Assembly (NCBI RefSeq): GCF_025128055.1
Contig: NZ_JAHLYS010000048.1
Span: forward strand, 1-64,000
Direction of reading: 5' to 3'
Origin: Synechococcus sp. CS-1329
GTDB lineage: Bacteria; Cyanobacteriota; Cyanobacteriia; PCC-6307; Cyanobiaceae
DNA: 64,000 nucleotides
Positions 1-64,000 of the stretch are shown here, one piece after another. A program made the position numbers and the translations under genes. The number at the start of each line of letters is the position of its first letter. The stretch's first letter is position 1. Below the pieces are notes generated by a model. The model worked only from the letters and a program-made list of their open reading frames with translations, made no database searches and had not been told where the DNA came from.

Positions 1-306
<306 letters not shown>

Positions 307-351
307 CCGGCCTGAGCAGAGCCCACCCTTCTCGGGCTGTGGCGCTCCTCA

Positions 352-374
352 CCCCTGCTTCGGCGGGGGTTTTT
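352..374 (+). terminator. Rho-independent terminator after psbA
   Basis: A stem CCCCTGC / GCGGGGG (one T-G pair) closed by a TTCG tetraloop is followed by TTTTT. It sits between the psbA stop and mntC and should separate the highly expressed psbA transcript from the manganese transporter operon. Confidence 0.85.
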
Positions 375-477
375 CATGGACGCCGCCCGGCGGCCCTGCT
401 CAGCGCCCGGCCGTGGCTGGTGCCGTGTCACAGACCGTTGCACGATCCAGGGGGCACCTCGGGGCTCCTCAGCACGG

Positions 478-497
478 TTTGTAACGTCGCTTACAAA
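478..497 (+). promoter_or_regulatory. Perfect palindrome upstream of mntC, candidate regulator site
   Basis: TTTGTAA and TTACAAA are perfect inverted 7-mers separated by CGTCGC. The same bases contain GTA-N8-TAC, the NtcA (CRP-family) consensus, flanked by T and A. The site ends 15 bp before the ATG at 513 and 54 bp before the ATG at 552. No good -10 box sits about 22 bp after the TAC half, so activation by NtcA is not well supported. A metal-responsive repressor or activator of mntCAB is the alternative. The regulator's identity is inference. Confidence 0.5.
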
Positions 498-512
498 ATC
501 CCCAACTCCCCC

Positions 513-1496
513 ATGGATCGTCGATCGGCTTGCTTCAGCCGCCGCCTGCCCATGGGGAGCCGGTTTGGAGGTTCTCTCGGGGCGGCGCTCGCTGCGCTGC
601 TGCTGGTTGCCTGCGGCTCACCCAGCCCCAAGGCCCCCGAGGCCGCCGCGGATCAGCGCCCGGTGGTGCTCACCACCTTCACGGTGCTGGCGGACATGGC
701 GCGCGAGGTGGCCGGCGATCGACTGCAGGTGGAGTCGATCACCAAGCTGGGCTCCGAGATCCACGGCTATGAGCCCACGCCCAGTGACGTGGAGCGCGCC
801 AGCCGGGCCGACCTGATTCTGGAGAACGGCCTCAATCTGGAGCTCTGGGCCCGCAAATTCACGGCGGCGGCCGGCGACGTGCCCGTGGTCACGCTCAGCG
901 AAGGCATCACACCGCTGCCGATCGCCGAGGATGCCTATGCCGGCAAGCCCAATCCCCATGCCTGGATGTCGCCCCAGAAGGCCAAGCGCTACATCGACAA
1001 CATCGTGACCGCCTTCAGCCGTTTGGATCCGGACGGCGCCGAGAGCTTCCGGGCCAATGGTGAGGCCTACAAGCAACAGCTGGCCCAGCTGGATCAGGAG
1101 CTGCGGGCTTCCCTGGCCACCATCCCGGAAGGTCGTCGGGTGCTGGCCACCTGCGAAGGCGCCTTCAGCTATCTCGCCCACGACTACGGCCTCACCGAGG
1201 CCTACCTCTGGCCGGTGAACGCCGAGAGCCAGGTCACTCCCCAGCGGATGGCCCGCCTGATCGCCACGGTCCGCGACCGCCAGGTTCCCGCCGTGTTCTG
1301 TGAGAGCACCGTGAGCGACACCACCCAGCGGCAGGTGGCCAAGGCCGCCGGCGCCAGCTTTGGCGGCACCTTCTTCGTCGACTCCCTCTCCAAGCCCGAC
1401 GGCCCCGCCCCCACCCTGCTCCAGATGCAACGCCACAATGTGGGTCTGATCCAAAAGGGTCTGGGTGCCCCTGGGGCGAACGGAGTGACCCCATGA
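513..1496 (+). CDS. mntC: Manganese ABC transporter substrate-binding lipoprotein MntC
   Basis: Captures Mn2+ in the periplasm and passes it to the MntAB importer. The N-terminus is a lipoprotein signal with lipobox LVAC. Cluster A-I ligands are visible: His in EIHGYEPTPSD, His in NPHAWMSP, Glu in CEGAF or CESTV, and Asp in FVDSLSKP. The two cysteines (LATCEGAF and VFCESTV) match the disulfide pair characteristic of cyanobacterial MntC and argue for manganese rather than zinc, although ZnuA-like zinc binding cannot be excluded by eye. Start choice is ATG 513 or ATG 552; both leave the lipobox intact and neither has a Shine-Dalgarno. The stop overlaps the mntA start as ATGA. Confidence 0.9.
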   Translation: MDRRSACFSRRLPMGSRFGGSLGAALAALLLVACGSPSPKAPEAAADQRPVVLTTFTVLADMAREVAGDRLQVESITKLGSEIHGYEPTPSDVERASRADLILENGLNLELWARKFTAAAGDVPVVTLSEGITPLPIAEDAYAGKPNPHAWMSPQKAKRYIDNIVTAFSRLDPDGAESFRANGEAYKQQLAQLDQELRASLATIPEGRRVLATCEGAFSYLAHDYGLTEAYLWPVNAESQVTPQRMARLIATVRDRQVPAVFCESTVSDTTQRQVAKAAGASFGGTFFVDSLSKPDGPAPTLLQMQRHNVGLIQKGLGAPGANGVTP

Positions 1497-2287
1497 GCGC
1501 AGCCCGACCACCCCTGGGCCCCGACAGGCTGCGCATCGAGGCCGACCAGGTCTGCGTTGATTACAACGGCACCATGGCCCTGCACGACGCCAGCCTGCGG
1601 CTGGAGGCGGGCTGCATCTGCGGCCTGGTGGGCATGAACGGCGCCGGCAAGACCACCCTGTTCAAGGCCCTGATGGGCTTCCTGCGCCCCTCCAAGGGCT
1701 ACATCCGCATCAATGGCCTCTCGGTGCGCCAGGCCCAGCGCCAGCAGGCCGTGGCCTATGTGCCCCAGAGCGATGGCGTCGACTGCGCCTTCCCCGTGTC
1801 GGTGTGGGATGTGGTGATGATGGGCCGCTACGGCTCGATGAATCTGCTGCGGGTGGCCGGCGCCTCCGACCGCGCCGCGGTGCACCATGCCCTTGAGCGG
1901 GTGGAGTTGCTGGAGCTGCGCGACCGGCCGATCGGTGCCCTCTCCGGCGGCCAGCGCAAGCGGGCCTTCCTGGCCAGGGCCATCGCCCAGGACGCCTCGG
2001 TGCTGCTGCTGGATGAGCCCTTCAACGGCGTGGATGTGCGCACCGAAAAACTGATGGCCGATCTGTTCATGCAGTTCCGCAAGGAGCAGCGCTCGATCCT
2101 GATCTCCACCCACGACCTCAGCCATGTGCGCAATTTCTGCGACCGCGTGGTGCTGATCAACAAGACCGTGCTGGCCTACGGCGAGACCTCTGAGGTGTTC
2201 ACGCCGGAGAATCTCTCCCTCACCTTCGGTGGCCTGCCGCCCAATCTGTTGATGGGCCCGACGCCCTCCCGCGAGAACGAACGATGA
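1493..2287 (+). CDS. mntA: Manganese ABC transporter ATP-binding protein MntA
   Basis: Cytoplasmic ATPase that powers Mn2+ import through MntB. It has Walker A (GMNGAGKTT), the ABC signature LSGGQRKR, Walker B (VLLLDEPFNGVD) and a switch His (ISTHDLSHV). The length of 264 residues is normal for the family. It overlaps mntC upstream and mntB downstream by 4 bp each (ATGA), the usual sign of translational coupling in one operon. Metal specificity is inferred from the MntC partner. Confidence 0.92.
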   Translation: MSAARPPLGPDRLRIEADQVCVDYNGTMALHDASLRLEAGCICGLVGMNGAGKTTLFKALMGFLRPSKGYIRINGLSVRQAQRQQAVAYVPQSDGVDCAFPVSVWDVVMMGRYGSMNLLRVAGASDRAAVHHALERVELLELRDRPIGALSGGQRKRAFLARAIAQDASVLLLDEPFNGVDVRTEKLMADLFMQFRKEQRSILISTHDLSHVRNFCDRVVLINKTVLAYGETSEVFTPENLSLTFGGLPPNLLMGPTPSRENER

Positions 2288-3144
2288 CGCTCCTGCTGGC
2301 GGCCAGCACGCCGCTCACCTGGCTGCTGGAGCCCATCAGCCATGGCTTCATGCTGCGGGCCCTGCTGGTGAGTGCCCTGGTGGGGGGCGTCTGCGGCCTG
2401 CTCTCCTGCTACATGACGCTCAAGGGCTGGGCCCTGATGGGCGATGCCGTGTCCCACGCGGTGATGCCCGGCGTGGTGGTGGCCTATGCCCTGGGCCTGC
2501 CGTTTGCGGTGGGGGCCTTCGTGTTCGGGGTGGGCTCGGTGGCGGTGATCGGCTTCGTCAAGCAGAAGTCGCGGGTGAAGGAGGACACGGTGATCGGCCT
2601 GGTGTTCACCGGCTTCTTCGCGCTCGGCCTGGTGCTGATCTCGAAGATCCGCAGCAACATCGACCTCACCCACATCCTGTTCGGCAACGTGCTGGGCATC
2701 TCCGACAGCGACATCACCGACACCCTGGTGATCTGCGCCATTGTGCTGGCGGTGCTGCTGGTGCTGCGCCGGGATCTGATGCTGTTCTGCTTCGATCCCA
2801 CCCACGCCCGCTCGATCGGCATCAACACCGGCCTGTTGCACTACCTGCTGCTCTCGGTGTTGTCGCTGGCGGCGGTGGCGGGCCTGCAGACCGTGGGCAT
2901 CATCCTGGTGGTGGCGATGCTGATCACCCCCGGCGCCACGGCCTACCTGCTCACCGACCGCTTCGACCGCATGACCCTGCTGGCAGTGGCCAGCAGTGTG
3001 TTCTCCAGTGCGGGAGGGGTGTACGTGAGCTACTGGACCGACAGCTCCACGGCGGGTTGCATCGTTCTGGTGCAGACGTTCCTGTTCCTGCTCGCCTTCT
3101 TCTTTGCCCCTCGCCACGGCATCTTCAGGCAGCACCAGAGCTGA
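2284..3144 (+). CDS. mntB: Manganese ABC transporter permease MntB
   Basis: Inner-membrane channel subunit of the Mn2+ importer (ABC-3 family). The 286 residues contain roughly eight hydrophobic segments, with the family features SHAVMPG near residue 60 and GLQTVGIILVVAMLITPGATAYLL near residues 200-225 (the latter split across the permease-ATPase contact and a helix). It is the last gene of mntCAB. The DUF4336 gene begins 12 bp after its stop and may be cotranscribed. Confidence 0.92.
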   Translation: MTLLLAASTPLTWLLEPISHGFMLRALLVSALVGGVCGLLSCYMTLKGWALMGDAVSHAVMPGVVVAYALGLPFAVGAFVFGVGSVAVIGFVKQKSRVKEDTVIGLVFTGFFALGLVLISKIRSNIDLTHILFGNVLGISDSDITDTLVICAIVLAVLLVLRRDLMLFCFDPTHARSIGINTGLLHYLLLSVLSLAAVAGLQTVGIILVVAMLITPGATAYLLTDRFDRMTLLAVASSVFSSAGGVYVSYWTDSSTAGCIVLVQTFLFLLAFFFAPRHGIFRQHQS

Positions 3145-3156
3145 GCCCTGGCAAGG

Positions 3157-4383
3157 ATGGAAGGCGTGAAGCCAGCACCGCTTGCGGTTCAACAGCCGCA
3201 CTCCAGCAATGCCGATCAGCACTGGCCCTGGTGGCCCCTGCTGCCGCTCTACCCCTATGGACGCCGCCGCACCCTGGTGCGCACGCTGATCCCCGAACAG
3301 GTCTGGAGCTTTGAGCAGCTGCAGGGGATTTTCTATGTGGCGGTGCCGATCCGGATGACGGTGCTGCGGCTGCGCCAGGGGCTGCTGCTGCATGCGCCGG
3401 TGCCCCCCACCGAGGAGCTGCTGGGGGAACTGCGGGCCCTGGAGCGTCGCTACGGGGCGGTGCGCACGATCGTGCTGCCCACCAGTTCGGGGCTGGAACA
3501 CAAGCTGCCGGTGCCGGCCATGGCCCGGGCCTTCCCCGGCGCCGAAGTCTGGGTGAGCCCGCAGCAGTGGAGCTTTCCGCTGGCACTGCCCCTGTCGTGG
3601 CTGGGGTTTCCCCGCAGCCGCACCCGGGTGCTCCTGGCGGATGGCCTGCCCCACGCTGACGAACTCAGCTGGCATCCCCTCGGTCCCCTCGATCTGGGGA
3701 TCGGCACCTTCATGGAGCTGGCCTGCCTGCACAAGGCGAGCGGGACCCTGCTGGTCACCGATGCCCTGGTGGCGATCCCGCCGGCGCCACCGCCACTGTT
3801 CGAAGGCGACCCCACACCGCTGCTCTTCCATGGCCGCGACCGGGGCGATCAGCCCCTGATCGACACCCCTGAGCAGCGGCGGCGCGGCTGGTGGCGGATG
3901 GTGCTGTTCGCCTCCTACCTCCAACCCCAATCGGTACAGGTGCCCAGCTTCAGTGAGGTGCTCAGCCAGGCCTGGCAACCGGGGCTGCGTCAGCCCAGGG
4001 CCTATTTCGGCCTCTATCCCTTTCGCTGGTCGCCCGGCTGGGAGGCGGAGTTCAGGGCCCTGCTGGGACCCCGCGGTGAAGCCCGCCTGCAGGTGGCGCC
4101 GGTGCTGGAGCGGCTGGTGTTCCCCCGCTGCCGGGAGGCCCTGCTGACCTGGCTGGAGAAGCTCGGCGAACTGGGGCAGCTGCGCTGGATCGTGCCCGCC
4201 CACTACGACGCGCCGGTGGCCTGCTCAGCCGGTGATCTCCTGGCCCTGGCCAGCGCCATCAGGCAACGGCCGTGGGCCAGTTCCGAGGGCTCCTGGGGCT
4301 ACCTGGCCGGCATCGATCAGACCCTGCTGCGCTGGGGTGTGGTGCCCAGCGCAGCAGGGGGAGACCCGAACCTCAGAGCTTGA
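3157..4383 (+). CDS. DUF4336 domain-containing protein
   Basis: A soluble protein of 408 residues found in cyanobacteria and plastids; the family resembles metallo-beta-lactamase folds but its reaction is not established. Recognisable parts are LPLYPYGRRRTLVR near the start, a fold-like stretch LRQGLLLHAPVPPTEE, and the conserved TSSGLEHK and GTLLVTDALVAIP segments. It starts 12 bp after mntB, so it may be carried on the manganese operon transcript. Its last 11 bp overlap the convergent DUF760 gene. Function in metal or photosystem biology is only suggested by position. Confidence 0.85.
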   Translation: MEGVKPAPLAVQQPHSSNADQHWPWWPLLPLYPYGRRRTLVRTLIPEQVWSFEQLQGIFYVAVPIRMTVLRLRQGLLLHAPVPPTEELLGELRALERRYGAVRTIVLPTSSGLEHKLPVPAMARAFPGAEVWVSPQQWSFPLALPLSWLGFPRSRTRVLLADGLPHADELSWHPLGPLDLGIGTFMELACLHKASGTLLVTDALVAIPPAPPPLFEGDPTPLLFHGRDRGDQPLIDTPEQRRRGWWRMVLFASYLQPQSVQVPSFSEVLSQAWQPGLRQPRAYFGLYPFRWSPGWEAEFRALLGPRGEARLQVAPVLERLVFPRCREALLTWLEKLGELGQLRWIVPAHYDAPVACSAGDLLALASAIRQRPWASSEGSWGYLAGIDQTLLRWGVVPSAAGGDPNLRA

Positions 4384-4720
4384 GTTCGCCTGGATCCACA
4401 TCCAGGCCCCCTTCGCCGAAGAGGGTGGTTTCCAGCTCCATCCGCTGCTCCATCTGGCGCAGGAAATAGCCGGTCATCATCGCGGAGGCCAGCAGGCCGG
4501 CGAGGTTGTCGCGGTTGGTCTGAATCTTCACCTCGAACTGCTCACCGGGGAGCATCCCCAGCAGTCCTTGAACGTTGTGGCGAATGATGTCCTGGATGTC
4601 GCCGCTGGCCGAGCGGGCCACCCGCTGAAGCACATCAGGTGACTGATCCTGGAGATACTGAATCAGGGAATTCCCGCTGATCGCTTCGCTGTCGGTGGTC
4701 AGGAACTCCGGGTTGAACAT
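4373..4720 (-). CDS. DUF760 domain-containing protein
   Basis: A small soluble protein of 115 residues. The core LIQYLQDQSPDVLQRVARSA, followed by IIRHNVQGLLGMLP and NLAGLLASAMMTGYFLRQME, is the DUF760 signature shared by cyanobacteria and plant chloroplast proteins. No catalytic motif is known. The gene converges on DUF4336 with an 11-bp 3' overlap. The ATG at 4720 is the only reasonable start. Confidence 0.88.
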   Translation of the reverse strand: MFNPEFLTTDSEAISGNSLIQYLQDQSPDVLQRVARSASGDIQDIIRHNVQGLLGMLPGEQFEVKIQTNRDNLAGLLASAMMTGYFLRQMEQRMELETTLFGEGGLDVDPGELKL

Positions 4721-4773
4721 GCCCCTCCGGCGTGATCCGTTTCTGGTACGGAACCCTAACGCAAGGTTTCAGA

Positions 4774-5379
4774 TCAACCGATCGCCGCAGGTGGTGAAGA
4801 CCGAAGGGGGCCGAGATGGCTCAGGGGCCAGTAACGGAACACGGCGGTGCCGATCACGTGGTCGGCCGGCAGCGGACCCCAGAGGTGAGAATCGAGGCTG
4901 GCATTGCGGTTGTCTCCCATCACCAGCAGGTGACCCGCCGGCACGGTGAGGGCCGCGAGGTCGTAATCGATCGGCTCACTCAGCCAGGGTTCACTCACCG
5001 CCTCACCGTTGCGGCGCAGTTCTCCGGCGGCCACTTCGATCAGGTCGCCGGGTACCCCCACCACCCGCTTGATCAGGGCGGCGCGGGGGTCGTAGCCGGC
5101 GGCCAGCAGTGGATCGGGCGGACGAAAAACCACGATCGTTCCGAGCGGCAGAGCCGGCGCCAGCCGAGGCCTGAGTTTTTCCACCAGAATCCGGTCCTCC
5201 AGCTGCAGGGTGGGCAGCATCGAGCCCGAGGGGATCCAGCGGGGCTCCATCACCTGCCAACGCAGCAGCAGGGCCACCGCCACCCAGAGCAGCAGCGGAA
5301 CCAGCTGGCGGGCGAACCCCCAGCGGCGGCTGGGGCCGGCGGGCGTCATCGCGGTGGGGGGCGGGAGGGGATTGGGCAT
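4774..5379 (-). CDS. lepB: Signal peptidase I
   Basis: Membrane serine protease that removes signal peptides from exported proteins. An N-terminal membrane segment (LVPLLLWVAVALLLRW) is followed by the Ser region PSGSMLPTL, the Lys region LIKRVVGVPGD and the box GDNRNASLDSHLWGPLP, all typical of S26 peptidases. The ATG at 5379 gives 201 residues; ATG 5349 would shorten the cytoplasmic tail by 10. The divergent menD start lies only 20 bp away, so the two promoters must overlap coding sequence. Confidence 0.93.
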   Translation of the reverse strand: MPNPLPPPTAMTPAGPSRRWGFARQLVPLLLWVAVALLLRWQVMEPRWIPSGSMLPTLQLEDRILVEKLRPRLAPALPLGTIVVFRPPDPLLAAGYDPRAALIKRVVGVPGDLIEVAAGELRRNGEAVSEPWLSEPIDYDLAALTVPAGHLLVMGDNRNASLDSHLWGPLPADHVIGTAVFRYWPLSHLGPLRSSPPAAIG

Positions 5380-5399
5380 GATCGCTCCATCCTGAAGCG

Positions 5400-7244
5400 G
5401 TGGCGGACCCAGTGAGCCAGGAGCTGCCTCCCCAGCACGGTGATCGGGCTGAGGCCAACCTGCGGGCCGCGGCACAGCTGCTGCTGGAGCTGATGACCCT
5501 TGGGGTGAGGCGGGTGGTGCTCTGCCCGGGCAGCCGCTCGGGGCCCCTGGCGGCGGCGGCAGGGCTGCTGCTGCAGCGGGGCCTGGAGCTGCACACGGCC
5601 ATCGATGAGCGCTCGGCGGGGTTCTTCGCCCTGGGGTTGGCCAGGGCCGAGGGCCGGCCAGCGGTGGTGATCACCACCTCCGGCACCGCCGTGGCCAACC
5701 TGCTGCCGGCGGTGGTGGAGGCGGGCAGTGGCGCCATCCCGCTGCTGCTGCTCAGCGCCGACCGTCCGCTGCGCCTGAAGAACTGCGGTGCCAACCAGAC
5801 GGTGAACCAGGAGGAGTTCCTCGCCCCCTGCTGCCGCTGGTTCGCCCAGGCCGATGACCGGGGCCTGGGCGCCATGGAGCCCAGGGCCATCCGGGAGCTG
5901 GCCCGCCAGGCCCACCGCAGCGCCCTGGCGGCCCCGATGGGGCCGGTGCACCTGAATCTGCCCTTCGAGGAACCGCTCCATGCCAGCGCAGAGGCCCTGC
6001 AGCGCCTGGCCGCTGAACTGGGCACCGCAGCCGAAGCCAGCGCTGCTATCCCGGCTGACGCCTCAACTGACGCCCCAGCGGAAAGCAGCGGAGAGCTCGG
6101 TCTGCTCGGGTTGGATCCCGATCGCCCCGGCCTGATCGTGGCGGGTCCCTGGCGGGGCAGGCCCCAGCAGTGGCCAGCCTTTGTGGAGGCGCTGAGGCGC
6201 TGGCAGCGGCGCAGTGGCTGGCCGCTGCTGGCCGATGGGCTCTCCGGCCTGCGGGGCCTGGCCGATCTGGAGCTGGTGAGCGGCTACGACCTGATCCTCG
6301 ACGACCCCGACCCCGGGCTGACGCCCCCCCAGCTGCTGAGGCTCGGCCCTCTGCCCGCCAGCAGGCGGCTGCAGCGCTGGCTGGCGCAGGGCGGCGGCCG
6401 GCAGGTGTTGATCAGCGAAGGGGATCCGCGACCGCTCGATCCGCTGGGCACAGTGACGGCCAGCTGCAGTGTTGGCCTCTCGTCCTGGTGCGCCGCCCTG
6501 CCGGTGGCTCTCTGGCAGGGCGGCGACGGCACCACCGCCCACCAGGGCGATCTGGCGCGCTGGCGTGCCGCCGAGGGCGACACCCAGCAGTGGCTGAACA
6601 CCCAACTGAACCAGCCTGGGGCCAGCCAGCCCGACGAACCCAGCCTGGCCCGGGCCCTGAGTCAGCTGCTGCCACCGGGCCTGGCGGTGATGCTGGCCAG
6701 CAGCAGCCCTGTGCGCGACTGGGAGAGCTTCGCCGATCCCAGCGGCCCCGCCCGGCCCGTTCATGGTTTTCGCGGGGCCTCCGGCATCGATGGCACCCTG
6801 TCGCTGGCGGCCGGGCTGGCGGAGAGCCTCGGCAAGCTGGTGCTGCTCAGCGGCGATCTGGCCCTGCTCCACGACGCCAACGGCTGGCTCTGGCACCACC
6901 GCCTGCGGGGGCAGCTCACCGTGGTGCTGATCGAGAACGGTGGCGGCGGCATCTTCGAGCAGCTGCCGATCCGGGCGGCGGCTGGGCTGGATTTCGAGCG
7001 CCTCTTCGCCATGGCTCAGCCCCTGGATCACACCGCCCTGGCCACCGCCCATGGGGTGCCCTGGCGGCGGGTAGGGGCCCTGGCCGAACTGGGCGAAGCC
7101 CTCGCCTGGGCCCTGGAGCGGCCCGTGGCCCTGCTGGAGGTGAGAACCGACCGCCAGGCCGATGCCCGGTTGCGCCAGCGTCTGCGCCAGGACCGGCCGC
7201 GCCCACAGCTCAGAATGACTGCGCCCCAGCCCCCGCCGCGATGA
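5400..7244 (+). CDS. menD: 2-succinyl-5-enolpyruvyl-6-hydroxy-3-cyclohexene-1-carboxylate synthase
   Basis: ThDP-dependent enzyme of phylloquinone synthesis that joins isochorismate and 2-oxoglutarate; its product ends up as the photosystem I quinone. The N-terminal [12 protein letters not shown] and [13 protein letters not shown] motifs, [16 protein letters not shown], and a C-terminal ThDP/Mg region with [13 protein letters not shown] and [12 protein letters not shown] identify it. It begins with GTG at 5400, about 20 residues before the conserved region, as expected. Stop and menB start overlap as ATGA, so menD-menB form an operon. Confidence 0.95.
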
Positions 7245-8137
7245 GCGCTGATCCCCAGCCGGCCGCTGCCCCCGCTTCTGGCCCGGTGTTGCCGGGGGAG
7301 AGCCTGGTGGACTGGCAGCCCGCCGCCAGCTACGAGGACATCCGCTTCGACCTCTGTGGGGAGGGGATCGCCCGGATCGCCATCAACCGTCCGGCCAAGC
7401 GCAACGCCTTCCGCCCGCGCACGGTGGTGGAGCTCTACGACGCCTTCAGCCGGGTGCGCGACAACCCGCGGGTGGGCGCGGTGCTGTTCACCGGTGTGGG
7501 CCCGGCCGCCGACGGTGGCTACGCCTTCTGCGCCGGCGGCGATCAGAGCGTGCGTGGCGATGGCGGCTACCTCGATGAAAGCGGCCTGCCGCGGCTGAAC
7601 GTGCTCGATCTGCAACGCCAGATCCGCTCCCTGCCCAAGGTGGTGATCGCCCTGGTGGCGGGCTACGCCATCGGCGGCGGCCAGGTGCTGCACCTGCTCT
7701 GCGACCTCAGCCTGGCGGCGGAGAACGCCGTCTTCGGCCAGACGGGTCCGCGGGTGGGCAGCTTCGATGGCGGTTTCGGCGCCGGCTACCTGGCGCGGCT
7801 GGTGGGCCAGCGCAAGGCCCGCGAGATCTGGTTCCTCTGCCGCCGCTACAGCGCTGAAGAGGCCCTGGCCATGGGCCTGGTGAATGCGGTGGTGCCGCTC
7901 CATGAGCTGGAGGCCGAGGGGGTGCGCTGGGCCCGGGAAGTGCTGCAGCACAGCCCCACGGCGATCCGTTGCCTCAAGGCCTCCTTCAACGCCGAAACCG
8001 ATGGATTGGCCGGCATCCAGGAGCTGGCGGGCCAGGCCACCCACCTCTTCTATCGAACGGCCGAGGGTCAGGAGGGGCGCAACGCCTTCCTGGAGAAGCG
8101 CGACCCCGACTTCAGCGATTCCCCTTGGTTGCCCTGA
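7241..8137 (+). CDS. menB: 1,4-dihydroxy-2-naphthoyl-CoA synthase
   Basis: Crotonase-fold enzyme that closes the naphthoquinone ring in phylloquinone synthesis. Visible family features are [14 protein letters not shown], the oxyanion-hole region [53 protein letters not shown] with the MenB-specific loop, and the C-terminal FLEKRDPDF. The ATG at 7241 overlaps the menD stop by 4 bp. The N-terminal ~30 residues are Pro/Ala-rich and poorly conserved. Confidence 0.95.
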
Positions 8138-8429
8138 ACCAGGCGCCGCCACCAAAGGGCGCTTGAATTGCAGCATCGGATACAGAACCCATGGTCTGGC
8201 GGCAGCTGGAGATCCATCGGCTGTGCTCGCCGGCCGCCCGGCGCAGGGCTCCCCCCTCACTGCGCTGCCACACCCTCACCAGTAGCTCCAGCGCCTGCTG
8301 CCGGCCGACATCGCCGGGGTTGCCGTCGGCCGGCACAGGCTCCGGCAGCGACTGGCGCTGCAGCGGCATCGACCGCTGCTCTCCCTGCTCCAGCAGGGCC
8401 AGGGCGATCAGATAGGGAGCATCAGCCAT
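8112..8429 (-). CDS. Small hypothetical protein
   Basis: An open frame of 105 residues starting [18 protein letters not shown], with a Pro-rich middle ([13 protein letters not shown]) and a helix-like [14 protein letters not shown]. It fills the otherwise empty gap between menB and the next gene, and the first ~65 residues look like ordinary protein of this genome. The last ~35 residues run into the menB 3' end (26-bp convergent overlap) and look less natural. I do not recognise a domain; the call rests on frame, composition and context. Confidence 0.45.
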
Positions 8430-8520
8430 AGAACTGGGCAGCGGAGGTCCCTGACACAGTGGCTCCCGGCTCGGCGCGGCTGCTCTTGAGCCGCTTGGCT
8501 AACTTGAGAATCAAGAGCGT

Positions 8521-9207
8521 CTGAATCAACCCCTGGCTGCGCCCCCCCGCTTCACCGTCCCCCTGGCGACCCTGCTGCTCGGTGGCCTGCTCAGCCCGGT
8601 TGGCGCCCTGGCCGAAGGCCAGCCCCTGCCACTGGCTACGGCTCCCCAGGCCTGGCATCCCCCGGTGGCGCTCCCCCACACCCCTGCACTCCAACCGCTG
8701 CGCCAGAGAGCGCTGGAAGCTCAACCCAGTGCGCAGCCCCGGGCGGCCGTGGCGGTCGCCTCGCCAGGTCCCCAGCGCAGCCTGGTCCTTCACCGCGGCA
8801 AGCGGCAGGTGGTGGTGGTGGAAGAGGGCCGCGAATTACGGCGTTTCCCTGTGGCGGTGGGCATGCCCGGCTGGGAGACGCCCCTGGGCCGTTTCCAGGT
8901 GATCGAGATGGCTCCCAATCCCACCTGGAAGCATCCGGTGAGCGGCAAGCTCTATCCCCCAGGCCCCAGCAACCCCCTGGGCAGCCGCTGGATCGGCTTC
9001 CACCGTGACTGCGCCGGCAGAAGCGGCTTCAACGGCCAGCAGCACCTGGAGGTGAAAGGCTGCGTCACCGCCGGCTTCCACGGCACCCCCCAGCGGGAGA
9101 GCATCGGCCAGGCGGTGTCCCACGGCTGCGTGCGCATGTACGACGAGAACGTGCGTGACCTGTTTGATCTGGTGCGCATGGGCACCGTGGTGACGGTGCT
9201 GCCCTGA
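8521..9207 (+). CDS. L,D-transpeptidase (YkuD domain), start codon uncertain
   Basis: Periplasmic enzyme of the YkuD family that forms 3-3 peptidoglycan crosslinks or attaches proteins. The catalytic signature is complete: GFHGTPQ followed by SHGCVRMYDENVRDLFDLV near the C-terminus. The first ATG/GTG/TTG in frame is GTG 8665, but the frame is open back to 8503 and encodes an obvious signal peptide (FTVPLATLLLGGLLSPVGALA) before it. The only rare-start candidate ahead of that signal is CTG 8521, which I use here; it gives 228 residues. A sequencing or real frameshift near the run of seven C at about 8541 is the alternative. Confidence 0.75.
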   Translation: MNQPLAAPPRFTVPLATLLLGGLLSPVGALAEGQPLPLATAPQAWHPPVALPHTPALQPLRQRALEAQPSAQPRAAVAVASPGPQRSLVLHRGKRQVVVVEEGRELRRFPVAVGMPGWETPLGRFQVIEMAPNPTWKHPVSGKLYPPGPSNPLGSRWIGFHRDCAGRSGFNGQQHLEVKGCVTAGFHGTPQRESIGQAVSHGCVRMYDENVRDLFDLVRMGTVVTVLP

Positions 9208-9281
9208 GTCCCTGGACCTGGAGTCCGGCGGTCTGAGCAGGGCAGCAAACGTAGAGTTCGGCCCTCCCCTGCGTTCTCCCC

Positions 9282-10856
9282 ATGCGCGTGTTATTCGCCG
9301 CCGCCGAGTGCGCCCCGATGATCAAGGTGGGGGGCATGGGTGATGTGGTGGGGTCGCTGCCACCGGCGGTGGCGGCCCTCGGCCACGACGTGCGCACGAT
9401 CATGCCGGGCTACGGCAGGCTCTGGAGCCGCCTGGAGGTCCCCACCGAGCCGGTCTGGCGAGGCCGGGCCATGGGCAATGATTTCGCCGTCTATGAAACC
9501 CGGCATCCGACCCATGGCTTGCCGCTGTATCTCATCGGCCATCCGGTCTTCGATCCCGAGCGCATCTACGGCGGCGAGGATGAGGATTGGCGCTTCACGT
9601 TCTTCGCCAACGCCGCCGCTGAATTCGCCTGGAATCACTGGAAACCAGAGGTCTTTCACTGCCACGACTGGCACACCGGCATGATCCCGGTCTGGATGCA
9701 CCAGGACCCTGAGATCAGCACGGTCTTCACCATTCACAACCTCGAGTATCAGGGCCCCTGGCGCTGGAAACTCGAACGCATGACCTGGATTCCCTGGTAC
9801 ATGCAGGGAGACCACACCATGGCCGCCGCTCTGCTCTATGCCGATCGGGTCAATGCCGTCTCCCCCACCTATGCCCAGGAGATCCGCACGCCCGAGTATG
9901 GCGAGCGCCTCGATGGCCTGCTGAATTACATCAGCGGCAAATTGCGCGGCATTCTCAACGGCATCGACACCGAAGCCTGGAATCCCGCCAGCGACACGCT
10001 GCTGCCCGCCTGCTTCAGCGCCACCGACATGGCCCCGAGAGCCACCAACAAACAGGTGCTGCAGGAGCGCATGGGGCTGGAGGTGAACCCCGACACCTAT
10101 CTGATGGGGATGGTGAGCCGGCTGGTGGACCAGAAGGGGGTGGACCTGCTGCTGCAGGTGGCCGACCGGGTGCTGGCCTATTCCGACAGCCAGATCGTGG
10201 TGCTGGGCACCGGCGACCGCAGCTATGAGTCGGGCCTCTGGCAGATGGCTTCCCGCCATCCCGGCCGCTTCTCCGTCTTCCTCACCTACGACGATGCCCT
10301 GGCCCGGTTGATCTATGCCGGTGCCGATGCCTTCTTGATGCCCAGTCGCTTCGAACCCTGCGGCATCAGTCAGATGCTGGCGATGCGCTATGGCTGCATC
10401 CCGATCGTGCGCAAGGTGGGGGGCCTGGTGGACACCGTCCAGCCCCATGTGCCCGCCGAGCACAGCGGCACGGGCTTCTGCTTTGATCGCTATGAGCCGG
10501 TGGATTTTTACACCACCATCGTTCGTTCCTGGGAGGCCTATCGCCACAGCCACAGCTGGCGGGAGCTGCAGTTGCGTGCCATGGCGGTGGACCACAGCTG
10601 GACCCGCTCGGCCCTGGAGTACGACGCCATGTACCGCGATGTGCGCGGGGTGAAACAACCCACCCCCTCAGCCGCCGATGTGGAGCAGTTCTCCCTCGGT
10701 CAGGAGGCCGACCCCAGCCTCGTCCCCTCCGCTGGATCGACCCAGGCGGCGACCTCAGGACAAACGGCTGAAGCCTCGGCCGCCGCCGCCCGGCCGGCCG
10801 GGGGCGGCGGTCCCCGCAATCCCCTCTCCGCTCTCTTGCGCCGCGGCCAGGGCTGA
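9282..10856 (+). CDS. glgA: Glycogen synthase
   Basis: Transfers glucose from ADP-glucose to glycogen, the cell's carbon store. The GT5 hallmarks are present: N-terminal [15 protein letters not shown] (ADP-glucose loop), [19 protein letters not shown], and the C-terminal [19 protein letters not shown]. At 524 residues it is slightly longer than usual owing to a low-complexity Ala/Pro/Gly tail from about residue 465, which is probably disordered. The next gene begins 2 bp after the stop. Confidence 0.96.
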
Positions 10857-10858
10857 GC

Positions 10859-11668
10859 ATGGAACGCTCCGGCTCTGAGCTGCCGGTCGTTTACGAAAGC
10901 CCCTGGCGGGCCCTGGGGCGGGATCTGCGCGCCGTGGCCGCCAGCTGCGGGCTGGCCCTGAGGCGGCTGTGGCGGCGCCAATGGCAGGGAGATCTACCCC
11001 TGCCGGCGTTCTGGCCCCGGCGTCAGGCCACCCTGTTCTGGCCCGCTGTGCTGCTGCTGGCGGTGATCCTGCTGACGCTGGCGGGACATCTCTCGCATCG
11101 GCAGTGGCGCCCAGCAGCAGCCAAGAGCCCAGCCATCGATCCGCTGGCGGCGCCGCTGAACGCCGGCGAGGGCTCCAGGGAGGAAGCAGCCGTGACCAAC
11201 GACTCAGCTGCAGCCATGGACTCCTACTCCTCTGAAGCCGGGGACACCACGCCCGAGCGAGAGCCAGAGCCCCAGAACGATCTGCCTGACAGCGCAGGCA
11301 GCAGTGACAGGAGCACCCTCAGCAGCGCCCCAGTTGTGCTGCCCCAGGGCTTCAACGACGACTCAGGCCTGCTGCTGTCGGCCCCAGCCAGCCGCAGCGC
11401 CACGCTGCTGAACCTGCAGATTTCAGCGGCGTTCGGGACCCTGCCTGAGGGCGAGCGGCAACGGCTGGCGCAGCAGTGGTGGCAGCAGGCCCTTGGCCTG
11501 GGCTATGAGCAGCTGCGGCTGATCGGGCCAGGCGGCGCGGCCGTGGGCCGGACCGCCGTCGTGGGCGGCGGCATGATTCTGCTCGATTCATTCAATGCGG
11601 GCGGAAGCGATGCGGCTGGAGACTCTGGTGGAGCTGTGGGGACCGCCGATCGAAGCCGCTCCCGCTGA
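10859..11668 (+). CDS. Membrane-anchored hypothetical protein
   Basis: 269 residues with one clear transmembrane segment (about residues 58-78, LFWPAVLLLAVILLTLAGHL) after a basic cytoplasmic N-terminus rich in Arg and Trp. An acidic, Ser/Pro-rich linker of about 100 residues follows, then a compact end domain (LLNLQISAAFGTLPEGERQRLAQQWWQQALGLGYEQLRLIG). No domain name is recognised. It starts 2 bp after glgA and its 3' end overlaps murF by about 59 bp, so it looks like a middle gene of glgA-x-murF. The last ~25 residues are Gly/Ser/Asp-rich and may be unconserved. Confidence 0.75.
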   Translation: MERSGSELPVVYESPWRALGRDLRAVAASCGLALRRLWRRQWQGDLPLPAFWPRRQATLFWPAVLLLAVILLTLAGHLSHRQWRPAAAKSPAIDPLAAPLNAGEGSREEAAVTNDSAAAMDSYSSEAGDTTPEREPEPQNDLPDSAGSSDRSTLSSAPVVLPQGFNDDSGLLLSAPASRSATLLNLQISAAFGTLPEGERQRLAQQWWQQALGLGYEQLRLIGPGGAAVGRTAVVGGGMILLDSFNAGGSDAAGDSGGAVGTADRSRSR

Positions 11669-13046
11669 TCCAGGGGCCAGCTTCAGCCGCATCAGCAGCG
11701 ACAGCCGCGAGCTGGAGAGCGGCTGTCTGTTCGTGCCGCTGGTGGGGGAGCGCTTCGATGGCCACCGCTTCCTGGCGTCGGCACTGGAGCAGGGAGCCCT
11801 GGGGAGCCTGGCCCAGCGCGACCGCCTCAGCCCCGGGCAGGCCGAAGCTCTGGTGCACGCCAATGGCGGCCGGATCTGGCTGGTGGACGACACCCAGGCG
11901 GCCTACCAGGAGCTGGGGCGCCTCTGGCGCCGCCAGGGCAACGCTCCTGTGATCGCCGTGACCGGCTCAGCCGGCAAGACCACCACCCGCGAGCTGATCC
12001 GTTCCGTGCTGGCCCCCCTCGGGCCGGTGCTCGCCAGTGTGGGCAATGAGAACAACGACATCGGCGTGCCGCTCACCCTGCTCAGGGCCGACGCAGGGCA
12101 CCGTGCCGTGGTGGTGGAGATGGGCATGCGCGGCCTGGGGGAGATCGAGAGGCTCAGCCGCTGCGCCGAACCCGACATCACCGTGATCACCAACCTCGGC
12201 ACGGCTCACATCGGCCGTCTGGGCAGCCGTGAGGCCATCGCCACGGCCAAGTGCGAGATCGTCACGGCTCTGCGCCCCGATGGACTGGTGGTGATCCCTG
12301 CCGGTGATCCCCTGCTGGAGGCCAGCCTCGCCGCCGTCTGGAGTGGCCGGGTGGTCCGCGTGGCCCTTCAAGGCGACCCGCCGGGCCCTCAACCGGCCCA
12401 GCTGCTGGGCCGCCTGGAGGCCGCGGCCGACGGCGAGCGGCTGATCTGGGGGCACGCCCAGCCGGGGGCGGCGGAGCACAGCACCGAGCTGCCCTTGCCG
12501 GGCCGCCACAACGCCCGCAACCTGCTGCTGGCCCTGGCGGTGGCCTGCGAGCTGGGGGTGGATCCCCTGACGCTTCAGCGGCTGGAGGTGGACCTGCCGG
12601 GCGGGCGCAGCCGGAGGATCCACCTTCAGGGGATCGAGGTGCTTGATGAGACCTACAACGCCTCCCCCGAAGCGATGCTGGCGGCCCTGGACCTGCTGGC
12701 AACCCAGCCTGGCCGCCGCTTTGCGGCCCTGGGCACCATGCTTGAGCTGGGGGAGCAGAGCACCGAGCTGCACCGTCGGGTGGGGGAGCGGGCCCAGGCC
12801 CTCGGGCTCGATGGCCTGGTGATCGTGGCGGGAGGCGCCGAGGGGGACGCCCTTCTGGCTGGTGCCGCCGGCCTGCCGCGGCTGCAACGGCTCGAGGCGC
12901 CCGCTGAAGCCGCCGAAACACTGCTGGGCTGGCTGGAGCCCGGCGATCACCTGCTGCTGAAGGCCAGCCGTGGGGTGGCCCTGGAGCGGCTGCTGCCCCT
13001 GCTGGAGCAGGGGCTCAGCCCCGCGGCGGACTCCAGTCGGTCTTGA
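11610..13046 (+). CDS. murF: UDP-N-acetylmuramoyl-tripeptide--D-alanyl-D-alanine ligase
   Basis: Adds D-Ala-D-Ala to the UDP-MurNAc tripeptide, the last cytoplasmic peptide step of peptidoglycan precursor synthesis. Seen are the N-terminal domain with [17 protein letters not shown], the P-loop [25 protein letters not shown], the Mur-ligase [12 protein letters not shown] region, and C-terminal [18 protein letters not shown] 11595 and ATG 11610 are both possible; 11610 ([11 protein letters not shown]) matches typical family starts better. The end overlaps the convergent glmU by 32 bp. Confidence 0.95.
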
Positions 13047-14367
13047 TCAGCTGGGGGGCGCGGCCCAGGGCCAGGGCACCGGCGGGCACATCACGGGTGA
13101 GGGTGGAGCCCGCCCCCACCGTCACACCGGCACCGAGCACGATCGGGGCCACCAGCACCGAATTGGCGCCCGTCTTGCTGCCGGCACCCACCACCGTGCG
13201 GTGCTTGCGCACGCCGTCGTAGTTGGCGGTGATCGTGCCCGCCCCCACGTTCACCCCCGCCCCCAGATCGGCATCCCCGAGGTAGCTGAGGTGGTTGGCC
13301 TTGCAGCCGGCGGCCAGGTGGCTGTTCTTGACCTCCACAAAATTGCCGATGCGGCAGCCGCTCTCCAGCCGCGCCCCCGCGCGCAGCTGGGCGAAGGGAC
13401 CCACCACGCAGCCGCCGGCCACACTCACCTCACGCAGCACCGAATAGAGCACGTCCACGTCGTCCTCGAGCTGGCTGTCCTCAATCAGGCAGCCGGGGCC
13501 GATGCGGCAACCGCTGCCGATACTGGTGCGGCCCCGGAAATGGCACTGGGGCTCCACCAGCACATCCCGACCGAAGCGGGTGCCCTCGCTGAGGGTGCAG
13601 CTGGCTGGATCCACGAAGCTCACCCCCTCCGCCATCCAGTGGGAGCGCAGCCGCTCCTGCAGCGCGATCTCACACTGGGCCAGCTGCATCCGGTCGTTGA
13701 TGCCGGCGATTTCAGCGGCGTCCGCCACCTCCACGTGCACCGCCGGGCTGAGCATCGCCACGGTGTCGGTGAGGTAGAGCTCGCCCTGGTCGTTATCCGT
13801 GCTCAGCTGGGGCAGCACCTCAGCCAGGGCGCGCCAGTTGAAGCAGTAGATGCCGGCATTGGTGAGGTCGTTGCGGCGCTGCTCCTCGCTGCAGTCGCGG
13901 TGCTCCACGATCGCCTCCACCTGACCCAGCTCATCGGTGAACACCCGGCCGTAGCCACTGGGGTCGGCCAGCCGGGCCGTGAGCAGGCTCACCGCGGCAC
14001 CCGAGGCCCGATGCCGCTCCAGCAATGCCGCCAGGGTGGCGGGCCGCAGCAGGGGCACATCGCCATTGAGCACCAGCAGCTCCCCCTCAAACCCCTCCAG
14101 GGGTCCGAGCAGCTGTTGCACGGCATGGCCCGTGCCGTTCTGGGGTTGCTGCAGGGCGAACTCCAGGCCCTCCAGATAGGCGAGGGAGGAGCGCACCCGC
14201 TCGGCCTGGTGGCCCACGATCAGGAGCTGACGCTGGGGGTCGAGGTGGCGGCAACTGGCCAGCACCCGCTCCACCAGGGTGGCCCCCGCCAGGGATTGCA
14301 GCACCTTGGGTCGATCGCTCTTCATCCGGGTGCCCTTTCCTGCAGCCAGCACGGCAACGGCGAGCAT
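13015..14367 (-). CDS. glmU: Bifunctional UDP-GlcNAc pyrophosphorylase / glucosamine-1-P acetyltransferase
   Basis: Makes UDP-GlcNAc for peptidoglycan and LPS. The N-terminal uridylyltransferase domain has [28 protein letters not shown] and LNGDVPLL; the C-terminal half is a left-handed beta-helix of hexapeptide repeats containing [15 protein letters not shown] and the acetyl-CoA region. The ATG at 14367 ([12 protein letters not shown]) is preferred to the in-frame GTG at 14391. The gene converges on murF with a 32-bp overlap. Confidence 0.95.
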
Positions 14368-14396
14368 CGGCGGATCAAGGCGGCTGGGCACGGAAT

Positions 14397-15356
14397 CTAC
14401 CGGGCCCCTCCGGGCAGGCCCCAGCGCCGCCGCCAGACGCTGGCCGGCTCCGCCCCGCTGAGGGCCTGGGCGCTGAGGCGCTCGGTCAGGATCGTGCTGG
14501 CGGCGGCTGTACCGCTGGGGTCGCGGTAGGGCTCACCGGCCCGGCTCAGCAGATGCTCCCGCTCCATCGCCGAAAGGGGCCGCCACCAGGGCGACGACGG
14601 CTCCAGCTCCGGGCCTGCCACGGTGCCGGCGCTCCAGGCCCCGTTTGGGTCGTCACCAAGATCGTCACCAGCCTCAGCCCCTGGATCACTGGCTTCGGAT
14701 CGCAGCGCCGCCAGCGGCAGGCCCGCCGCCATCAGGCTGCGCCGGGGGGCGGCGGCCGAGCAGTAGGTGAGCAGGCGGCCGCGGGGAGCCAAGAGCCCAG
14801 AGAGAGCAGCCAGGAACTCCTGGCTCCAGAGCTGGGGGCAATGGCGCGGCGAGAAGGCATCGAGCATCACCAGATCGCAGCGCCCGGCAACCTGCCCCAG
14901 CAGCGCCTCGATCTGCCCGCGGGCATCCCCCCAGAGCATCTCACCCCGGCCGTGGGGGCTCAGCCAGCGGCCACTGGTCTGAAGCTGCTGGAGCAGATCC
15001 AGACCGAGCGCCGGCTGCCACTGGCGGCGGAAGCAGGGCTGCGCCAGCGCCAGGGCCAGAGGGGACGGATCGATCTCCAGGCCGAACCAGCGCAGGCGGA
15101 TCCCCAGCGGCACCGCCGCTTCCAGCAGCGCGGCGCTGTTGGTGCCCAGCCCCACACAGACGTCCACCAGCGTCAGCTCCTCACCGGCGCTGAAGCGCTC
15201 CAGCTGGGCTGGGTTCACATAGGTGCAGTGCGCTTCAAGCAGGGCGCCCCTGCGGGAATGGAACCCCTCGGCGAACTCAGCGCTGTGCAGACTGAAGCTG
15301 CCGTCGTCGGTGATCCGCGGGCTGAGATGACCCGTGGCCGGGGCCTTGGGCGTCAC
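14397..15356 (-). CDS. MnmC-type SAM-dependent methyltransferase (DUF752)
   Basis: Resembles the methyltransferase half of MnmC, which finishes 5-methylaminomethyl-2-thiouridine at the tRNA wobble base; this protein lacks the FAD oxidoreductase half. Signatures are [19 protein letters not shown] near the start, the SAM motif [14 protein letters not shown], the acidic GLEIDPSP and the MnmC motif [15 protein letters not shown]. The 319-residue length and the C-terminal [19 protein letters not shown] segment fit the cyanobacterial form. It begins with GTG overlapping the aroA stop (GTGA). The exact tRNA substrate is inferred. Confidence 0.85.
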
Positions 15357-16717
15357 CCCGCCGGGCCGGTGGGGTCGGCCTGCAGGCGCGCCAGATCCTC
15401 CCAGAAGCCCGGGTAGGACACGGCCGCTGCCTCACTGCGGTGCAGCCAGCTGGCGGAGTCGGCCACCTGGGCCGCCACCGCCAGGCTCATGGCCACCCGG
15501 TGATCGGTTTCGCTGTCGAGCTCAGCGCCATGGAGCGGACGGCCACCCTGAATCACCATCCCATCGGCGGTTTCCTCCAGATCGGCCCCCATCGCCCCCA
15601 GCTGGCGGGCCATCACCGCCAGGCGGTCAGTTTCCTTGACGCGCAGTTCCTCGGCATCGCGGATGCGGCTCACCCCCTCGGCGCAGCAGGCCGCCACCGC
15701 CAGGATCGGGATTTCATCCACCAGGCGCGGGATGAGATCGCCACCGATCTCGAAGGCCTTGAGCGGACCATGGCTGACGCGCACATCCCCCACCGGCTCA
15801 CCGGCCACATCGCGGGGATTGAGCACCTCCAGCTGCACCTCCATCTGCTCCAGCACCTCGAGGATGCCGGTGCGGGTGGGGTTGAGACCCACGTTCTCCA
15901 CGGTGATCTCGGCCCCGGGGGTGATGGCGGCGGCCACCAGCCAGAAGGCCGCCGAACTGATGTCACCCGGCACCACCACCGTCAGCCCCCGCAGGCTGGA
16001 GCCGGGATGGAGACAGATCAGGCGTCCCATGTCGCCACCCACCTCGAGGTTGGCGCCGAAGGCCCTGAGCATGCGTTCGCTGTGGTCGCGGGAGCGGGCC
16101 GGCTCGATCACGGTGGTGGAACCACTGGCCGTGAGGGCCGCCAGCAGCAGCGCCGATTTCACCTGGGCCGAGGCCACAGGGGTGCCGATGACGGCGCCAT
16201 GGAGCTGGTGCCCCTCGATCGCCAGGGGGGCGAAGTTGGCGCCAGCCCGGCCATGGATCTGGGCGCCCATGGTGGCCAGGGGCTGCCCCACCCGGGCCAT
16301 CGGCCGCCGCCGCAGCGACGCATCACCATTGAGCACGAAATGGCGGCCGCAGCGGCCCGCCAGCAGCCCCAGCATCAGGCGCATGGTGGTGCCGGAATTG
16401 CCGCAATCGAGCACATCCTCGGGCTCCTGCAGGCCGTCGAGGCCCACGCCCTGCACCAGCACCGCTGCACCGGCCTGGATCGGGCTGATCCTCACACCCA
16501 TGGCCCGCAGGCAGGCAGCGGTGCTGAGGGGGTCCTCGGCGGGCAGAAGTCCCTCGATGCGGGTTTCACCTTCGGCGATGGCACCGAAGAGCAGGGCCCG
16601 GTGGGAGATCGATTTATCACCCGGCACCCGTACCGTTCCCCGCAGGCTGTGCCTGCGACCCGCACCGGCGTTGGAGCCCAGGGTCAGGGGGCTGCCGGAG
16701 GGGGTGGCGACGGCCAT
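15353..16717 (-). CDS. aroA: 3-phosphoshikimate 1-carboxyvinyltransferase (EPSP synthase)
   Basis: Sixth step of the shikimate pathway, combining shikimate 3-phosphate and phosphoenolpyruvate. It has [21 protein letters not shown] near the N-terminus, [30 protein letters not shown], and the C-terminal [15 protein letters not shown] and [12 protein letters not shown]. The 454-residue length is normal for the cyanobacterial enzyme. It is followed by the MnmC-like gene with a 4-bp overlap and preceded by upp 39 bp upstream on the same strand. Confidence 0.96.
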
Positions 16718-16756
16718 GAGCTCGAGGGGCGAGGCGAAGGGGGGAATCGTGCGAGC

Positions 16757-17440
16757 CTAGGGCTGAGCTTCCGCTGGAAACTGCGGCGACTGGGAGCCGT
16801 AGAGGCGATCGCCGGCATCGCCGAGGCCAGGAACGATGCGGAAGGCCCCGTCCAGCTCGGGATCGATGCAGGCCGTGTACACCTTGAGATCGGGGAAGCG
16901 CCTGCCGACGGCCGTGAGCCCGGGTCTGGCCGCCAGGGCCGTGATCACGAGCAACCGTTGGCCGCTCACTCCCCGGGCCTCCAGACGCTCCAGCACCTGG
17001 ATCAGGCTGCCACCGGTGGCCAGCATCGGATCGAAGACCATCACCCCCACCCGCTCACCGATGCGCTCCGGCAGGGAATCGAGATAGCAGCTGGCCTCAC
17101 CCGTGCGCTCATCCCGCACCAGACCCACATGGGCCACGCGGGCGGAGGGCAACACCGCTCTGGCGCCTTCCCACAGCCCCAGCCCGGCCCGCAGCACCGG
17201 CACCGCCAGCACGGGCACCGAGGGATCCACCACCGTCCCGTCGCAGACGGCCAGAGGGGTCTGCACCTGCAGGGAGCGCTGGGGCAACCATTCGCGCACA
17301 GCTTCATAGGTGAGCCAGTGCCCCAGTTCGGCCATGGCGGTGGCGAACAGCGGCGAAGGGGTCTGCTGATCCCGCAGCACGGTGAGCCAGTGGGCGATCA
17401 GGGGATGGGGTGGAACGACCACCCGCAGCGACATGCTCAT
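16757..17440 (-). CDS. upp: Uracil phosphoribosyltransferase
   Basis: Pyrimidine salvage: converts uracil and PRPP to UMP. Clear family features are [14 protein letters not shown] near the start, [14 protein letters not shown], the PRPP-binding loop [14 protein letters not shown], and the uracil-binding C-terminal [24 protein letters not shown]. At 227 residues it is close to the usual length. It is divergent from the pentapeptide-repeat gene with almost no space between them. Confidence 0.95.
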
Positions 17441-17474
17441 GTGCCATAGCTTGAGCGGTCACGCTACGTGCGCC

Positions 17475-18032
17475 TTGTCGTCTGCTCCTCGGGGCTTCAG
17501 CCCCCACCCGTCTTCCTGGCAGCGCGTCCTGCGCCCTGTCTGGCCACTGCTGGCGGGGCTGATCCTGCTGGTGGGCAGCTGGCTGGTGGTGGGGGTGGGC
17601 AGCGCTGAGGCGATCACGGCGCCGGAGCTGCGCGGCCAGCGGGCCCTGCAGGATCTCCAGCCCGACATGCACGGCCGTGATCTGCGTCAGCAGGAATTCC
17701 TCAAGGCCTCGATGGGCGGCTACGACCTCAGCGGCAGCGATCTGCGCGGTGCCGTGTTCAACTCCAGCGATCTCAGCAACAGCAATCTGAGCGAGGCCAA
17801 CCTCGAAAACGCGGTGGCCTTCGCCACCCGCTTCGATGGGGCCGATCTGAGCGGGGCCGTGTTGCGCAACGCCATGCTCATGCAGAGTCGCTTCACCGGG
17901 GCTCAGATCGATGGGGCCGATTTCAGCGATGCCGTGCTGGATCTGTCCCAGGTCAAGGCGCTCTGCTCCCGCGCCGATGGCGTCAACCCCAGCACCGGGG
18001 TGTCCACCCTTGAAAGCCTGGGCTGCCGGTAG
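17475..18032 (+). CDS. Pentapeptide-repeat protein with signal/anchor
   Basis: After a basic N-terminus and one hydrophobic segment ([25 protein letters not shown]) come about twelve pentapeptide units of the A(D/N)LXX type (for example [20 protein letters not shown]), which fold as a right-handed quadrilateral beta-helix. The protein probably faces the periplasm or thylakoid lumen. A short tail with two cysteines ends the protein. TTG 17475 gives a clean signal; ATG 17439 or 17433 would overlap or abut the divergent upp start. The role of such lumenal pentapeptide proteins in cyanobacteria is largely unknown. Confidence 0.8.
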
Positions 18033-18039
18033 CATCACA

Positions 18040-18190
18040 GTCCGGTTCCGGTGGAGAACAGCCACCGGGGGCAAGGGGGAAAGACCGGTGCAAATCCGGC
18101 ACTGTCCCGCAGCTGTGAAGCCCGTGCTCCGGTCGATCGCCGCCGCACGAGCCAGTCAGAACACCCGCCGGTTCTTCCCCCTTGCTCCGG
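18040..18190 (+). promoter_or_regulatory. Cobalamin riboswitch controlling hupE-cobW
   Basis: The aptamer core is easy to read: GGGGGAAAGACCGGTGCAAA, then TCCGGCACTGTCCCGC, AGCTGTGAAG and, about 45 nt later, the B12-box-like GAGCCAGTCAGAACACCCGCC split over its end. The order and spacing match adenosylcobalamin riboswitches (B12 box form CCGGTG-AAATCCGG, TGTCCCGC, GCCAG...CCCGCC). It ends about 20-40 nt before the hupE ATG. An 11-base segment at 18175-18185 is perfectly complementary to 18071-18081, which covers the conserved GGGAA strand, and may form the off/on switch helix. B12 is expected to lower expression. Confidence 0.92.
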
Positions 18191-18211
18191 CGCGGACCGG
18201 CTTTCCAGACC

Positions 18212-18895
18212 ATGCTCTCCCTGTCACGGGATCCAGGTCAGCTGCCCCAGCCGGCACGGACCACACCCCAGACCTCCCGCCCCAGCCACTCCTCAGCAGG
18301 CGGTGTGCTCGCCCTGATCGGGTTGCTCCCCCTGCTGCTGCTCTCGCTGCTGGCGGCGCCGGCCTCAGCCCACCACGTGATGGAGATCTTCGGCTTCAAG
18401 GAGGGGCCCATGGCCGGCTTCCTCAGCGGAGTGGGCCATCCGCTGCTGGGTCCTGACCACCTGCTCTTTCTGCTCAGCCTCGGTCTGGTGGGTCTGCAGC
18501 AGCCGCTGCGCTGGGTGATCGGCCTGCTGGCCATCGGCCTGAGCTCCACCGCCCTCGGTCTGGTGCTGCCCGTGCTGCCCGGCAGCGAGCTGCTGGTGGC
18601 CCTCTCGCTGGTGGCCACCGGCCTGGTGGTGCTGGGCCGCTGGCCCCGCTGGATCCTTCTGCCCGCCATCGCTCTGCACGGCAGCGTGCTCAGCGAGGCC
18701 GTTCTGGGCTGGTCGATCTCGGCCCAGATTCCCTACCTGCTCGGTCTGCTGATCAGTCAGGGAATCCTGCTGGTCGTGGCCGTCACCCTGGTGCGCTCCT
18801 GGGCCCGGAGGCTCCAGCCCGCCAACCTGCGGCTGCTGGCGGGGCTGCTGATGGGCATCGGCGGCACGTTCGCCTGGACCCAGCTGGTGCCCTGA
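18212..18895 (+). CDS. HupE/UreJ-family metal permease, probable cobalt transporter
   Basis: Membrane protein of about 227 residues with a signal segment (LLPLLLLSLLAAPASA), then HHVMEIFGF and the HupE signature GHPLLGPDHLLFLLSLGLVG, followed by about six hydrophobic helices. The family transports nickel or cobalt. Because a B12 riboswitch lies directly upstream and cobW directly downstream, cobalt for corrin synthesis is the likely substrate; this is inferred from context. ATG 18212 follows the riboswitch; the ATG upstream at 18182 would lie inside it. Confidence 0.88.
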   Translation: MLSLSRDPGQLPQPARTTPQTSRPSHSSAGGVLALIGLLPLLLLSLLAAPASAHHVMEIFGFKEGPMAGFLSGVGHPLLGPDHLLFLLSLGLVGLQQPLRWVIGLLAIGLSSTALGLVLPVLPGSELLVALSLVATGLVVLGRWPRWILLPAIALHGSVLSEAVLGWSISAQIPYLLGLLISQGILLVVAVTLVRSWARRLQPANLRLLAGLLMGIGGTFAWTQLVP

Positions 18896-18897
18896 CC

Positions 18898-20034
18898 ATG
18901 ACCTCCCCAACCTCAACTCCACTGGCGCCCCCCGCCAGTGGGCGGCTGCCGGTCACCGTGGTGACTGGATTTCTCGGCGCCGGCAAAACCACCCTTCTGC
19001 GCCAGCTGCTGCTCAACAGCGGCCAGCGCCTGGCGGTGCTGGTCAATGAATTCGGCGAGGTGGGCATCGATGGAGCCCTTTTGCGCAGCTGTGGCTTCTG
19101 CCCTGAGGAGGAGCTGGAGGGCCGGCTGGTGGAGCTGGCCAACGGCTGCCTCTGCTGCACTGTTCAAGACGAGTTCCTGCCCACCATGCAGATCCTGCTG
19201 GCCCGGGCCGATCGCCTCGACGGCATCGTGGTCGAGACCAGTGGTCTGGCGCTGCCCGAGCCGCTGGTGCAGGCCTTTCAGTGGCCTGAGATCCGCACCC
19301 GCACCCGCGTCAATGGCGTGGTGGCGGTGGTGGATGGTGAAGCTCTGGCCCAGGGCAGCGTGGTGGGTGATCCGGCGGCCCTGGAGCGTCAACGGGCGGC
19401 TGATCCCAGCCTCGATCACCTCAGCGACCTCGAGGACCTCTTCCGCGACCAGCTGGCGGCGGCGGACCTGGTGCTGATGAGCCGGGCCGATCGGCTCGAG
19501 ACCTCCCAGAGCGAGGCCATCCAGCGGCAACTGGCGCCCCTCTGCCGGCCTGGAGTGCAGGTGCTGCCGATGGTGCGTGGAGCCGTCCCCACCGAGCTGC
19601 TGCTGGGTCTGGAGCGAGTGCAGCCGGCCGGCGCCGCCCAGGGCTCGGATCATCACCACCATGACGATCACGATCACGACCACCACGACAACGACCACGA
19701 CCACGTCCATGACCACAGTCATGTGCCGATGCAATCGCTGGCGCTGGAGCTGCCGGGCGACTTCGATCGCCAGGCCCTGGAACGTCTGCTGGTGGAGCAG
19801 ATCGTCGAGCAGGGGATCCTGCGGCTGAAGGGCTGGTTGCGCCAGAGCGGCAAACCACGGCCCCTGCAGATCCAGGCGGTGGGTCCGCGGCTCGAGTGCT
19901 GGTACGACCGCCAGCCTGCCGAGGCCCCAGGCGACGGCAGCTCCGGCCTGCAGCTGGTGGTGCTGGGCCTGCGCCTCGACCGGGAGCGGCTGGAGCAGGC
20001 CCTGGGCGCCGCCGCCCTCAGCCGCCAGGCCTGA
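18898..20034 (+). CDS. cobW: CobW/COG0523 family GTP-dependent metallochaperone
   Basis: 378-residue G3E GTPase that handles metals for cofactor assembly. The P-loop is GFLGAGKTT, followed by the metal-binding NGCLCC (CxCC), the Walker-B region VVETSGLALPEP, a base-recognition region (SRAD) and a C-terminal CobW domain. A very His/Asp-rich tract (coding bases about 19649-19725) lies between the domains and could store or present cobalt. It starts 2 bp after hupE and shares its riboswitch. Zinc-related ZigA/YeiR paralogues exist, but the B12 riboswitch points to cobalt. Confidence 0.9.
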   Translation: MTSPTSTPLAPPASGRLPVTVVTGFLGAGKTTLLRQLLLNSGQRLAVLVNEFGEVGIDGALLRSCGFCPEEELEGRLVELANGCLCCTVQDEFLPTMQILLARADRLDGIVVETSGLALPEPLVQAFQWPEIRTRTRVNGVVAVVDGEALAQGSVVGDPAALERQRAADPSLDHLSDLEDLFRDQLAAADLVLMSRADRLETSQSEAIQRQLAPLCRPGVQVLPMVRGAVPTELLLGLERVQPAGAAQGSDHHHHDDHDHDHHDNDHDHVHDHSHVPMQSLALELPGDFDRQALERLLVEQIVEQGILRLKGWLRQSGKPRPLQIQAVGPRLECWYDRQPAEAPGDGSSGLQLVVLGLRLDRERLEQALGAAALSRQA

Positions 20035-20040
20035 AACGGC

Positions 20041-20070
20041 CCTCAGGTCCTCAGGTCCTCAGGTCCTCAG
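20041..20070. repeat. 8-bp tandem repeat
   Basis: The unit CCTCAGGT is repeated three full times plus six further bases. It sits between the cobW stop and the convergent gene at 20067-20405 and supplies that gene's stop codon. The unit is not a multiple of three, so copy-number change would alter the neighbouring 3' end. Confidence 0.9.
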
Positions 20071-20405
20071 TCCAGCGGGAAGGAGCCCTTGGCACAGAGC
20101 CCGTCCCAGCAAAGGGCGTGGTCATCCCTCCAGCGGCCACTCACCGGCTGCCAGGGGCCGCTGGCGCGACGCATCTCGACACTGCCGCGCCCATCGTGGC
20201 GAAAGACCACCCGCAGGTCCCCAAGGTCGATCTGCCAGCGCTCCCCCACCGACTGCACCGTCATCACACAGGGGTGCCAGGGGCCATCCCCCAGGCGGCA
20301 TTGCACGGGGTAGGCCGGTGGCTCGGCCCCCAGTGCCGTTCGCGCCGCCCAGCCCAACCCCATCGTCAGGACCGCCGCCAGGGCCAGCAGGGGTGGAGCG
20401 CGCAT
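20067..20405 (-). CDS. Secreted hypothetical protein
   Basis: About 112 residues with a clean Sec signal (PPLLALAAVLTMGLGWAARTALGA) and a small mature domain containing three cysteines (VQCRLGDGPWHPCV and LCWDGLCAKG, four in all). The WHPCVMTVQSVGERWQIDLGDLRVVFRHDG pattern, seen here in parts, resembles small periplasmic proteins of picocyanobacteria, but no domain is recognised. TTG 20423 is an alternative start; ATG 20405 gives a better signal peptide. It converges on cobW. Confidence 0.7.
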   Translation of the reverse strand: MRAPPLLALAAVLTMGLGWAARTALGAEPPAYPVQCRLGDGPWHPCVMTVQSVGERWQIDLGDLRVVFRHDGRGSVEMRRASGPWQPVSGRWRDDHALCWDGLCAKGSFPLD

Positions 20406-20503
20406 GGCCCTGGCCTTCTCCAACTCACCCTTTCAAGCTGGATCTGGGCCTGGCGGGAGGGGAACACGGGCTGCCAAGATTTAACAAATGCCTCGGCTCC
20501 CTG

Positions 20504-20785
20504 GTGCCTCGCTTTCACGCCCGTGTGCTGGTCTCCCTGAGGCCCTCGGTTCTCGATCCGGCCGGAGAGGCCACCCGTGCCGCCAGCAATCGCCTGGGGG
20601 TCTCAGGGGTGAGCCGCCTGCGCATCGGCAAGGCGGTGGAACTGGAGATCGAAGCCCCCGATGCCGACACGGCCCGCGCGCGGGTGGAGCTGCTCAGCGA
20701 CCGGTTGCTGGCCAATCCGGTGATCGAGAACTGGGAGCTGGAGCTCAGCGAAATCGCCACCGGCACTGCCGGTCTGTCGGCATGA
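20504..20785 (+). CDS. purS: Phosphoribosylformylglycinamidine synthase subunit PurS
   Basis: Small bridging subunit that lets PurQ deliver ammonia to PurL in the fourth step of purine synthesis. The conserved stretch [20 protein letters not shown] and the C-terminal [14 protein letters not shown] are typical. The reading frame has no ATG at the right place; GTG 20504 ([10 protein letters not shown]) starts exactly where the family begins and gives 93 residues. The stop overlaps purQ as ATGA. Confidence 0.93.
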
Positions 20786-21435
20786 CCATCGGTGTGGTGG
20801 TCTTCCCCGGCTCCAACTGCGACCGGGACGTGGGCTGGGCGGCCGAGGGCTGCCTGGGTATCCCCACCCGCTTCCTCTGGCATGAGGAGCGCGACCTGGC
20901 CGGTCTCGAGGCTGTCGTGCTGCCCGGTGGCTTCAGCTATGGCGACTACCTCCGCTGTGGCGCCATTGCCCGCTTCGCGCCGGTGCTGGAGGAAGTGGTG
21001 GCGTTTGCCGCCAGGGGAGGGCCCGTGCTGGGCATCTGCAATGGCTTTCAGATTCTCACCGAACTGGGTCTGCTGCCCGGTGCCCTCACCCGCAACAGCC
21101 GCCTTCACTTCGTCTGTGAGCCCACAGCCCTGACGGTGCGCCCAGGCGAGTGCCGCTGGCTCTCCGGCTACGACGAGGCCGAAGTGATCCAGCTGCCGAT
21201 CGCCCATGGCGAAGGCCGCTACCAGTGCGATCCCGCCAGTCTGGAGGCCATGGAGCAGGCCGGCCAGGTGGTGCTGCGCTACGAAGCCAACCCCAACGGT
21301 TCCGTGGGTGATGTGGCGGGGCTGTGCAACTCCACCGGCAATGTGCTTGGCCTGATGCCCCACCCGGAGCGGGCCTGCGACCCCCGCACCGGCGGCCTCG
21401 ACGGTCAGCGCCTGTTCGCCAGCCTGCTGGGCTGA
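20782..21435 (+). CDS. purQ: Phosphoribosylformylglycinamidine synthase subunit PurQ
   Basis: Class I glutamine amidotransferase supplying ammonia for FGAM formation. It begins [16 protein letters not shown]; the [16 protein letters not shown] region, the nucleophile Cys in [11 protein letters not shown] and the C-terminal catalytic His-x-Glu in MPHPERA are all visible. Its 217 residues are normal. ATG 20782 overlaps purS by 4 bp. purL is not in the window. Confidence 0.96.
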
Positions 21436-21474
21436 GGCGCCGCCCCGTGGTGGGCAGGCAGCAAAGGTGGCCAA

Positions 21475-21499
21475 CAAAAAAGGGGCCCCTGGGGGCCCC
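21475..21499 (-). terminator. Terminator of the peroxiredoxin gene
   Basis: A GGGGCCC / GGGCCCC hairpin on the minus strand is followed by TTTTTT (AAAAAA read on plus at 21476-21481). It lies about 60 bp past the peroxiredoxin stop and also faces the end of purQ, so it may serve both genes, most strongly the minus one. Confidence 0.8.
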
Positions 21500-21557
21500 A
21501 ACGGGGGATCAAGGGTCTGTGGTCCCTGATCACCACCGGCAGATCACGGTCCGCTGA

Positions 21558-22148
21558 TCAGTTGACGGCGGCGAAGAACTCCTTGCTGCCGACGGGATCC
21601 GGCTTCATGGTCTTCTCGCCTGGGGTCCAGTTGGCGGGGCAGACTTCATCGGGGTTGGCCTGGGTGTACTGGAAGGCCTGCAGGACCCGCAGGGTCTCCT
21701 CGACGTTGCGACCCACCCCCAGGTTGTTGATGGTGGCGTGCTGGATCACACCCTCGGGATCGATGATGAACAGGCCGCGCAGGGCCACACCGGCGTCCTC
21801 GTCGAGCACGCTGTAGGCGGAGGCGATCTCCTTCTTGAGATCGGCCACCAGGGGGTAGGCGATGTCACCGAGGCCGCCCTGCTTGCGGTCGGTCTGGATC
21901 CAGGCCAGGTGAGAGAACTGGCTGTCCACGGACACGCCCAGCACTTCGGTGTTGCGGCTGGTGAAATCGCCGAAGCGGTCGCTGAAGGCGGTGATCTCCG
22001 TGGGGCAGACGAAGGTGAAATCGAGGGGGTAGAAGAAGAGCACCACGTACTTGCCGCGGTACTGGGAGAGGGAGACCGTCTGGAACTCCTGGTCGACCAC
22101 AGCGGTGGCCGTGAAATCAGGGGCCTGCAGACCGACGAGCCGGGACAT
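21558..22148 (-). CDS. Typical 2-Cys peroxiredoxin
   Basis: Thiol peroxidase (AhpC/Tsa) that reduces H2O2 and alkyl hydroperoxides, fed by thioredoxin in cyanobacteria and chloroplasts. The peroxidatic Cys48 sits in [13 protein letters not shown] and the resolving Cys in EVCPANW; the 196-residue length, [10 protein letters not shown] (GGLG motif) and C-terminal extension indicate the overoxidation-sensitive type. The C-terminus ends SKEFFAAVN, so the canonical YF motif is replaced by FF. A 6-2-6 palindrome lies 40 bp upstream. Confidence 0.95.
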
Positions 22149-22187
22149 GCTTGTGAAGGGGGTGACGAAGGGGAAAAGACCGGCTCA

Positions 22188-22201
22188 GTCCGAACTCGGA
22201 C
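22188..22201. promoter_or_regulatory. Short palindrome upstream of peroxiredoxin
   Basis: GTCCGA and TCGGAC flank a 2-base centre, in the 165-bp space between the divergent peroxiredoxin and the 22314 gene. It could be an operator for either. No regulator is identified. Confidence 0.3.
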
Positions 22202-22313
22202 CGACTACCAGTTGATACGGCAACAATTTATCACGGAACCCTGGCGGAGCTGCCCTTACGATGCAGGAGGCGACGACGGCTGAGGCCCCGCCCCCTTCCA
22301 CAGCCTTTTTCTG

Positions 22314-22619
22314 ATGTCCTGGGACCCTGTCCTGCTTCGCAAGTACAACAACACCGGTCACTTCCGCCTGCTCAGCCAGCTGCGCAGCGAACTGAAAACC
22401 AGCCCCCTCAACCGGGAGGAACCCGGCGACGAGGATGGTGGCGGCCGCTCCCGCACCGGCACCCTGGTGCGAGCCGTGGATGTGCGCCCCCAGCTCTATG
22501 GCCGCGCCCGTCGCTTTGCCGGCCCGGCTCCGGCACCGAATCTGCCTCCGGCCGCCGCAGACGGGGGCTCCGGCTCCGCCAGCTTCCGCGAGCGCCTCAA
22601 CGCTGTCGAGATGCGCTGA
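22314..22619 (+). CDS. Conserved cyanobacterial hypothetical protein
   Basis: 101 residues starting MSWDPVLLRKYNNTGHFRLL, a conserved opening that I associate with a small picocyanobacterial family, then a helix QLRSELKTSPLNR and a basic, Pro/Gly-rich tail with RVRPQ-like and FRERLNAVEMR segments. It looks like a soluble, basic, partly disordered protein. No function is known. It stands alone between peroxiredoxin (divergent) and tRNA-Met (convergent). Confidence 0.75.
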   Translation: MSWDPVLLRKYNNTGHFRLLSQLRSELKTSPLNREEPGDEDGGGRSRTGTLVRAVDVRPQLYGRARRFAGPAPAPNLPPAAADGGSGSASFRERLNAVEMR

Positions 22620-22645
22620 ACTTCCCCGGCCGGGGCCCGTTCCAA

Positions 22646-22678
22646 CCAAAAACCCCAGGCCTGCAAAGACCTGGGGTT
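22646..22678 (-). terminator. Terminator downstream of tRNA-Met
   Basis: A 9-bp perfect stem AACCCCAGG / CCTGGGGTT with a 10-base loop; on the minus strand it ends in a TTTTTGGTTGG run. It is positioned about 37 bp past the tRNA 3' end and also lies between convergent units, so it may stop the plus-strand gene as well. Confidence 0.8.
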
Positions 22679-22714
22679 GCATGGTGAGTGAACGGGCATT
22701 CACAAGCACCAAAA

Positions 22715-22788
22715 TGGCTCGGGGGAGACTTGAACTCCCGACCTTGGGGTTATGAATCCCACGCTCTAACCAGCTGAGCTACCGAGCC
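22715..22788 (-). tRNA. trnM: tRNA-Met (anticodon CAT)
   Basis: The minus strand folds as a cloverleaf: acceptor GGCTCGG / CCGAGCC, D-arm GCTC...GAGC, anticodon loop TTCATAA giving CAT, and T-arm GGGAG-TTCAAGT-CTCCC, with discriminator A; 74 nt and no encoded CCA. The paired GG start and three-base closing pairs are those of elongator tRNA rather than the initiator. A CAT anticodon could also be the lysidine-modified tRNA-Ile, but body sequence favours Met. The bottom anticodon-stem pair (A-C) is mismatched. Confidence 0.93.
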
Positions 22789-22814
22789 GCTTGTAAGGAC
22801 TTTAAACGATCGGC

Positions 22815-22842
22815 CTCCCTCTCCAGACCTGGGGAGAGGGAG
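22815..22842 (-). terminator. Hairpin downstream of the M23 peptidase gene
   Basis: CTCCCTCTCC and GGAGAGGGAG are perfect 10-bp arms around an 8-base loop, 17 bp past the stop at 22859 on the minus strand and just before tRNA-Met. Only a weak T-rich stretch (GTTTAAAG) follows, so a terminator or a processing hairpin before the tRNA are both possible. Confidence 0.55.
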
Positions 22843-22858
22843 ATGGCAAAGATGGAGA

Positions 22859-23950
22859 TCAGGCCCTGCCGGGGAGGAATTGAAGCGGATTTGCAGCCCC
22901 ACGGCCAGGAGGATGAATCTCGAAATGGAGATGGGGACCGGTGCTGCGCCCGGTGCTGCCCATGGCCGAGATCTGGGTGCCCTGGGACACCTGTTGTCCC
23001 ACCCGCACGAGCACGCGGCTGTTGTGGCCGTAGAGCGACTTGCTGCCGTCAGGATGGCGGATCTCCACCAGATAGCCGTAGCCGCCGTCGTGCCAGCCGG
23101 CATAGGTGACCTGACCGCCCTGGGCCGCCACGATCGGCGTTCCCACATTGCTGGCGATGTCGATGCCCTTGTGCATCCGTCCCCAGCGCCAGCCATAGCC
23201 AGAAGTGAAGACGCCGCGGGCCGGCCAGATCCAGCCACTGCCGATCTGGGGGGGCTCCGTGCGCTGATCACCCGGATTGTTGAAGCCGGGGAGATCGGGC
23301 CAACTCAGGCCACCGCTGCCCACGGGCTTAAGACCCAGCACCATGCGCGAGCGGGTCGAGCCGGCTTTGGACACGCGAATCTGGCTTCCTTCCACGAGGC
23401 GGGCCGCCTCCAGGCCGGGGTTGAGCCGCAACAGGTCCTGGATGCTCAGCTTGTAGCGCTGGGCGAGCTTGACCAGGTTGTCGCCGAAACGCACCACACC
23501 CGTGCTCTCCACAGGCGGGGGCTCCTTCAGGGGAGCCGAGCGACGCAGTTCGCTGGTGTCGAGCGAGGCCAGCTGCTTGGCCGTGGAGGCCTTGGAGGAG
23601 GGCAGCACCAGCCAGTCGCCAGTGCTGAAGGAATGGTCTTCATTGACATCGTTGAGCTTGGCCAGGGGGGTTTCCTGAACCCTCAGCTGACTGGCCAGCT
23701 CCTCAAGACTGATCTCACTGCGAACGCGGACCCAGAGCTTGTCGCGGAACGCGCTGGGAAGGGCGGCAAGAAGCTGAGGCTCGGCCGCCGGAGGCAGTGT
23801 CACCACCTCAGGATCGATCTCGAGGCGCTCAGGCATCGTTTCAAAACCGGGGCGGCGCGCGTCGGCGATGCCGGGGATGGCCCCGGCAGCCACGAGCGAG
23901 AGAACCGGCATGGTCCCCAGCAGCGGCAGGATCAGATGCAAAGGCTTCAT
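22859..23950 (-). CDS. LysM and M23-family metallopeptidase, periplasmic
   Basis: Secreted cell-wall hydrolase or division/envelope factor. It has a Sec signal (LHLILPLLGTMPVLSLVAAGA), two LysM-like segments (one near residue 70-115, and VRFGDNLVKLAQRYKLSIQDLLRLNPGL), then a C-terminal peptidase M23 domain. The zinc ligands are visible: MHKGIDIA (HxxxD) and GPHLHFEI (HxH), so it should be active, unlike degenerate NlpD/EnvC forms. ATG 23950 is chosen because it precedes the signal directly; the frame extends further upstream without family resemblance. Confidence 0.9.
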   Translation of the reverse strand: MKPLHLILPLLGTMPVLSLVAAGAIPGIADARRPGFETMPERLEIDPEVVTLPPAAEPQLLAALPSAFRDKLWVRVRSEISLEELASQLRVQETPLAKLNDVNEDHSFSTGDWLVLPSSKASTAKQLASLDTSELRRSAPLKEPPPVESTGVVRFGDNLVKLAQRYKLSIQDLLRLNPGLEAARLVEGSQIRVSKAGSTRSRMVLGLKPVGSGGLSWPDLPGFNNPGDQRTEPPQIGSGWIWPARGVFTSGYGWRWGRMHKGIDIASNVGTPIVAAQGGQVTYAGWHDGGYGYLVEIRHPDGSKSLYGHNSRVLVRVGQQVSQGTQISAMGSTGRSTGPHLHFEIHPPGRGAANPLQFLPGRA

Positions 23951-24065
23951 GCAGGTATTCACGCGTTGGACAGAGCCCGATGGAGAAGCCACTATCCCCG
24001 GACCGCGCTGAGAGTAGCGGCCTGAACCATCTGGCACAAGTCTTCTTGGGTCAGCCCCTTGATCG

Positions 24066-24581
24066 TCAGGAATGATCTTGCCAGCGGCTGACCACTTCCA
24101 TCCCTGTCTCCAACTGGCGCAGGGCCTCAAACAGCACCACCGCCACCGAGACCGAGAGATTCAAGCTGCGCACCCCGCCGCCGTGGCGCACGGAGCGGGG
24201 CATGGGGATTGTCAGGCGCAGGTCGGCCTGCTCAAGCAACTCCGGCGGCAGGCCGTCGCTCTCCCGCCCGAACAGCAGCCAATCGTCGCGGCGGTAGGTG
24301 CAGTGCTGATAGGGCTGATCGGCCTGACTGCTCAAGGCCAGCAACCGCCCTCCCCGCCGCTGGCGCTCGGCGTGCAGGGCCTCGAAACCGGGATGGACGT
24401 GCAGGGGCACCCAGGGCCAGTAGTCGAGTCCGGCCCGCTTGAGCTGGCGGTCGTCGAGGCTGAACCCCAGCGGCTCGATCAGGTGAAGCTCAGCTCCGGT
24501 GGCGGCGCAGGTGCGGGCCACATTGCCGGTGTTGGGAGGAATCTGGGGCTGGAACAGCACCACCCTGGGCAGGCCGCTCAC
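24066..24581 (-). CDS. trmL: tRNA (cytidine(34)-2'-O)-methyltransferase
   Basis: SPOUT-class enzyme that 2'-O-methylates the wobble base of tRNA-Leu isoacceptors. The knot motifs are PQIPPNTGNVARTCAATGAELHLI split over the N-terminus, LLFGRESDGLP and the C-terminal IPMPRSVRHGGGVRSLNLSVSVAVV segment with the conserved SLNLS. The 171-residue length is slightly over the E. coli enzyme. It overlaps cobU by 4 bp. Confidence 0.93.
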   Translation of the reverse strand: MSGLPRVVLFQPQIPPNTGNVARTCAATGAELHLIEPLGFSLDDRQLKRAGLDYWPWVPLHVHPGFEALHAERQRRGGRLLALSSQADQPYQHCTYRRDDWLLFGRESDGLPPELLEQADLRLTIPMPRSVRHGGGVRSLNLSVSVAVVLFEALRQLETGMEVVSRWQDHS

Positions 24582-25144
24582 AGCTCAGGCACCGGCAGGC
24601 TGAGGGCGCGCAGATCGAGCGCACGGCCCTGGACCACCAGCCAGCTGGCCTGGGCCAGGGGCTGCAGTCGCTGCTGGAGCGCCCCAAGCCGATCCCGGAA
24701 ACGACCGCCGATCGCGGTGGCGGGCACCACGCCCCAACCGACCTCCTCCGTCACCAGCACCTGGGGCGCAGGGCAGTTCAGGAGTGCCTTCAGCAGGCCC
24801 TGTTGGCGGCGTTCCCAGGCCTCGGCATCGAGATCGAGGAAGTGGGCCAGCCAGGTGCCGAGCGAATCGATCAGCAGCTGCTGATCGGAGGATGCGCGGC
24901 CCAGGGCCGCCTCCAGCTCCCCTTGCACCTCCCAGGTGGCCCAGTGGCCGGGACGTCGGCTGCGGTGCAGCTCAAGGCGCTGCTGCCAGGCCTGATCATC
25001 CCCAGCCAGCGCTCCGGTGGCGATGTAGAGCACCGGACGGCCGGCGCGGGCCACCAGATGCTCGGCCCAGCGGCTCTTGCCACTGCGGCTGGGGCCACTC
25101 ACCAGGGTCAGCCCGGCTGCAGCAGGCCGATCAACCACCGCCAT
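24578..25144 (-). CDS. cobU: Adenosylcobinamide kinase / adenosylcobinamide-phosphate guanylyltransferase
   Basis: Activates cobinamide in the nucleotide-loop assembly of cobalamin. P-loop GPSRSGKSRWAEHL near the N-terminus, then the GTP/cobinamide segment LLIDSLGTWLAHFL and VTEEVGWGVVPATAIGGRFRDRLG, characteristic of CobU/CobP. At 188 residues it is full length. Alongside the B12 riboswitch and metH it shows that this organism makes and uses a B12-type cofactor. It overlaps trmL (4 bp) and pxcA (14 bp). Confidence 0.92.
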   Translation of the reverse strand: MAVVDRPAAAGLTLVSGPSRSGKSRWAEHLVARAGRPVLYIATGALAGDDQAWQQRLELHRSRRPGHWATWEVQGELEAALGRASSDQQLLIDSLGTWLAHFLDLDAEAWERRQQGLLKALLNCPAPQVLVTEEVGWGVVPATAIGGRFRDRLGALQQRLQPLAQASWLVVQGRALDLRALSLPVPEL

Positions 25145-26273
25145 TCATGTTGCGCAGGGTGGCCACCGAGGATGGCGACACACGGTTGAGATAGCGGAAG
25201 ATCCAATATTTGAAGATCGTTGCCAGGATCACCGGGAACGTTGCAATAAACAGAAGAATAAAGTTCTCACGCTGCGGCAGTCCCAGGTGATTGGCTACAC
25301 CATCAAGCAATACAGTCCATCCCTCTGGGCTGTGAAAGCCCACAAAGATATCAGTGAACAGAATGATCGCAAAGGCCTTGGCACTGTCACTCAGCCCATA
25401 GACAAGTTCATCGATGAACCCACGCAGCACACGAATTTCCTCCTGACCAAAGACACACACCAAAGCGAAGCCCAGCATGGCGAAGCCATCGGAGATCACG
25501 TTCTTGATGGCCCGGGTGCTCTGGCTGTCCGCCTCCAGCTTCAATTCCTCGGCCCGCAGCGCCAGCGCCTGATGCAGCTCCTCATTGGTGGGCAGCACAG
25601 AGCCCTTGAGCAGGGCATCGAACTCGATCTCCGCCTTGTAGATGCGCAGCTTCTCCACGGCCGCCTCCTCCAGCTGCGGCTTGGTGTAACTCAGAAAAGG
25701 CACATGGGGCGCAAAGCGATCCACCACGGGGGAGATCACAAAGGAGCGGCTGGCCTGCTGCATCAACAGGGGAACCAGCACCAGCAGCAGCAGGATGCGC
25801 AGGGACACCAGTGTGGTGTTGCGCTTGCGCCGGAAGCCCGCCACCACCGTGGCCTCAGCTTCTGGGTCCAGCTGCTGGCGCACCCGCTCCACCGCCCCCA
25901 TCAGGCTGCGGGGAATCAAATCAGGCGAGCGGCTGAAGCTGGCGGTGCTGGAGCGCGAGTCGTAGCGGGCCTCCACCGACTCGATCAGCTGCAGCTGGCG
26001 CTGTTGCTGGGAATCCAGTTCGTGGCGGCGGGGCAGCAGTTGCTCGAGGCTCTCGCGGCAGAGCTGGAGGGCGACCCGAAAGCGGCGCAGCATCTGGCCG
26101 CGCACCTGACGGGGCACGCTCAGCTCCAGGTCGGTGCGCACAGGCCGATCTGCGAAGAACTCGATCTCGATGCTCTGGATCAGCAGGGCGGCCTCGTAGG
26201 CCCGCTCCAGCTGCATCACAAGATCGCTGGAGCGCGCCTTGCCGAACGTACCCATCCAGTCGCGCAGGGCCAT
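25131..26273 (-). CDS. pxcA: Proton extrusion protein PxcA (CemA/Ycf10 family)
   Basis: Cytoplasmic-membrane protein needed for light-induced proton extrusion and CO2/pH homeostasis. The N-terminal half is soluble and Arg/Glu-rich (coiled-coil-like QLERAYEAALLIQSIEIEFFAD); the C-terminal half matches CemA with about four membrane segments (LLLLVLVPLLMQQ, AIKNVISDGFAMLGFALVCVF in part, AKAFAIILFTDIFVGFHSPEGW, FILLFIATFPVILATIFKYWIFRYLNRVSPS in part). The end LNRVSPSSVATLRNMNG is the family's C-terminus. 380 residues, slightly shorter than the Synechocystis protein. Confidence 0.93.
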   Translation of the reverse strand: MALRDWMGTFGKARSSDLVMQLERAYEAALLIQSIEIEFFADRPVRTDLELSVPRQVRGQMLRRFRVALQLCRESLEQLLPRRHELDSQQQRQLQLIESVEARYDSRSSTASFSRSPDLIPRSLMGAVERVRQQLDPEAEATVVAGFRRKRNTTLVSLRILLLLVLVPLLMQQASRSFVISPVVDRFAPHVPFLSYTKPQLEEAAVEKLRIYKAEIEFDALLKGSVLPTNEELHQALALRAEELKLEADSQSTRAIKNVISDGFAMLGFALVCVFGQEEIRVLRGFIDELVYGLSDSAKAFAIILFTDIFVGFHSPEGWTVLLDGVANHLGLPQRENFILLFIATFPVILATIFKYWIFRYLNRVSPSSVATLRNMNGGG

Positions 26274-26279
26274 CGGTGA

Positions 26280-26951
26280 TCAGCGTGAGAAAACCCACCA
26301 GGTGAGCATCGGCACGATGGTGCCCACCGCCAGCAACACGATCACCCACTGGAAGCCGTTGCTGTTGGCGGTCTCCTCCCGGCTGGGAATGTTGCTGACC
26401 AGGGGGGCCGCTGTCTCCTCCAGGGGCGGCCCGGGATCTTCACCGCCGTGAAGCACCGTCACCAGACGGTCGAGGGCATCGAGGGAAGCCTGGCGATAGC
26501 GGGTCCCGAGCCGCAGGGGAACGGCCATGGTGCTGTCGGCGGTGTCGCGCAGCAGCGGAGCCGGCAGTTGCTCCAGCAGATCGGGGCTGGCCACCACCGC
26601 AGCGGTGTTGGTCTGGGCGTCGATCAACACCAGCAGCTCAGACTCATCGTTGGGCTCGGCAATCGCCCAGGCCTCGAGTTCCTGCTCGCCAAGCTCTTCG
26701 AGTTCCAGGCCGTAGTCGAGGCGGGGGACGGTGAGCAGCCGGGCCTGGACGTGATCGCTCTCCAGGTCGGCCAGGCGGTGTTCCAGTTCCGCGGAGGTGG
26801 AGCGACTGAACAGGTCCGCCGCATCGATCAGATGCTGAGAGGCCGGCGGTGTGGGCAGGTCACGCACCCCCACGGCCCAGGCAGGAGCAGCGCTGAGCAG
26901 GGGAATCACCAGGGCGGTGAGCACGGCCAGCAATCGGTTCAGCAGGCGCAC
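26280..26951 (-). CDS. psb32: TPM-domain protein, Psb32-like photosystem II repair factor
   Basis: 223 residues: Sec signal (LAVLTALVIPLLSAAPAWA), a TPM/DUF477 domain starting LIDAADLFSRSTSAELEHRLADLE with the acidic patch NDESELLVLIDAQT, and a C-terminal membrane anchor (WVIVLLAVGTIVPMLTWWVF). Proteins with this layout are Psb32 in cyanobacteria and TLP18.3 in plants, lumen-exposed proteins that protect or help repair photosystem II. It lies 6 bp upstream of pxcA on the same strand. Assignment to Psb32 rests on domain layout. Confidence 0.85.
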   Translation of the reverse strand: MRLLNRLLAVLTALVIPLLSAAPAWAVGVRDLPTPPASQHLIDAADLFSRSTSAELEHRLADLESDHVQARLLTVPRLDYGLELEELGEQELEAWAIAEPNDESELLVLIDAQTNTAAVVASPDLLEQLPAPLLRDTADSTMAVPLRLGTRYRQASLDALDRLVTVLHGGEDPGPPLEETAAPLVSNIPSREETANSNGFQWVIVLLAVGTIVPMLTWWVFSR

Positions 26952-26989
26952 GGGCGGTGGGGTACGGGTCGTTGACTCACAGTTTGCCC

Positions 26990-27397
26990 TCAGCTGGCCA
27001 GGCTGTCGCGGTTGAGGGCCTCAATCGCCGCGAGAATCTGACCGGCCTTACCCCCAGGCAGGTCGAGCTGAACCGCCAGGCTCTGCAGGAAGACCCTCTC
27101 GCTGGCCTGGACCACCCGGTCGCTGTGGACCAGCTGAGCGGCCACCGCCAGGGCCGTTTCGCGCTGTTCGCCGCTCAGGACCGGCACCGCTGCACGCACC
27201 AGCGCCTCCAGCCCCCCCTGGCGCAGCTCAGCCAGCAGGGAATCAAACAGCTCGGCCATGGCCAGATCGGAGAGGTCGGCGTAGGGACTGCGGTATTGCA
27301 GCAGCCCCCGCAGGGCCTTGGCCTCCTCGCGACCGAGGCTGCCGTCACAGGCGACAGCGGCCAGGGCGATGGCGGCAAAGGCCTGACTGACATCCAT
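26990..27397 (-). CDS. TerB-like (tellurite resistance family) protein
   Basis: 135 residues, all helical in look; the opening FAAIALAAVACDGSLGREEAKALRGLL carries the acidic calcium/metal-site pattern of the TerB fold (AVACDG), repeated at AAQLVHSDRVVQASERVFLQ. Such proteins are widespread in cyanobacteria with no known tellurite role. It heads the minus-strand run terB-psb32-pxcA-cobU-trmL and is divergent from the CCB2/4 gene across a 113-bp space holding a strong hairpin. Confidence 0.85.
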   Translation of the reverse strand: MDVSQAFAAIALAAVACDGSLGREEAKALRGLLQYRSPYADLSDLAMAELFDSLLAELRQGGLEALVRAAVPVLSGEQRETALAVAAQLVHSDRVVQASERVFLQSLAVQLDLPGGKAGQILAAIEALNRDSLAS

Positions 27398-27421
27398 GGG
27401 GTGGGGAGCAATGACGGCCCC

Positions 27422-27466
27422 ATTCCAGCAACGGGGCCTGCCAGGGGGCAGGCTGGCCGCTGGAAT
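27422..27466. promoter_or_regulatory. Nested inverted repeat between terB and the CCB gene
   Basis: ATTCCAGC / GCTGGAAT (8 bp, outer) encloses GCCTGCC / GGCAGGC (7 bp, inner) with a 4-base loop, separated by short near-symmetric bulges. The 45-bp structure is located between two divergent start codons, 25 bp from terB and 44 bp from the CCB gene. It could be a shared operator or a leader hairpin; no regulator is identified. Confidence 0.5.
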
Positions 27467-27510
27467 CCGTGTCAGCGTTCACGCTGACGCTCAGCTCTGC
27501 CCTCTCGACC

Positions 27511-28194
27511 ATGCCCACTCCGGCCCGTTTCACCCTGGCGGCAGGGGTGCTCGGACTTGGTCTCTGTCTGCTCAATCAGCTCAGCGCTGGCGAGCTGAGC
27601 CCGGCCCTGCAGCGCGCCGGGGTGCTCGCCAGCCTGATGGCGGTGGGCCTGATGCTGGTGGCCGTGCTCTGGACCCGGGCTGTGCCCCTCGCCCCCGAGC
27701 GGGTGGAGCTGCAGGGGGAGCAGGGGCTGGAGCTGGCGCCCGAGATGGCCCAGGAGCTCGCCCTGGAGCTGGCCTGGGGCAGCCGCCTGTTGCTCACCGC
27801 CACCCCGGCCGCCAGCCTGCTGATCCACTGGAGGGGCATGACGCTGCTGCGGCGGGGCCTGCTGGGGACCAATCCGTTTGAACCAGGGGAGATCTGCCGC
27901 CGGGCCAGCAGCACGGCCCGGGCCATCTCCCTGGTGAGCCTCAAGCTCTACCCCGGCCGCGATGAATTCCGTTGCCTGCCAGAGGGCACACCGGCGGTGC
28001 TGGTGCAGCCCATCGGCAGCGAGGGTTGGCTGCTGGCCGGCGGCTGGTCGCCACGCTGCTTCAGCCGCAGTGATGAGGTCTGGATCGAGGGCTGGGCCGA
28101 CAAGCTCAGAACGTCACTGGAGCAGGCTGACGGCGTTCCTTCGAAGCAGGAGGAATCTTCAGCTCCGAGAACACCCGTCCCCCCGGGGTCGTGA
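27511..28194 (+). CDS. Cofactor assembly of complex C subunit B (CCB2/CCB4 family)
   Basis: Helps attach heme c(n) (ci) to cytochrome b6 of the cytochrome b6f complex. It has two N-terminal membrane helices (FTLAAGVLGLGLCLLNQL and ALQRAGVLASLMAVGLMLVAVLW) and a soluble domain with ELAWGSRLLLTATPAASLLIHW, GTNPFEPGEICRRA and the C-terminal FSRSDEVWIEGWADKL, matching the cyanobacterial family. ATG 27511 (MPTPARFTLAAG) is preferred over the GTG at 27469. The last ~30 residues overlap lptC by 89 bp, an unusually long convergent overlap. Confidence 0.85.
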   Translation: MPTPARFTLAAGVLGLGLCLLNQLSAGELSPALQRAGVLASLMAVGLMLVAVLWTRAVPLAPERVELQGEQGLELAPEMAQELALELAWGSRLLLTATPAASLLIHWRGMTLLRRGLLGTNPFEPGEICRRASSTARAISLVSLKLYPGRDEFRCLPEGTPAVLVQPIGSEGWLLAGGWSPRCFSRSDEVWIEGWADKLRTSLEQADGVPSKQEESSAPRTPVPPGS

Positions 28195-29272
28195 ACTCAG
28201 CCAGACCCTTGGCTCCGACCTTGCCGAACAGCCGTTCGCTGCGGGTGATCTGCTGGTTCTGATCCCGCTCCAGCAGAACCCCCCCCACCGCTTCGATCTC
28301 CTGGCGGCCCCAGTTCCAGCGGCATTCCCTGGCCTGCAGCCGTTCGCCGGGCTGGCGCAGGCGGCAACCGCTGGGAATGATCGCCATCGTCTCGCCCAGC
28401 ATCAGGCGCAGGGAATCACCAGCCACGTGCGTCTGGTCGGCCACGCCGGTGAAGGGCAGATCGGTGCTGAGCACCTGCTCCTTGGCGTTCCAGCGGGTGC
28501 GCTGACCGTTGAAGACCGCCTTGCGCGAGGGATCCACGAAGCGCACCGGTCCCAGCAGGTCCACCACCTCCTCCCGGGTGTTCCCCTCCAGCGACGAACC
28601 GGTGACGGTCTGGATGGTGCCTGTCTCGCCGGCGGGGCGCCGCTCCCCCTTCACCGGACCGGCCGCCACCAGAGCACCGGTCTTGGCCAGCCAGTCGGCC
28701 CGGCTCACGCGCAGATCCAGTTCCGGCTGCTGCAGGCGCGTGGGGCCGCGCAATTCCAGCTTCTCCTTGTCGAGCAGAAAGCGGGCCGTGGACGAACTCA
28801 GGCGGCTCTTCCGTTCCGTGAGCACGGGCTTGCGGTCGATCTCCATCAGCTGCTTGCTGGGCGTCCAGCGCACCCGATCGCCGCTGATCAGCGAGCCCCT
28901 GGGGCCGAGCACCTGAATGCGCACCTTGCCCTCCAGCTGAATCACCTCGCCATCGTTGATCACCAGACCACTGGTGGCCTGCACCTTGTAGCGGGGCTTG
29001 CCGGCGGCGTAGATCACCCCGCGCGGCTCGGTGGCGCGGGCCACCCGGCGCTGCAGGTCGTAACGGGCCTGGGGGCTGGTGAGCTCCCAGGCCGGCCGGC
29101 CTTGGCCATCCTGCTGACGCAGGTTGAGCGAGCGGAACACGAAGGGTTGGGGCGCCTTGGGTTTGGGCGGCTTGCGATCGCAGCCCACCAGCAGCACCAG
29201 CGCCATGCCGAGGATCAGGGCCCTGGGCAGCACAGTCCTCACAGACTCAGTCTTCGCAGGCTCAGTCCTCAC
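28106..29272 (-). CDS. lptC: LPS export ABC transporter periplasmic protein LptC
   Basis: Bridges the inner-membrane LptBFG exporter to the LptA-type channel, passing lipopolysaccharide toward the outer membrane. The N-terminus has one membrane segment ending LLVGC (possible lipobox), then long beta-jellyroll repeats (for example LTSPQARYDLQRRVARATEP, GLVINDGEVIQLEG, VRWTPSKQLMEI). At 388 residues it is the larger cyanobacterial form. The start is GTG overlapping the metG stop (GTGA). Its 3' end overlaps the CCB gene by 89 bp. Confidence 0.88.
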   Translation of the reverse strand: MRTEPAKTESVRTVLPRALILGMALVLLVGCDRKPPKPKAPQPFVFRSLNLRQQDGQGRPAWELTSPQARYDLQRRVARATEPRGVIYAAGKPRYKVQATSGLVINDGEVIQLEGKVRIQVLGPRGSLISGDRVRWTPSKQLMEIDRKPVLTERKSRLSSSTARFLLDKEKLELRGPTRLQQPELDLRVSRADWLAKTGALVAAGPVKGERRPAGETGTIQTVTGSSLEGNTREEVVDLLGPVRFVDPSRKAVFNGQRTRWNAKEQVLSTDLPFTGVADQTHVAGDSLRLMLGETMAIIPSGCRLRQPGERLQARECRWNWGRQEIEAVGGVLLERDQNQQITRSERLFGKVGAKGLAEFTTPGGRVFSELKIPPASKERRQPAPVTF

Positions 29273-30858
29273 AGTGGGCCGTCCAGTTCCAGGCGGGCCA
29301 TCACCGGCTCCGGCTCCGGCAGCGGCGTGCCTGCCGCCAGCGATCCCCAGGTCAGGCGCTGCTGCCAGGGAACCTGCTCGCCATCGGGGCCGTCCTGGCC
29401 GCCAGCCACGGCGCCACTGGGGGCCAGGGGCTGATTGAGCTGAAGCAACATGCGGCCGGAGAGATCAGGAAGGATCGGGGCCAGCAGCAACGCCACCTGC
29501 CTGGTCGCCTCCAGCACCGCGTAGAGGTCGTCGGCCACCTGCTGCCGCTGCCCCTCCTGCTTCATTCGGCTCCAGGGCGCCTGGTCGTTGAGGTAGCCGT
29601 TGGCGCTGATGGCGAGCTGCAGGGCGGCGGCGGCGGCCTGGCGGAAATCCAGCCGCTCCAGGCCATCGATCACCTGCTCGCGGGCCAGCTGGGCCGCCTG
29701 GGCCAGCGGATGGTGGCTGCCCACGGCCTCACTGGGGGATGGGACCGCCTGATCAAACCAACGCCGGGCCATCGAGGAGGTGCGGTTGAGCAGGTTGCCG
29801 ATCGTGTTGGCCAGGTCGTTGTTAACCAGGTCGCTGAAGCGCTGCTGCTGCACATCACCGTCGTCGCCGAAGGGGATATCGCGCAGCAGGTACCAGCGCA
29901 CGGCATCGGGGCCGCAGCGCTCCAGCAGCTCGCCGGGATCGAGCACGTTGCCGAGCGATTTGCCCATCTTCTGTCCCTCGCGGGTGAGGAAGCCATGGCC
30001 GAACACCCGCCCCGGCAACTCCAGCCCTGCCGAGAGCAACATGGCCGGCCAGTAGACGGCATGAAAGCGCAGGATGTCCTTGCCGATCACATGGATGCTC
30101 GCCGGCCAGCCCCGCTGGCTCAGCAGCGCCAGATCAGGGGCATCGCCGGGCTCCAGCAGAGCCGTGAGGTAACCGAGCAGCGCATCGAACCACACATAGA
30201 ACGTGTGACCCTGATGGCCGGGAACGGGGATTCCCCAGGGCAGGTCCAGCCGGGAGATCGAGAAGTCGCGCAGCCCCTGGGCCACGAAGTTCTCCACCTC
30301 GCGGCGACGGCTGGCGGGGGCAATGAAACCGGGTCGCTGGATCAGCTCCTCGATCGCCGACTGGTAACGGGAGAGCCGAAAGAAGAGATTGAGCTCGTCG
30401 CGCCATTCCAGCGGCCGCTGGTGGGTGCTGCACTGGGGCGTGCGGGCCTCGGGGGGATCGTCCTTGAATTCCTCGCAGGCCACGCAGTACCAGCCCCGCT
30501 GGCGCCCCTCCACCACATCGCCGGCCGCTTCCACCCGCCGGTAGAACTGCTCCACCAGCAGACGGTGGCGGGGGTCGGTGGTGCGGATGAAGCGGTCGTG
30601 GCTGATCTGCCAGCGCTGCCACAGGGCCCTGTACTGATCACTCACCAAGTCGCAGTGGGCCTGGGGGGTGAGCCCGGCCACCTCGGCAGTGCGCTGGATC
30701 TTCAGACCGTGCTCATCGCAGCCGGTGATGAACAGCACCGGCCGTCCCATCAGCCGCTGGAAACGGGCCAGGGCATCACAGGCCAGCGTGGTGTAAGCGC
30801 TGCCGAGATGGGGCTTGTCGTTGACGTAATAGAGGGGAGTGGTGAGGGTGTAAGTCAT
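29269..30858 (-). CDS. metG: Methionyl-tRNA synthetase
   Basis: Class Ia aminoacyl-tRNA synthetase. TTPLYYVNDKPHLGSAYTT contains the HIGH-type HLGS; the KMSKS-type loop reads KMGKSLGNVLDPGEL; FITGCDEHGLKIQ and a zinc-knuckle-like WYCVACEEF...QCSTH are present, with the anticodon-binding domain after NNDLANTIGNLLNRTSSM. At 529 residues it lacks the C-terminal dimerisation domain, as in most cyanobacteria. It is followed directly by lptC. Confidence 0.96.
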   Translation of the reverse strand: MTYTLTTPLYYVNDKPHLGSAYTTLACDALARFQRLMGRPVLFITGCDEHGLKIQRTAEVAGLTPQAHCDLVSDQYRALWQRWQISHDRFIRTTDPRHRLLVEQFYRRVEAAGDVVEGRQRGWYCVACEEFKDDPPEARTPQCSTHQRPLEWRDELNLFFRLSRYQSAIEELIQRPGFIAPASRRREVENFVAQGLRDFSISRLDLPWGIPVPGHQGHTFYVWFDALLGYLTALLEPGDAPDLALLSQRGWPASIHVIGKDILRFHAVYWPAMLLSAGLELPGRVFGHGFLTREGQKMGKSLGNVLDPGELLERCGPDAVRWYLLRDIPFGDDGDVQQQRFSDLVNNDLANTIGNLLNRTSSMARRWFDQAVPSPSEAVGSHHPLAQAAQLAREQVIDGLERLDFRQAAAAALQLAISANGYLNDQAPWSRMKQEGQRQQVADDLYAVLEATRQVALLLAPILPDLSGRMLLQLNQPLAPSGAVAGGQDGPDGEQVPWQQRLTWGSLAAGTPLPEPEPVMARLELDGPL

Positions 30859-31011
30859 CGGCGTTGGTGAAGGGCCCGCTGCGCCGCCAGAGCGGCCCTG
30901 CGCCGGGGCCGGATCCTACCGAGTGCCTCTGCGCAGCCAGTCACGCCGGCCCTGGGCCCCACGGATCGGCACAATCGAGCAGCCGGTTTCATCCCTGTGG
31001 TCAGCGGCCCG

Positions 31012-32850
31012 ATGCGAGCGAGAGACGATCAGGCCGCCGTGGTGGTCTGGGGTGGTGGCAGCGGCGGCGTGGCTGCCGCCCTGCAGGCCGCCCGCGGCGG
31101 TGCCGACACCCTGCTGCTGACGCCAGGACCCTGGCTGGGGGGCATGGTGAGTGCGGCGGGGGTCTGCGCGCCGGATGGCAACGAGCTCAGTCCCTGGCAG
31201 AGCGGGATCTGGGGAGCACTGCTGCGGGCCCTGCAGCGGCAGGAACCCGAAGGCCTTGACCACAACTGGGTGAGCTGCTTCGGCTGGCGACCCGCCAGCG
31301 CCGAGCGGGTGCTGCGCGGCTGGGTGGCCGCTGAGCCCCGGCTGCGCTGGTGGAGCGGCTGCCGGCTGCATCAGCTGGAGCGCAGCGGCACCCGGCTCAC
31401 AGCCCTGGTGCTGGAGCACCGCGGTGAACTGGTGCGGCTGGCTCTGGATCTGGCCATCGACGGCAGCGATCGCGGCGATCTGCTGCCCCTGGCCCAGGTG
31501 CCCTTCCGCTTCGGCTGGGAGGCCAGCGACGACTGGGCTGAACCCAGCGCCCCCAGCCGCCAGCGACTGGGGAGCGAACCGTTCTTCCAGCGCCAGCCGC
31601 TGCAATCCCCCACCTGGGTGGTACTGGCCCGGGAATCGGAGGGTCCCTGCCCGCAGGGGAGCCCGGTGGCCACTCCGTTCGAGCGGGCCACCGAGACCTT
31701 TGGCCTGCAGCGCACCCTCAGCTACGGCCGGCTGCCCGGTGGCCTGGTGATGCTCAACTGGCCCCTGCATGGCAACGACTGGCACGACGGCCTCGAGCGC
31801 GGCTTCGGCGACGATCTCAGCGCCCAGGCGGAGCTGGAGCAAGCCATGCGGGACCACAGCCTGGCGTTTCTCGCCGCCCTGCAGGAGGCCTCCGGCGGCT
31901 GGCTGCAGCCCGCCCAGGTGTTCCCCGAGGCCGGCTGTGCCGGCTCTGCGCTGGCGGGTCCTTCGTCGCTGGCCCTGATGCCCTACTGGCGCGAGGGGCG
32001 GCGGCTGGTGGGCCACAGCCTGGTGCTGGAGCAGGATCTGCTGCCCCTGATCCCAGCGAGCGCCAAGGGCGGCCCCGACGACGACGGGGCCTGGATCGGG
32101 CCGATCCCGCGCGACCGGCAGGGCCGCTGCAGCTCGATCGCGGTGGGCAACTACGCCAACGATCACCACTATCCCGGCGCCGACTGGCCCCTGGCCCCCA
32201 AGAGCTGCCGCTGGGGCGGCCGCTGGAGCGGCACGCCGTTCATGCTTCCCTACGGAGCGCTGGTGAGCGCCGATCTCGACAACCTGCTGACGGCGGACAA
32301 GGCCATCAGCTGCAGCCACATGGCCAACGGAGCCACCCGGCTGCAGCCGCTGATCCTCAACATCGGCCAGGCGGCCGGGGCCGCAGCCGCCCTCTGCGTC
32401 GCCACCGGCACGGCGCCTGCCGACCTCGACGTGCGGCTTGTGCAGGAGGCCCTGATCAGCGATGGGGCGGCCCCGGCCGGACCGATGCCCCTCTGGGACA
32501 CCCCCTGGCACCACCCCCAGTGGCAGGAGCGCCAGCGCCGAGCTCTCCAGGATCCCGGACTGCTGCAACCCAAGGGAAGCCTGAGTGGCAGCTCAGCCCC
32601 CAGCCCTTTCGATGCACCGGCCGAACCCCATGAACAGGCCTTCGCCGGCACCCTGGTGCCCGATGGAGCCGGTGGCTACAGCCTTGAGGGGCCCACGCGC
32701 TCCTGGCCGTTGATCACCCTGGAGCCAGGCCTGCACCACTGGCTGCGGCAGCAGACGGCCCCCCGGCCGCTGCGCCTGATCGGTGTGGCCAATCCCTGGG
32801 GTCCCTGGCTGCGGGTGTCGCGGCTGGAGGCGGGATCGCTGCCGGCCTAG
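31012..32850 (+). CDS. FAD-dependent oxidoreductase of unknown substrate
   Basis: About 612 residues. The N-terminal dinucleotide fold VVVWGGGSGGVAAALQAARGGAD carries a GGGSGG loop in place of GxGxxG; further FAD-family features are PWLGGMVSAAGVCAPDG, DLAIDGSDRGDLLPLA (DGxGRGD-like) and the C-terminal SCSHMANGATRLQPLILNIGQAAGAAAALC that closes over FAD. The family (FAD_oxidored, PF12831 type) acts on varied substrates, so no reaction is claimed. GTG 30997 is an alternative start. The stop overlaps the convergent RNase II gene by 4 bp. Confidence 0.85.
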   Translation: MRARDDQAAVVVWGGGSGGVAAALQAARGGADTLLLTPGPWLGGMVSAAGVCAPDGNELSPWQSGIWGALLRALQRQEPEGLDHNWVSCFGWRPASAERVLRGWVAAEPRLRWWSGCRLHQLERSGTRLTALVLEHRGELVRLALDLAIDGSDRGDLLPLAQVPFRFGWEASDDWAEPSAPSRQRLGSEPFFQRQPLQSPTWVVLARESEGPCPQGSPVATPFERATETFGLQRTLSYGRLPGGLVMLNWPLHGNDWHDGLERGFGDDLSAQAELEQAMRDHSLAFLAALQEASGGWLQPAQVFPEAGCAGSALAGPSSLALMPYWREGRRLVGHSLVLEQDLLPLIPASAKGGPDDDGAWIGPIPRDRQGRCSSIAVGNYANDHHYPGADWPLAPKSCRWGGRWSGTPFMLPYGALVSADLDNLLTADKAISCSHMANGATRLQPLILNIGQAAGAAAALCVATGTAPADLDVRLVQEALISDGAAPAGPMPLWDTPWHHPQWQERQRRALQDPGLLQPKGSLSGSSAPSPFDAPAEPHEQAFAGTLVPDGAGGYSLEGPTRSWPLITLEPGLHHWLRQQTAPRPLRLIGVANPWGPWLRVSRLEAGSLPA

Positions 32851-34871
32851 CGGGCATCCAGCCGCAGCAGATCGGAGAGGGAATCCACCTGTTGGACCTG
32901 AACCGTGAGCGCATCCCCCGGCTGAGACGACTCCGGAGCGCGCACGGCCTGATCCATCGCCAGGGCCTCCAGATGCACCAGCGCCAGCCGGTCCTGGGGA
33001 CGCAACCAGCGCAGGAACACCGCCGCCCAACGCTCCTCGCGGTGCTGCTCAAACCAGACCTGCTGCCAGTGGCGCTGATCCTCGCGGCTGATCTGGATGC
33101 CTTCGCGGATCACTGGATCCAGCCGCTCCAGCAGCTCAGCCATCTCGGTGGCCTCCAGGGGCTCACCGCCGCCGAGGCTGGCGGCCAGTTGCCGCTGGGC
33201 CACCAGGTCGGCGTAACGGCGGATCGGTGAGGTGGCCTGCACATAGGCCGGCAACCCCAGGCTGAAATGGGGGCTCACTGAAGCGCTGGTGCTGCCGCGA
33301 CTGAGGCAACGGCGCAGGGCCGCGTGGCGCACGGGTCCTTCCGGAAGGGCCTCCAGCTCGCTCTCGGGCGGCAGCTCACTGGTCGGCTGGCCGCGGAACG
33401 GCATGGCCAGGCCCAGATCAGCGGCGTGGGAGGCCACCACCGAACCGGTGAGGATCATCGCTTCGGCCACCAGGGCCCGCGCCGCCGAGGGATCGGTGAT
33501 TTCCAGGGCGGCCTCATCGCCCTGGCGGCGGATCCGCCCTTCGCTCTGCTCCATCGAGAGGGCGCCGCGGGCATGACGCCAGCGGCGGCGGCGATCCAGC
33601 AGATCCTGCAGCTGGGCCAGGTCGGGCTCCTCGGGCGGGGCCAGATCGATCAGGGCATCGCCATCGCCGTAGGTGAGGCGGTAGGTGGGGCGAATCCAGC
33701 TGCGCACGAGTTCATGGCGCTCCACGCTGCCGTCTGCGGCCAGCTCCACCGCACAGCTCCAGGCGGCACAGCGCTGCCCCTGACGCAGGCTGAACGGACC
33801 CACCGCCAGGGCCAGGGGGAACATCGGCACCACCCCGGAGGCCAGGTAAAGGCTGGAGCCCCGGCGGCGGGCCTCCAGATCGAGGGGAGAGCCGCTGGCC
33901 ACCAGCCGCCCGGGATCGGCGATGTGAACCCAGAGACGCAGCCCACCCCCATCAAGCGGTTCGAGGGCCACGGCGTCATCGATCTCCTCGGTGTCGGCGT
34001 CATCGAGGGTGTAGCTGCGCAGGCCGGTGAGATCACGGCGGTTTTCATCCCCTGGCAGCTCCTGTTCTGCCTGGGCCAGCAGCCGCTCGGCCTCCGCCAG
34101 CAGGGCTGGATCGAAGCCCTGATCCCAGACGCTGCTGCGCAGCGACGGCAGGTCATGGGGCGACCACTGGCCCAGATCCACCAGCAGCCGGCGCACCGGC
34201 CCGGGTTCGGCGGCGCAGTGGGCCGCCTGCAGGCCCCGGCGCAGTTCCGGGTCGGAGAGCTCCTCGATCTCGCCGGCAGCAAAAGCCAGCAGCTGCTGCA
34301 GATGCCGGTTCTGGGCGGGATCGAGCTCCGCGGACTGGAGAGGGGTGCGCCGGCTGAGCAGGCCAAACCAGTGCTGCAGCCGCCGTTCCTCCAGCACCTG
34401 TCGGTGGCGGTCGTGGCGCAGCTGGCGCAGATCCCGCAGGGAGCGGGGGTGAACCCGGCCCTGGCGCCAGCGAAACAGGTGCTGCTCGCCCTGCTGCAAC
34501 CAGCACCAGCAGGCGGCCCTGGTGGCCGGACCATCGGCACCGGCCACCAGCTCACTGAACTCCTCCAGGCTCACCCCCTGCTCAGGAGGATCCTCCACCA
34601 GCAGCAGCCAAGCCGCTCCCAGATCGCGACGACCCGGGGATGCGGCCACCAGGGCTGCAGGCACCAGCTGCCAGGGGGGCTGATCCAGGCGGGCAGGCGG
34701 ATCCTGAAGGCCTGGCAGGGACGCCAGCAGGTCCAGCTGCCGCATCGGCAGCGTCTGGGAACGGGCGTCCCAGCCGGCCTTGAGACGGGCACGACTGCCC
34801 TGGATCGCTTCGATCAAGGCCAGTTCAGGACCTTTCGAGCCGTTCAGACCGACGAGATCACCCGGCTGCAA
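32847..34871 (-). CDS. rnb: RNase II/RNase R family exoribonuclease
   Basis: 3'-to-5' exoribonuclease for mRNA and stable RNA turnover. The RNB catalytic domain is visible: LDDADTEEIDDAVALEP with the Mg-binding Asp cluster, LRLWVHIADPGRLV, and ATSPIRRYADLVAQRQLA with the conserved Arg pair. The 674-residue protein has a shortened N-terminal cold-shock region and only a partial S1-like tail, close to cyanobacterial and chloroplast RNase II. It is last in rpmG-rpsR-rnb on the minus strand. Confidence 0.92.
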   Translation of the reverse strand: MQPGDLVGLNGSKGPELALIEAIQGSRARLKAGWDARSQTLPMRQLDLLASLPGLQDPPARLDQPPWQLVPAALVAASPGRRDLGAAWLLLVEDPPEQGVSLEEFSELVAGADGPATRAACWCWLQQGEQHLFRWRQGRVHPRSLRDLRQLRHDRHRQVLEERRLQHWFGLLSRRTPLQSAELDPAQNRHLQQLLAFAAGEIEELSDPELRRGLQAAHCAAEPGPVRRLLVDLGQWSPHDLPSLRSSVWDQGFDPALLAEAERLLAQAEQELPGDENRRDLTGLRSYTLDDADTEEIDDAVALEPLDGGGLRLWVHIADPGRLVASGSPLDLEARRRGSSLYLASGVVPMFPLALAVGPFSLRQGQRCAAWSCAVELAADGSVERHELVRSWIRPTYRLTYGDGDALIDLAPPEEPDLAQLQDLLDRRRRWRHARGALSMEQSEGRIRRQGDEAALEITDPSAARALVAEAMILTGSVVASHAADLGLAMPFRGQPTSELPPESELEALPEGPVRHAALRRCLSRGSTSASVSPHFSLGLPAYVQATSPIRRYADLVAQRQLAASLGGGEPLEATEMAELLERLDPVIREGIQISREDQRHWQQVWFEQHREERWAAVFLRWLRPQDRLALVHLEALAMDQAVRAPESSQPGDALTVQVQQVDSLSDLLRLDAR

Positions 34872-34905
34872 CCGTCATGCTCCGCTGGGGCAGGAGAAGC
34901 ACCGC

Positions 34906-35127
34906 TCAGCCTTCGGGATTCACGAAGGGCAGCAGCGCCACGATCCGGGCCCGCTTGACGGCATTGGTGAGGTCGCGCTGCTGCTTGGCGGTGAGACCAG
35001 ACAGACGACGGGGAAGGATCTTGCCGCGCTCGGTGATGAACTTCTTGAGCAGATCGACATCCTTGTAGTCGATCGGGTCACCGGGCTTGATCGGTGAGAG
35101 GCGCTTCTTGAAAAAGGAACTGGACAT
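34906..35127 (-). CDS. rpsR: 30S ribosomal protein S18
   Basis: Small-subunit protein of 73 residues that pairs with S6 on the platform. The hallmark stretch [23 protein letters not shown] and [19 protein letters not shown], broken here into parts, is essentially invariant. It lies 75 bp after rpmG and 34 bp before the RNase II gene, the conserved cyanobacterial and chloroplast order rpl33-rps18. Confidence 0.97.
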
Positions 35128-35202
35128 GGGTGGGCGAAAACGGACAGGGGAATGAAGGACGAGCTGCTGGGGTGTGCGCCCTTGGGCGAGCGACCCCGGA
35201 CC

Positions 35203-35397
35203 TCACTTGATCTCTTTGTGAGCCGTGCTCTTGTTGCAGTGAGGGCAGAACTTCTTCAGCTCCAGCCGTTCGGTGGTGTTGCGGCGATTCTTCTGGGAGG
35301 TGTAACGGGACACCCCGGGAGAGCGCTTGGCGGGATTGGACCGGCATTCGGTGCACTCGAGAGTGATCACGATCCGGACGCCCTTGTTCTTGGCCAT
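35203..35397 (-). CDS. rpmG: 50S ribosomal protein L33
   Basis: 64-residue ribosomal protein with an intact zinc ribbon: CTECRS near residue 15 and [10 protein letters not shown] near residue 52. [18 protein letters not shown] at ATG 35397 is the exact family start; the open frame continues upstream but without homology. It leads rpmG-rpsR-rnb and is divergent from pheT. Confidence 0.97.
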
Positions 35398-35507
35398 AGG
35401 AAGGACGTGCGCCGCTTGATGCGAGGCGAAATGACAATCCGGCACTTTACCCTCCCGGGCTCCGCCATTCCGATCCTTAGGATCTGGACCCTGATTGATG
35501 CAGACGG

Positions 35508-37973
35508 ATGCGGGTCTCGCTCCAGTGGTTGCGGGACCTGGTCTCCTGCGATGGGCCGGTCCAGGAGCTCGCCGAGCGGCTCTCCATCGCCGGCTTTGAG
35601 GTGGAGGCCATCGACGACCTCGCCAGCCAGGCCGCGGGCGTGGTGGTGGGCTATGTCGAAGATCGGCAGCCCCATCCCGGTGCCGACCGCCTGAGCGTCT
35701 GTCAGCTGAGGGTGACGGGGCCCGGATCTGCCGAAGCGCCGCTGCAGGTGGTCTGCGGCGCCGCCAACGTGCGCGCCGGCATCCATGTGCCCGTGGCCCT
35801 GGTGGGCGCCCACCTCAGCGCCGTGGATCTGACGATCCAGGCCAGCGAGCTGCGGGGCGTGGCCAGCAGCGGCATGATCTGCTCCCTCAAGGAACTGGGG
35901 CTGACGGGCAACTCCGACGGCATCGCCGTGCTCGACGAACTGCTGGAGGTGGTGCCGGCCGTGGGCACTCCGGTGGCGGCGGCCCTTGGCCTCGACGATC
36001 AGGTGCTGGAGCTGGCGATCACCGCCAACCGCCCCGACGGCCTCTCGATGCTGGGCATCGCCCGGGAAGTGGCCGCCCTCACCGGCGGCCGGCTCAGCCT
36101 GCCCCCCGCCGCACCCGTGATCCCCGCCGAGCCCTTGCCGGTGGATCCGGCCAGCGCCGCCGCGATCGAAGCCGGCGGCCTGTTCAGCCTCACCGCCCTG
36201 AGCGGCGTGCGGGTGGAGCCCTCGCCGGCCTGGCTGCAGCGTCGCCTGGAGCGGGCCGGCCTGCGGCCGATCAACACCGTGGTCGACATCACCAATCTGG
36301 TGATGCTGGAAACAGGTCAGCCGCTGCATGCCTTCGACCAGGGCCGGCTGGCGCTGTCGGGGGGCGGGCCAGCCGACCCGGCGGCCCTGGGCCTGCGCTC
36401 CGCCCGGGCGGCTGAAGCCTTTTCTGGCCTCGATGGCTCCAGCCATGAGCTGGGTCCTGAAGCGCTGGTGGTGACCTACGGCGATCAACCGATCGCCCTG
36501 GCCGGCGTGATCGGCGGCGCCGACTCGGCGGTGCAGGCCGACACCACGGCCATCTGGCTGGAAGCGGCGATGTTCAGCGCCGAAGCCGTGCGCCGCAGTG
36601 CCCGCAGCGTCGGCCTGCGCACCGATGCCAGCGCCCGCTTCGAGAAGGGCCTACCCCGTGAGGTCACCCTGACGGCCGCCGACCGGGCCGTGCAACTGCT
36701 GCAGGAGCTGGCGGGCGGCCAGGTGGAAGGCCGCTGGCTGCATCAGCGCCCCCATCAGCCGGTGCAGCCCCTGCGCCTGCGCCGCGATGCCCTGCACAAC
36801 CTGTTGGGCCCGGTGCTGGTGGATGGTCAGGCCGAAGACCTGGCCGATGCACGGATCGAGCAGACCCTCACGGCCCTGGGCTGCAGCCTGCAGGCCGACG
36901 ACGGCGAAAGCTGGCTGGTGTCGGTACCCCCCTCCCGCTCGATGGATCTCACCCGGGAGGTGGATCTGATCGAGGAGGTGGCTCGGCTGGTGGGTTACGA
37001 CCACTTCGCCAGCCACCTGCCCGATCCGATCGAGTCCGGCGGGCTCGAACCCGGCCAGCAGGCGGAGCGCTGGTTACGGCAGGCGCTCTGCCAGGCCGGC
37101 CTGCAGGAAACCTGCTCCTTTTCGCTGGTGCCTGCCCAGGGCCTGATCGAGCACGCCCCGCGGCTGGGGCTCACCAATCCCCTGCTCACCGACTACGGCC
37201 ACCTGCGCGACAGCCTGCTCGATGAACTGCTGCTGGCCGCCCGGCGCAACCTGCAGGCCTCAATGCCGGGCTTCTGGGCCTTCGAGATCGGCCGTGTCTT
37301 TCAGAGCGAGGGGGAGAGCCTGAGCGAGCGCAGCGAGCTGGCCGGAGTGATCTGCGGCGAGCGCCGCTCGGAGCTCTGGAGCAGCGCCGGCAAGGGACGC
37401 AACCTCGACTACTTCGAGGCCCGCGGTGTGCTGCAGCGGGCCCTGGCCGCCCTGAAGATCCCTTGCGAGGACCGGCCCAACGCTGACCATCCCCTGCTGC
37501 ACCCGGGCCGGGCCGCCGAGCTGGTGGTGGAGGGCCGGGTGGCGGGCTGGTTCGGCCAGTTGCATCCGCAGCGGGCCGAAGCCCTCGATCTGCCGGAGGC
37601 CACCCACCTGTTCCAGCTCGCCCTGACTCCACTGCTGGACGCCGCCACCCGGCGCAACCGCTGGCAACCGGCTTTCGCCCCTTACGCCACCGTGCCGGCC
37701 TCCGAGCGCGACCTGGCCCTGGTGGTTCCCGATGCCGTCAGCGCCGCCCAGCTGCTGAGCGCCATCCGCAAGGCCGGCAAACCGCTGCTGGAATCGGCGG
37801 AACTGATCGACCGCTACGTGGGCAGCCAGGTGGAGGCGGGCCACGCCAGCCAGGCCTTCCGCCTGCGCTACCGCGATGCCCGCCGCACCCTGACCGAGGC
37901 GGAGGTGGAGCAGGCCCACTCCAAGATTGTGGGCGCCCTGCAGAAGCAGTTCGGCGCCGCCAGACGCTCCTAG
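35508..37973 (+). CDS. pheT: Phenylalanyl-tRNA synthetase beta subunit
   Basis: 821-residue beta chain of the heterotetrameric enzyme. Domains in order: N-terminal OB/tRNA-binding ([20 protein letters not shown]), B3/B4 editing domain, B5 with RLVGYDHF, the catalytic-like core ([38 protein letters not shown]) and the C-terminal FDX-ACB anticodon domain ([14 protein letters not shown] ... [19 protein letters not shown]). An 11-bp palindrome ATCCTTAGGAT and a TAGGAT -10-like hexamer lie 25-35 bp upstream. Confidence 0.96.
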
Positions 37974-37997
37974 GGCTCCGCGGCGCCGACGCAGGGC

Positions 37998-39398
37998 TCA
38001 GCTGCCGGGGATCTCGAAGGTGCGCTCCAGCACGGCCAAAGCCTCCACATGCTGGGTCTGGGGGAAGAAATCGATCGGCTGGACCCGCAGCAGACGCAGG
38101 GTTCCCGCCGCTGTGAGCCGGGCCAGGTCGCGGGCCAGGGTGGCGGGGTTGCAGCTGAGGTAGGCCACCCGCTCGGGAGGGGCGGCCAGGATCGCGTCGC
38201 AGACCCGCTCCGGCAGCCCCTTGCGCGGCGGATCCAGCAGCAGTCCATCGGCACCCTCTAGCGCTTCGGGCAGGGCCAGGGCCACATCGGCGGCCTCGAG
38301 GGTGAGGCCATTGAGCCCGTTGAGCCCGGCATTGAGCCGGGCCTGCTCGACGCTGGAGGGGTGCTGCTCCAGGCCCAGCACCCTGGCGCCGGCGGCGGCC
38401 AAAGGCAGGCTGAAGGTGCCGATGCCGCAGTAGGCATCCACCAGCCGGCGGCCGGGGGCGGGGCGCAGGGCCTCGATCAGCAGGGGCACCAGGCGCTCGG
38501 CCTGGGCGGTGTGCACCTGAAAGAAGGTGTCCGGGCCGATGCGCAGCTCCAGGCCCGCGAAGCTGTCGTTGAGCCAGGGGCGGCCGGCGATCTCAAGGGT
38601 GCGGGGCCCCATCAGGGTGTTGGTGGGCAGGGGCTGGATGTTGAGACCGACGCCCACCAGTTCCGGCCAGCGCTCCATCCAGATCTCCGCCATCGCCGCC
38701 AGGTCGGGCAGGTCGCTGTGGCTGCTGATCAAGGTGAGCAGCACTTCACCGCTGTGGTGGCCGACCCGCAGGGCCAGGTGACGCAGGCCGCCTCCCTCGC
38801 TGAGATCCACATCCACCGGCCAGTCGCTCTGCTCGAGATCGAGCTTGAGGGGAGCGATCATCCGATCGATGCGGGGATCGAGCACCGGGCAGCGATTCAT
38901 GTTGACAATCCTGTGGGTGCCGCTGCGGTAGAAGCCCGCCCGCAGCTGCCCGTCGGGGCAGCGCTCCAGGGGAATCGTGGTGCGGTTGCGGTAAGCCAGC
39001 GGGCTGGCGGCCGCCAGAATCGGCTCCACCTCCAGGCTCTGGCCGCCGATGCGGCGCATGGCCTGCTGCACCAGGTCCTGTTTCCAGGTCAGCTGGGCCT
39101 GGTCGTTGAGGTGTTGAACACCGCAGCCGCCGCAGTCGGAGGCCAGGATGCAGGGAGGCTGACGCCGCTCGGGCGAATCGTTGTGGCGCTCCAGAGGGTG
39201 AGCCACCAGGTGACGCTGGGCCTTGTGGTGCACCCGGGCCCGCACCTGCTCTCCGGGCAAGGCCTCGGGCACGAAGACCACCAGGTCAGGGGACGACCCG
39301 TCGGTGGAGGCGATGCGTGCCACCCCCTGGCCGTGGTGGTTGAGGCCGGAGATGCACAGATCCAGGTCCGTACCTGGGACCGGCAAGGGAAGTCCCAT
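37998..39398 (-). CDS. rlmD: 23S rRNA (uracil-5-)-methyltransferase, RlmD type
   Basis: SAM-dependent m5U methyltransferase for 23S rRNA. An N-terminal TRAM domain (LDLCISGLNHHGQGVARI) is followed by the Fe-S cysteines DCGGCGVQHL, the SAM site LVDAYCGIGTFSLPLA, GLEQHPSSVEQA and the catalytic Cys in AYLSCNPATLARDLARL. The fully spaced [4Fe-4S] set includes a Cys before DCGG (PPCILASDCGGC). RlmD or RlmCD cannot be told apart by eye. It converges on pheT with a 24-bp gap. Confidence 0.92.
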   Translation of the reverse strand: MGLPLPVPGTDLDLCISGLNHHGQGVARIASTDGSSPDLVVFVPEALPGEQVRARVHHKAQRHLVAHPLERHNDSPERRQPPCILASDCGGCGVQHLNDQAQLTWKQDLVQQAMRRIGGQSLEVEPILAAASPLAYRNRTTIPLERCPDGQLRAGFYRSGTHRIVNMNRCPVLDPRIDRMIAPLKLDLEQSDWPVDVDLSEGGGLRHLALRVGHHSGEVLLTLISSHSDLPDLAAMAEIWMERWPELVGVGLNIQPLPTNTLMGPRTLEIAGRPWLNDSFAGLELRIGPDTFFQVHTAQAERLVPLLIEALRPAPGRRLVDAYCGIGTFSLPLAAAGARVLGLEQHPSSVEQARLNAGLNGLNGLTLEAADVALALPEALEGADGLLLDPPRKGLPERVCDAILAAPPERVAYLSCNPATLARDLARLTAAGTLRLLRVQPIDFFPQTQHVEALAVLERTFEIPGS

Positions 39399-39520
39399 GG
39401 GGATCGGAGCGCTGTGGGTCGTTGAGCAAACCCTAGATGCAAAGGGGCGTTACATCTGAAGACGTCCTGCCGCAAGGGGGTTCCCGGATCGATAAAGTGA
39501 TCAGGCGCCTGGTGTCCTCG

Positions 39521-40015
39521 ATGAGCGTCGTTCGGGATCTGATCCTCCAAGCCGATGATCAGCTGCGGTATCCCAGTGGCGGAGAGCTCCGCTCGATGGC
39601 GCAGTATCTCTCTGGTGGTGCCCAGCGCATCCGTGTGGCTCGCGCCCTGGCTGCCAACGAGAAAAAGGTTGTCGATGAGGCCGCCCGCCTCCTCTTCACC
39701 CGCAAGCCTGACTATGTGGCCCAGGGCGGCAATGCCTACGGCCAGAAGCAACGGGCCCAGTGCCTGCGGGACTTCAGCTGGTATCTGCGCCTGGTGACCT
39801 ACGGCGTGCTGGCCGGCAGCACCGAGAAGATCCAGGAGATCGGCCTCAACGGGGCCCGCGAGATGTACAACAGTCTCGGAGTGCCCATGGCGGGCATGGT
39901 CGAGAGCATGCGCGCCCTCAAGGAAGCCTCCCTCTCCCTGCTCGGCAACGAGGATGCCTCCAGTGCCGCCCCCTACTTCGACTACCTGATTCAGGGCATG
40001 CAGACCCAGGGCTGA
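39521..40015 (+). CDS. apcD: Allophycocyanin alpha-B subunit, phycobilisome terminal emitter
   Basis: One of the two long-wavelength terminal emitters of the phycobilisome core; it passes energy to photosystem I and II. It begins MSVVRDLILQADDQLRYPSGGEL as in known ApcD; the phycocyanobilin attachment Cys81 is in QCLRDFSWYLRLVTYGVLAG, and MYNSLGVPMAGMVESM and the end YFDYLIQGM fit the family. 164 residues, close to the usual 161. ATG 39521 is chosen; earlier in-frame ATGs add an unrelated leader. Confidence 0.95.
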   Translation: MSVVRDLILQADDQLRYPSGGELRSMAQYLSGGAQRIRVARALAANEKKVVDEAARLLFTRKPDYVAQGGNAYGQKQRAQCLRDFSWYLRLVTYGVLAGSTEKIQEIGLNGAREMYNSLGVPMAGMVESMRALKEASLSLLGNEDASSAAPYFDYLIQGMQTQG

Positions 40016-40054
40016 GCTCTGAGGCCAAAGACTTCACAAGGCAACGCAGGTTCG

Positions 40055-41431
40055 TCAGCCCGCCAACGGCAGTCTCACGCTGAAAAGGCTCCCAGCCCCC
40101 AGCTTTGACGACACGTTGATCTCCCCTTGATGGCGGCGAACGATCGCTGCCGCGATGGAAAGGCCCAAGCCTGTGCCACCCTGACTCCGGGAGCGCCCCC
40201 CATCACTGCGGAAGAAACGATCAAAGAGGCGCCGCTGATCGGCAGGGCTGATGCCGATGCCGTTGTCCCTCACCTGCAGTAGCGCCTGATGTCCCTCCCG
40301 GCTCAGGCTCAGCACCACCTCCCCGCCGCTGGGGGTGTAGTGAATTGCATTCAACAGCAGGTTGAACACCAGCCGATAAAGCTCGGATTCCACAGCCAGC
40401 AGCTCGAGGCTTGGATCCCCACCCAGCAGCTGCAGTTGAACCCCTGCTGCCGCAGCCGCCTCACTGGTCTCCTCCACGAGGTCGCGCCCAATCTGAGTCA
40501 AGGAACAGAGCTGTCGTGCCGCGACTGTCTCGGGAGCATCGAGGCGGGCCAGAAACAAGAGATCTGTGATCAAGCGGCTCAGCCGTTGTCCCTGCCCGTG
40601 GACCACCGTCAGGGTCTGCTCGATCCCCATGTTTTCAGCGGGCTGCTGTCTTCTGTAGGCCTCCACCACGGCTAGCAGGTTGGCCAGAGGTGCGCGCAGT
40701 TCGTGAGCTGCATCGGCGGTGAACTGCTCCTGCTGCCGGTACGCCGCCAGCAGAGGGCTCATCGCCAGACCCGACAGCCACCAACTGGCCAGGCCCGCCA
40801 CCAGTAGGGCGAACACAACAATCGTCTGAGTTGCCCACCAGAGCCGTTCCCGCTCTGCGTCGAGCCCGCTCAAGCTGCGCCCGATTTGCAGATAACCCCA
40901 ATCCTGCTCCTTCGCATTTGCGCCAGGGTGCGCTGGCGTATGGGAACGGTGCAGGTGGATCGAATACTGCAGAAAGCGATCGCCCCCTGGCCCCGCCACC
41001 ACCGACCAGGCGGGGCCGGAGAGTTCAGTCTTGGCTCGTGGCGAATGAATTGGCGATCCCGGGGAATGGGCGATCAGAACGCCGCGGGGATCCAGCAGGC
41101 GCAGATAGAACCGCTCCGGGTCCGTGACGCTCACGGCATGACGCGAGATCAGTGAGGGGGGAAACGGACAGGGATCGCCTACCAGGCAAAGACCGGGAAG
41201 CACAGCGGCCAGCTGGGGAGAGGGCTTGGCTTCTTGTGGCAACAATGGCTTGAGACTGTCATGCAAGGTGCCGGCCAGGGTTTCCACCTCGCGCTCGAGG
41301 GCGGTCCAGTTGGCACGCATCAGCAGGCCAAACATTCCAAAGCCAGCGCTATAGAGAATCACCCCGATCACCGCCAGGTAGACAGCCGCCAGTCGCAGGC
41401 GGCTGCGGGGGATGGGTCCAGGCTTGGCCAC
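40055..41431 (-). CDS. Sensor histidine kinase, probable metal sensor
   Basis: 458 residues: two membrane segments (about 13-37 and 203-222) enclosing a periplasmic sensor loop of about 160 residues, then a HisKA domain with the phospho-accepting His243 (FTADAAHELRAPLANLLA) and an HATPase domain with LLLNAIHYTPSGG, DNGIGIS and GGTGLGLSI. The sensor loop holds Cys82 and Cys88 (LCLVGDPC) and a His cluster at 159, 161, 164 and 168, plausible metal ligands. It resembles the RppB/NrsS group. The GTG start has a strong AGGAGGT 7 bp upstream, 11 bp after the regulator gene. Confidence 0.9.
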   Translation of the reverse strand: MAKPGPIPRSRLRLAAVYLAVIGVILYSAGFGMFGLLMRANWTALEREVETLAGTLHDSLKPLLPQEAKPSPQLAAVLPGLCLVGDPCPFPPSLISRHAVSVTDPERFYLRLLDPRGVLIAHSPGSPIHSPRAKTELSGPAWSVVAGPGGDRFLQYSIHLHRSHTPAHPGANAKEQDWGYLQIGRSLSGLDAERERLWWATQTIVVFALLVAGLASWWLSGLAMSPLLAAYRQQEQFTADAAHELRAPLANLLAVVEAYRRQQPAENMGIEQTLTVVHGQGQRLSRLITDLLFLARLDAPETVAARQLCSLTQIGRDLVEETSEAAAAAGVQLQLLGGDPSLELLAVESELYRLVFNLLLNAIHYTPSGGEVVLSLSREGHQALLQVRDNGIGISPADQRRLFDRFFRSDGGRSRSQGGTGLGLSIAAAIVRRHQGEINVSSKLGAGSLFSVRLPLAG

Positions 41432-41442
41432 GGCGACACCTC

Positions 41443-42147
41443 CTATGGCTCAGGATCCGGATCGAAGCGATAGCCCTTCGAGGGCACGGTCTCAATTGGA
41501 GAGGCCAGCCCGTAGCTGGCGATCTTGCGCCGCAACAGACGCACCTGGGCCGCGACCACATTGCTGATCGGATCCTCATCCAATGACCAGAGCTGAGAGC
41601 GCAGCCGCGCTCCCGGAATGATCACTTGTGGATGCTCCATGAAGTAGGCCATCAGCTGGAGTTCCTTGGCGGACAGGGTGATCCTGGTGGTTTTCTTTCC
41701 CCGCTGAACGGTGAGGCAGCCCTCGGCCGGATCCAGCACATAGGGCCCGGAACTGAGCAGTGGCTCGCGGTAATTGGGCTGGCGGCGTTGCAGCGCCCGG
41801 ATCCTCGCCAGTAGTTCCTCCATCGCAAAGGGCTTGCTCAGGTAGTCGTCAGCGCCGGCATCAAGGCCTTGCACCCGGTGGCTGGTGTCGGCCAGCGCCG
41901 TAAGCATCAACACCGGCAGGGTCAGACCGGCCCCGCGCACCCGCCGGCAGAGCTCAACCCCGGAAAGGCCTGGCAGCATCCAATCGACGATCGCCAGGCT
42001 GTAGGTGGTCAGCTCACCACTGAGCAGGGTCCAACCTTCTAGGCCACTGGTGCAGCGATCCACCACGTGCCCTTCACGCTGCAGCACGGTCTGGATGGCC
42101 GCAGCCAGATCCTCTTCGTCTTCCACCAGCAGGATCCGCAGCGGCAT
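41443..42147 (-). CDS. OmpR/PhoB-family response regulator
   Basis: 234 residues: receiver domain with the acidic pocket VEDEED, phospho-acceptor Asp55 (LAIVDWMLPG), Thr/Ser switch (LMLTALAD) and Lys (YLSKPFAMEELLARI), then a winged-helix output domain with ITLSAKELQLMAYFM and SNVVAAQVRLLRRKI. It is cotranscribed with the kinase and divergent from the metal RND operon across 103 bp, so it most likely controls that operon, as NrsR and CopR do in Synechocystis. The target is inferred from position. Confidence 0.93.
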   Translation of the reverse strand: MPLRILLVEDEEDLAAAIQTVLQREGHVVDRCTSGLEGWTLLSGELTTYSLAIVDWMLPGLSGVELCRRVRGAGLTLPVLMLTALADTSHRVQGLDAGADDYLSKPFAMEELLARIRALQRRQPNYREPLLSSGPYVLDPAEGCLTVQRGKKTTRITLSAKELQLMAYFMEHPQVIIPGARLRSQLWSLDEDPISNVVAAQVRLLRRKIASYGLASPIETVPSKGYRFDPDPEP

Positions 42148-42250
42148 CAGGGGTCGGCTCCAGCGGGCAGATGCTAGGCAGCACAGCCGATTTCACCTGT
42201 TTTTCATCGCGGTTGCGCCATCCTCCGCCTATCCACCGTTCCCATGGGCC

Positions 42251-42829
42251 TTGGTCAACCGATTCCTGCAGCTGGCGGCTCGAGCCAGCCTCTCCACCGC
42301 TGCCCTGCTCGCTATCGCCACGGCATCACCGCTAGCCAGGGCCCACGTGGGCCACGGTGATGAGTTCCAGCAGCAGGGCGATGCCCGCCAGGTGCAGCGC
42401 AATGCCGACAGCGATGGGCTGCTCGGTGTGGCCACGGCCAAGCCCGAACAAGGACCTGATGGCCTGACCGTGCCCTCCACAGCTCTGGTGGATGCCAATG
42501 GCAAGCCACTGCTTTTTGTGCAGACCGAGAAGACCTACGACCCAGTCTCTGTGGAGACCGGAGCCGACCAGGGAGACCGAGTCGTCGTGACGGGAGGAAT
42601 CGATCCCACCGATGACGTTGTGGTCTCAGGCGCGCTCTTGCTCTACGCCGAGTCCAAGAAGACCCAGCAGGCCGAGCCTGCCGCCGCCAGTGCCAAACCG
42701 GCGGAAGCAGCAGAAACCAACGCTGCAGGAGTCAGCAACCTTCCGGTTCCTGTGCTGGCGGCTGGGGCCGTGGTCTTTCTGGCTGGTGGAGGGATCTGGC
42801 TGAGCCGCCGCAAGAAGACCAATGCTTGA
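42251..42829 (+). CDS. Membrane-anchored mini-adaptor-like protein of the RND operon
   Basis: 192 residues starting at TTG 42251 (the ATG at 42244 is out of frame). Layout: Sec signal ending LARA, a mature N-terminus HVGHGDEFQ that looks metal-binding, then VPSTALVDANGKPLLFVQTEKTYDPVSVETG and GDRVVVTGGIDPTDDVVVSGALLLY, which resemble only the C-terminal membrane-proximal part of CusB/CzcB adaptors. An Ala/Pro/Glu linker and a C-terminal membrane anchor with RRKK follow. The coiled hairpin, lipoyl and barrel core of a true adaptor are missing. It overlaps the pump gene by 8 bp, so it is the operon's first product. Confidence 0.75.
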   Translation: MVNRFLQLAARASLSTAALLAIATASPLARAHVGHGDEFQQQGDARQVQRNADSDGLLGVATAKPEQGPDGLTVPSTALVDANGKPLLFVQTEKTYDPVSVETGADQGDRVVVTGGIDPTDDVVVSGALLLYAESKKTQQAEPAAASAKPAEAAETNAAGVSNLPVPVLAAGAVVFLAGGGIWLSRRKKTNA

Positions 42830-45800
42830 ACGGCTGCTCAATGCCACCCTGCGCTTTTCGATCGCCCGCCGCTGGCTGATCGTGGCTGCAGCCCTCATGA
42901 TCAGCGTCTGGGGCGTGCTGGCCGTCGGCCAGATGCCGCTGGATGTGTTCCCACCGTTTGCGCCACCGCAGGTGGATGTGCAGACCAGCGCCGCCGGTCT
43001 TTCGCCGGAAGAGGTGGAATCCCGCCTCACCCTGCCGATCGAATCGGCCGTCAACGGCATCGCCGGGGTGGAGACCGTGCGCTCCTCCTCCAAGGCGGGG
43101 CTGTCGATGGTGCAGGTGGTGTTCAACCAGAACGCCGACATCTATCGGGCCCGCCAGTCGGTCGCCGAGCGGCTGCAGCAGGTCACCCCCCAGCTGCCTG
43201 CCAATGCCAGCGCCCCGGAACTGTCACCACTGGTCTCTCCGCTGGGCACGATCCTGCAGCTCGCCTTCACGGTGAACGGGGATGGCGCCACCTCGCTGCT
43301 GGATCTGCAGCAGATGGTGCTGCGCTCCTATCGCCAGGCGATCCTGGCGGTGCCGGGTGTGGCCCAGGTGACGATCTACGGCGGCGATGAACAGCAGTTT
43401 CAGGTGTTGCTCGATCCCCAGGAGCTGCAGGTCCAGAGCGTCTCGCTTCAGGCGGTGATTGAGGGGGTGTCTGAGGCGATGGCGACCAGCCCCGGCGGCT
43501 TCCTGATCGCCGGCGGCCAGGAGCGACTCATTCGCCCCCTGGCTCAGATCACCCAGGTCACCGATCTGGCCAATGCCGCCGTCCGCAATCAACAGGGCCA
43601 ACCGGTCCTGCTCTCCACCCTGGCGGAGGTGAAGCGCGGTGTGGCGCTCAAGCGTGGGGACGCCAGCTTCAACGGCAAACCCTCGGTGGTGCTGATGGTG
43701 ATCAAGCAGCCTGATGTCGACACCCCCACGGTGACGCGCGCCGTGGAGCAACGCGTGGCCGAACTGAACCGGACTCTGCCAGCAGATGTGCAGATTCACC
43801 GTACCTTCCGCCAAAGCGACTTCATCGACAGCGCGATTCGCAATGTGAGTGAGTCGTTGCTGCAGGGAGTAGTGATTGTCTCACTGGTGATCGTGCTGTT
43901 CCTGATGAACTGGCGCGCCGCCGTGATCAGCCTCAGTGCCATTCCGCTGTCCCTGTTGATCGGGCTGATGCTGATGAAGGCCCTGGGCCTCGGCATCAAC
44001 ACCATGACCCTCGGCGGTCTGGTGGTGGCGATCGGATCGGTGGTCGATGACTCGATCGTTGACATGGAGAACTGTTACCGCGGCCTGCGCAGCAACCAGG
44101 GGAGCAATAAGCCGAAATCTTCTCTGCAGGTGGTGTTTAATACCTCGGTGGAGGTGCGCCAACCGGTGCTGTTCTCCACCGTGATCATCGCGGTGGTGTT
44201 TGCGCCGATCTTTTCGCTCACCGGGGTGGAAGGGCGCATCTTTGCGCCCATGGGTCTGGCCTATCTGTTATCCATCGGCGCCTCCACGCTGGTGGCAGTT
44301 ACCCTCTCCCCGGCCCTCTGTGCCATCTTGCTGGCGCCGGTGCAACTGCCGGAGGAGAACACCTGGCTGGCCAACCAGGCCGAGCGGCTCTACGGTCCGA
44401 TTCTTGACCTCACGCTGGCCTGGCCCAAGCGGGTGTTTGCCCTGGCCCTTGCGCTGCTGGTGGCCACCAGCCTGGTCCTGCCGGCCCTAGGGCGGGTGTT
44501 CCTGCCCGAATTCCGCGAGAAGTCGCTGGTCAACTCGATGGTGCTTTACCCCGGGGTATCACTGGAGATGACCAACCGTGCCGGTCAGGCCCTCACCCGT
44601 TCCCTGCAGAACAATCCATTCTTTGAGTGGGTGCAGGTGCGCACCGGCCGGGCTCCCGGTGATGCCGATGGCGCTGGCGTGAACCTGGCACACGTGGACG
44701 TGGAGCTGAGCGATCAGGCCATGGCTAACCGCCCTGCCGCCATTGCCGAACTACGCAAGGCGTTCCTGAGTCTTCCCGGCGTGGCCCCAAACATCGGCGG
44801 CTTCATCTCCCACCGCATGGATGAGGTGCTCTCCGGGGTGCGCAGCGCCATCGCCATCAAGATCTATGGCACTGATCTGGGCGAGCTGCGTCGCCTTGGC
44901 GAAGCGGTGGAGAAGGCCATCGAGCCGATTGCGGGTGTGGTGGATCTGCAACTGGAGCCGCAACTACCCATCCCCCAGGTGCAGATCCACTACGACCGCC
45001 CGCTGGCAGCGGCCCTGGGGCTGACGGTGGATGAACTCTCGCAGGCAGTGGAAATCGCCCTCAACGGCAAGGTAGCCGGCCACGTGGTCGAGGCCGGGGT
45101 GCGCAGCGACGTGTTGGTGCAGCTCAAGGAGGACACCCGCCAGAGCCTCAATGCCATTCGCTCGGTGCCGGTGGCGTTTGTCAACGGAATGACGGTGCCC
45201 CTCGGCAGCGTCGCCTGGATTGAGGAAGGGCTGGGCTCCAACGTCGTCAACCGGGAGGACGTTTCCCGCTTGATCGTGGTATCCACAAACGTGAGCGGCC
45301 GCCCACTGGGCAGTGTGGTGAAAGACATTCAGCGCACGATCGCTCGCGAAGTGCGCCTGCCCCAGGGCTACACAATTCGCTATGGCGGCCAGTTTGAATC
45401 GGAGGAACGAGCGACCGCCAGTCTGGTCTCGTACAGCCTGGTTGCCGCAGTTGTGATCAGCGTGCTGATGGTGGTCTCCATCAAGTCACTGCCAGCCACG
45501 GTGGCGATCATGCTCAACCTGCCCCTGGCCCTGATCGGTGGGGTGATGGCGGTGTTACTGACTGGGGGCGTGTTGTCGATCGCCTCGCTGATCGGCTTCA
45601 TCACCCTGTTTGGCATTGCCGTGCGCAACGGCCTGCTGCTGGTCGACAACTACAACCGCCGCCACGCCGATGGTCAGCCCCTGGCCCAAGTGATCCGAGA
45701 GGGAAGCCTGGAGCGACTGAACGCGATCCTGATGACCGCCCTTTCCTCGGCCCTCGGTGCCCTGCCTCTGGCCATGGCCTTCGGTGCCGGCAACGAAATC

Positions 45801-45953
45801 CTGCAGCCCCTGGCGATCGTGGTGCTTGGCGGTCTGATCACCTCCACGGCGCTGACGCTGCTTGTGATTCCGGCGCTTTACGCGCAGTTTGGTCAATGGC
45901 TTCTGCCCCCAGTCGCGACTCCCTCCCCTTCCCTTCCTGCTTCCCAGCTATGA
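42822..45953 (+). CDS. CusA/CzcA-type heavy-metal efflux RND pump
   Basis: 1043-residue inner-membrane proton antiporter that exports metal ions. It starts MLERLLNATLRFSIARRWLIV and has the RND two-fold layout of 12 helices with two large periplasmic loops; a helix-4 acidic signature reads VAIGSVVDDSIVDMEN. This is the HME (heavy-metal) class, but the VVDDSIVDMEN pattern is not the classical Cus copper/silver or CzcA zinc/cobalt one, so the metal remains open; nickel or cobalt are possible. Genes on both sides are coupled: 8-bp overlap with the mini-adaptor and ATGA overlap with the full adaptor. Confidence 0.93.
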   Translation: MLERLLNATLRFSIARRWLIVAAALMISVWGVLAVGQMPLDVFPPFAPPQVDVQTSAAGLSPEEVESRLTLPIESAVNGIAGVETVRSSSKAGLSMVQVVFNQNADIYRARQSVAERLQQVTPQLPANASAPELSPLVSPLGTILQLAFTVNGDGATSLLDLQQMVLRSYRQAILAVPGVAQVTIYGGDEQQFQVLLDPQELQVQSVSLQAVIEGVSEAMATSPGGFLIAGGQERLIRPLAQITQVTDLANAAVRNQQGQPVLLSTLAEVKRGVALKRGDASFNGKPSVVLMVIKQPDVDTPTVTRAVEQRVAELNRTLPADVQIHRTFRQSDFIDSAIRNVSESLLQGVVIVSLVIVLFLMNWRAAVISLSAIPLSLLIGLMLMKALGLGINTMTLGGLVVAIGSVVDDSIVDMENCYRGLRSNQGSNKPKSSLQVVFNTSVEVRQPVLFSTVIIAVVFAPIFSLTGVEGRIFAPMGLAYLLSIGASTLVAVTLSPALCAILLAPVQLPEENTWLANQAERLYGPILDLTLAWPKRVFALALALLVATSLVLPALGRVFLPEFREKSLVNSMVLYPGVSLEMTNRAGQALTRSLQNNPFFEWVQVRTGRAPGDADGAGVNLAHVDVELSDQAMANRPAAIAELRKAFLSLPGVAPNIGGFISHRMDEVLSGVRSAIAIKIYGTDLGELRRLGEAVEKAIEPIAGVVDLQLEPQLPIPQVQIHYDRPLAAALGLTVDELSQAVEIALNGKVAGHVVEAGVRSDVLVQLKEDTRQSLNAIRSVPVAFVNGMTVPLGSVAWIEEGLGSNVVNREDVSRLIVVSTNVSGRPLGSVVKDIQRTIAREVRLPQGYTIRYGGQFESEERATASLVSYSLVAAVVISVLMVVSIKSLPATVAIMLNLPLALIGGVMAVLLTGGVLSIASLIGFITLFGIAVRNGLLLVDNYNRRHADGQPLAQVIREGSLERLNAILMTALSSALGALPLAMAFGAGNEILQPLAIVVLGGLITSTALTLLVIPALYAQFGQWLLPPVATPSPSLPASQL

Positions 45954-47107
45954 ATCTGAGCCTCAACCGCATCACGAATCGGCTGCGCCAGCCCCGGTTG
46001 CTGCTTGCCCTGGCCGTTGGCGGATCGCTGCTGGTGGGCTTTGCTCTGGGCCGCTTTCAAGGTGGGGCTGCCACCTTGGAAGCGCCCACAGGGGCGGCAA
46101 AAGAGAGCTCAGATCGTGGCGTTTCCATCGCCATGAGTGATGAGCAACTGCGTCGTTCGGGGCTCAGCACCATCCGCCCTGAAGTGAGCGTGGGCACCGA
46201 ACGCCCGATGTCAGGTTTTGTAGAAGCAGCTGTTGGAGCGCAATCCAATGTGGGCATGCCGGTGGCGGGCCTCATCCTTCGCGTGCTTGTGGCGCCAGGC
46301 GGTGCTGTAAGCGCCGGTGAGCCGATCGCTGAAGTGCAGAGTCCCGATGCGGCGGTGGCGCGAGCCGACGCTGAGGCGGCCAAGGCCACGGCACAGTCGC
46401 TGGCTTATCAGTACCGTCTGGTCGGCCCGGCAGCACAGCAGGGTGCTCTGTCGGCACAGGAATTGGAGAGCCGCCGCATTGCCAGCGTGACCGCAGCCAG
46501 CAGCGCCCGTGCTGCGGCGGCTACGGCCACGGCGATGGGACAACCCGATGCCATGGGACGCCTGTTGGTCCGAAGCCCGATCCATGGCCAGATCACGGCG
46601 GTGAAGACGTCACCCGGAGCGGTGCTTCAAGCGGGTGAAGTAGTCGCCCAGATCAACGATGCCCGTGGCAGCGAACTGCGCTTCCTGGTGTCGCCGGTGC
46701 TGGCCGCCAACCTGAAGAGCGGCCAGCTGATGCGCGTGAAGGCGGGATCGAGAGATCTGCGTGCTCGCGTGGTGGCGGTCGCCCCCGACAGCAGCACAGG
46801 AAACAGAGTCACGGTAGTGCGCGCCCAGTTGGTGGATGCCACGATGCCTCCTGCCGGCACAGCGGTGACGGGCTTTGTGCTGGTGCCGGCCTCCGAACAA
46901 CGGTTCATGGTGCCGGCCGATGCCATTCAGTTGGTCAATGGCTCGACAGTGGTCTTCCGTTACCAACGGGGTGTGGTGGAGACAGTGCCGGTGGTGGTGG
47001 GCCAGCAGTCGGCTGAGCGGGCTGAAATCCTGCGAGGCGTGCGCGGCGGAGATCTGCTGCTGAGCGGCAACACGGCCAAGCTGCGCACCGCCCTGGCCGG
47101 GCAATAG
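45950..47107 (+). CDS. RND efflux periplasmic adaptor (membrane fusion protein)
   Basis: 385 residues: N-terminal anchor (LLLALAVGGSLLVGFALG), lipoyl half-motifs GMPVAGLILRVLVAPGGAVSAGEPIAEV and MGRLLVRSPIHGQITAVKTSPGAVLQAGEVVAQI (given in part), an alpha-hairpin rich in Ala (about residues 130-205), the beta-barrel and a C-terminal MP domain (VPADAIQLVNGSTVVFRYQRG). It should connect the RND pump to a TolC-like channel, which is not in the window. The ATG overlaps the pump stop. The adaptor following the pump is unusual in order. Confidence 0.9.
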   Translation: MNLSLNRITNRLRQPRLLLALAVGGSLLVGFALGRFQGGAATLEAPTGAAKESSDRGVSIAMSDEQLRRSGLSTIRPEVSVGTERPMSGFVEAAVGAQSNVGMPVAGLILRVLVAPGGAVSAGEPIAEVQSPDAAVARADAEAAKATAQSLAYQYRLVGPAAQQGALSAQELESRRIASVTAASSARAAAATATAMGQPDAMGRLLVRSPIHGQITAVKTSPGAVLQAGEVVAQINDARGSELRFLVSPVLAANLKSGQLMRVKAGSRDLRARVVAVAPDSSTGNRVTVVRAQLVDATMPPAGTAVTGFVLVPASEQRFMVPADAIQLVNGSTVVFRYQRGVVETVPVVVGQQSAERAEILRGVRGGDLLLSGNTAKLRTALAGQ

Positions 47108-47124
47108 CGTTCAGACCACGACTG

Positions 47125-47430
47125 ATGGTGGTATGGGCCGGGATTATTGAGGGCCAGCTCCCCCCGGCGGGCACCGCCGGGACGGCGTTCGTGACTGTGC
47201 CGTCCGCGCAACGGCGGTTCACGCTTCCGACCGATGCCGTGCAGCTGCGTAACGGCCAGCCCGTGGTGTTCCGCTATCGCCGCGGCATCGCTGAACTAGC
47301 GACGGTGGTGATCGCTCGCCGCAACGGCGAGCGGGTGAGCATCCTTTCGGGCTTGAGCGGAGCGGTGACGACCTGGTCCTGACAGGCAACACTTCCGTGC
47401 TGCTCTCCTGCCGGACCGATTCGAAACCGT
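47125..47430 (+). pseudogene. Remnant of a second RND adaptor, C-terminal part, frameshifted
   Basis: Beginning 18 bp after the intact adaptor, the translation (LPPAGTAGTAFVTVPSAQRR, LPTDAVQLRNGQPVVFRYRRG) aligns with the last ~95 residues of that adaptor (MPPAGTAVTGFVLVPASEQR, VPADAIQLVNGSTVVFRYQRG). At about 47360 the frame shifts: the correct continuation GDDLVLTGNTSVLL is found in another frame and matches GGDLLLSGNTAKLR of the intact gene. No N-terminal adaptor sequence is present. Divergence from the neighbour is too great for a fresh duplication, so this is a relic of a paralogous system. Confidence 0.8.
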
Positions 47431-47481
47431 GACGACGTGTTGCTGCGGACGTCCTCAGGGAGACGCCCGCAGCGAATGGAG

Positions 47482-47497
47482 GCCCCAGCGCTGGGGC
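47482..47497. promoter_or_regulatory. 16-bp perfect palindrome
   Basis: GCCCCAGCGCTGGGGC is a perfect palindrome located between the adaptor remnant and the convergent gene at 47533-47946. It can fold as GCCCCA / TGGGGC with a GCGC loop. It may act as a terminator for either side, but no T-run follows; other roles are open. Confidence 0.4.
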
Positions 47498-47532
47498 TTC
47501 TCAATCATGGCAACAGACCTAAGGGGAATACT

Positions 47533-47946
47533 TCAGGGCCTGACCTTTTCACATACCCCCAGATACTGCAGGCGGGCTCGGGTGGTGTCTGCCACCATCA
47601 CGAAGTCCAGATCCTCCGTATCAAATGAGACCCGCTCATTGCGACCCTGCACGGGAATCGTGAAGCGGACGTCATCATCACGGAACAAGGCCGGCACCGT
47701 TGTGGTTTTGCCATCGATGACAACCGCAACTTGCTGAGACCTTCGATCAAGCTGAAGCTCGAAGGTCCAGTTGCGGCGACCCCTTGGCTTGACTGGAGAA
47801 AACTTGACGTAGCCAGTCGTGCGCTTAAAACGACAGCTGTAACCGGAAGCCTCCAGATGGTTGACAGCGACAGCCGGTGCGCCATCGATCGCGATCGGCA
47901 GGAGCAGGGAAGTGGCAGCTGCGAATCGAATTGCAAACGCTCTCAT
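47533..47946 (-). CDS. Secreted hypothetical protein
   Basis: 137 residues with a Sec signal (FAIRFAAATSLLLPIAIDGA), followed by a compact basic domain with two cysteines (GYSCRFKR and LGVCEKV) and beta-strand-rich text (WTFELQLDRRSQQVAVVIDG, VRFTIPVQGRNERVSFDTED). It sits inside the decaying metal island, reads toward the adaptor remnant, and has good coding character. No family is recognised; a periplasmic metal or stress protein is only a guess. Confidence 0.6.
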   Translation of the reverse strand: MRAFAIRFAAATSLLLPIAIDGAPAVAVNHLEASGYSCRFKRTTGYVKFSPVKPRGRRNWTFELQLDRRSQQVAVVIDGKTTTVPALFRDDDVRFTIPVQGRNERVSFDTEDLDFVMVADTTRARLQYLGVCEKVRP

Positions 47947-48511
47947 GTTGGGCGTACTGGAGAGATGTACAAGAGGTAATTCTATTGATTCCCAGGGTCA
48001 TCAGTGGCATTCTCTGGCGGCAAAAGCAAGCGCATCTCGCTCCCAGTCCCTCAACAGAACAGCCCTCGCATGTCTGCGGATCAGGCCTCGTGGTGTGTCG
48101 CCTTCAACGCCCCGTATCCCTGCTCTCCGTAACCGCGAGAGATCGCCACTCTATGCAGAGATCCTGGTCACATGGAAGTGCCAAGTCCTGTCGGAGTGAC
48201 TGGCAGCGCGAGCACACCAGAGTCCAATTAATCTTGTTCAGAACATTTATTGGAGCGACCTATCTTTGCCCAAAGGTTGCAGTTGCTCCAGTGGGTATGA
48301 ATCGTTACGGGAAACCTTTTGACGCCGATCATCGCATGCCGTGCCTACCGAGGAATCAGCACCCGCGCGACTTCCTGAGAGGATTCAATCTCAGTCTGTG
48401 TTGAGGTCTGGAGGAAGGCTGATCTCAGCCGTGCGATGGAAGACAATTCGTTGGCGCATCAGATGATGGCTACCTCGGCGCGAGTTTTGAGGCATCACAG
48501 CCTGCGCCGAT
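47947..48511. other. Gene-poor interval of 565 bp inside the metal island
   Basis: No open frame here looks like protein. Base composition is noticeably less GC-rich than the flanking core genes. Overlapping frames exist but have random-looking residues. The interval separates two pieces of a decayed RND system and may hold deleted pump sequence. Confidence 0.5.
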
Positions 48512-48877
48512 GTGTTCCCAGTCTCCGGGGGAATGGCGCGGTCGTCTTACGATCAATTGGTGGACAAGCACAGTCGCCGCCACGTGGAAGGAATCGATCT
48601 CAAGGCGGTGATCCGCGGCGGCAGCCTTCAGCGCCGGAACGCAATCCTGATGACGGCCCTCACCTCGGCCCTGGGCATGCTGCCGCTGGCCCTGGCCTTT
48701 AGGGCAGGCAACGAGATCCTCCAACCCCTGGCGATTGTGGTGCTCGGTGGTTTGATCACCTCCACCAGCCCCACCCTGCTGGTGCTCCCGGCCCTCCATG
48801 CCAGTTTCGGACGCTGGTTGCTCACCCGCCTCCGGAAGCCTGCGCGAGGCTTGAAGCCATTGGCGGTGATCCTGTGA
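48512..48877 (+). pseudogene. Remnant of a second RND pump, C-terminal ~105 residues
   Basis: From about residue 15 on, the frame (LVDKHSRRHVEGIDLKAVIRGGSLQRRNAILMTA in parts) aligns with the end of the intact RND pump (LVDNYNRRHADGQPLAQVIREGSLERLNAILMTA), including the shared GNEILQPLAIVVLGGLITS. Only the last two helices survive; the remaining ~940 residues are gone and the first ~14 residues are unrelated. The frame is intact to its stop, which overlaps the next gene as GTGA, so it might still be translated to start that gene. Confidence 0.85.
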
Positions 48878-49977
48878 CGGGAGTGAGGGGCAACCCGCAG
48901 CGCTGGGGCCTGATCGCCGGCCTGCTGGCTGCCGTGTTCTTCGGCCTCAGCGCACCGTTGATCAGCGTCATCAGCCACGAAGGTTCGCCGCTGATGATCG
49001 CCGCGCTGCTCTACGGAGGAGCTGCCATCGCTCTGGTGGTGGTGCGGGGGGTCCTGGGCCATCAGCAGGAGGAGTCACCGGTTCAGCGCCGTGACCTGCC
49101 ACCGCTGCTGGGGCTCACCGTTCTGGGGGGGATGGTTGGTCCGATCTGCCTGGTGCAGGGTCTCACCCTGCTTTCGGCGGGCTCCGCTTCGCTGCTGCTG
49201 AATCTGGAAGCGGTGTTCACGCTGCTGATCGCGGTGCTGATCGGCTGTGAACACCTCAGCCGCAAGGGGCTGATCGCTGCTGTTCTGACCATAGGAGGTG
49301 CCGTACTGCTCACGAAAGGTTCCTTGAACGGTGCCAGCCTGCAGGGCGCGCTGCTGATCGGCGGGGCTTGTCTTGCCTGGGGGATCGACAACAACCTCAG
49401 CCAACGCCTCAGTTTGTGCAACCCAATTCAGATCGCGCTGCTGAAGGCGATCGGAGCCTCGGTTCCCATGCTTATCCTGGCCCTCGCTGCCCGGCAGTCC
49501 ATACCGGCCTGGCCCGTTCTTCTGGCGTTGCTATCGATTGGCGCCGTTGGGTATGGCCTCTCGATCTGGCTGGATTTGCTCGCTCTTCGCCACCTGGGTG
49601 CGGCGCGGGAATCCGTGGTGTTTTCAACGGCGCCTTTCGTGGGCCTGCTCTTCTCCCTGCTGGTGCTGCGGGAAGCCTTCACCGGTGGCATGGTGATGGC
49701 GTCAGCCGCGATGCTGCTCGGCGTCGCCCTGCTGCTCAAGGAAGATCATTCCCACTTGCATCGGCACCAGGCGCTCCACCATGCCCACCGTCACCGCCAC
49801 GACCTCGCCGGTGGCGACCCGCACCACAGCCACAACCATCCTGGGGATGGCATGGGCCCAGCCAACCCACAAAGGTCTTACTGGCATGCCCATGAGCATC
49901 AGCATGCTCCGATTGAACACGAGCATGCCCACGTCAGTGACGCGCATCACCGCCATGATCACAGCCAGGAACTGTGA
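48874..49977 (+). CDS. DMT/EamA-family permease with His-rich C-terminal tail
   Basis: 367 residues: ten hydrophobic segments forming two EamA halves (first begins WGLIAGLLAAVFFGLSAPLISV; second begins LQGALLIGGACLAWGIDNNLSQ), then about 75 cytoplasmic residues packed with His and Asp (HLHRHQALHHAHRHRHD, HEHQHAPIEHEHAHVSDAHH). EamA proteins export metabolites or ions; the tail suggests binding of a divalent metal. The GTG start overlaps the RND-remnant stop (GTGA), indicating an ancestral shared operon. Metal export is inference. Confidence 0.88.
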   Translation: MTGVRGNPQRWGLIAGLLAAVFFGLSAPLISVISHEGSPLMIAALLYGGAAIALVVVRGVLGHQQEESPVQRRDLPPLLGLTVLGGMVGPICLVQGLTLLSAGSASLLLNLEAVFTLLIAVLIGCEHLSRKGLIAAVLTIGGAVLLTKGSLNGASLQGALLIGGACLAWGIDNNLSQRLSLCNPIQIALLKAIGASVPMLILALAARQSIPAWPVLLALLSIGAVGYGLSIWLDLLALRHLGAARESVVFSTAPFVGLLFSLLVLREAFTGGMVMASAAMLLGVALLLKEDHSHLHRHQALHHAHRHRHDLAGGDPHHSHNHPGDGMGPANPQRSYWHAHEHQHAPIEHEHAHVSDAHHRHDHSQEL

Positions 49978-50545
49978 TGAACGAGAGCTCAATCAGCGGA
50001 AATGAGGAGATCCAAGCGATGGGCCAGTGCGACGAGCGGCCCGGACTTGAGCCATAGTCCGTGATGATTTACTCCAGCAACTCCAGCAGATCTCCGAGCG
50101 AAGGTGATGGAACTCTGGAGGGGATAGTCCAGCACCAAGTCGGTGTCGATCGAGAAGTCCTGCGCTGACACCCAGGCGCAGTGAGGGACTGATCAGATGA
50201 AACTGGATTGAGCTGGCGAAAGACCTGGATGAATAGTCTCATCTTGGTCTATGCATGAGTCCAGTTATTGGACATTATTGAGATAAGTGAATGTGTCGCC
50301 AGCCCTTCGACCCGAGCGCCTCCAAGGGAGCAACCAGACCAATCGGCTGCACTGACCGCAAAAACCATCAGCCTGAACTCAGCCAGCCAAGCTGAGGCAA
50401 CTTCCAGAGTTGCAACAAACGTGGATGAACAGCCGCCAATTCTTCGCCCCTTTGGAATAATCTTTCTCATCTCATAAGGGATGAAATATAGGTCTCGCCT
50501 CAAGATCCATTCAGGACAAATAGGATTTATCAGGTGAGCCCCGCG

Positions 50546-50570
50546 CCTTGGCCGGAGGCCTGAGCCAAGG
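50546..50570. repeat. Inverted repeat 7-11-7
   Basis: CCTTGGC and GCCAAGG are perfect arms around an 11-base loop. Directly afterwards (50579-50590) comes the perfect 12-base palindrome GGATCCGGATCC. Part of the palindrome cluster in the gene-poor interval. Confidence 0.7.
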
Positions 50571-50702
50571 GAGAGCGAGGATCCGGATCCCGAGGTCAAG
50601 CCGTGAGTCCACGCAGCCCTAGGGAGTTGCTCAGCTGACTCACTTGGAATCCATTTCAAGACTCGCTATGCGTCTTAGCCTAGACACTTTCATCCAGATT
50701 GA

Positions 50703-50717
50703 GTCCAAGTCTTGGAC
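50703..50717. repeat. Near-continuous palindrome 7-1-7
   Basis: GTCCAAG-T-CTTGGAC. The same GTCCA/TGGAC half-sites recur at 50259-50273 (5-5-5) and inside the large hairpin at 50928-50971. Confidence 0.7.
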
Positions 50718-50850
50718 CGAGTAGGCCTCTCATTTGAGATGGTTAAGAAGCAATTGCGCTCGGCCTCCCGGCCCAGCTGTGATCCAACCCCAAAAATCGC
50801 CCATTCAGCGTCATCGCAGCAGAGCGATGGGGCTCTGACAGACAGAATCA

Positions 50851-50883
50851 TTCGCGTACCTGTGTCTACAGCAGGTACGCGAA
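50851..50883. repeat. Inverted repeat 12-9-12
   Basis: TTCGCGTACCTG and its exact complement CAGGTACGCGAA flank a 9-base loop. No T-run follows on either strand, so it does not look like a standard terminator. It is 45 bp from the larger hairpin. Confidence 0.8.
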
Positions 50884-50927
50884 ATCGAAAAAGCTTGCCT
50901 TCACTGTCATTTGAGCGGCCAGATCGG

Positions 50928-50971
50928 CCCTGGACTGTGTGTCCAGGCCGGCTTGGACACACAGTCCAGGG
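50928..50971. repeat. Large perfect hairpin 18-8-18
   Basis: CCCTGGACTGTGTGTCCA and TGGACACACAGTCCAGGG are perfect 18-base arms around GGCCGGCT; one G-T and one G-C pair can extend the stem outward. No T-run follows. Such long perfect palindromes are uncommon in this genome's coding-dense background; a structured RNA, a protein-binding element or a mobile-element end are all open. Confidence 0.85.
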
Positions 50972-51190
50972 TCTGCTGCTGAAGAGGGCCAATCGCTCCC
51001 CTCAAGGACTCGGCAACCTGAAGAGAACCAGAAGGAGTTCGCACGAGCAGCTCCAGCCAGAGCGGACCCGCTATTCCCTTGGTCTCATCGGCATCCAGAA
51101 ATTGGTCTTGGGAACTTCGAGTGAGACTGCTACTAGGACCAGCTCAGGGTCTAGATTGAGACAACTGAAACAGGTTAGCGGGCTTCCCTT

Positions 51191-52240
51191 TCAGGTTTTG
51201 CGGCGGTAAAGCTCCTTGAGCCATTGATAAGCCTCATTGAGGCGGCGCATCGCATCGGCGCTGCCTCCTGAATCGGGGTGGTGGCTCATGGCCTGCTCGC
51301 GATAGGCCTCTCGGATCTGATGGAGGCTGAGTTGGTGCCCCGGTGCAGTGGGCAGGGCCAGCACCTTCAACGCACCCTGCAACGTCATCGTGTGCTCCAA
51401 GGTCTGGAAGGAGGTGCCCTGCCGCCGCCGGCGGAAGCGATTCACAAAGCGGCGGATCAAGGTGGGAATCCGCAGGGTGATGGTGCCGGTGCTGAAGGGA
51501 TCCTCCAGCAAGCCAGCGGCCACGATCACCCGGTTGAACATGGGCGGTCCCGGGGGCCAACCACTGACGAAACCGCTGATCCACTGCTCGATCAGGGCCC
51601 AGGTGAAGGGCCGCCCCTCCGCCTGATCCGACTGGGCCCAGATGTCGCGGGCCAGCCAGAGCAAGGCGGCCTCCAGAACGGCCTCATTCGCTGCCGTTCC
51701 GTAAAGATTGAGCCAGTGCTCATCAGCCGCCAACAGCGCCTGATCCAGTTCCGGTGCCTGAACCGAGGGCAGCGGTTCAGCGGCGGCGGGCCGCGGATGC
51801 AGGCTGCGCTTCAACCGCGCCGACGACTGACGCACGAACCCTGGCAGGTCGATGCCGCTTCGGCCGGTGCTCTGGCGCGACTCCTGGGGCTGCCCATGGC
51901 GGGCAGGTCTGGCGATGGTCTCGAGCGCGGGCTGATCTGCCAGCCCACTCTCTTCATCCATGGCGTCGAGGGACAGCAGATCCCCGGCCAGCCCCGTGAC
52001 CAGCACCAGAGCCCGGCAGGCATCCAGGCCCTCATCGAGAACCTCCTCCAGCTGGTCAGCATCCCCCTCGCCTTCGAAATCCTGGTCGCTGGGGAAGAGA
52101 TCATCGAGCAAACGCTCAAGCAGGGCGCCACGACTGCGGTGCCCCAGCTGCTTGCAAAGCTCATCGATCTGCTCCACCTGGGCGACGGGCAGGATGAGCT
52201 GAATTCTCTGGCGATCCGCTTTTGTCTCGTCGGGTGGCAC
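51191..52240 (-). CDS. J-domain protein with ribbon-helix-helix-like N-terminus
   Basis: 349 residues. The C-terminal ~60 residues are a J domain: LSLHQIREAYREQAMSHHPDSGGS with the HPD tripeptide needed to stimulate DnaK, then ADAMRRLNEAYQWLKELYRR. The N-terminus (RIQLILPVAQVEQIDELCKQL and SRGALLERLLDDLF) resembles a ribbon-helix-helix DNA-binding motif, followed by an acidic linker and an uncharacterised middle (LYGTAANEAVLEAALLWLARDIW). The J domain at the C-terminus and the possible DNA-binding head make it a specialised co-chaperone, not DnaJ. Confidence 0.85.
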   Translation of the reverse strand: MPPDETKADRQRIQLILPVAQVEQIDELCKQLGHRSRGALLERLLDDLFPSDQDFEGEGDADQLEEVLDEGLDACRALVLVTGLAGDLLSLDAMDEESGLADQPALETIARPARHGQPQESRQSTGRSGIDLPGFVRQSSARLKRSLHPRPAAAEPLPSVQAPELDQALLAADEHWLNLYGTAANEAVLEAALLWLARDIWAQSDQAEGRPFTWALIEQWISGFVSGWPPGPPMFNRVIVAAGLLEDPFSTGTITLRIPTLIRRFVNRFRRRRQGTSFQTLEHTMTLQGALKVLALPTAPGHQLSLHQIREAYREQAMSHHPDSGGSADAMRRLNEAYQWLKELYRRKT

Positions 52241-52261
52241 AGAAACCTGATCAGGACGGGC

Positions 52262-54124
52262 TTAACGGCCCATCAACTGCCTGAGAAAGCGTTGCTGGAC
52301 ATCGGCGGCCTCGTGGTAGCGATCCCGCAGCTGTTGAGTCTCCTGGGGAGAGGCTGGCTTGGATGTGCCCACAGGCACTTCCGCCAGGCTGGGTAGCGTC
52401 TGGGGCGCCTGGTTGAAGAGCCTCAGGGGCGGCAGCGGGGGCAACCAGGCTGGCACCAGTGCCGGCATCGACAGGGGCGGTGGCGGTGACGTGGGCCTGA
52501 CGTTGGCGGGCTGGACCGGTGGGCGGGCCGGAACAGGCGCGGCAGCCGGGGGCCTGACGGCCCGGGCCGGGGCAGCAACGGCTGGAGCTGGAGCCTGCTG
52601 ACCGGCCGCCACCGCGGGCGGAGCGGCGGCTGGTGCGGTCCTGCGCTTCGCAGCTGCCGCGTCTGAGGCCGCCGCCGCGCGGGCCAGTTCCACCCGGCGC
52701 TCCCGTTCGCGCAGCTGGGCCAGCTGGTAGGCCGGCACCACGCTGAGCAGATGCCCCGGGGTGGCATCGGCGGGGTAGACCATGCTCACCTTGACGCGAT
52801 TGTTGACACCCGGGAGCAGGTTCAACTGCCTCAGGGAAAGGCTCTCTCCGGAGCGCATGCCCACGTGAACTTCGCCATAGCCAGCATCAGTTTCGATCCC
52901 GATTGATCCACGAAAGGCGGTGAACTGGCGGCCATTGGCGGTGGGGTGGCTGAAGACCAGTTCGTAGGGTCCTGACCCCTTGAGGTTCAGCTCCACGTCA
53001 AAGCGCACGCCATAGGTGCCGACGTTGTCGAGGGAGGAATCGACCATGCGACTGGCCAGTTCATTGACCTGGATCTCACGGGTGCCGAAATGGTGGCGAT
53101 TGGTGCTGGTGAAGGGCACATGCAGGGGGGCCTGACTGAGGTCGTGGCTGATGCTGGCCGCGAAGGCATCCCCCAGGGCCACGCCGCCAACCCTGGAGAA
53201 CACCTGCCGGTTCTGGATTTTGGGCAACATGCTCAGGTAAATGCGGCCCGGGGCCAGGATCCCCTGATCGAGAACTGCGATCAGATCGGCATCGCTGCGG
53301 GGATCCTCCGCCGCCACCACCGCCATCTGGAAGGGACCATCACTGCGGCCGCTGAGCAGGCCGTTGGCGATGCCGCGGGCGGGCAGCTGCGTATGGAAGA
53401 GCACGGCCCGACTCTTGGGGGGAATGGTGAACCGCTCGGGCATCTTCGAATCAAGCTGGTTGCGCAGCATGATCACCGCCGTGGCGTCGCCAGGCCCGGT
53501 ATTCCAGGGCCTGGGACCCAGCGGCTTGACACCCATCAGGCGATCCGCCAGATAGGGGGCCTCAAAGCTGTTGCGCACGGCGCCCCGATCGAATTCGAGC
53601 GTGACCGGCTTCGTGCCGGGGTTGATCACGATCGTGGCCAGGGTGAGCTGGCCTCGCACCAGGCCATAGCCCAGCCGAGTGGCATCCTCGGGGTAATACT
53701 TGTGGTGCATGTGCAGACCGAATTCACCGTTGAAGGTGAACGTGGAATTGCTCAGGCTCTGGCCTGTTTCCCGTGCCACAGCCGATCCAGGGGCTGTATT
53801 GATCAAGATGCCCGGGCCGAACACCTCCTCCGGCTGGTTGGAGTGGAGCACCGGGACGGCGTTAAAACGGCCCTGCAGAGGCCGGGCTGCCTGCCCGGAC
53901 ATCAGCTGGATGTAGGAAGCCCGAGCTGCGGGCGCCTCCAGAACGACGCCGGCCGTGCCGGAGAGGGCGGCCATGGTGGCGAGACCGATGGGACCTAGTG
54001 TTCTCAATCTGATTCTCAAGTTGGACGGCTTTGCGGTGTTGGGCTGGTCGCTCCATGGCCTGCCATGGAGAAGGCGACGCATCAGGGGTGGACCGCTCGC
54101 TAGAACCGTCCTTACACGTGACAT
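52262..54124 (-). CDS. DUF3370 family exported protein with Pro/Ala-rich tail
   Basis: About 620 residues, exported (hydrophobic segment IGLATMAALSGTAGVVLEAPAARA). The body (residues ~60-430) matches the cyanobacterial DUF3370 family: SYIQLMSGQAARPLQGRFNAVPVLHSNQPEE in part, FGLHMHHKYYPEDATRLGYGL and TNRHHFGTREIQVNELASRM. A low-complexity tail of about 150 residues rich in Ala, Pro and Val then precedes a short charged end. Role unknown; cell-surface or envelope function is likely. ATG 54124 is chosen because GAGGAAA lies about 9 bp upstream; ATG 54082 is possible. Confidence 0.85.
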   Translation of the reverse strand: MSRVRTVLASGPPLMRRLLHGRPWSDQPNTAKPSNLRIRLRTLGPIGLATMAALSGTAGVVLEAPAARASYIQLMSGQAARPLQGRFNAVPVLHSNQPEEVFGPGILINTAPGSAVARETGQSLSNSTFTFNGEFGLHMHHKYYPEDATRLGYGLVRGQLTLATIVINPGTKPVTLEFDRGAVRNSFEAPYLADRLMGVKPLGPRPWNTGPGDATAVIMLRNQLDSKMPERFTIPPKSRAVLFHTQLPARGIANGLLSGRSDGPFQMAVVAAEDPRSDADLIAVLDQGILAPGRIYLSMLPKIQNRQVFSRVGGVALGDAFAASISHDLSQAPLHVPFTSTNRHHFGTREIQVNELASRMVDSSLDNVGTYGVRFDVELNLKGSGPYELVFSHPTANGRQFTAFRGSIGIETDAGYGEVHVGMRSGESLSLRQLNLLPGVNNRVKVSMVYPADATPGHLLSVVPAYQLAQLRERERRVELARAAAASDAAAAKRRTAPAAAPPAVAAGQQAPAPAVAAPARAVRPPAAAPVPARPPVQPANVRPTSPPPPLSMPALVPAWLPPLPPLRLFNQAPQTLPSLAEVPVGTSKPASPQETQQLRDRYHEAADVQQRFLRQLMGR

Positions 54125-54214
54125 TTTCTCATGTTTCCTCCCTTGCCCTGCTTCGGGGCCTCCAGCTGCGACCCCGCCTCCAGTCGCCGGCAGCATCAAG
54201 AGCGCAAGCTGCAC

Positions 54215-54325
54215 ATGCTCACCTACTGGCGGGACGGGGTCGAGCGTCAACTGGCGGCCGTGAATGCCGCGATCAGCACACTGGAGAAGCAGATGGCCCG
54301 TGACGGGAGCCAAGGGCAGGGCTGA
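54215..54325 (+). CDS. Possible small helical protein
   Basis: MLTYWRDGVERQLAAVNAAISTLEKQMARDGSQGQG: 36 residues with a coiled-coil-like heptad pattern. The frame opens at 54131, but the residues before 54215 look random. It is divergent from DUF3370 and its last 53 bp overlap the sigma factor's 3' end on the other strand. Composition is protein-like and I suspect conservation in picocyanobacteria, but this is not proven. Confidence 0.4.
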   Translation: MLTYWRDGVERQLAAVNAAISTLEKQMARDGSQGQG

Positions 54326-55076
54326 AGCCCAGTCCTTCACCCTCCAGGCGCTGTCTCAAGGTATCCAGAGCCCGGGCCAGCAGGCGATGAACAGTCATCG
54401 GGCTGACCTGCATCTTGCGGGCCGTGCCCCTGAGGCTCTGCCCTGCCAGCACTACCTCCCTGACCACGGTGCGCTGACGAAGCTCCAGTTCGGCCAGCAG
54501 CGCCATGATCCGCTCGCCGGCCTCACAGCCTGCGGGCCCCTCCTCCAGTTCAGTCTCGGCGGCGACGAGCCTGTCCTCCTCTCCCGCCAGGCTCACCGGC
54601 CTGCCCAGCTGTCGCAGCTGCTCGAAGCGCTGCCACTGGGCCTCACTCAGGCCCAGCTGCCTGGCAAGGCTGACACCGGTGAGCGGTTCCTGGCACGGAT
54701 TGGTGGCGGCCGCTTCACCAAGCTGGCTCTGCTGCAAGCGGCGCAGGCGATCTTCCAGCTCCCGCTGGCGGCGTGGCAGCCGGATCACAGGCGCCTGATC
54801 ACGGAGGTAGTGGAGGATCGCTCCGCGGATGTGGTGGCGGGCAAAGGCCTCGAACGGGGTGCCCTGATCGCTCTGGAACAACTCAGCAGCCCTGAGCAGC
54901 CCCAGCAGCCCCACCTGGGTCAGGTCGTCGCGACCCTCGCGGCAGAGGGAGCTGTAGTGGTGGGCGATCGGTCGCACCAGCTCCAGGTGCTTGGCCACCC
55001 GGTCGTTGCGCTGGCGCAGCCGCCGGCTCAGACCGGGCCGGCCGGGGCGGGATTGAAGCAGGGAAACGCTGGTCAT
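54273..55076 (-). CDS. Type-3 (SigF-like) RNA polymerase sigma factor
   Basis: 267 residues. Region 2 is clear: LELVRPIAHHYSSLCREGRDDLTQVGLLGLLRAA in parts, then FEAFARHHIRGAILHYLRDQ and VIRLPRRQRELEDRLRRL; region 4 is ELELRQRTVVREVVLAGQSLRGTARKMQVSPMTVHRLLARAL in parts. There is no region 1.1, and the length and spacing fit the cyanobacterial group-3 SigF/SigB-type factors for envelope, motility and stress genes. ATG 55076 (MTSVSLLQSRPG) is preferred. Targets unknown; the neighbouring DUF3370 gene is a candidate. Confidence 0.92.
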   Translation of the reverse strand: MTSVSLLQSRPGRPGLSRRLRQRNDRVAKHLELVRPIAHHYSSLCREGRDDLTQVGLLGLLRAAELFQSDQGTPFEAFARHHIRGAILHYLRDQAPVIRLPRRQRELEDRLRRLQQSQLGEAAATNPCQEPLTGVSLARQLGLSEAQWQRFEQLRQLGRPVSLAGEEDRLVAAETELEEGPAGCEAGERIMALLAELELRQRTVVREVVLAGQSLRGTARKMQVSPMTVHRLLARALDTLRQRLEGEGLGFSPALGSRHGPSASPVC

Positions 55077-55227
55077 CGGAATTGAGACAGGTGGATGTAA
55101 AGGAGAACGAGCTGGATGGGCTCGGCAGCCCGATCCAGGAGCCACGGCCTCAGTGCCGCTGCCCCCTTTCCAGATACGGACCAGCCAGCGGGTTCTGGCA
55201 ACCGTGTAACCACGGAATGGCCAGAGC

Positions 55228-56061
55228 TCAGCCCCTGGCCGCCGCCACCGCCTGCAGCAGGGCCCAGGGTCCCCGGCCTTGCAGCCAGTCCAGCTCCGAG
55301 CGCTCGCTCAGCAGCAGGTAGCCAGCGAAGCCAAGAGCATTGAGGCTGAAACCCGCCATATGCTCCCGCTGGCGGCGCACCGTCAGGAACCAGTGGTCGC
55401 TGAAGATCAGGTTGTAGGGATGGCGGGGCCTGGGATCGCCGGCGGGATCACCCAGGCCGAGGGCCCTGGCCTGGGCGCGATAGGTGGCGGCCAGGGCCTG
55501 GGCCCCCTCACCGGGCTGGCGGCGGCTGAGCTGGTACGCCCAGGGCCAGGGTCGCTCCACTCCTGCCAGCTGAGCCTGCAGCAGCGGCTCCAGCGGGCAG
55601 GCCGCCTCGTTGTCGTGGCGCGGCAGCAGCTGCAGATGACGGTGGGGTTGGCTGGCGCCGGCTTCGGCGCAGCTGTTGAAGAACCAGAGCCCGCCGGTGT
55701 CGGCATCCACATGGGCCACCGCCGTCCAGTCGTGCTCCTCGAGCCAGCCCGACTGGGGGTGATAGTCCTGGGTGATCAGCAACACATGGCCCGCCTGGAC
55801 GGGGTACTTGTTGAGCAGCACCAGGTGCCGCTGTCCCAGCAGGCGCACCTGCAGGCTCGAATCCCAGGGGCGGAAGGGGTTGGGCTTGGGTCCCTGGGGC
55901 CGCAGGTGCTTCGGGGTGGCGGAGAGCAGGCGGCGCAGCTGAAACGGTTCCCAGCCCTGGGGCGGGAGCAGCTCCGTTTCCAGGGGAACAAGACTGCCGC
56001 TGCCGAGGGCCTCACGGCTGCGCTCCAGCGCTTCAGCCCAGATCCGTTCAGCTCGCTCCAC
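55228..56061 (-). CDS. ATP adenylyltransferase (Ap4A phosphorylase)
   Basis: HIT-like superfamily enzyme that splits diadenosine tetraphosphate with phosphate into ATP and ADP. The active-site histidines are in ASQPHRHLQLLPR; other features are HLVLLNKYPVQAGHVLLITQDY, FNSCAEAGASQPH and the C-terminal HPYNLIFSDHWFLTVRRQREHM. 277 residues, as in cyanobacterial homologues. Its start overlaps the SpoIID gene's end by 14 bp; gpsA-phzF-spoIID-this gene form a tight minus-strand operon. Confidence 0.9.
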   Translation of the reverse strand: MERAERIWAEALERSREALGSGSLVPLETELLPPQGWEPFQLRRLLSATPKHLRPQGPKPNPFRPWDSSLQVRLLGQRHLVLLNKYPVQAGHVLLITQDYHPQSGWLEEHDWTAVAHVDADTGGLWFFNSCAEAGASQPHRHLQLLPRHDNEAACPLEPLLQAQLAGVERPWPWAYQLSRRQPGEGAQALAATYRAQARALGLGDPAGDPRPRHPYNLIFSDHWFLTVRRQREHMAGFSLNALGFAGYLLLSERSELDWLQGRGPWALLQAVAAARG

Positions 56062-57106
56062 CGATCTGCAACCGTGCCAGGGAGGCCCCCTGGTAGTAGT
56101 GACCGAGAATCTGGTTGTAACGCTGACCCTGCAGGGCCAGTTGCTGGGCGCCTTCCTGACTCATGCTCGCCCCCAGATGGCCATGGGCCTCCACGGTGAT
56201 CTGGGAATTGGCGGCGTAAAGGCTCTCGACGATGCCCCCCTGGTAACTGAGGATGAGTCCATTGGTGCGCTCAGTGGCCTCCCGGGTCCGGGCCGTGACC
56301 GACTCCAGTCCGCGGTAGGCCTGCCAGCGGGTGGTGTCCCCCAGGTGCCAGTGGGGATTGGCGGGCCGGGCCAGGTGCGCCAGGGCATAGGAGCGGGCGG
56401 CCACCGCCTGGGCCTTGAGGGCCTCCATCGACCAGGAACTGGGCATTTCTGCCCCCACCACCGAGGCGATGTAACGCTCCAGGGGTAGATGGTTGATCGG
56501 CGTGATGCCGTCGCCCTCGCGCAGCAGGCGCAGCCGGCCCTCATAGGGCGATCCGTTGACCAGCAAGGCCTGACCGCCGGGGCTCTCCAGCCAGAGATCA
56601 GCGCTGCTCTGGCGGCTCCAGTCCACAGGCTCCCCCGCCGCGCCGCGCTGCAGCAGCCGGCCATCGCCGCTGAGCAGCTGCCAGGGGCCCGCGGCCGAGA
56701 GCGTGGGTCGACCGGCCTGGCGCAGCAGGGCCACCCGCGCCTCCAGGGGAACGGGGCGACCAGCGGCCGGCTCCACCAGGGCCAGGTCGCCGCTGGGGGC
56801 GGCACCGGAGGGGGCTGGTGGGAGGCCCGCATCAGCGCGGCGTGCCTGGATCTCGCCCAGCTGCCGCGCCTCGGCCTGGCGGTCGGGATCATCGGCGGCG
56901 GTGGCCGGCAGCAGCTCCTCCATCACCCTGGAATCGAGGCTGGAACGCGGTTCGGTGAGGGTCTGCTGAGCCAGGAAACCAAGGCCCAGGACCACCACGC
57001 TCAGGGGCGCGCTCACCAGCACCCGGTTCAGGCGGGGCCGGGCCGACAGCAGCTCCAGTCCGCGGTTTCCCCAGCGATGACACCAGCGCTCAAGCGGCCA
57101 TCCCAT
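56048..57106 (-). CDS. SpoIID/LytB domain protein
   Basis: 352 residues: N-terminal membrane anchor (RVLVSAPLSVVVLGLGFLA) and a SpoIID domain with LPLERYIASVVGAEMPSSWSMEALKAQAVAARSYAL in parts, then the family's TRWQAYRGLESVTARTREAT. In Bacillus the domain cleaves glycan strands of peptidoglycan; in cyanobacteria the role is unclear but a wall-related one is likely. Its first 79 bp are inside the phzF gene, an unusually long same-strand overlap; a later start would shorten the anchor. Confidence 0.85.
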   Translation of the reverse strand: MGWPLERWCHRWGNRGLELLSARPRLNRVLVSAPLSVVVLGLGFLAQQTLTEPRSSLDSRVMEELLPATAADDPDRQAEARQLGEIQARRADAGLPPAPSGAAPSGDLALVEPAAGRPVPLEARVALLRQAGRPTLSAAGPWQLLSGDGRLLQRGAAGEPVDWSRQSSADLWLESPGGQALLVNGSPYEGRLRLLREGDGITPINHLPLERYIASVVGAEMPSSWSMEALKAQAVAARSYALAHLARPANPHWHLGDTTRWQAYRGLESVTARTREATERTNGLILSYQGGIVESLYAANSQITVEAHGHLGASMSQEGAQQLALQGQRYNQILGHYYQGASLARLQIGGAS

Positions 57107-57981
57107 AGCAGTTGACCCGCACCCGATAGCCGGATCATGCCTGAAGACAGCCGATCACACACCATCCCACCCCCCTGGGGCGAGGGTTGCCAGCCCACCA
57201 CCCGCTCACGCCCCAGCTGATCACACCACCATGGAGCCACCAGGGCATGGGCCGATCCCGTGACCGGATCTTCACTGATGCCCAGACCCGGCGCCAGGAA
57301 ACGCAGCTGGTAGTCGGCTGGCAGGCCCTGCACCGTGGGGTTCTGGGTGGGGTTCTGGGTGGGGTTCTGGTCGCTGGCCTCCAACGCCTGCATCAGCACC
57401 AGGCCCTGGCGCAATTCCCCGCGCAACTCCTGCGCCAGAGTGTCCCCGTTGAGGCCGGCCAGGGGGAACTGCGGCGGCAGCAGCACCACCCAGTAGCCCA
57501 GGGCCGATCGCCAGCTGCCCAGAGGGGTGCCCGCCAGCGACGGGCCCAGCTCGCAGGGCAGGGGTGAAGGCTCCAGACCCCCGGAAGGGAGGACCAGCTG
57601 AGCGCGGCCCGCACGGCTCGGGCTCAGGCTCACCAGCAGCGGTCCTGAGCGGCTGTGCAGACGGGTGGAGGCCCCTGGTGCCAGCAATCCCCAATGGCCA
57701 AGGGCCAGGGCGGAGGCCAGGGTGGCGTGACCACAGAGCGGAACTTCGCAGTGGGGGGTGAACCAGCGCAGGGCCCACTCAGCGGGGTCTTCAGCAGCGG
57801 CTCCTGGGCGGCCGATGGGCAGAAGAAAAGCTGTCTCCGACTGCCGCAGCTGGGCCGCCACCGCCTGCATCCAGGCGGCTGGCAGCGGCCGCTCCAGCGC
57901 CACCACCGCGGCACCGTTGCCCTGGAGCGGACGCTCGGCAAAGGCCGTGATCAAGGCCGCCGGCAGAGAACCGTTGCTCAT
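57028..57981 (-). CDS. PhzF-family isomerase/epimerase
   Basis: 317 residues with the two-fold diaminopimelate-epimerase fold: ITAFAERPLQGNGAAVVAL (N-terminal GN motif), SETAFLLP with the conserved Glu, EVPLCGHATLASALAL, and the C-terminal half DPVTGSAHALVAPWW. Substrate unknown for most PhzF relatives. A 12-bp tandem repeat (57335-57370) inserts NPT-QNPT-QNPT in the middle. It overlaps gpsA by 4 bp and the SpoIID gene by 79 bp. Confidence 0.88.
   Translation of the reverse strand: MSNGSLPAALITAFAERPLQGNGAAVVALERPLPAAWMQAVAAQLRQSETAFLLPIGRPGAAAEDPAEWALRWFTPHCEVPLCGHATLASALALGHWGLLAPGASTRLHSRSGPLLVSLSPSRAGRAQLVLPSGGLEPSPLPCELGPSLAGTPLGSWRSALGYWVVLLPPQFPLAGLNGDTLAQELRGELRQGLVLMQALEASDQNPTQNPTQNPTVQGLPADYQLRFLAPGLGISEDPVTGSAHALVAPWWCDQLGRERVVGWQPSPQGGGMVCDRLSSGMIRLSGAGQLLWDGRLSAGVIAGETADWSCCRPGPA
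57335..57370. repeat. 12-bp tandem repeat, three copies, inside phzF
   Basis: GTGGGGTTCTGG occurs three times head to tail. Read on the minus strand it encodes repeated QNPT. The unit keeps frame, so copy number could vary without breaking the gene. Confidence 0.92.
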
Positions 57982-58895
57982 CGTTCCTCTGGCTTGAGAT
58001 CGCGCTCCATCAGGGCACTCACCACCTCAGGGGGGGTGATGCGACCTTCAATCAGGCCCACCACCTGGGCACAGATCGGCAGGTGAACTCCGCCCTGCTG
58101 CGCCAGGGCCAGGGCCGCGACGGCCGTTGATGGGCCCTCCACGGTGGCACCGATGGACCGGACCGCCTCCTCGGCACTGAGCCCCTCCGCCAGCTGCAGA
58201 CCGAAGCGGTAATTGCGGCTGAGGCGGCTGTTGGCCGTGGCCAGCAGATCTCCCAGCCCCGCCAGTCCGTAGAGGGTGTCGGGGTCACCGCCCAGCCGCT
58301 GGCTGAGGCGGCCCATCTCCGCCAGCCCACGGGTGAGCAGAGAGGCCTTGGCGTTGGCTCCCAGGCCCAGCCCATCGCAGACACCGGCCGCCACGGCCAT
58401 CACGTTCTTGAGGGCGCCGGAGAGCTCGGTGCCGATCGGATCGCTGTTGGTGTAGAGCCGCAGTTGATCGCCGCTGAGCTGCTGCTGCAGCGACTGGGCG
58501 AGATCGGAGTGGAGTGAAGCCAGCACACTGGCTGCCGGCAGCCCCTCCTCCAGCTCGCCGGCCAGGTTGGGGCCACTCAGCACCAGGCTGGAGAGGCTGG
58601 GGATCGCGCGCTGCCAGAGCTGGGAAGCGGTGAGGAGTTGCTGCAGGTTCAGGCCCTTGGTGCAGCTGATCAGCGGCAGCCCCGCAGGCCAGCGGCAGGA
58701 GAGCCGCTGAGAGAGATCCGGCACGCCGGCCATGGCGATGGCACAGACGATCACATCCTGATGCGCCAGCACCTCAGCGGGCTCGCCGCCACTGCGACGC
58801 GACCAGGTGCTGATCCTGTGGCCACCCTGGCGGAACACCTGGCCCAGGGCCCGGCCCCAAGCGCCCTGCCCGTAGATGCCGATGCGCAGTGCCAT
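57978..58895 (-). CDS. gpsA: Glycerol-3-phosphate dehydrogenase [NAD(P)+]
   Basis: Makes sn-glycerol 3-phosphate for membrane lipids. N-terminal nucleotide-binding loop IYGQGAWGRALGQVF (GxGxxG), ISCTKGL, LSGPNLAGELEEGLP, the catalytic Lys region LSGALKNVMAVAAGVCDGLGLGANAKASLL in parts, and ATVEGPSTAVAAL at the end. About 305 residues after choosing ATG 58895 (MALRIGIYGQG) rather than the frame's earlier start. It overlaps phzF by 4 bp. Confidence 0.95.
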   Translation of the reverse strand: MALRIGIYGQGAWGRALGQVFRQGGHRISTWSRRSGGEPAEVLAHQDVIVCAIAMAGVPDLSQRLSCRWPAGLPLISCTKGLNLQQLLTASQLWQRAIPSLSSLVLSGPNLAGELEEGLPAASVLASLHSDLAQSLQQQLSGDQLRLYTNSDPIGTELSGALKNVMAVAAGVCDGLGLGANAKASLLTRGLAEMGRLSQRLGGDPDTLYGLAGLGDLLATANSRLSRNYRFGLQLAEGLSAEEAVRSIGATVEGPSTAVAALALAQQGGVHLPICAQVVGLIEGRITPPEVVSALMERDLKPEER

Positions 58896-58936
58896 CCGGC
58901 CATCATGAGCCATTCCACCTTCGGCCCTCCCTGCCC

Positions 58937-59719
58937 ATGTCGACGCCGGCCCCGGCAGCTGGAGCCCCTGAAGCCCCCCAGGAGCTCGCCCACTGGCAGG
59001 GGGATGCCCTGGTGGTGGGAGGCGGCGGCATCGGCCAGGCGCTGCTCCAGGCCCTGGCCCAGCGGGCCCCCGGCCTGAGGCTGTGGGGCACCAGCCGGAG
59101 CCCGTGGTCCACGCGGAGCGTGGTGCCGCCCGAGCGGGCCCTCACCCTCGACCTCAGCGACGAGGCCAGCCTCGAGGCCTGTGCCAGGCGGCTGCGGCAG
59201 GAGACGGTGCGGCTGCGGCTGGTGATCAACAGCGCCGGTCTGCTCCACGACGGGGATCTGCAACCGGAGAAGCGGCTGCAGCAGCTGAGGCGGGACTCGC
59301 TGGAGCGCCTGTTCAGTGTCAATGCCTATGGCCCGGTGCTGCTGGCCCAGGCCCTGGAGCCGCTGCTGCCCCGCCAGGAGCCACTGCACTTCGCCAGCCT
59401 CTCAGCGCGGGTGGGCAGCATCGGCGACAACCAGCTGGGGGGCTGGTACGGCTACCGGGCGGCCAAGGCCGCCCAGAACCAGCTGCTGCGCTGCCTGGCC
59501 CTGGAGTGGCAGCGGCGCCTGCCCCTGGCCTGCGTGAGCCTGCTCCATCCCGGCACCACCGCCACGGCGCTCTCCGAACCCTTCCGCGGCTCGGTGCCGC
59601 CGGAGCGGCTGTTCAGCCCGGAGCGGGCCGCCGGCCAGCTGCTCGATGTGATCGCCGCCCAGCGGCCGGCGGACACCGGCCGCTTCCTGGCCTGGGACGG
59701 CACCACGATTCCCTGGTGA
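58937..59719 (+). CDS. SDR-family short-chain dehydrogenase/reductase
   Basis: 260 residues. The cofactor loop GGGGIGQALLQAL near residue 30, NSAGLLHDG, the catalytic Ser (FASLSARVGSI) and the Tyr-x-x-x-Lys motif in GYRAAKAAQNQLL (here YGYRAAK, with Tyr four residues before Lys) are present, followed by HPGTTATALSEPF. It resembles C-factor/CsgA-like SDRs of cyanobacteria; substrate unknown. ATG 58937 is chosen; it is divergent from gpsA by about 40 bp. Confidence 0.88.
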   Translation: MSTPAPAAGAPEAPQELAHWQGDALVVGGGGIGQALLQALAQRAPGLRLWGTSRSPWSTRSVVPPERALTLDLSDEASLEACARRLRQETVRLRLVINSAGLLHDGDLQPEKRLQQLRRDSLERLFSVNAYGPVLLAQALEPLLPRQEPLHFASLSARVGSIGDNQLGGWYGYRAAKAAQNQLLRCLALEWQRRLPLACVSLLHPGTTATALSEPFRGSVPPERLFSPERAAGQLLDVIAAQRPADTGRFLAWDGTTIPW

Positions 59720-59723
59720 GGGC

Positions 59724-60128
59724 TCAGCTCTGCGGTGTGGCCGTATGGGCGAAGGCCTGAAGCAGCTCGAGGGGAATCAGCTCCAGGCAGGAGGCTTCGC
59801 TGGCCTCCAGCCGCACCGGTGGGGCCACACCGTCGTCGTGGGCCTCCAGCCAACGGGGGGCACAGACGCACCAGTGATCGCCGGCCTTGAGGCCGGCAAA
59901 GCCGTAGTCGGGCCTGGGGGTGCTCAGGTCGTTGCCCTGGGAGAGGGAGTAGCGCAGAAACAGATCCGTGATGACGCAACAGACCGTATGCCGGCCATGG
60001 TCGGCGGGATCGGTGCGGCAGTGGCCATCGCGGAACCAGCCGGTCATCGGCTCACAGCCGCAGATCACCAGAGGCTGCCCCAGCACATTCAGCGCGGCAG
60101 AGCTGGGAGCTATCGACGATTGATCCAC
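59724..60128 (-). CDS. DUF2237 family protein
   Basis: 134 residues with the family's cysteine-containing core: NVLGQPLVICGCEPMTGWFRDGHC in parts, HTVCCVITDLFLRYS, GNDLSTPRPDYGFAGLKAGDHWCVCA and the end ASCLELIPLELLQAFA. Function unknown; the conserved Cys and Trp suggest metal or cofactor binding. It converges on the SDR gene with a 4-bp gap. Confidence 0.88.
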   Translation of the reverse strand: MDQSSIAPSSAALNVLGQPLVICGCEPMTGWFRDGHCRTDPADHGRHTVCCVITDLFLRYSLSQGNDLSTPRPDYGFAGLKAGDHWCVCAPRWLEAHDDGVAPPVRLEASEASCLELIPLELLQAFAHTATPQS

Positions 60129-60153
60129 GCAAAATCCCTGGCATGAGTGACGA

Positions 60154-60172
60154 GTCTGACCATGGATCAGAC
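60154..60172. promoter_or_regulatory. Palindrome 6-7-6 between divergent genes
   Basis: GTCTGA and TCAGAC flank CCATGGA, whose centre CCATGG is itself palindromic. It is 26 bp upstream of DUF2237 and about 30 bp upstream of a promoter-like pair for the 60298 gene, so an operator for either is possible. Confidence 0.35.
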
Positions 60173-60202
60173 CATCGGCGCGAACGAAATTCTGTGGGGA
60201 GG

Positions 60203-60232
60203 TTGACGGATTCGGGGGGGCAGGCGTTAAAG
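60203..60232 (+). promoter_or_regulatory. Possible sigma-70 promoter of the 60298 gene
   Basis: TTGACG (60203-60208) and TTAAAG (60227-60232) are spaced by 18 bp. The -10 match is poor at its first and last bases. Transcription would begin near 60240 and give a leader of about 58 nt to ATG 60298. Confidence 0.4.
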
Positions 60233-60297
60233 GTCATTGAGCAGCGGTGCTGGAAGGCTTCCTTCTGCCGCCCTTCCGCCTTGCCTTCAACACCTTC

Positions 60298-60519
60298 ATG
60301 AGCTGGGATTTCGCCGAAGACGCTGCCTTCATGGCCCTGTACGACGCCTTCAAGGAAAGCGGTGAAACCTCCGCCATGGAATTTCTCGCCCATGGGGAGG
60401 GGGCCTTCCACTTCCAGGAACTCACCCAGAACGCCGCGGGTGAGGGTTTTGACCTGAGCGACTCGACCAGCCTCGTGGCGTTCCAGCAGGAGGTCATCGA
60501 CAGCCTTGAGTCGCTCTGA
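60298..60519 (+). CDS. Small conserved acidic protein
   Basis: 73 residues, acidic and helical in look: MSWDFAEDAAFMALYDAFKE, AMEFLAHGEGAFHFQEL and the end SLVAFQQEVIDSLESL. GTG 60247 would add 17 residues, but the possible promoter just upstream favours ATG 60298. No domain recognised; it converges on the 60528 gene with an 8-bp gap. Confidence 0.65.
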   Translation: MSWDFAEDAAFMALYDAFKESGETSAMEFLAHGEGAFHFQELTQNAAGEGFDLSDSTSLVAFQQEVIDSLESL

Positions 60520-60527
60520 GCCTCGCC

Positions 60528-60800
60528 TCAGCTGTAGAAGAAATCGATCTCCTTGGTTTTGAGGCCATCCCAGCCGGCGGCCTTGAGGCGGGCATCGAGG
60601 CTGGCCTGATCCAGGTGCTTCGAGCCCGTCTTCACCACCCGGTTGCGCATCGACTTCCGTACGCCGCTGCGGGCCCGCGCCGCCTCCAGGGCCATCACCT
60701 CGTTGTAGAGGCTGAGCATCTCGGCAGGAATCGGGCTTCTATCGAGATCAACGCCGGCGGCGATCGCCGCATCGACACCATCAGGACCGGCAATCGCCAT
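60528..60800 (-). CDS. Small conserved hypothetical protein
   Basis: 90 residues: MAIAGPDGVDAAIAAGVDLDRS, a helix PAEMLSLYNEVMALEAARAR, then a basic stretch SGVRKSMRNRVVKTGSKHLD and the end GLKTKEIDFFYS. Good coding character and an isolated position downstream of metH suggest a real gene. It starts from ATG 60800, whose preceding bases also include the metH end 62 bp away. No family name recognised. Confidence 0.7.
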   Translation of the reverse strand: MAIAGPDGVDAAIAAGVDLDRSPIPAEMLSLYNEVMALEAARARSGVRKSMRNRVVKTGSKHLDQASLDARLKAAGWDGLKTKEIDFFYS

Positions 60801-60861
60801 GGCAGTTCATGCGGAGACCCCCTCAGCCTGCCACTGACCCCTCTGAGCAGGGACGGGAGCC

Positions 60862-63800
60862 TCAGGCACTGAAATAGCGGGCGCGGCTGTGCAGTGCCAC
60901 CAGGGCAGTGGTGCTCTGCTCGGGCTCCAGCTGATCGCTCTCATCCATGGTCAGACCGATGCGGCCTGCATCGAGCCAGTCCAGCTGCTGGCGGGAATCG
61001 GCCACGTTGGGGCAGGCCGGATAGCCGAAGGAGTAGCGGCTGCCGCGGTAGCGCTGGGCCAGCACGTCGCGCAGGACCGTCGGTTCCTCGGCCGCGAAGC
61101 CCAGCTCGCGGCGGATGCGGGCGTGGGTCCACTCCGCCAGGGCCTCCGCCATCTGCACCCCCAGACCATGGAAATAGAGGTAGTCGCTGTAGCGATCGGC
61201 GGCGAACAGCTCGCGGGCAAAGGCGCTGGCCCGCTCGCCCATGGTCACCGCCTGCATCGGCAGCACATCCCTGGGCCTGCCGTCGCGCAGATCGCGGAAG
61301 AAATCGGCGATGCAGTAGCGGTTGCCGCCCCGCTGCCGCGGCAGCTCGAAGCGGCCGATCTCCCGCTCGCCGCCCTCGGGTTCAAACACCACCAAGGCAT
61401 TGCCATCGCGGCCGCAGGGGAAGTAGCCGTAGGCCACCCGTGGCGTGAGCAGAGCCTCCTGGCGACAACGCTCGATCCAGCTCTGCAGCACGGGCTCGGC
61501 CTTCTCGGCCAGCATCGCCTCATAGGCCTGGCGGCTCTGCTCCTGGCCCTTGCGCAGCTGCCACTGGCCGGCGAAGAGAGCATTGCGGTCGAGATAGGCG
61601 AACACCTCATCGAGGGGAATCTCCCCCTCCTGAATCAGGGCACTGCCCAGGAAGGGCGGCTCCACGGGGGGTTCCTCCGGCACCACCTCGGAGCGATGGC
61701 TGGTGATGGCGGGGGGGCTGGTTCCTGGGGCCTGATCGCCCGGGCCGGCCGCTTCAAGCTCAGCGGCTGACTCAGCGGCAGCAGCCGGTTCGGGCTCCAG
61801 TCCCAGCCCGGCGGGGGCACCGGCGAGGAATCCCAGCTGGTCGTCCCACTGGCCGGCCTTGCGGGCCTCCGAGAGCGCATCCATGAAGCGCAGGTCGGCG
61901 AAGGCATCGCGGCCATAGATCACCTGGCCGTTGTACACCGAGCGGCAGTCCTTTTGCACGAAGCGGGGAGTGAGGGCCGCACCGCCGAGGATCACCGGAG
62001 CGGTGATGCCCGCCTCATTGAAGGCCTGCAGATTGTCCTTCATGAAGGCAGTGGATTTCACCAGCAGTCCGCTCATGGCAATGCAATCAGCCTGGTGCAG
62101 CTGCTGGGCTTCGATGATGGCCTCTATCCCCTGCTTGATGCCAAGGTTGATGACCTCATAACCATTGTTGGTGAGGATGATATCCACCAGATTCTTGCCG
62201 ATGTCGTGCACGTCACCCTTGACGGTAGCGATCAGAAACTTGGCCTTGGCACTGCTCACCCCATCGATCTTGTCCATGTGCGGCTCGAGAAAAGCCACGG
62301 CGGCCTTCATCGTTTCAGCGCTCTGGAGCACAAAAGGCAGTTGCATCTGCCCGGAGCCGAACAGCTCACCCACCACCTTCATGCCGTCGAGCAGAAAGGT
62401 GTTGATGATCTGCAAGGGCGGGTGACTGGTCATGGCCTCCTGCAGGGCCGGCTCAAGGCCGATGCGCTCGCCATCGATGATGTGCTGACGCAGTCGGGCC
62501 TCCACGGGCAGATCGGCCAGGCTTGGCCCAGAGGCCCTCGCCTCCTTGGCGCTGACCCCCTCGAACAGGCCGGTGAGCACGGTGAGCGGGTCGTAGGTGC
62601 AGATCGCCCCTGCCGCCGCCGTCCCCGTTGCCCCGGCCGCTGTCGACTCGAACCGGCGCTGGTCGTTGATCAGATCACGGCAGATCTGCTGATGCTCCTC
62701 TGTGATCTTCACCAGAGGAAGAATCTTGGCAGGGCTGACGATGGCAGCATCAAGGCCGGCTGCGCAGCAGTCGTGCAGGAAGACGGAATTGAGCACGATC
62801 CGGGCCGCCGGTGAGAGCCCGAAGCTCACATTGCTCACCCCCAGCACCACATGAACACCGGGCAGATGCTCACGAATCAGGCGGATGGCCTCGATCGTGG
62901 CGGCGGCATTGCGGCGGTCCTCCTCGATGCCGGTGGAGATGGGCAGCGCCAGGGGGTCGTAGAAGATCTCATGGGCCGGGATTCCAAACTCCACGGCATC
63001 GCGATAGGCCCGCTGGGCAATCGCGAATTTGCGCTCCGCCGTGCGGGCCATACCCTCCTCATCGATGGTGCCCACCACCACCCCGGCGCCATAGCGGCGA
63101 GCCAGCTCCAGCACCTTGAAGAAGCGCTCATCGCCATCCTCGTAGTTGGTGGAGTTGAGGATGCACTTGCCACCGGCCACCTTCAGGCCGGCCTCCATCT
63201 TCTGCCACTCCGTGGAATCCAGCATCAGCGGCAGATTCACATTGGTGACCAGACGACTGACCAGGTCGTGCATGTCTTTCTCGCCATCGCGCCCGACATA
63301 GTCGACGTTGACATCGAGCACATGGGCGTTCTCCTTGATCTGGCCACGGGCGAGGGCCACCAGCCCGTCCCAGTCCTCGGCGTTGAGCAGATCACGCACC
63401 TTCCTCGAACCGCTGGCGTTGAGCCGCTCGCCGATGATCAGGAAGGAGTTGTCCTGGTGATACGGGGTGACTCCATAGATCGAGGCCGCCGCCGGCTCCC
63501 ACTGCAGAGCGGGCCGCTGCAGCCGCTGCTCCGGCAGGCGCACGGGGCGGGGGCTGGGCTGCAGATCCGCCGCCAGCTCGGCGAGGGCAGCGATGTGGCT
63601 GGGGGTGGTGCCGCAGCAGCCACCGATCACCTGCACCCCCAGATCCTCAACGAAGTGGAGCAGCTGCAGTCGCAGCTCCATGGGCGTGAGCCGGTAGTGA
63701 GCCACACCGCCCACATTCTCAGGCAATCCGGCGTTGGGGATGCAACTGATCACAAACGGACTGTGCTCGCTCAGATAGCGCATGTGCGCCTTCATCTGCT

Positions 63801-64000
63801 CCGGTCCGGTGGCGCAGTTGAGGCCGAGCACGTCGATCGGGAAGGGCTCCAGGATCGAGACCACCGCGGCGATATCGGAGCCCACCAGCATCGTGCCGGT
63901 GGTTTCCATCGTGACCGAGACCATCAGCGGCCGCCGCTGGCCGGCCGCCGCGAAGGCCTCCTCAAGACCATGGAGCGCCGCCTTGATCTGCAGCACGTCC
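60862..64000 (-). CDS. metH: Cobalamin-dependent methionine synthase (5' part beyond window)
   Basis: Transfers a methyl group from methyltetrahydrofolate to homocysteine through B12. The 1044+ residues here cover, in order, the end of the homocysteine domain with its zinc Cys pair ([16 protein letters not shown]), the folate domain ([30 protein letters not shown]), the B12-binding module with [15 protein letters not shown] (the lower-ligand His), and the reactivation domain with [16 protein letters not shown]. The frame is open to the right edge, so the start is outside. A Glu/Ala-rich linker precedes the reactivation domain. Confidence 0.97.

Follow-up and report, generated by a model that had tools for sequence, protein, structure and literature searches.

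Anatomy and probable role of NrsB, a short RND adaptor-related protein of a cyanobacterial nickel-efflux locus

The nrs locus and its gene content

The window analysed here, a 64,000-nucleotide stretch of DNA from Synechococcus sp. CS-1329, contains a metal-efflux operon whose first gene encodes a protein of only 192 residues (Table 1). A CusA/CzcA-family RND pump gene comes next and, two genes on from the short gene, a full-length periplasmic adaptor. This agrees with the initial annotation, which had placed the short gene at the head of the operon and had held that its product is not the normal adaptor. The divergent regulators belong to the RppA/RppB equivalog family, also named NrsR/NrsS.

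Table 1 Features of the nrs locus and of NrsB (window coordinates)
Feature	Position	Strand	Basis or remark
nrsS, RppB-type sensor kinase	40055..41431	-	NF041735 above cut-off
nrsR, RppA-type response regulator	41443..42147	-	NF041734 above cut-off; divergent
Direct repeat TTCACCTGTTTTTCAT, candidate NrsR box	42192..42207	+	upstream of nrsB
nrsB, 192-aa mini-adaptor	42251..42829	+	TTG start; overlaps nrsA by 8 bases
NrsB signal peptide (predicted), residues 1-31	42251..42343	+	cleavage ARA↓H, -3/-1 pattern
NrsB mature N-terminus HVGHGDEF, candidate metal site, His first	42344..42367	+	invariance; similar motif in long CopB-type adaptors
NrsB peptide HVGHGDEFQQQG			candidate metal-binding segment
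NrsB MPD, N-terminal half, residues about 48-63	42392..42439	+	homology via intermediates; model
NrsB deletion junction, residues about 64-71	42440..42463	+	BLASTP split match of PCC 6714 orthologue, transferred by alignment
NrsB MPD, C-terminal half, residues 66-137	42446..42661	+	TIGR00999/TIGR01730 match; model; Foldseek
NrsB C-terminal transmembrane anchor, residues about 164-184, then SRRKK	42740..42802	+	
nrsA, CusA/CzcA-family RND pump	42822..45953	+	TIGR00914 above cut-off; overlaps nrsB by 8 bases
Full-length periplasmic adaptor	45950..47107	+	TIGR01730 above cut-off, positions 24-314 of 322; overlaps nrsA
Adaptor C-terminus remnant	47119..47361	+	
Remnant of resident nrsA 3' end	48558..48870	+	nucleotide identity
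EamA/DMT exporter, long His-rich C-terminal tail	48874..49977	+	recurrent last operon gene

On the basis of synteny and sequence shared with the nrsRS-nrsBACD locus, the window protein is identified as NrsB of the nrsRS-nrsBA nickel-efflux locus. The nrsBACD operon of Synechocystis PCC 6803 is induced by nickel and controlled by NrsRS, and its mutants are nickel-sensitive (PMC4284471, PMC4182526). Identity was assessed against a 219-aa protein of Synechocystis PCC 6714. On plasmid pSYLC of PCC 6714, rppB-rppA diverge from genes for the 219-aa homologue, a CzcA pump, a glycoside hydrolase-annotated protein and an MFS exporter, a set that corresponds to nrsRS-nrsBACD; rppA is separated from the 219-aa gene by two small genes. 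A similar layout of short gene, pump and regulators is seen in Gloeocapsa, Chroococcidiopsis and Chondrocystis, with the name nrsB used in one annotation. The window thus resembles nrsRS-nrsBACD of Synechocystis (slr0793 in PCC 6803) in its divergent RppA/RppB-type regulators, with nrsB first and CusA/CzcA next, but has the full adaptor and the His-rich EamA exporter in place of nrsC and nrsD, both of which are absent downstream of its nrsB. Many other short NrsB genes that share these regulators and this pump likewise lack a detected nrsC or nrsD nearby, and we therefore do not take the two genes as defining NrsB. The EamA exporter is a possible counterpart of NrsD; homologues follow nrsA or the adaptor in several nrs loci (L004, L012, L014, L018, L053, L054, L061).

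The direct repeat TTCACCTGTTTTTCAT upstream of nrsB has a single match in the window against 0.07 expected, and a TTCAY-type direct repeat (TTCAY-N6-TTCAT) precedes nrsB in 62 of the 68 loci collected. This repeat is a candidate binding site for NrsR. A related TTCAT repeat has been reported both as the CopR site and within the divergent nrs promoter (PMC4182526).

The full adaptor of the window has an N-terminal anchor, hairpin helices and a membrane-proximal domain (MPD), and no His motif. Its AlphaFold2 model is of low confidence and shows two long helices, beyond which it is too poor for use. In the remnant region, a small exported-looking ORF of 137 aa (47533-47946, minus strand) has neither a family match nor a homologue among the other fetched loci.

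NrsB as an internally deleted adaptor

The initial annotation had described the protein as a stand-alone, membrane-anchored adaptor fragment. That observation is real and more than chance, being borne out by profile matches and by the anchor. Residues 61-131 match positions 200-270 of 271 in TIGR00999 (E 4e-9) and positions 242-313 of 322 in TIGR01730 (E 1e-6), so that the matches are confined to the last quarter of both adaptor models. Scores are far under the full-length cut-offs (35.8 of 319.3 bits for TIGR00999, 27.8 of 94.9 bits for TIGR01730). By these two models NrsB contains the MPD of RND adaptors, while the beta-barrel, lipoyl and hairpin domains of the family are absent by profile and BLASTP comparison. 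In an alignment of close homologues, all 19 sequences match TIGR00999 at E <= 0.01 and 15 of the 19 match TIGR01730.

The mature N-terminus HVGHGDEF, as previously proposed, directly follows the predicted cleavage site. It is invariant in the 19 aligned sequences, with His32 as the predicted first residue of the mature protein, and much of the MPD core is likewise invariant. Of the 48 short homologues scored, 47 have a hydrophobic helix at the C-terminus. Weak matches to an LPXTG/sortase-type C-terminus were rejected, given that there is no sortase motif and that they are explained by the hydrophobic helix and the basic residues after it. For pairs with enough divergence, dN/dS is 0.06-0.28 over the motif plus MPD and mostly higher over the linker and anchor. 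These sequence comparisons indicate that NrsB is under purifying selection, concentrated on the motif plus MPD.

It had also been proposed that NrsB retains an adaptor-like C-terminal domain only, to which a membrane anchor was added. Neither point survives comparison with the long CopB-type adaptors of cyanobacteria. These proteins of 530-670 aa are found ahead of a pump and, in Synechocystis, close to copMRS-like genes. Their ends comprise a signal peptide, an HxGHxxEF-like motif at the mature N-terminus, an MPD and a C-terminal hydrophobic segment, all of which NrsB shares; the anchor is therefore ancestral and inherited rather than added. BLASTP pairs residues 11-59 of PCC 6714 NrsB with 14-65 of a long adaptor and residues 71-216 with 393-520, and hence about 327 central residues, spanning the lipoyl, hairpin and beta-barrel regions, are missing from NrsB. 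The deletion placed between these blocks joins the two sequence halves of the MPD. Judged from these alignments, NrsB is an internally deleted adaptor of the CopB type, its N-terminus being homologous to that of the long adaptors too.

The N-side homology was assessed directly. At about residues 40-63 of NrsB, three of four short proteins tested score above all shuffles against the long N-terminus, while residues 40-66 of the window protein are alone no better than chance and are linked through intermediates. In a MAFFT alignment, NrsB residues 45-60 had fallen on the C-terminal side of the missing block; a direct score test that included the intermediates led us to adopt the N-side alignment instead. 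The reverse case of a full-length adaptor frameshifted in orthologues was also looked for. None was found beside the loci, and the orthologues are short throughout with the same layout, which rules out NrsB as a frameshifted or truncated full adaptor.

The pumps partnered by short NrsB proteins form one clade (SH-aLRT 100), except for that of locus L076, where the pump next to a short adaptor (8797-9561) groups with the long-adaptor clade. A single clade of short-form partners is rejected on the pump tree (p-AU 0.0003), whereas a single clade of short adaptors is unrejected on the short proteins' own tree (p-AU 0.28). L076 may hence represent a second, independent internal deletion. At L089 (about 7317-8780), the reading frame of an NrsB N-terminus continues into the central part of an RND pump, in what is apparently a decayed, rearranged copy, and L051 (8472-9588) contains a tandem pair of nrsB-like genes, one of which stops after the MPD without an anchor.

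The AlphaFold2 model of NrsB reaches a pLDDT of about 90 over residues of about 50-130, with a helix at 52-58 and a strand at 61-63. Foldseek returns 5a4g as the best PDB match, followed by CusB in the CusBA complex, BesA and TriABC. The 5a4g entry is a 180-residue SilB construct that combines the N-terminal metal-binding site with the MPD, and is also the best single-protein sequence match of NrsB in the PDB. As the alignment crosses the deletion junction without a large gap, natural NrsB shares the layout of this laboratory-made construct, differing in being membrane anchored and in having His, Asp and Glu in its motif. Structural comparison with CusB/CzcB and CusF had been suggested; CusB is among the matches, but a CusF-type fold was found neither by profile nor among the listed structure matches. 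CusB itself binds Cu(I)/Ag(I) through Met ligands, and the CusF fold differs. Borrelia BesA offers a further parallel, as a hairpin-less adaptor that works with an RND pump (PMC4446572) and as a fold match of NrsB, although it retains about 265 residues in structures whereas NrsB also lacks the lipoyl and beta-barrel regions.

Linkage to the pump and a mosaic operon

With the window protein as query, short NrsB was detected in 25 of 386 genomes from the phylum and, within the window's family, in about 50 of 300. A few of the latter (G598, G604, G610, G622) have one in-frame TGA in the nrsB match and are possibly decaying copies. A contig titled as a Bifidobacterium breve MAG (L015) carries a cyanobacterial nrs locus and is probably mis-binned. 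The predicted co-occurrence with RND genes holds elsewhere. In a 68-locus set, in which some strains are reached twice, an RND gene lies directly 3' of nrsB in 66, the other two stopping at a contig edge, and the nrsB and nrsA frames overlap in the window's clade. A divergent regulator lies within 350 bp of nrsB in 53 of the 68; there are several loci with the kinase kilobases distant or absent and nrsA still adjacent. The survey for the NrsB-NrsA-adaptor gene order suggested by the initial annotation did recover it, but in one picocyanobacterial clade only (hereafter the three-gene clade). Outside this clade, no full adaptor lies within about 9 kb of NrsB-NrsA save where copBA forms the adjacent operon, and for some genomes the survey showed no long CopB-type adaptor. 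Over 37 loci, the distance correlation is 0.90 for NrsB-NrsA against 0.86 for NrsB-kinase, and in picocyanobacteria 0.82 against 0.59, a gap that is modest and influenced by shared ancestry.

The window locus itself is chimeric. Its regulators and EamA exporter match those of a two-gene clade (L012, L014, L061 and others), with 75-82% identity for the kinase in full-length comparisons and 81-88% for the exporter, while the closest counterparts of nrsB, nrsA and the full adaptor are those of the three-gene clade (65-90%), whose kinase is only about 50% identical to that of the window. Just 5' of the exporter, the pump remnant (about 48558-48870) has 84% nucleotide identity to nrsA of the two-gene clade, compared with 75% to nrsA of the window itself. 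This mosaic (40055-49977) is most simply explained by an nrsB-nrsA-adaptor cassette having replaced most of a resident nrsBA. As nrsB moved together with nrsA and left the kinase behind, the pump is favoured as the partner of NrsB.

Proposed role of NrsB

RND adaptors bridge their pumps to the outer membrane, and in metal pumps they also deliver metal and activate the pump. We propose, with a probability of roughly 0.6, that NrsB is a natural mini-adaptor, internally deleted, which docks on NrsA through its MPD and presents metal or activates the pump through its N-terminal motif without bridging to the outer membrane. In this model, a CopB-type heavy-metal adaptor would have lost its central lipoyl, hairpin and beta-barrel regions, fusing the N-terminal motif segment and both MPD halves, with the ancestral C-terminal helix as the hold on the inner membrane. 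The periplasmic porter domain of NrsA is the probable docking site for the MPD; the HVGHGDEF segment would either trigger the active state of the pump or supply it with a divalent ion, nickel or one like it. Bridging to the outer-membrane channel would in this strain fall to the separate full adaptor. NrsB anatomy, its homology to both ends of the long adaptors, conservation, operon linkage and co-inheritance with NrsA were computed; docking, metal binding, metal identity and activation we infer from these. As the hairpin is absent, NrsB should be unable to reach an outer-membrane channel, and as only a candidate metal tip, a docking part and an anchor are kept, it probably loads or switches on the pump and is not a linker. 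The motif leaves the metal unfixed, since the same N-terminal motif occurs in copper-linked long adaptors. A further difficulty is that docking sites on the pump would need to be shared in the window, where the full adaptor has an MPD of its own. In CusB, the first 61 residues suffice to bind metal and to confer partial resistance, and the N-terminal region can hand metal on, the MPD providing contact with CusA (PMC4446572, PMC6235853).

Delivery of metal to the pump, its regulation and signalling to the kinase had been suggested as roles at the outset. Pump delivery or activation is the best supported, given that the docking domain and candidate motif are kept, that RND linkage is tight, that NrsB and NrsA co-vary, and that both moved in a shared cassette. 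Signalling is disfavoured: that NrsB regulates NrsS, or reports the state of the pump or metal to it, would fit the divergent nrsRS genes, at most 350 bp away in 53 of the 68 loci, and the common repeat in the intergenic region, but is made very unlikely by loci in which the kinase is distant or missing while nrsA stays adjacent, by the combination in the window of one clade's kinase with another clade's NrsB, and by the closer tracking of NrsA. A more serious competitor, though still an unlikely one, is that NrsB is a non-equivalent structural protomer, occupying one of two adaptor sites per pump subunit while a full adaptor fills the other and does the bridging, an arrangement like that of two-adaptor pumps such as TriABC, with metal handling secondary. 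Adaptors are believed to assemble on pumps as trimers of dimers, and TriABC has two of them (PMC4446572, PMC8277102). TriABC is also among the Foldseek matches, and NrsB, NrsA and a full adaptor are all present in the operons of the three-gene clade. Beyond that clade, however, a full adaptor is missing near most NrsB-NrsA operons, for some genomes the survey showed no long CopB-type adaptor, and a structural role alone leaves the invariant N-terminal His motif unexplained.

Overlap with nrsA in the window's clade and the in-frame stop in a few family genomes could be read as signs of a decayed, functionless adaptor retained solely for translational coupling to nrsA. We regard this as highly improbable in view of purifying selection centred on the motif plus MPD and of the retention of NrsB across cyanobacteria with signal peptide, motif and anchor intact. 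Least probable is a free periplasmic metallochaperone of the CusF kind: NrsB is indeed small and exported, with a conserved His motif and a place in a metal-efflux operon, yet it folds as an adaptor MPD, the listed matches include no CusF-like structure, and it has a membrane anchor.

A wider reading, which we offer tentatively and hold to be possible rather than probable, is that cyanobacterial NrsA-type pumps use a split adaptor. NrsB would be its minimal metal-loading and pump-activating module, with a gene separate from that of the bridging adaptor, and beyond the three-gene clade NrsB alone may serve the pump, with no tripartite bridge. Were the split-adaptor reading true, L076 would mean that the same reduction has arisen twice. 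The name NrsB is already known; what is new is the anatomy. Neither the internally deleted architecture, nor its resemblance to the SilB construct, nor the proposed split adaptor was found in the accessible literature searched. The bridging and the metal-delivery or activation roles of adaptors are experimentally hard to separate. NrsB seems to retain only the delivery and activation set, in which it resembles the SilB construct. This refines its usual portrayal as an ordinary RND efflux subunit.
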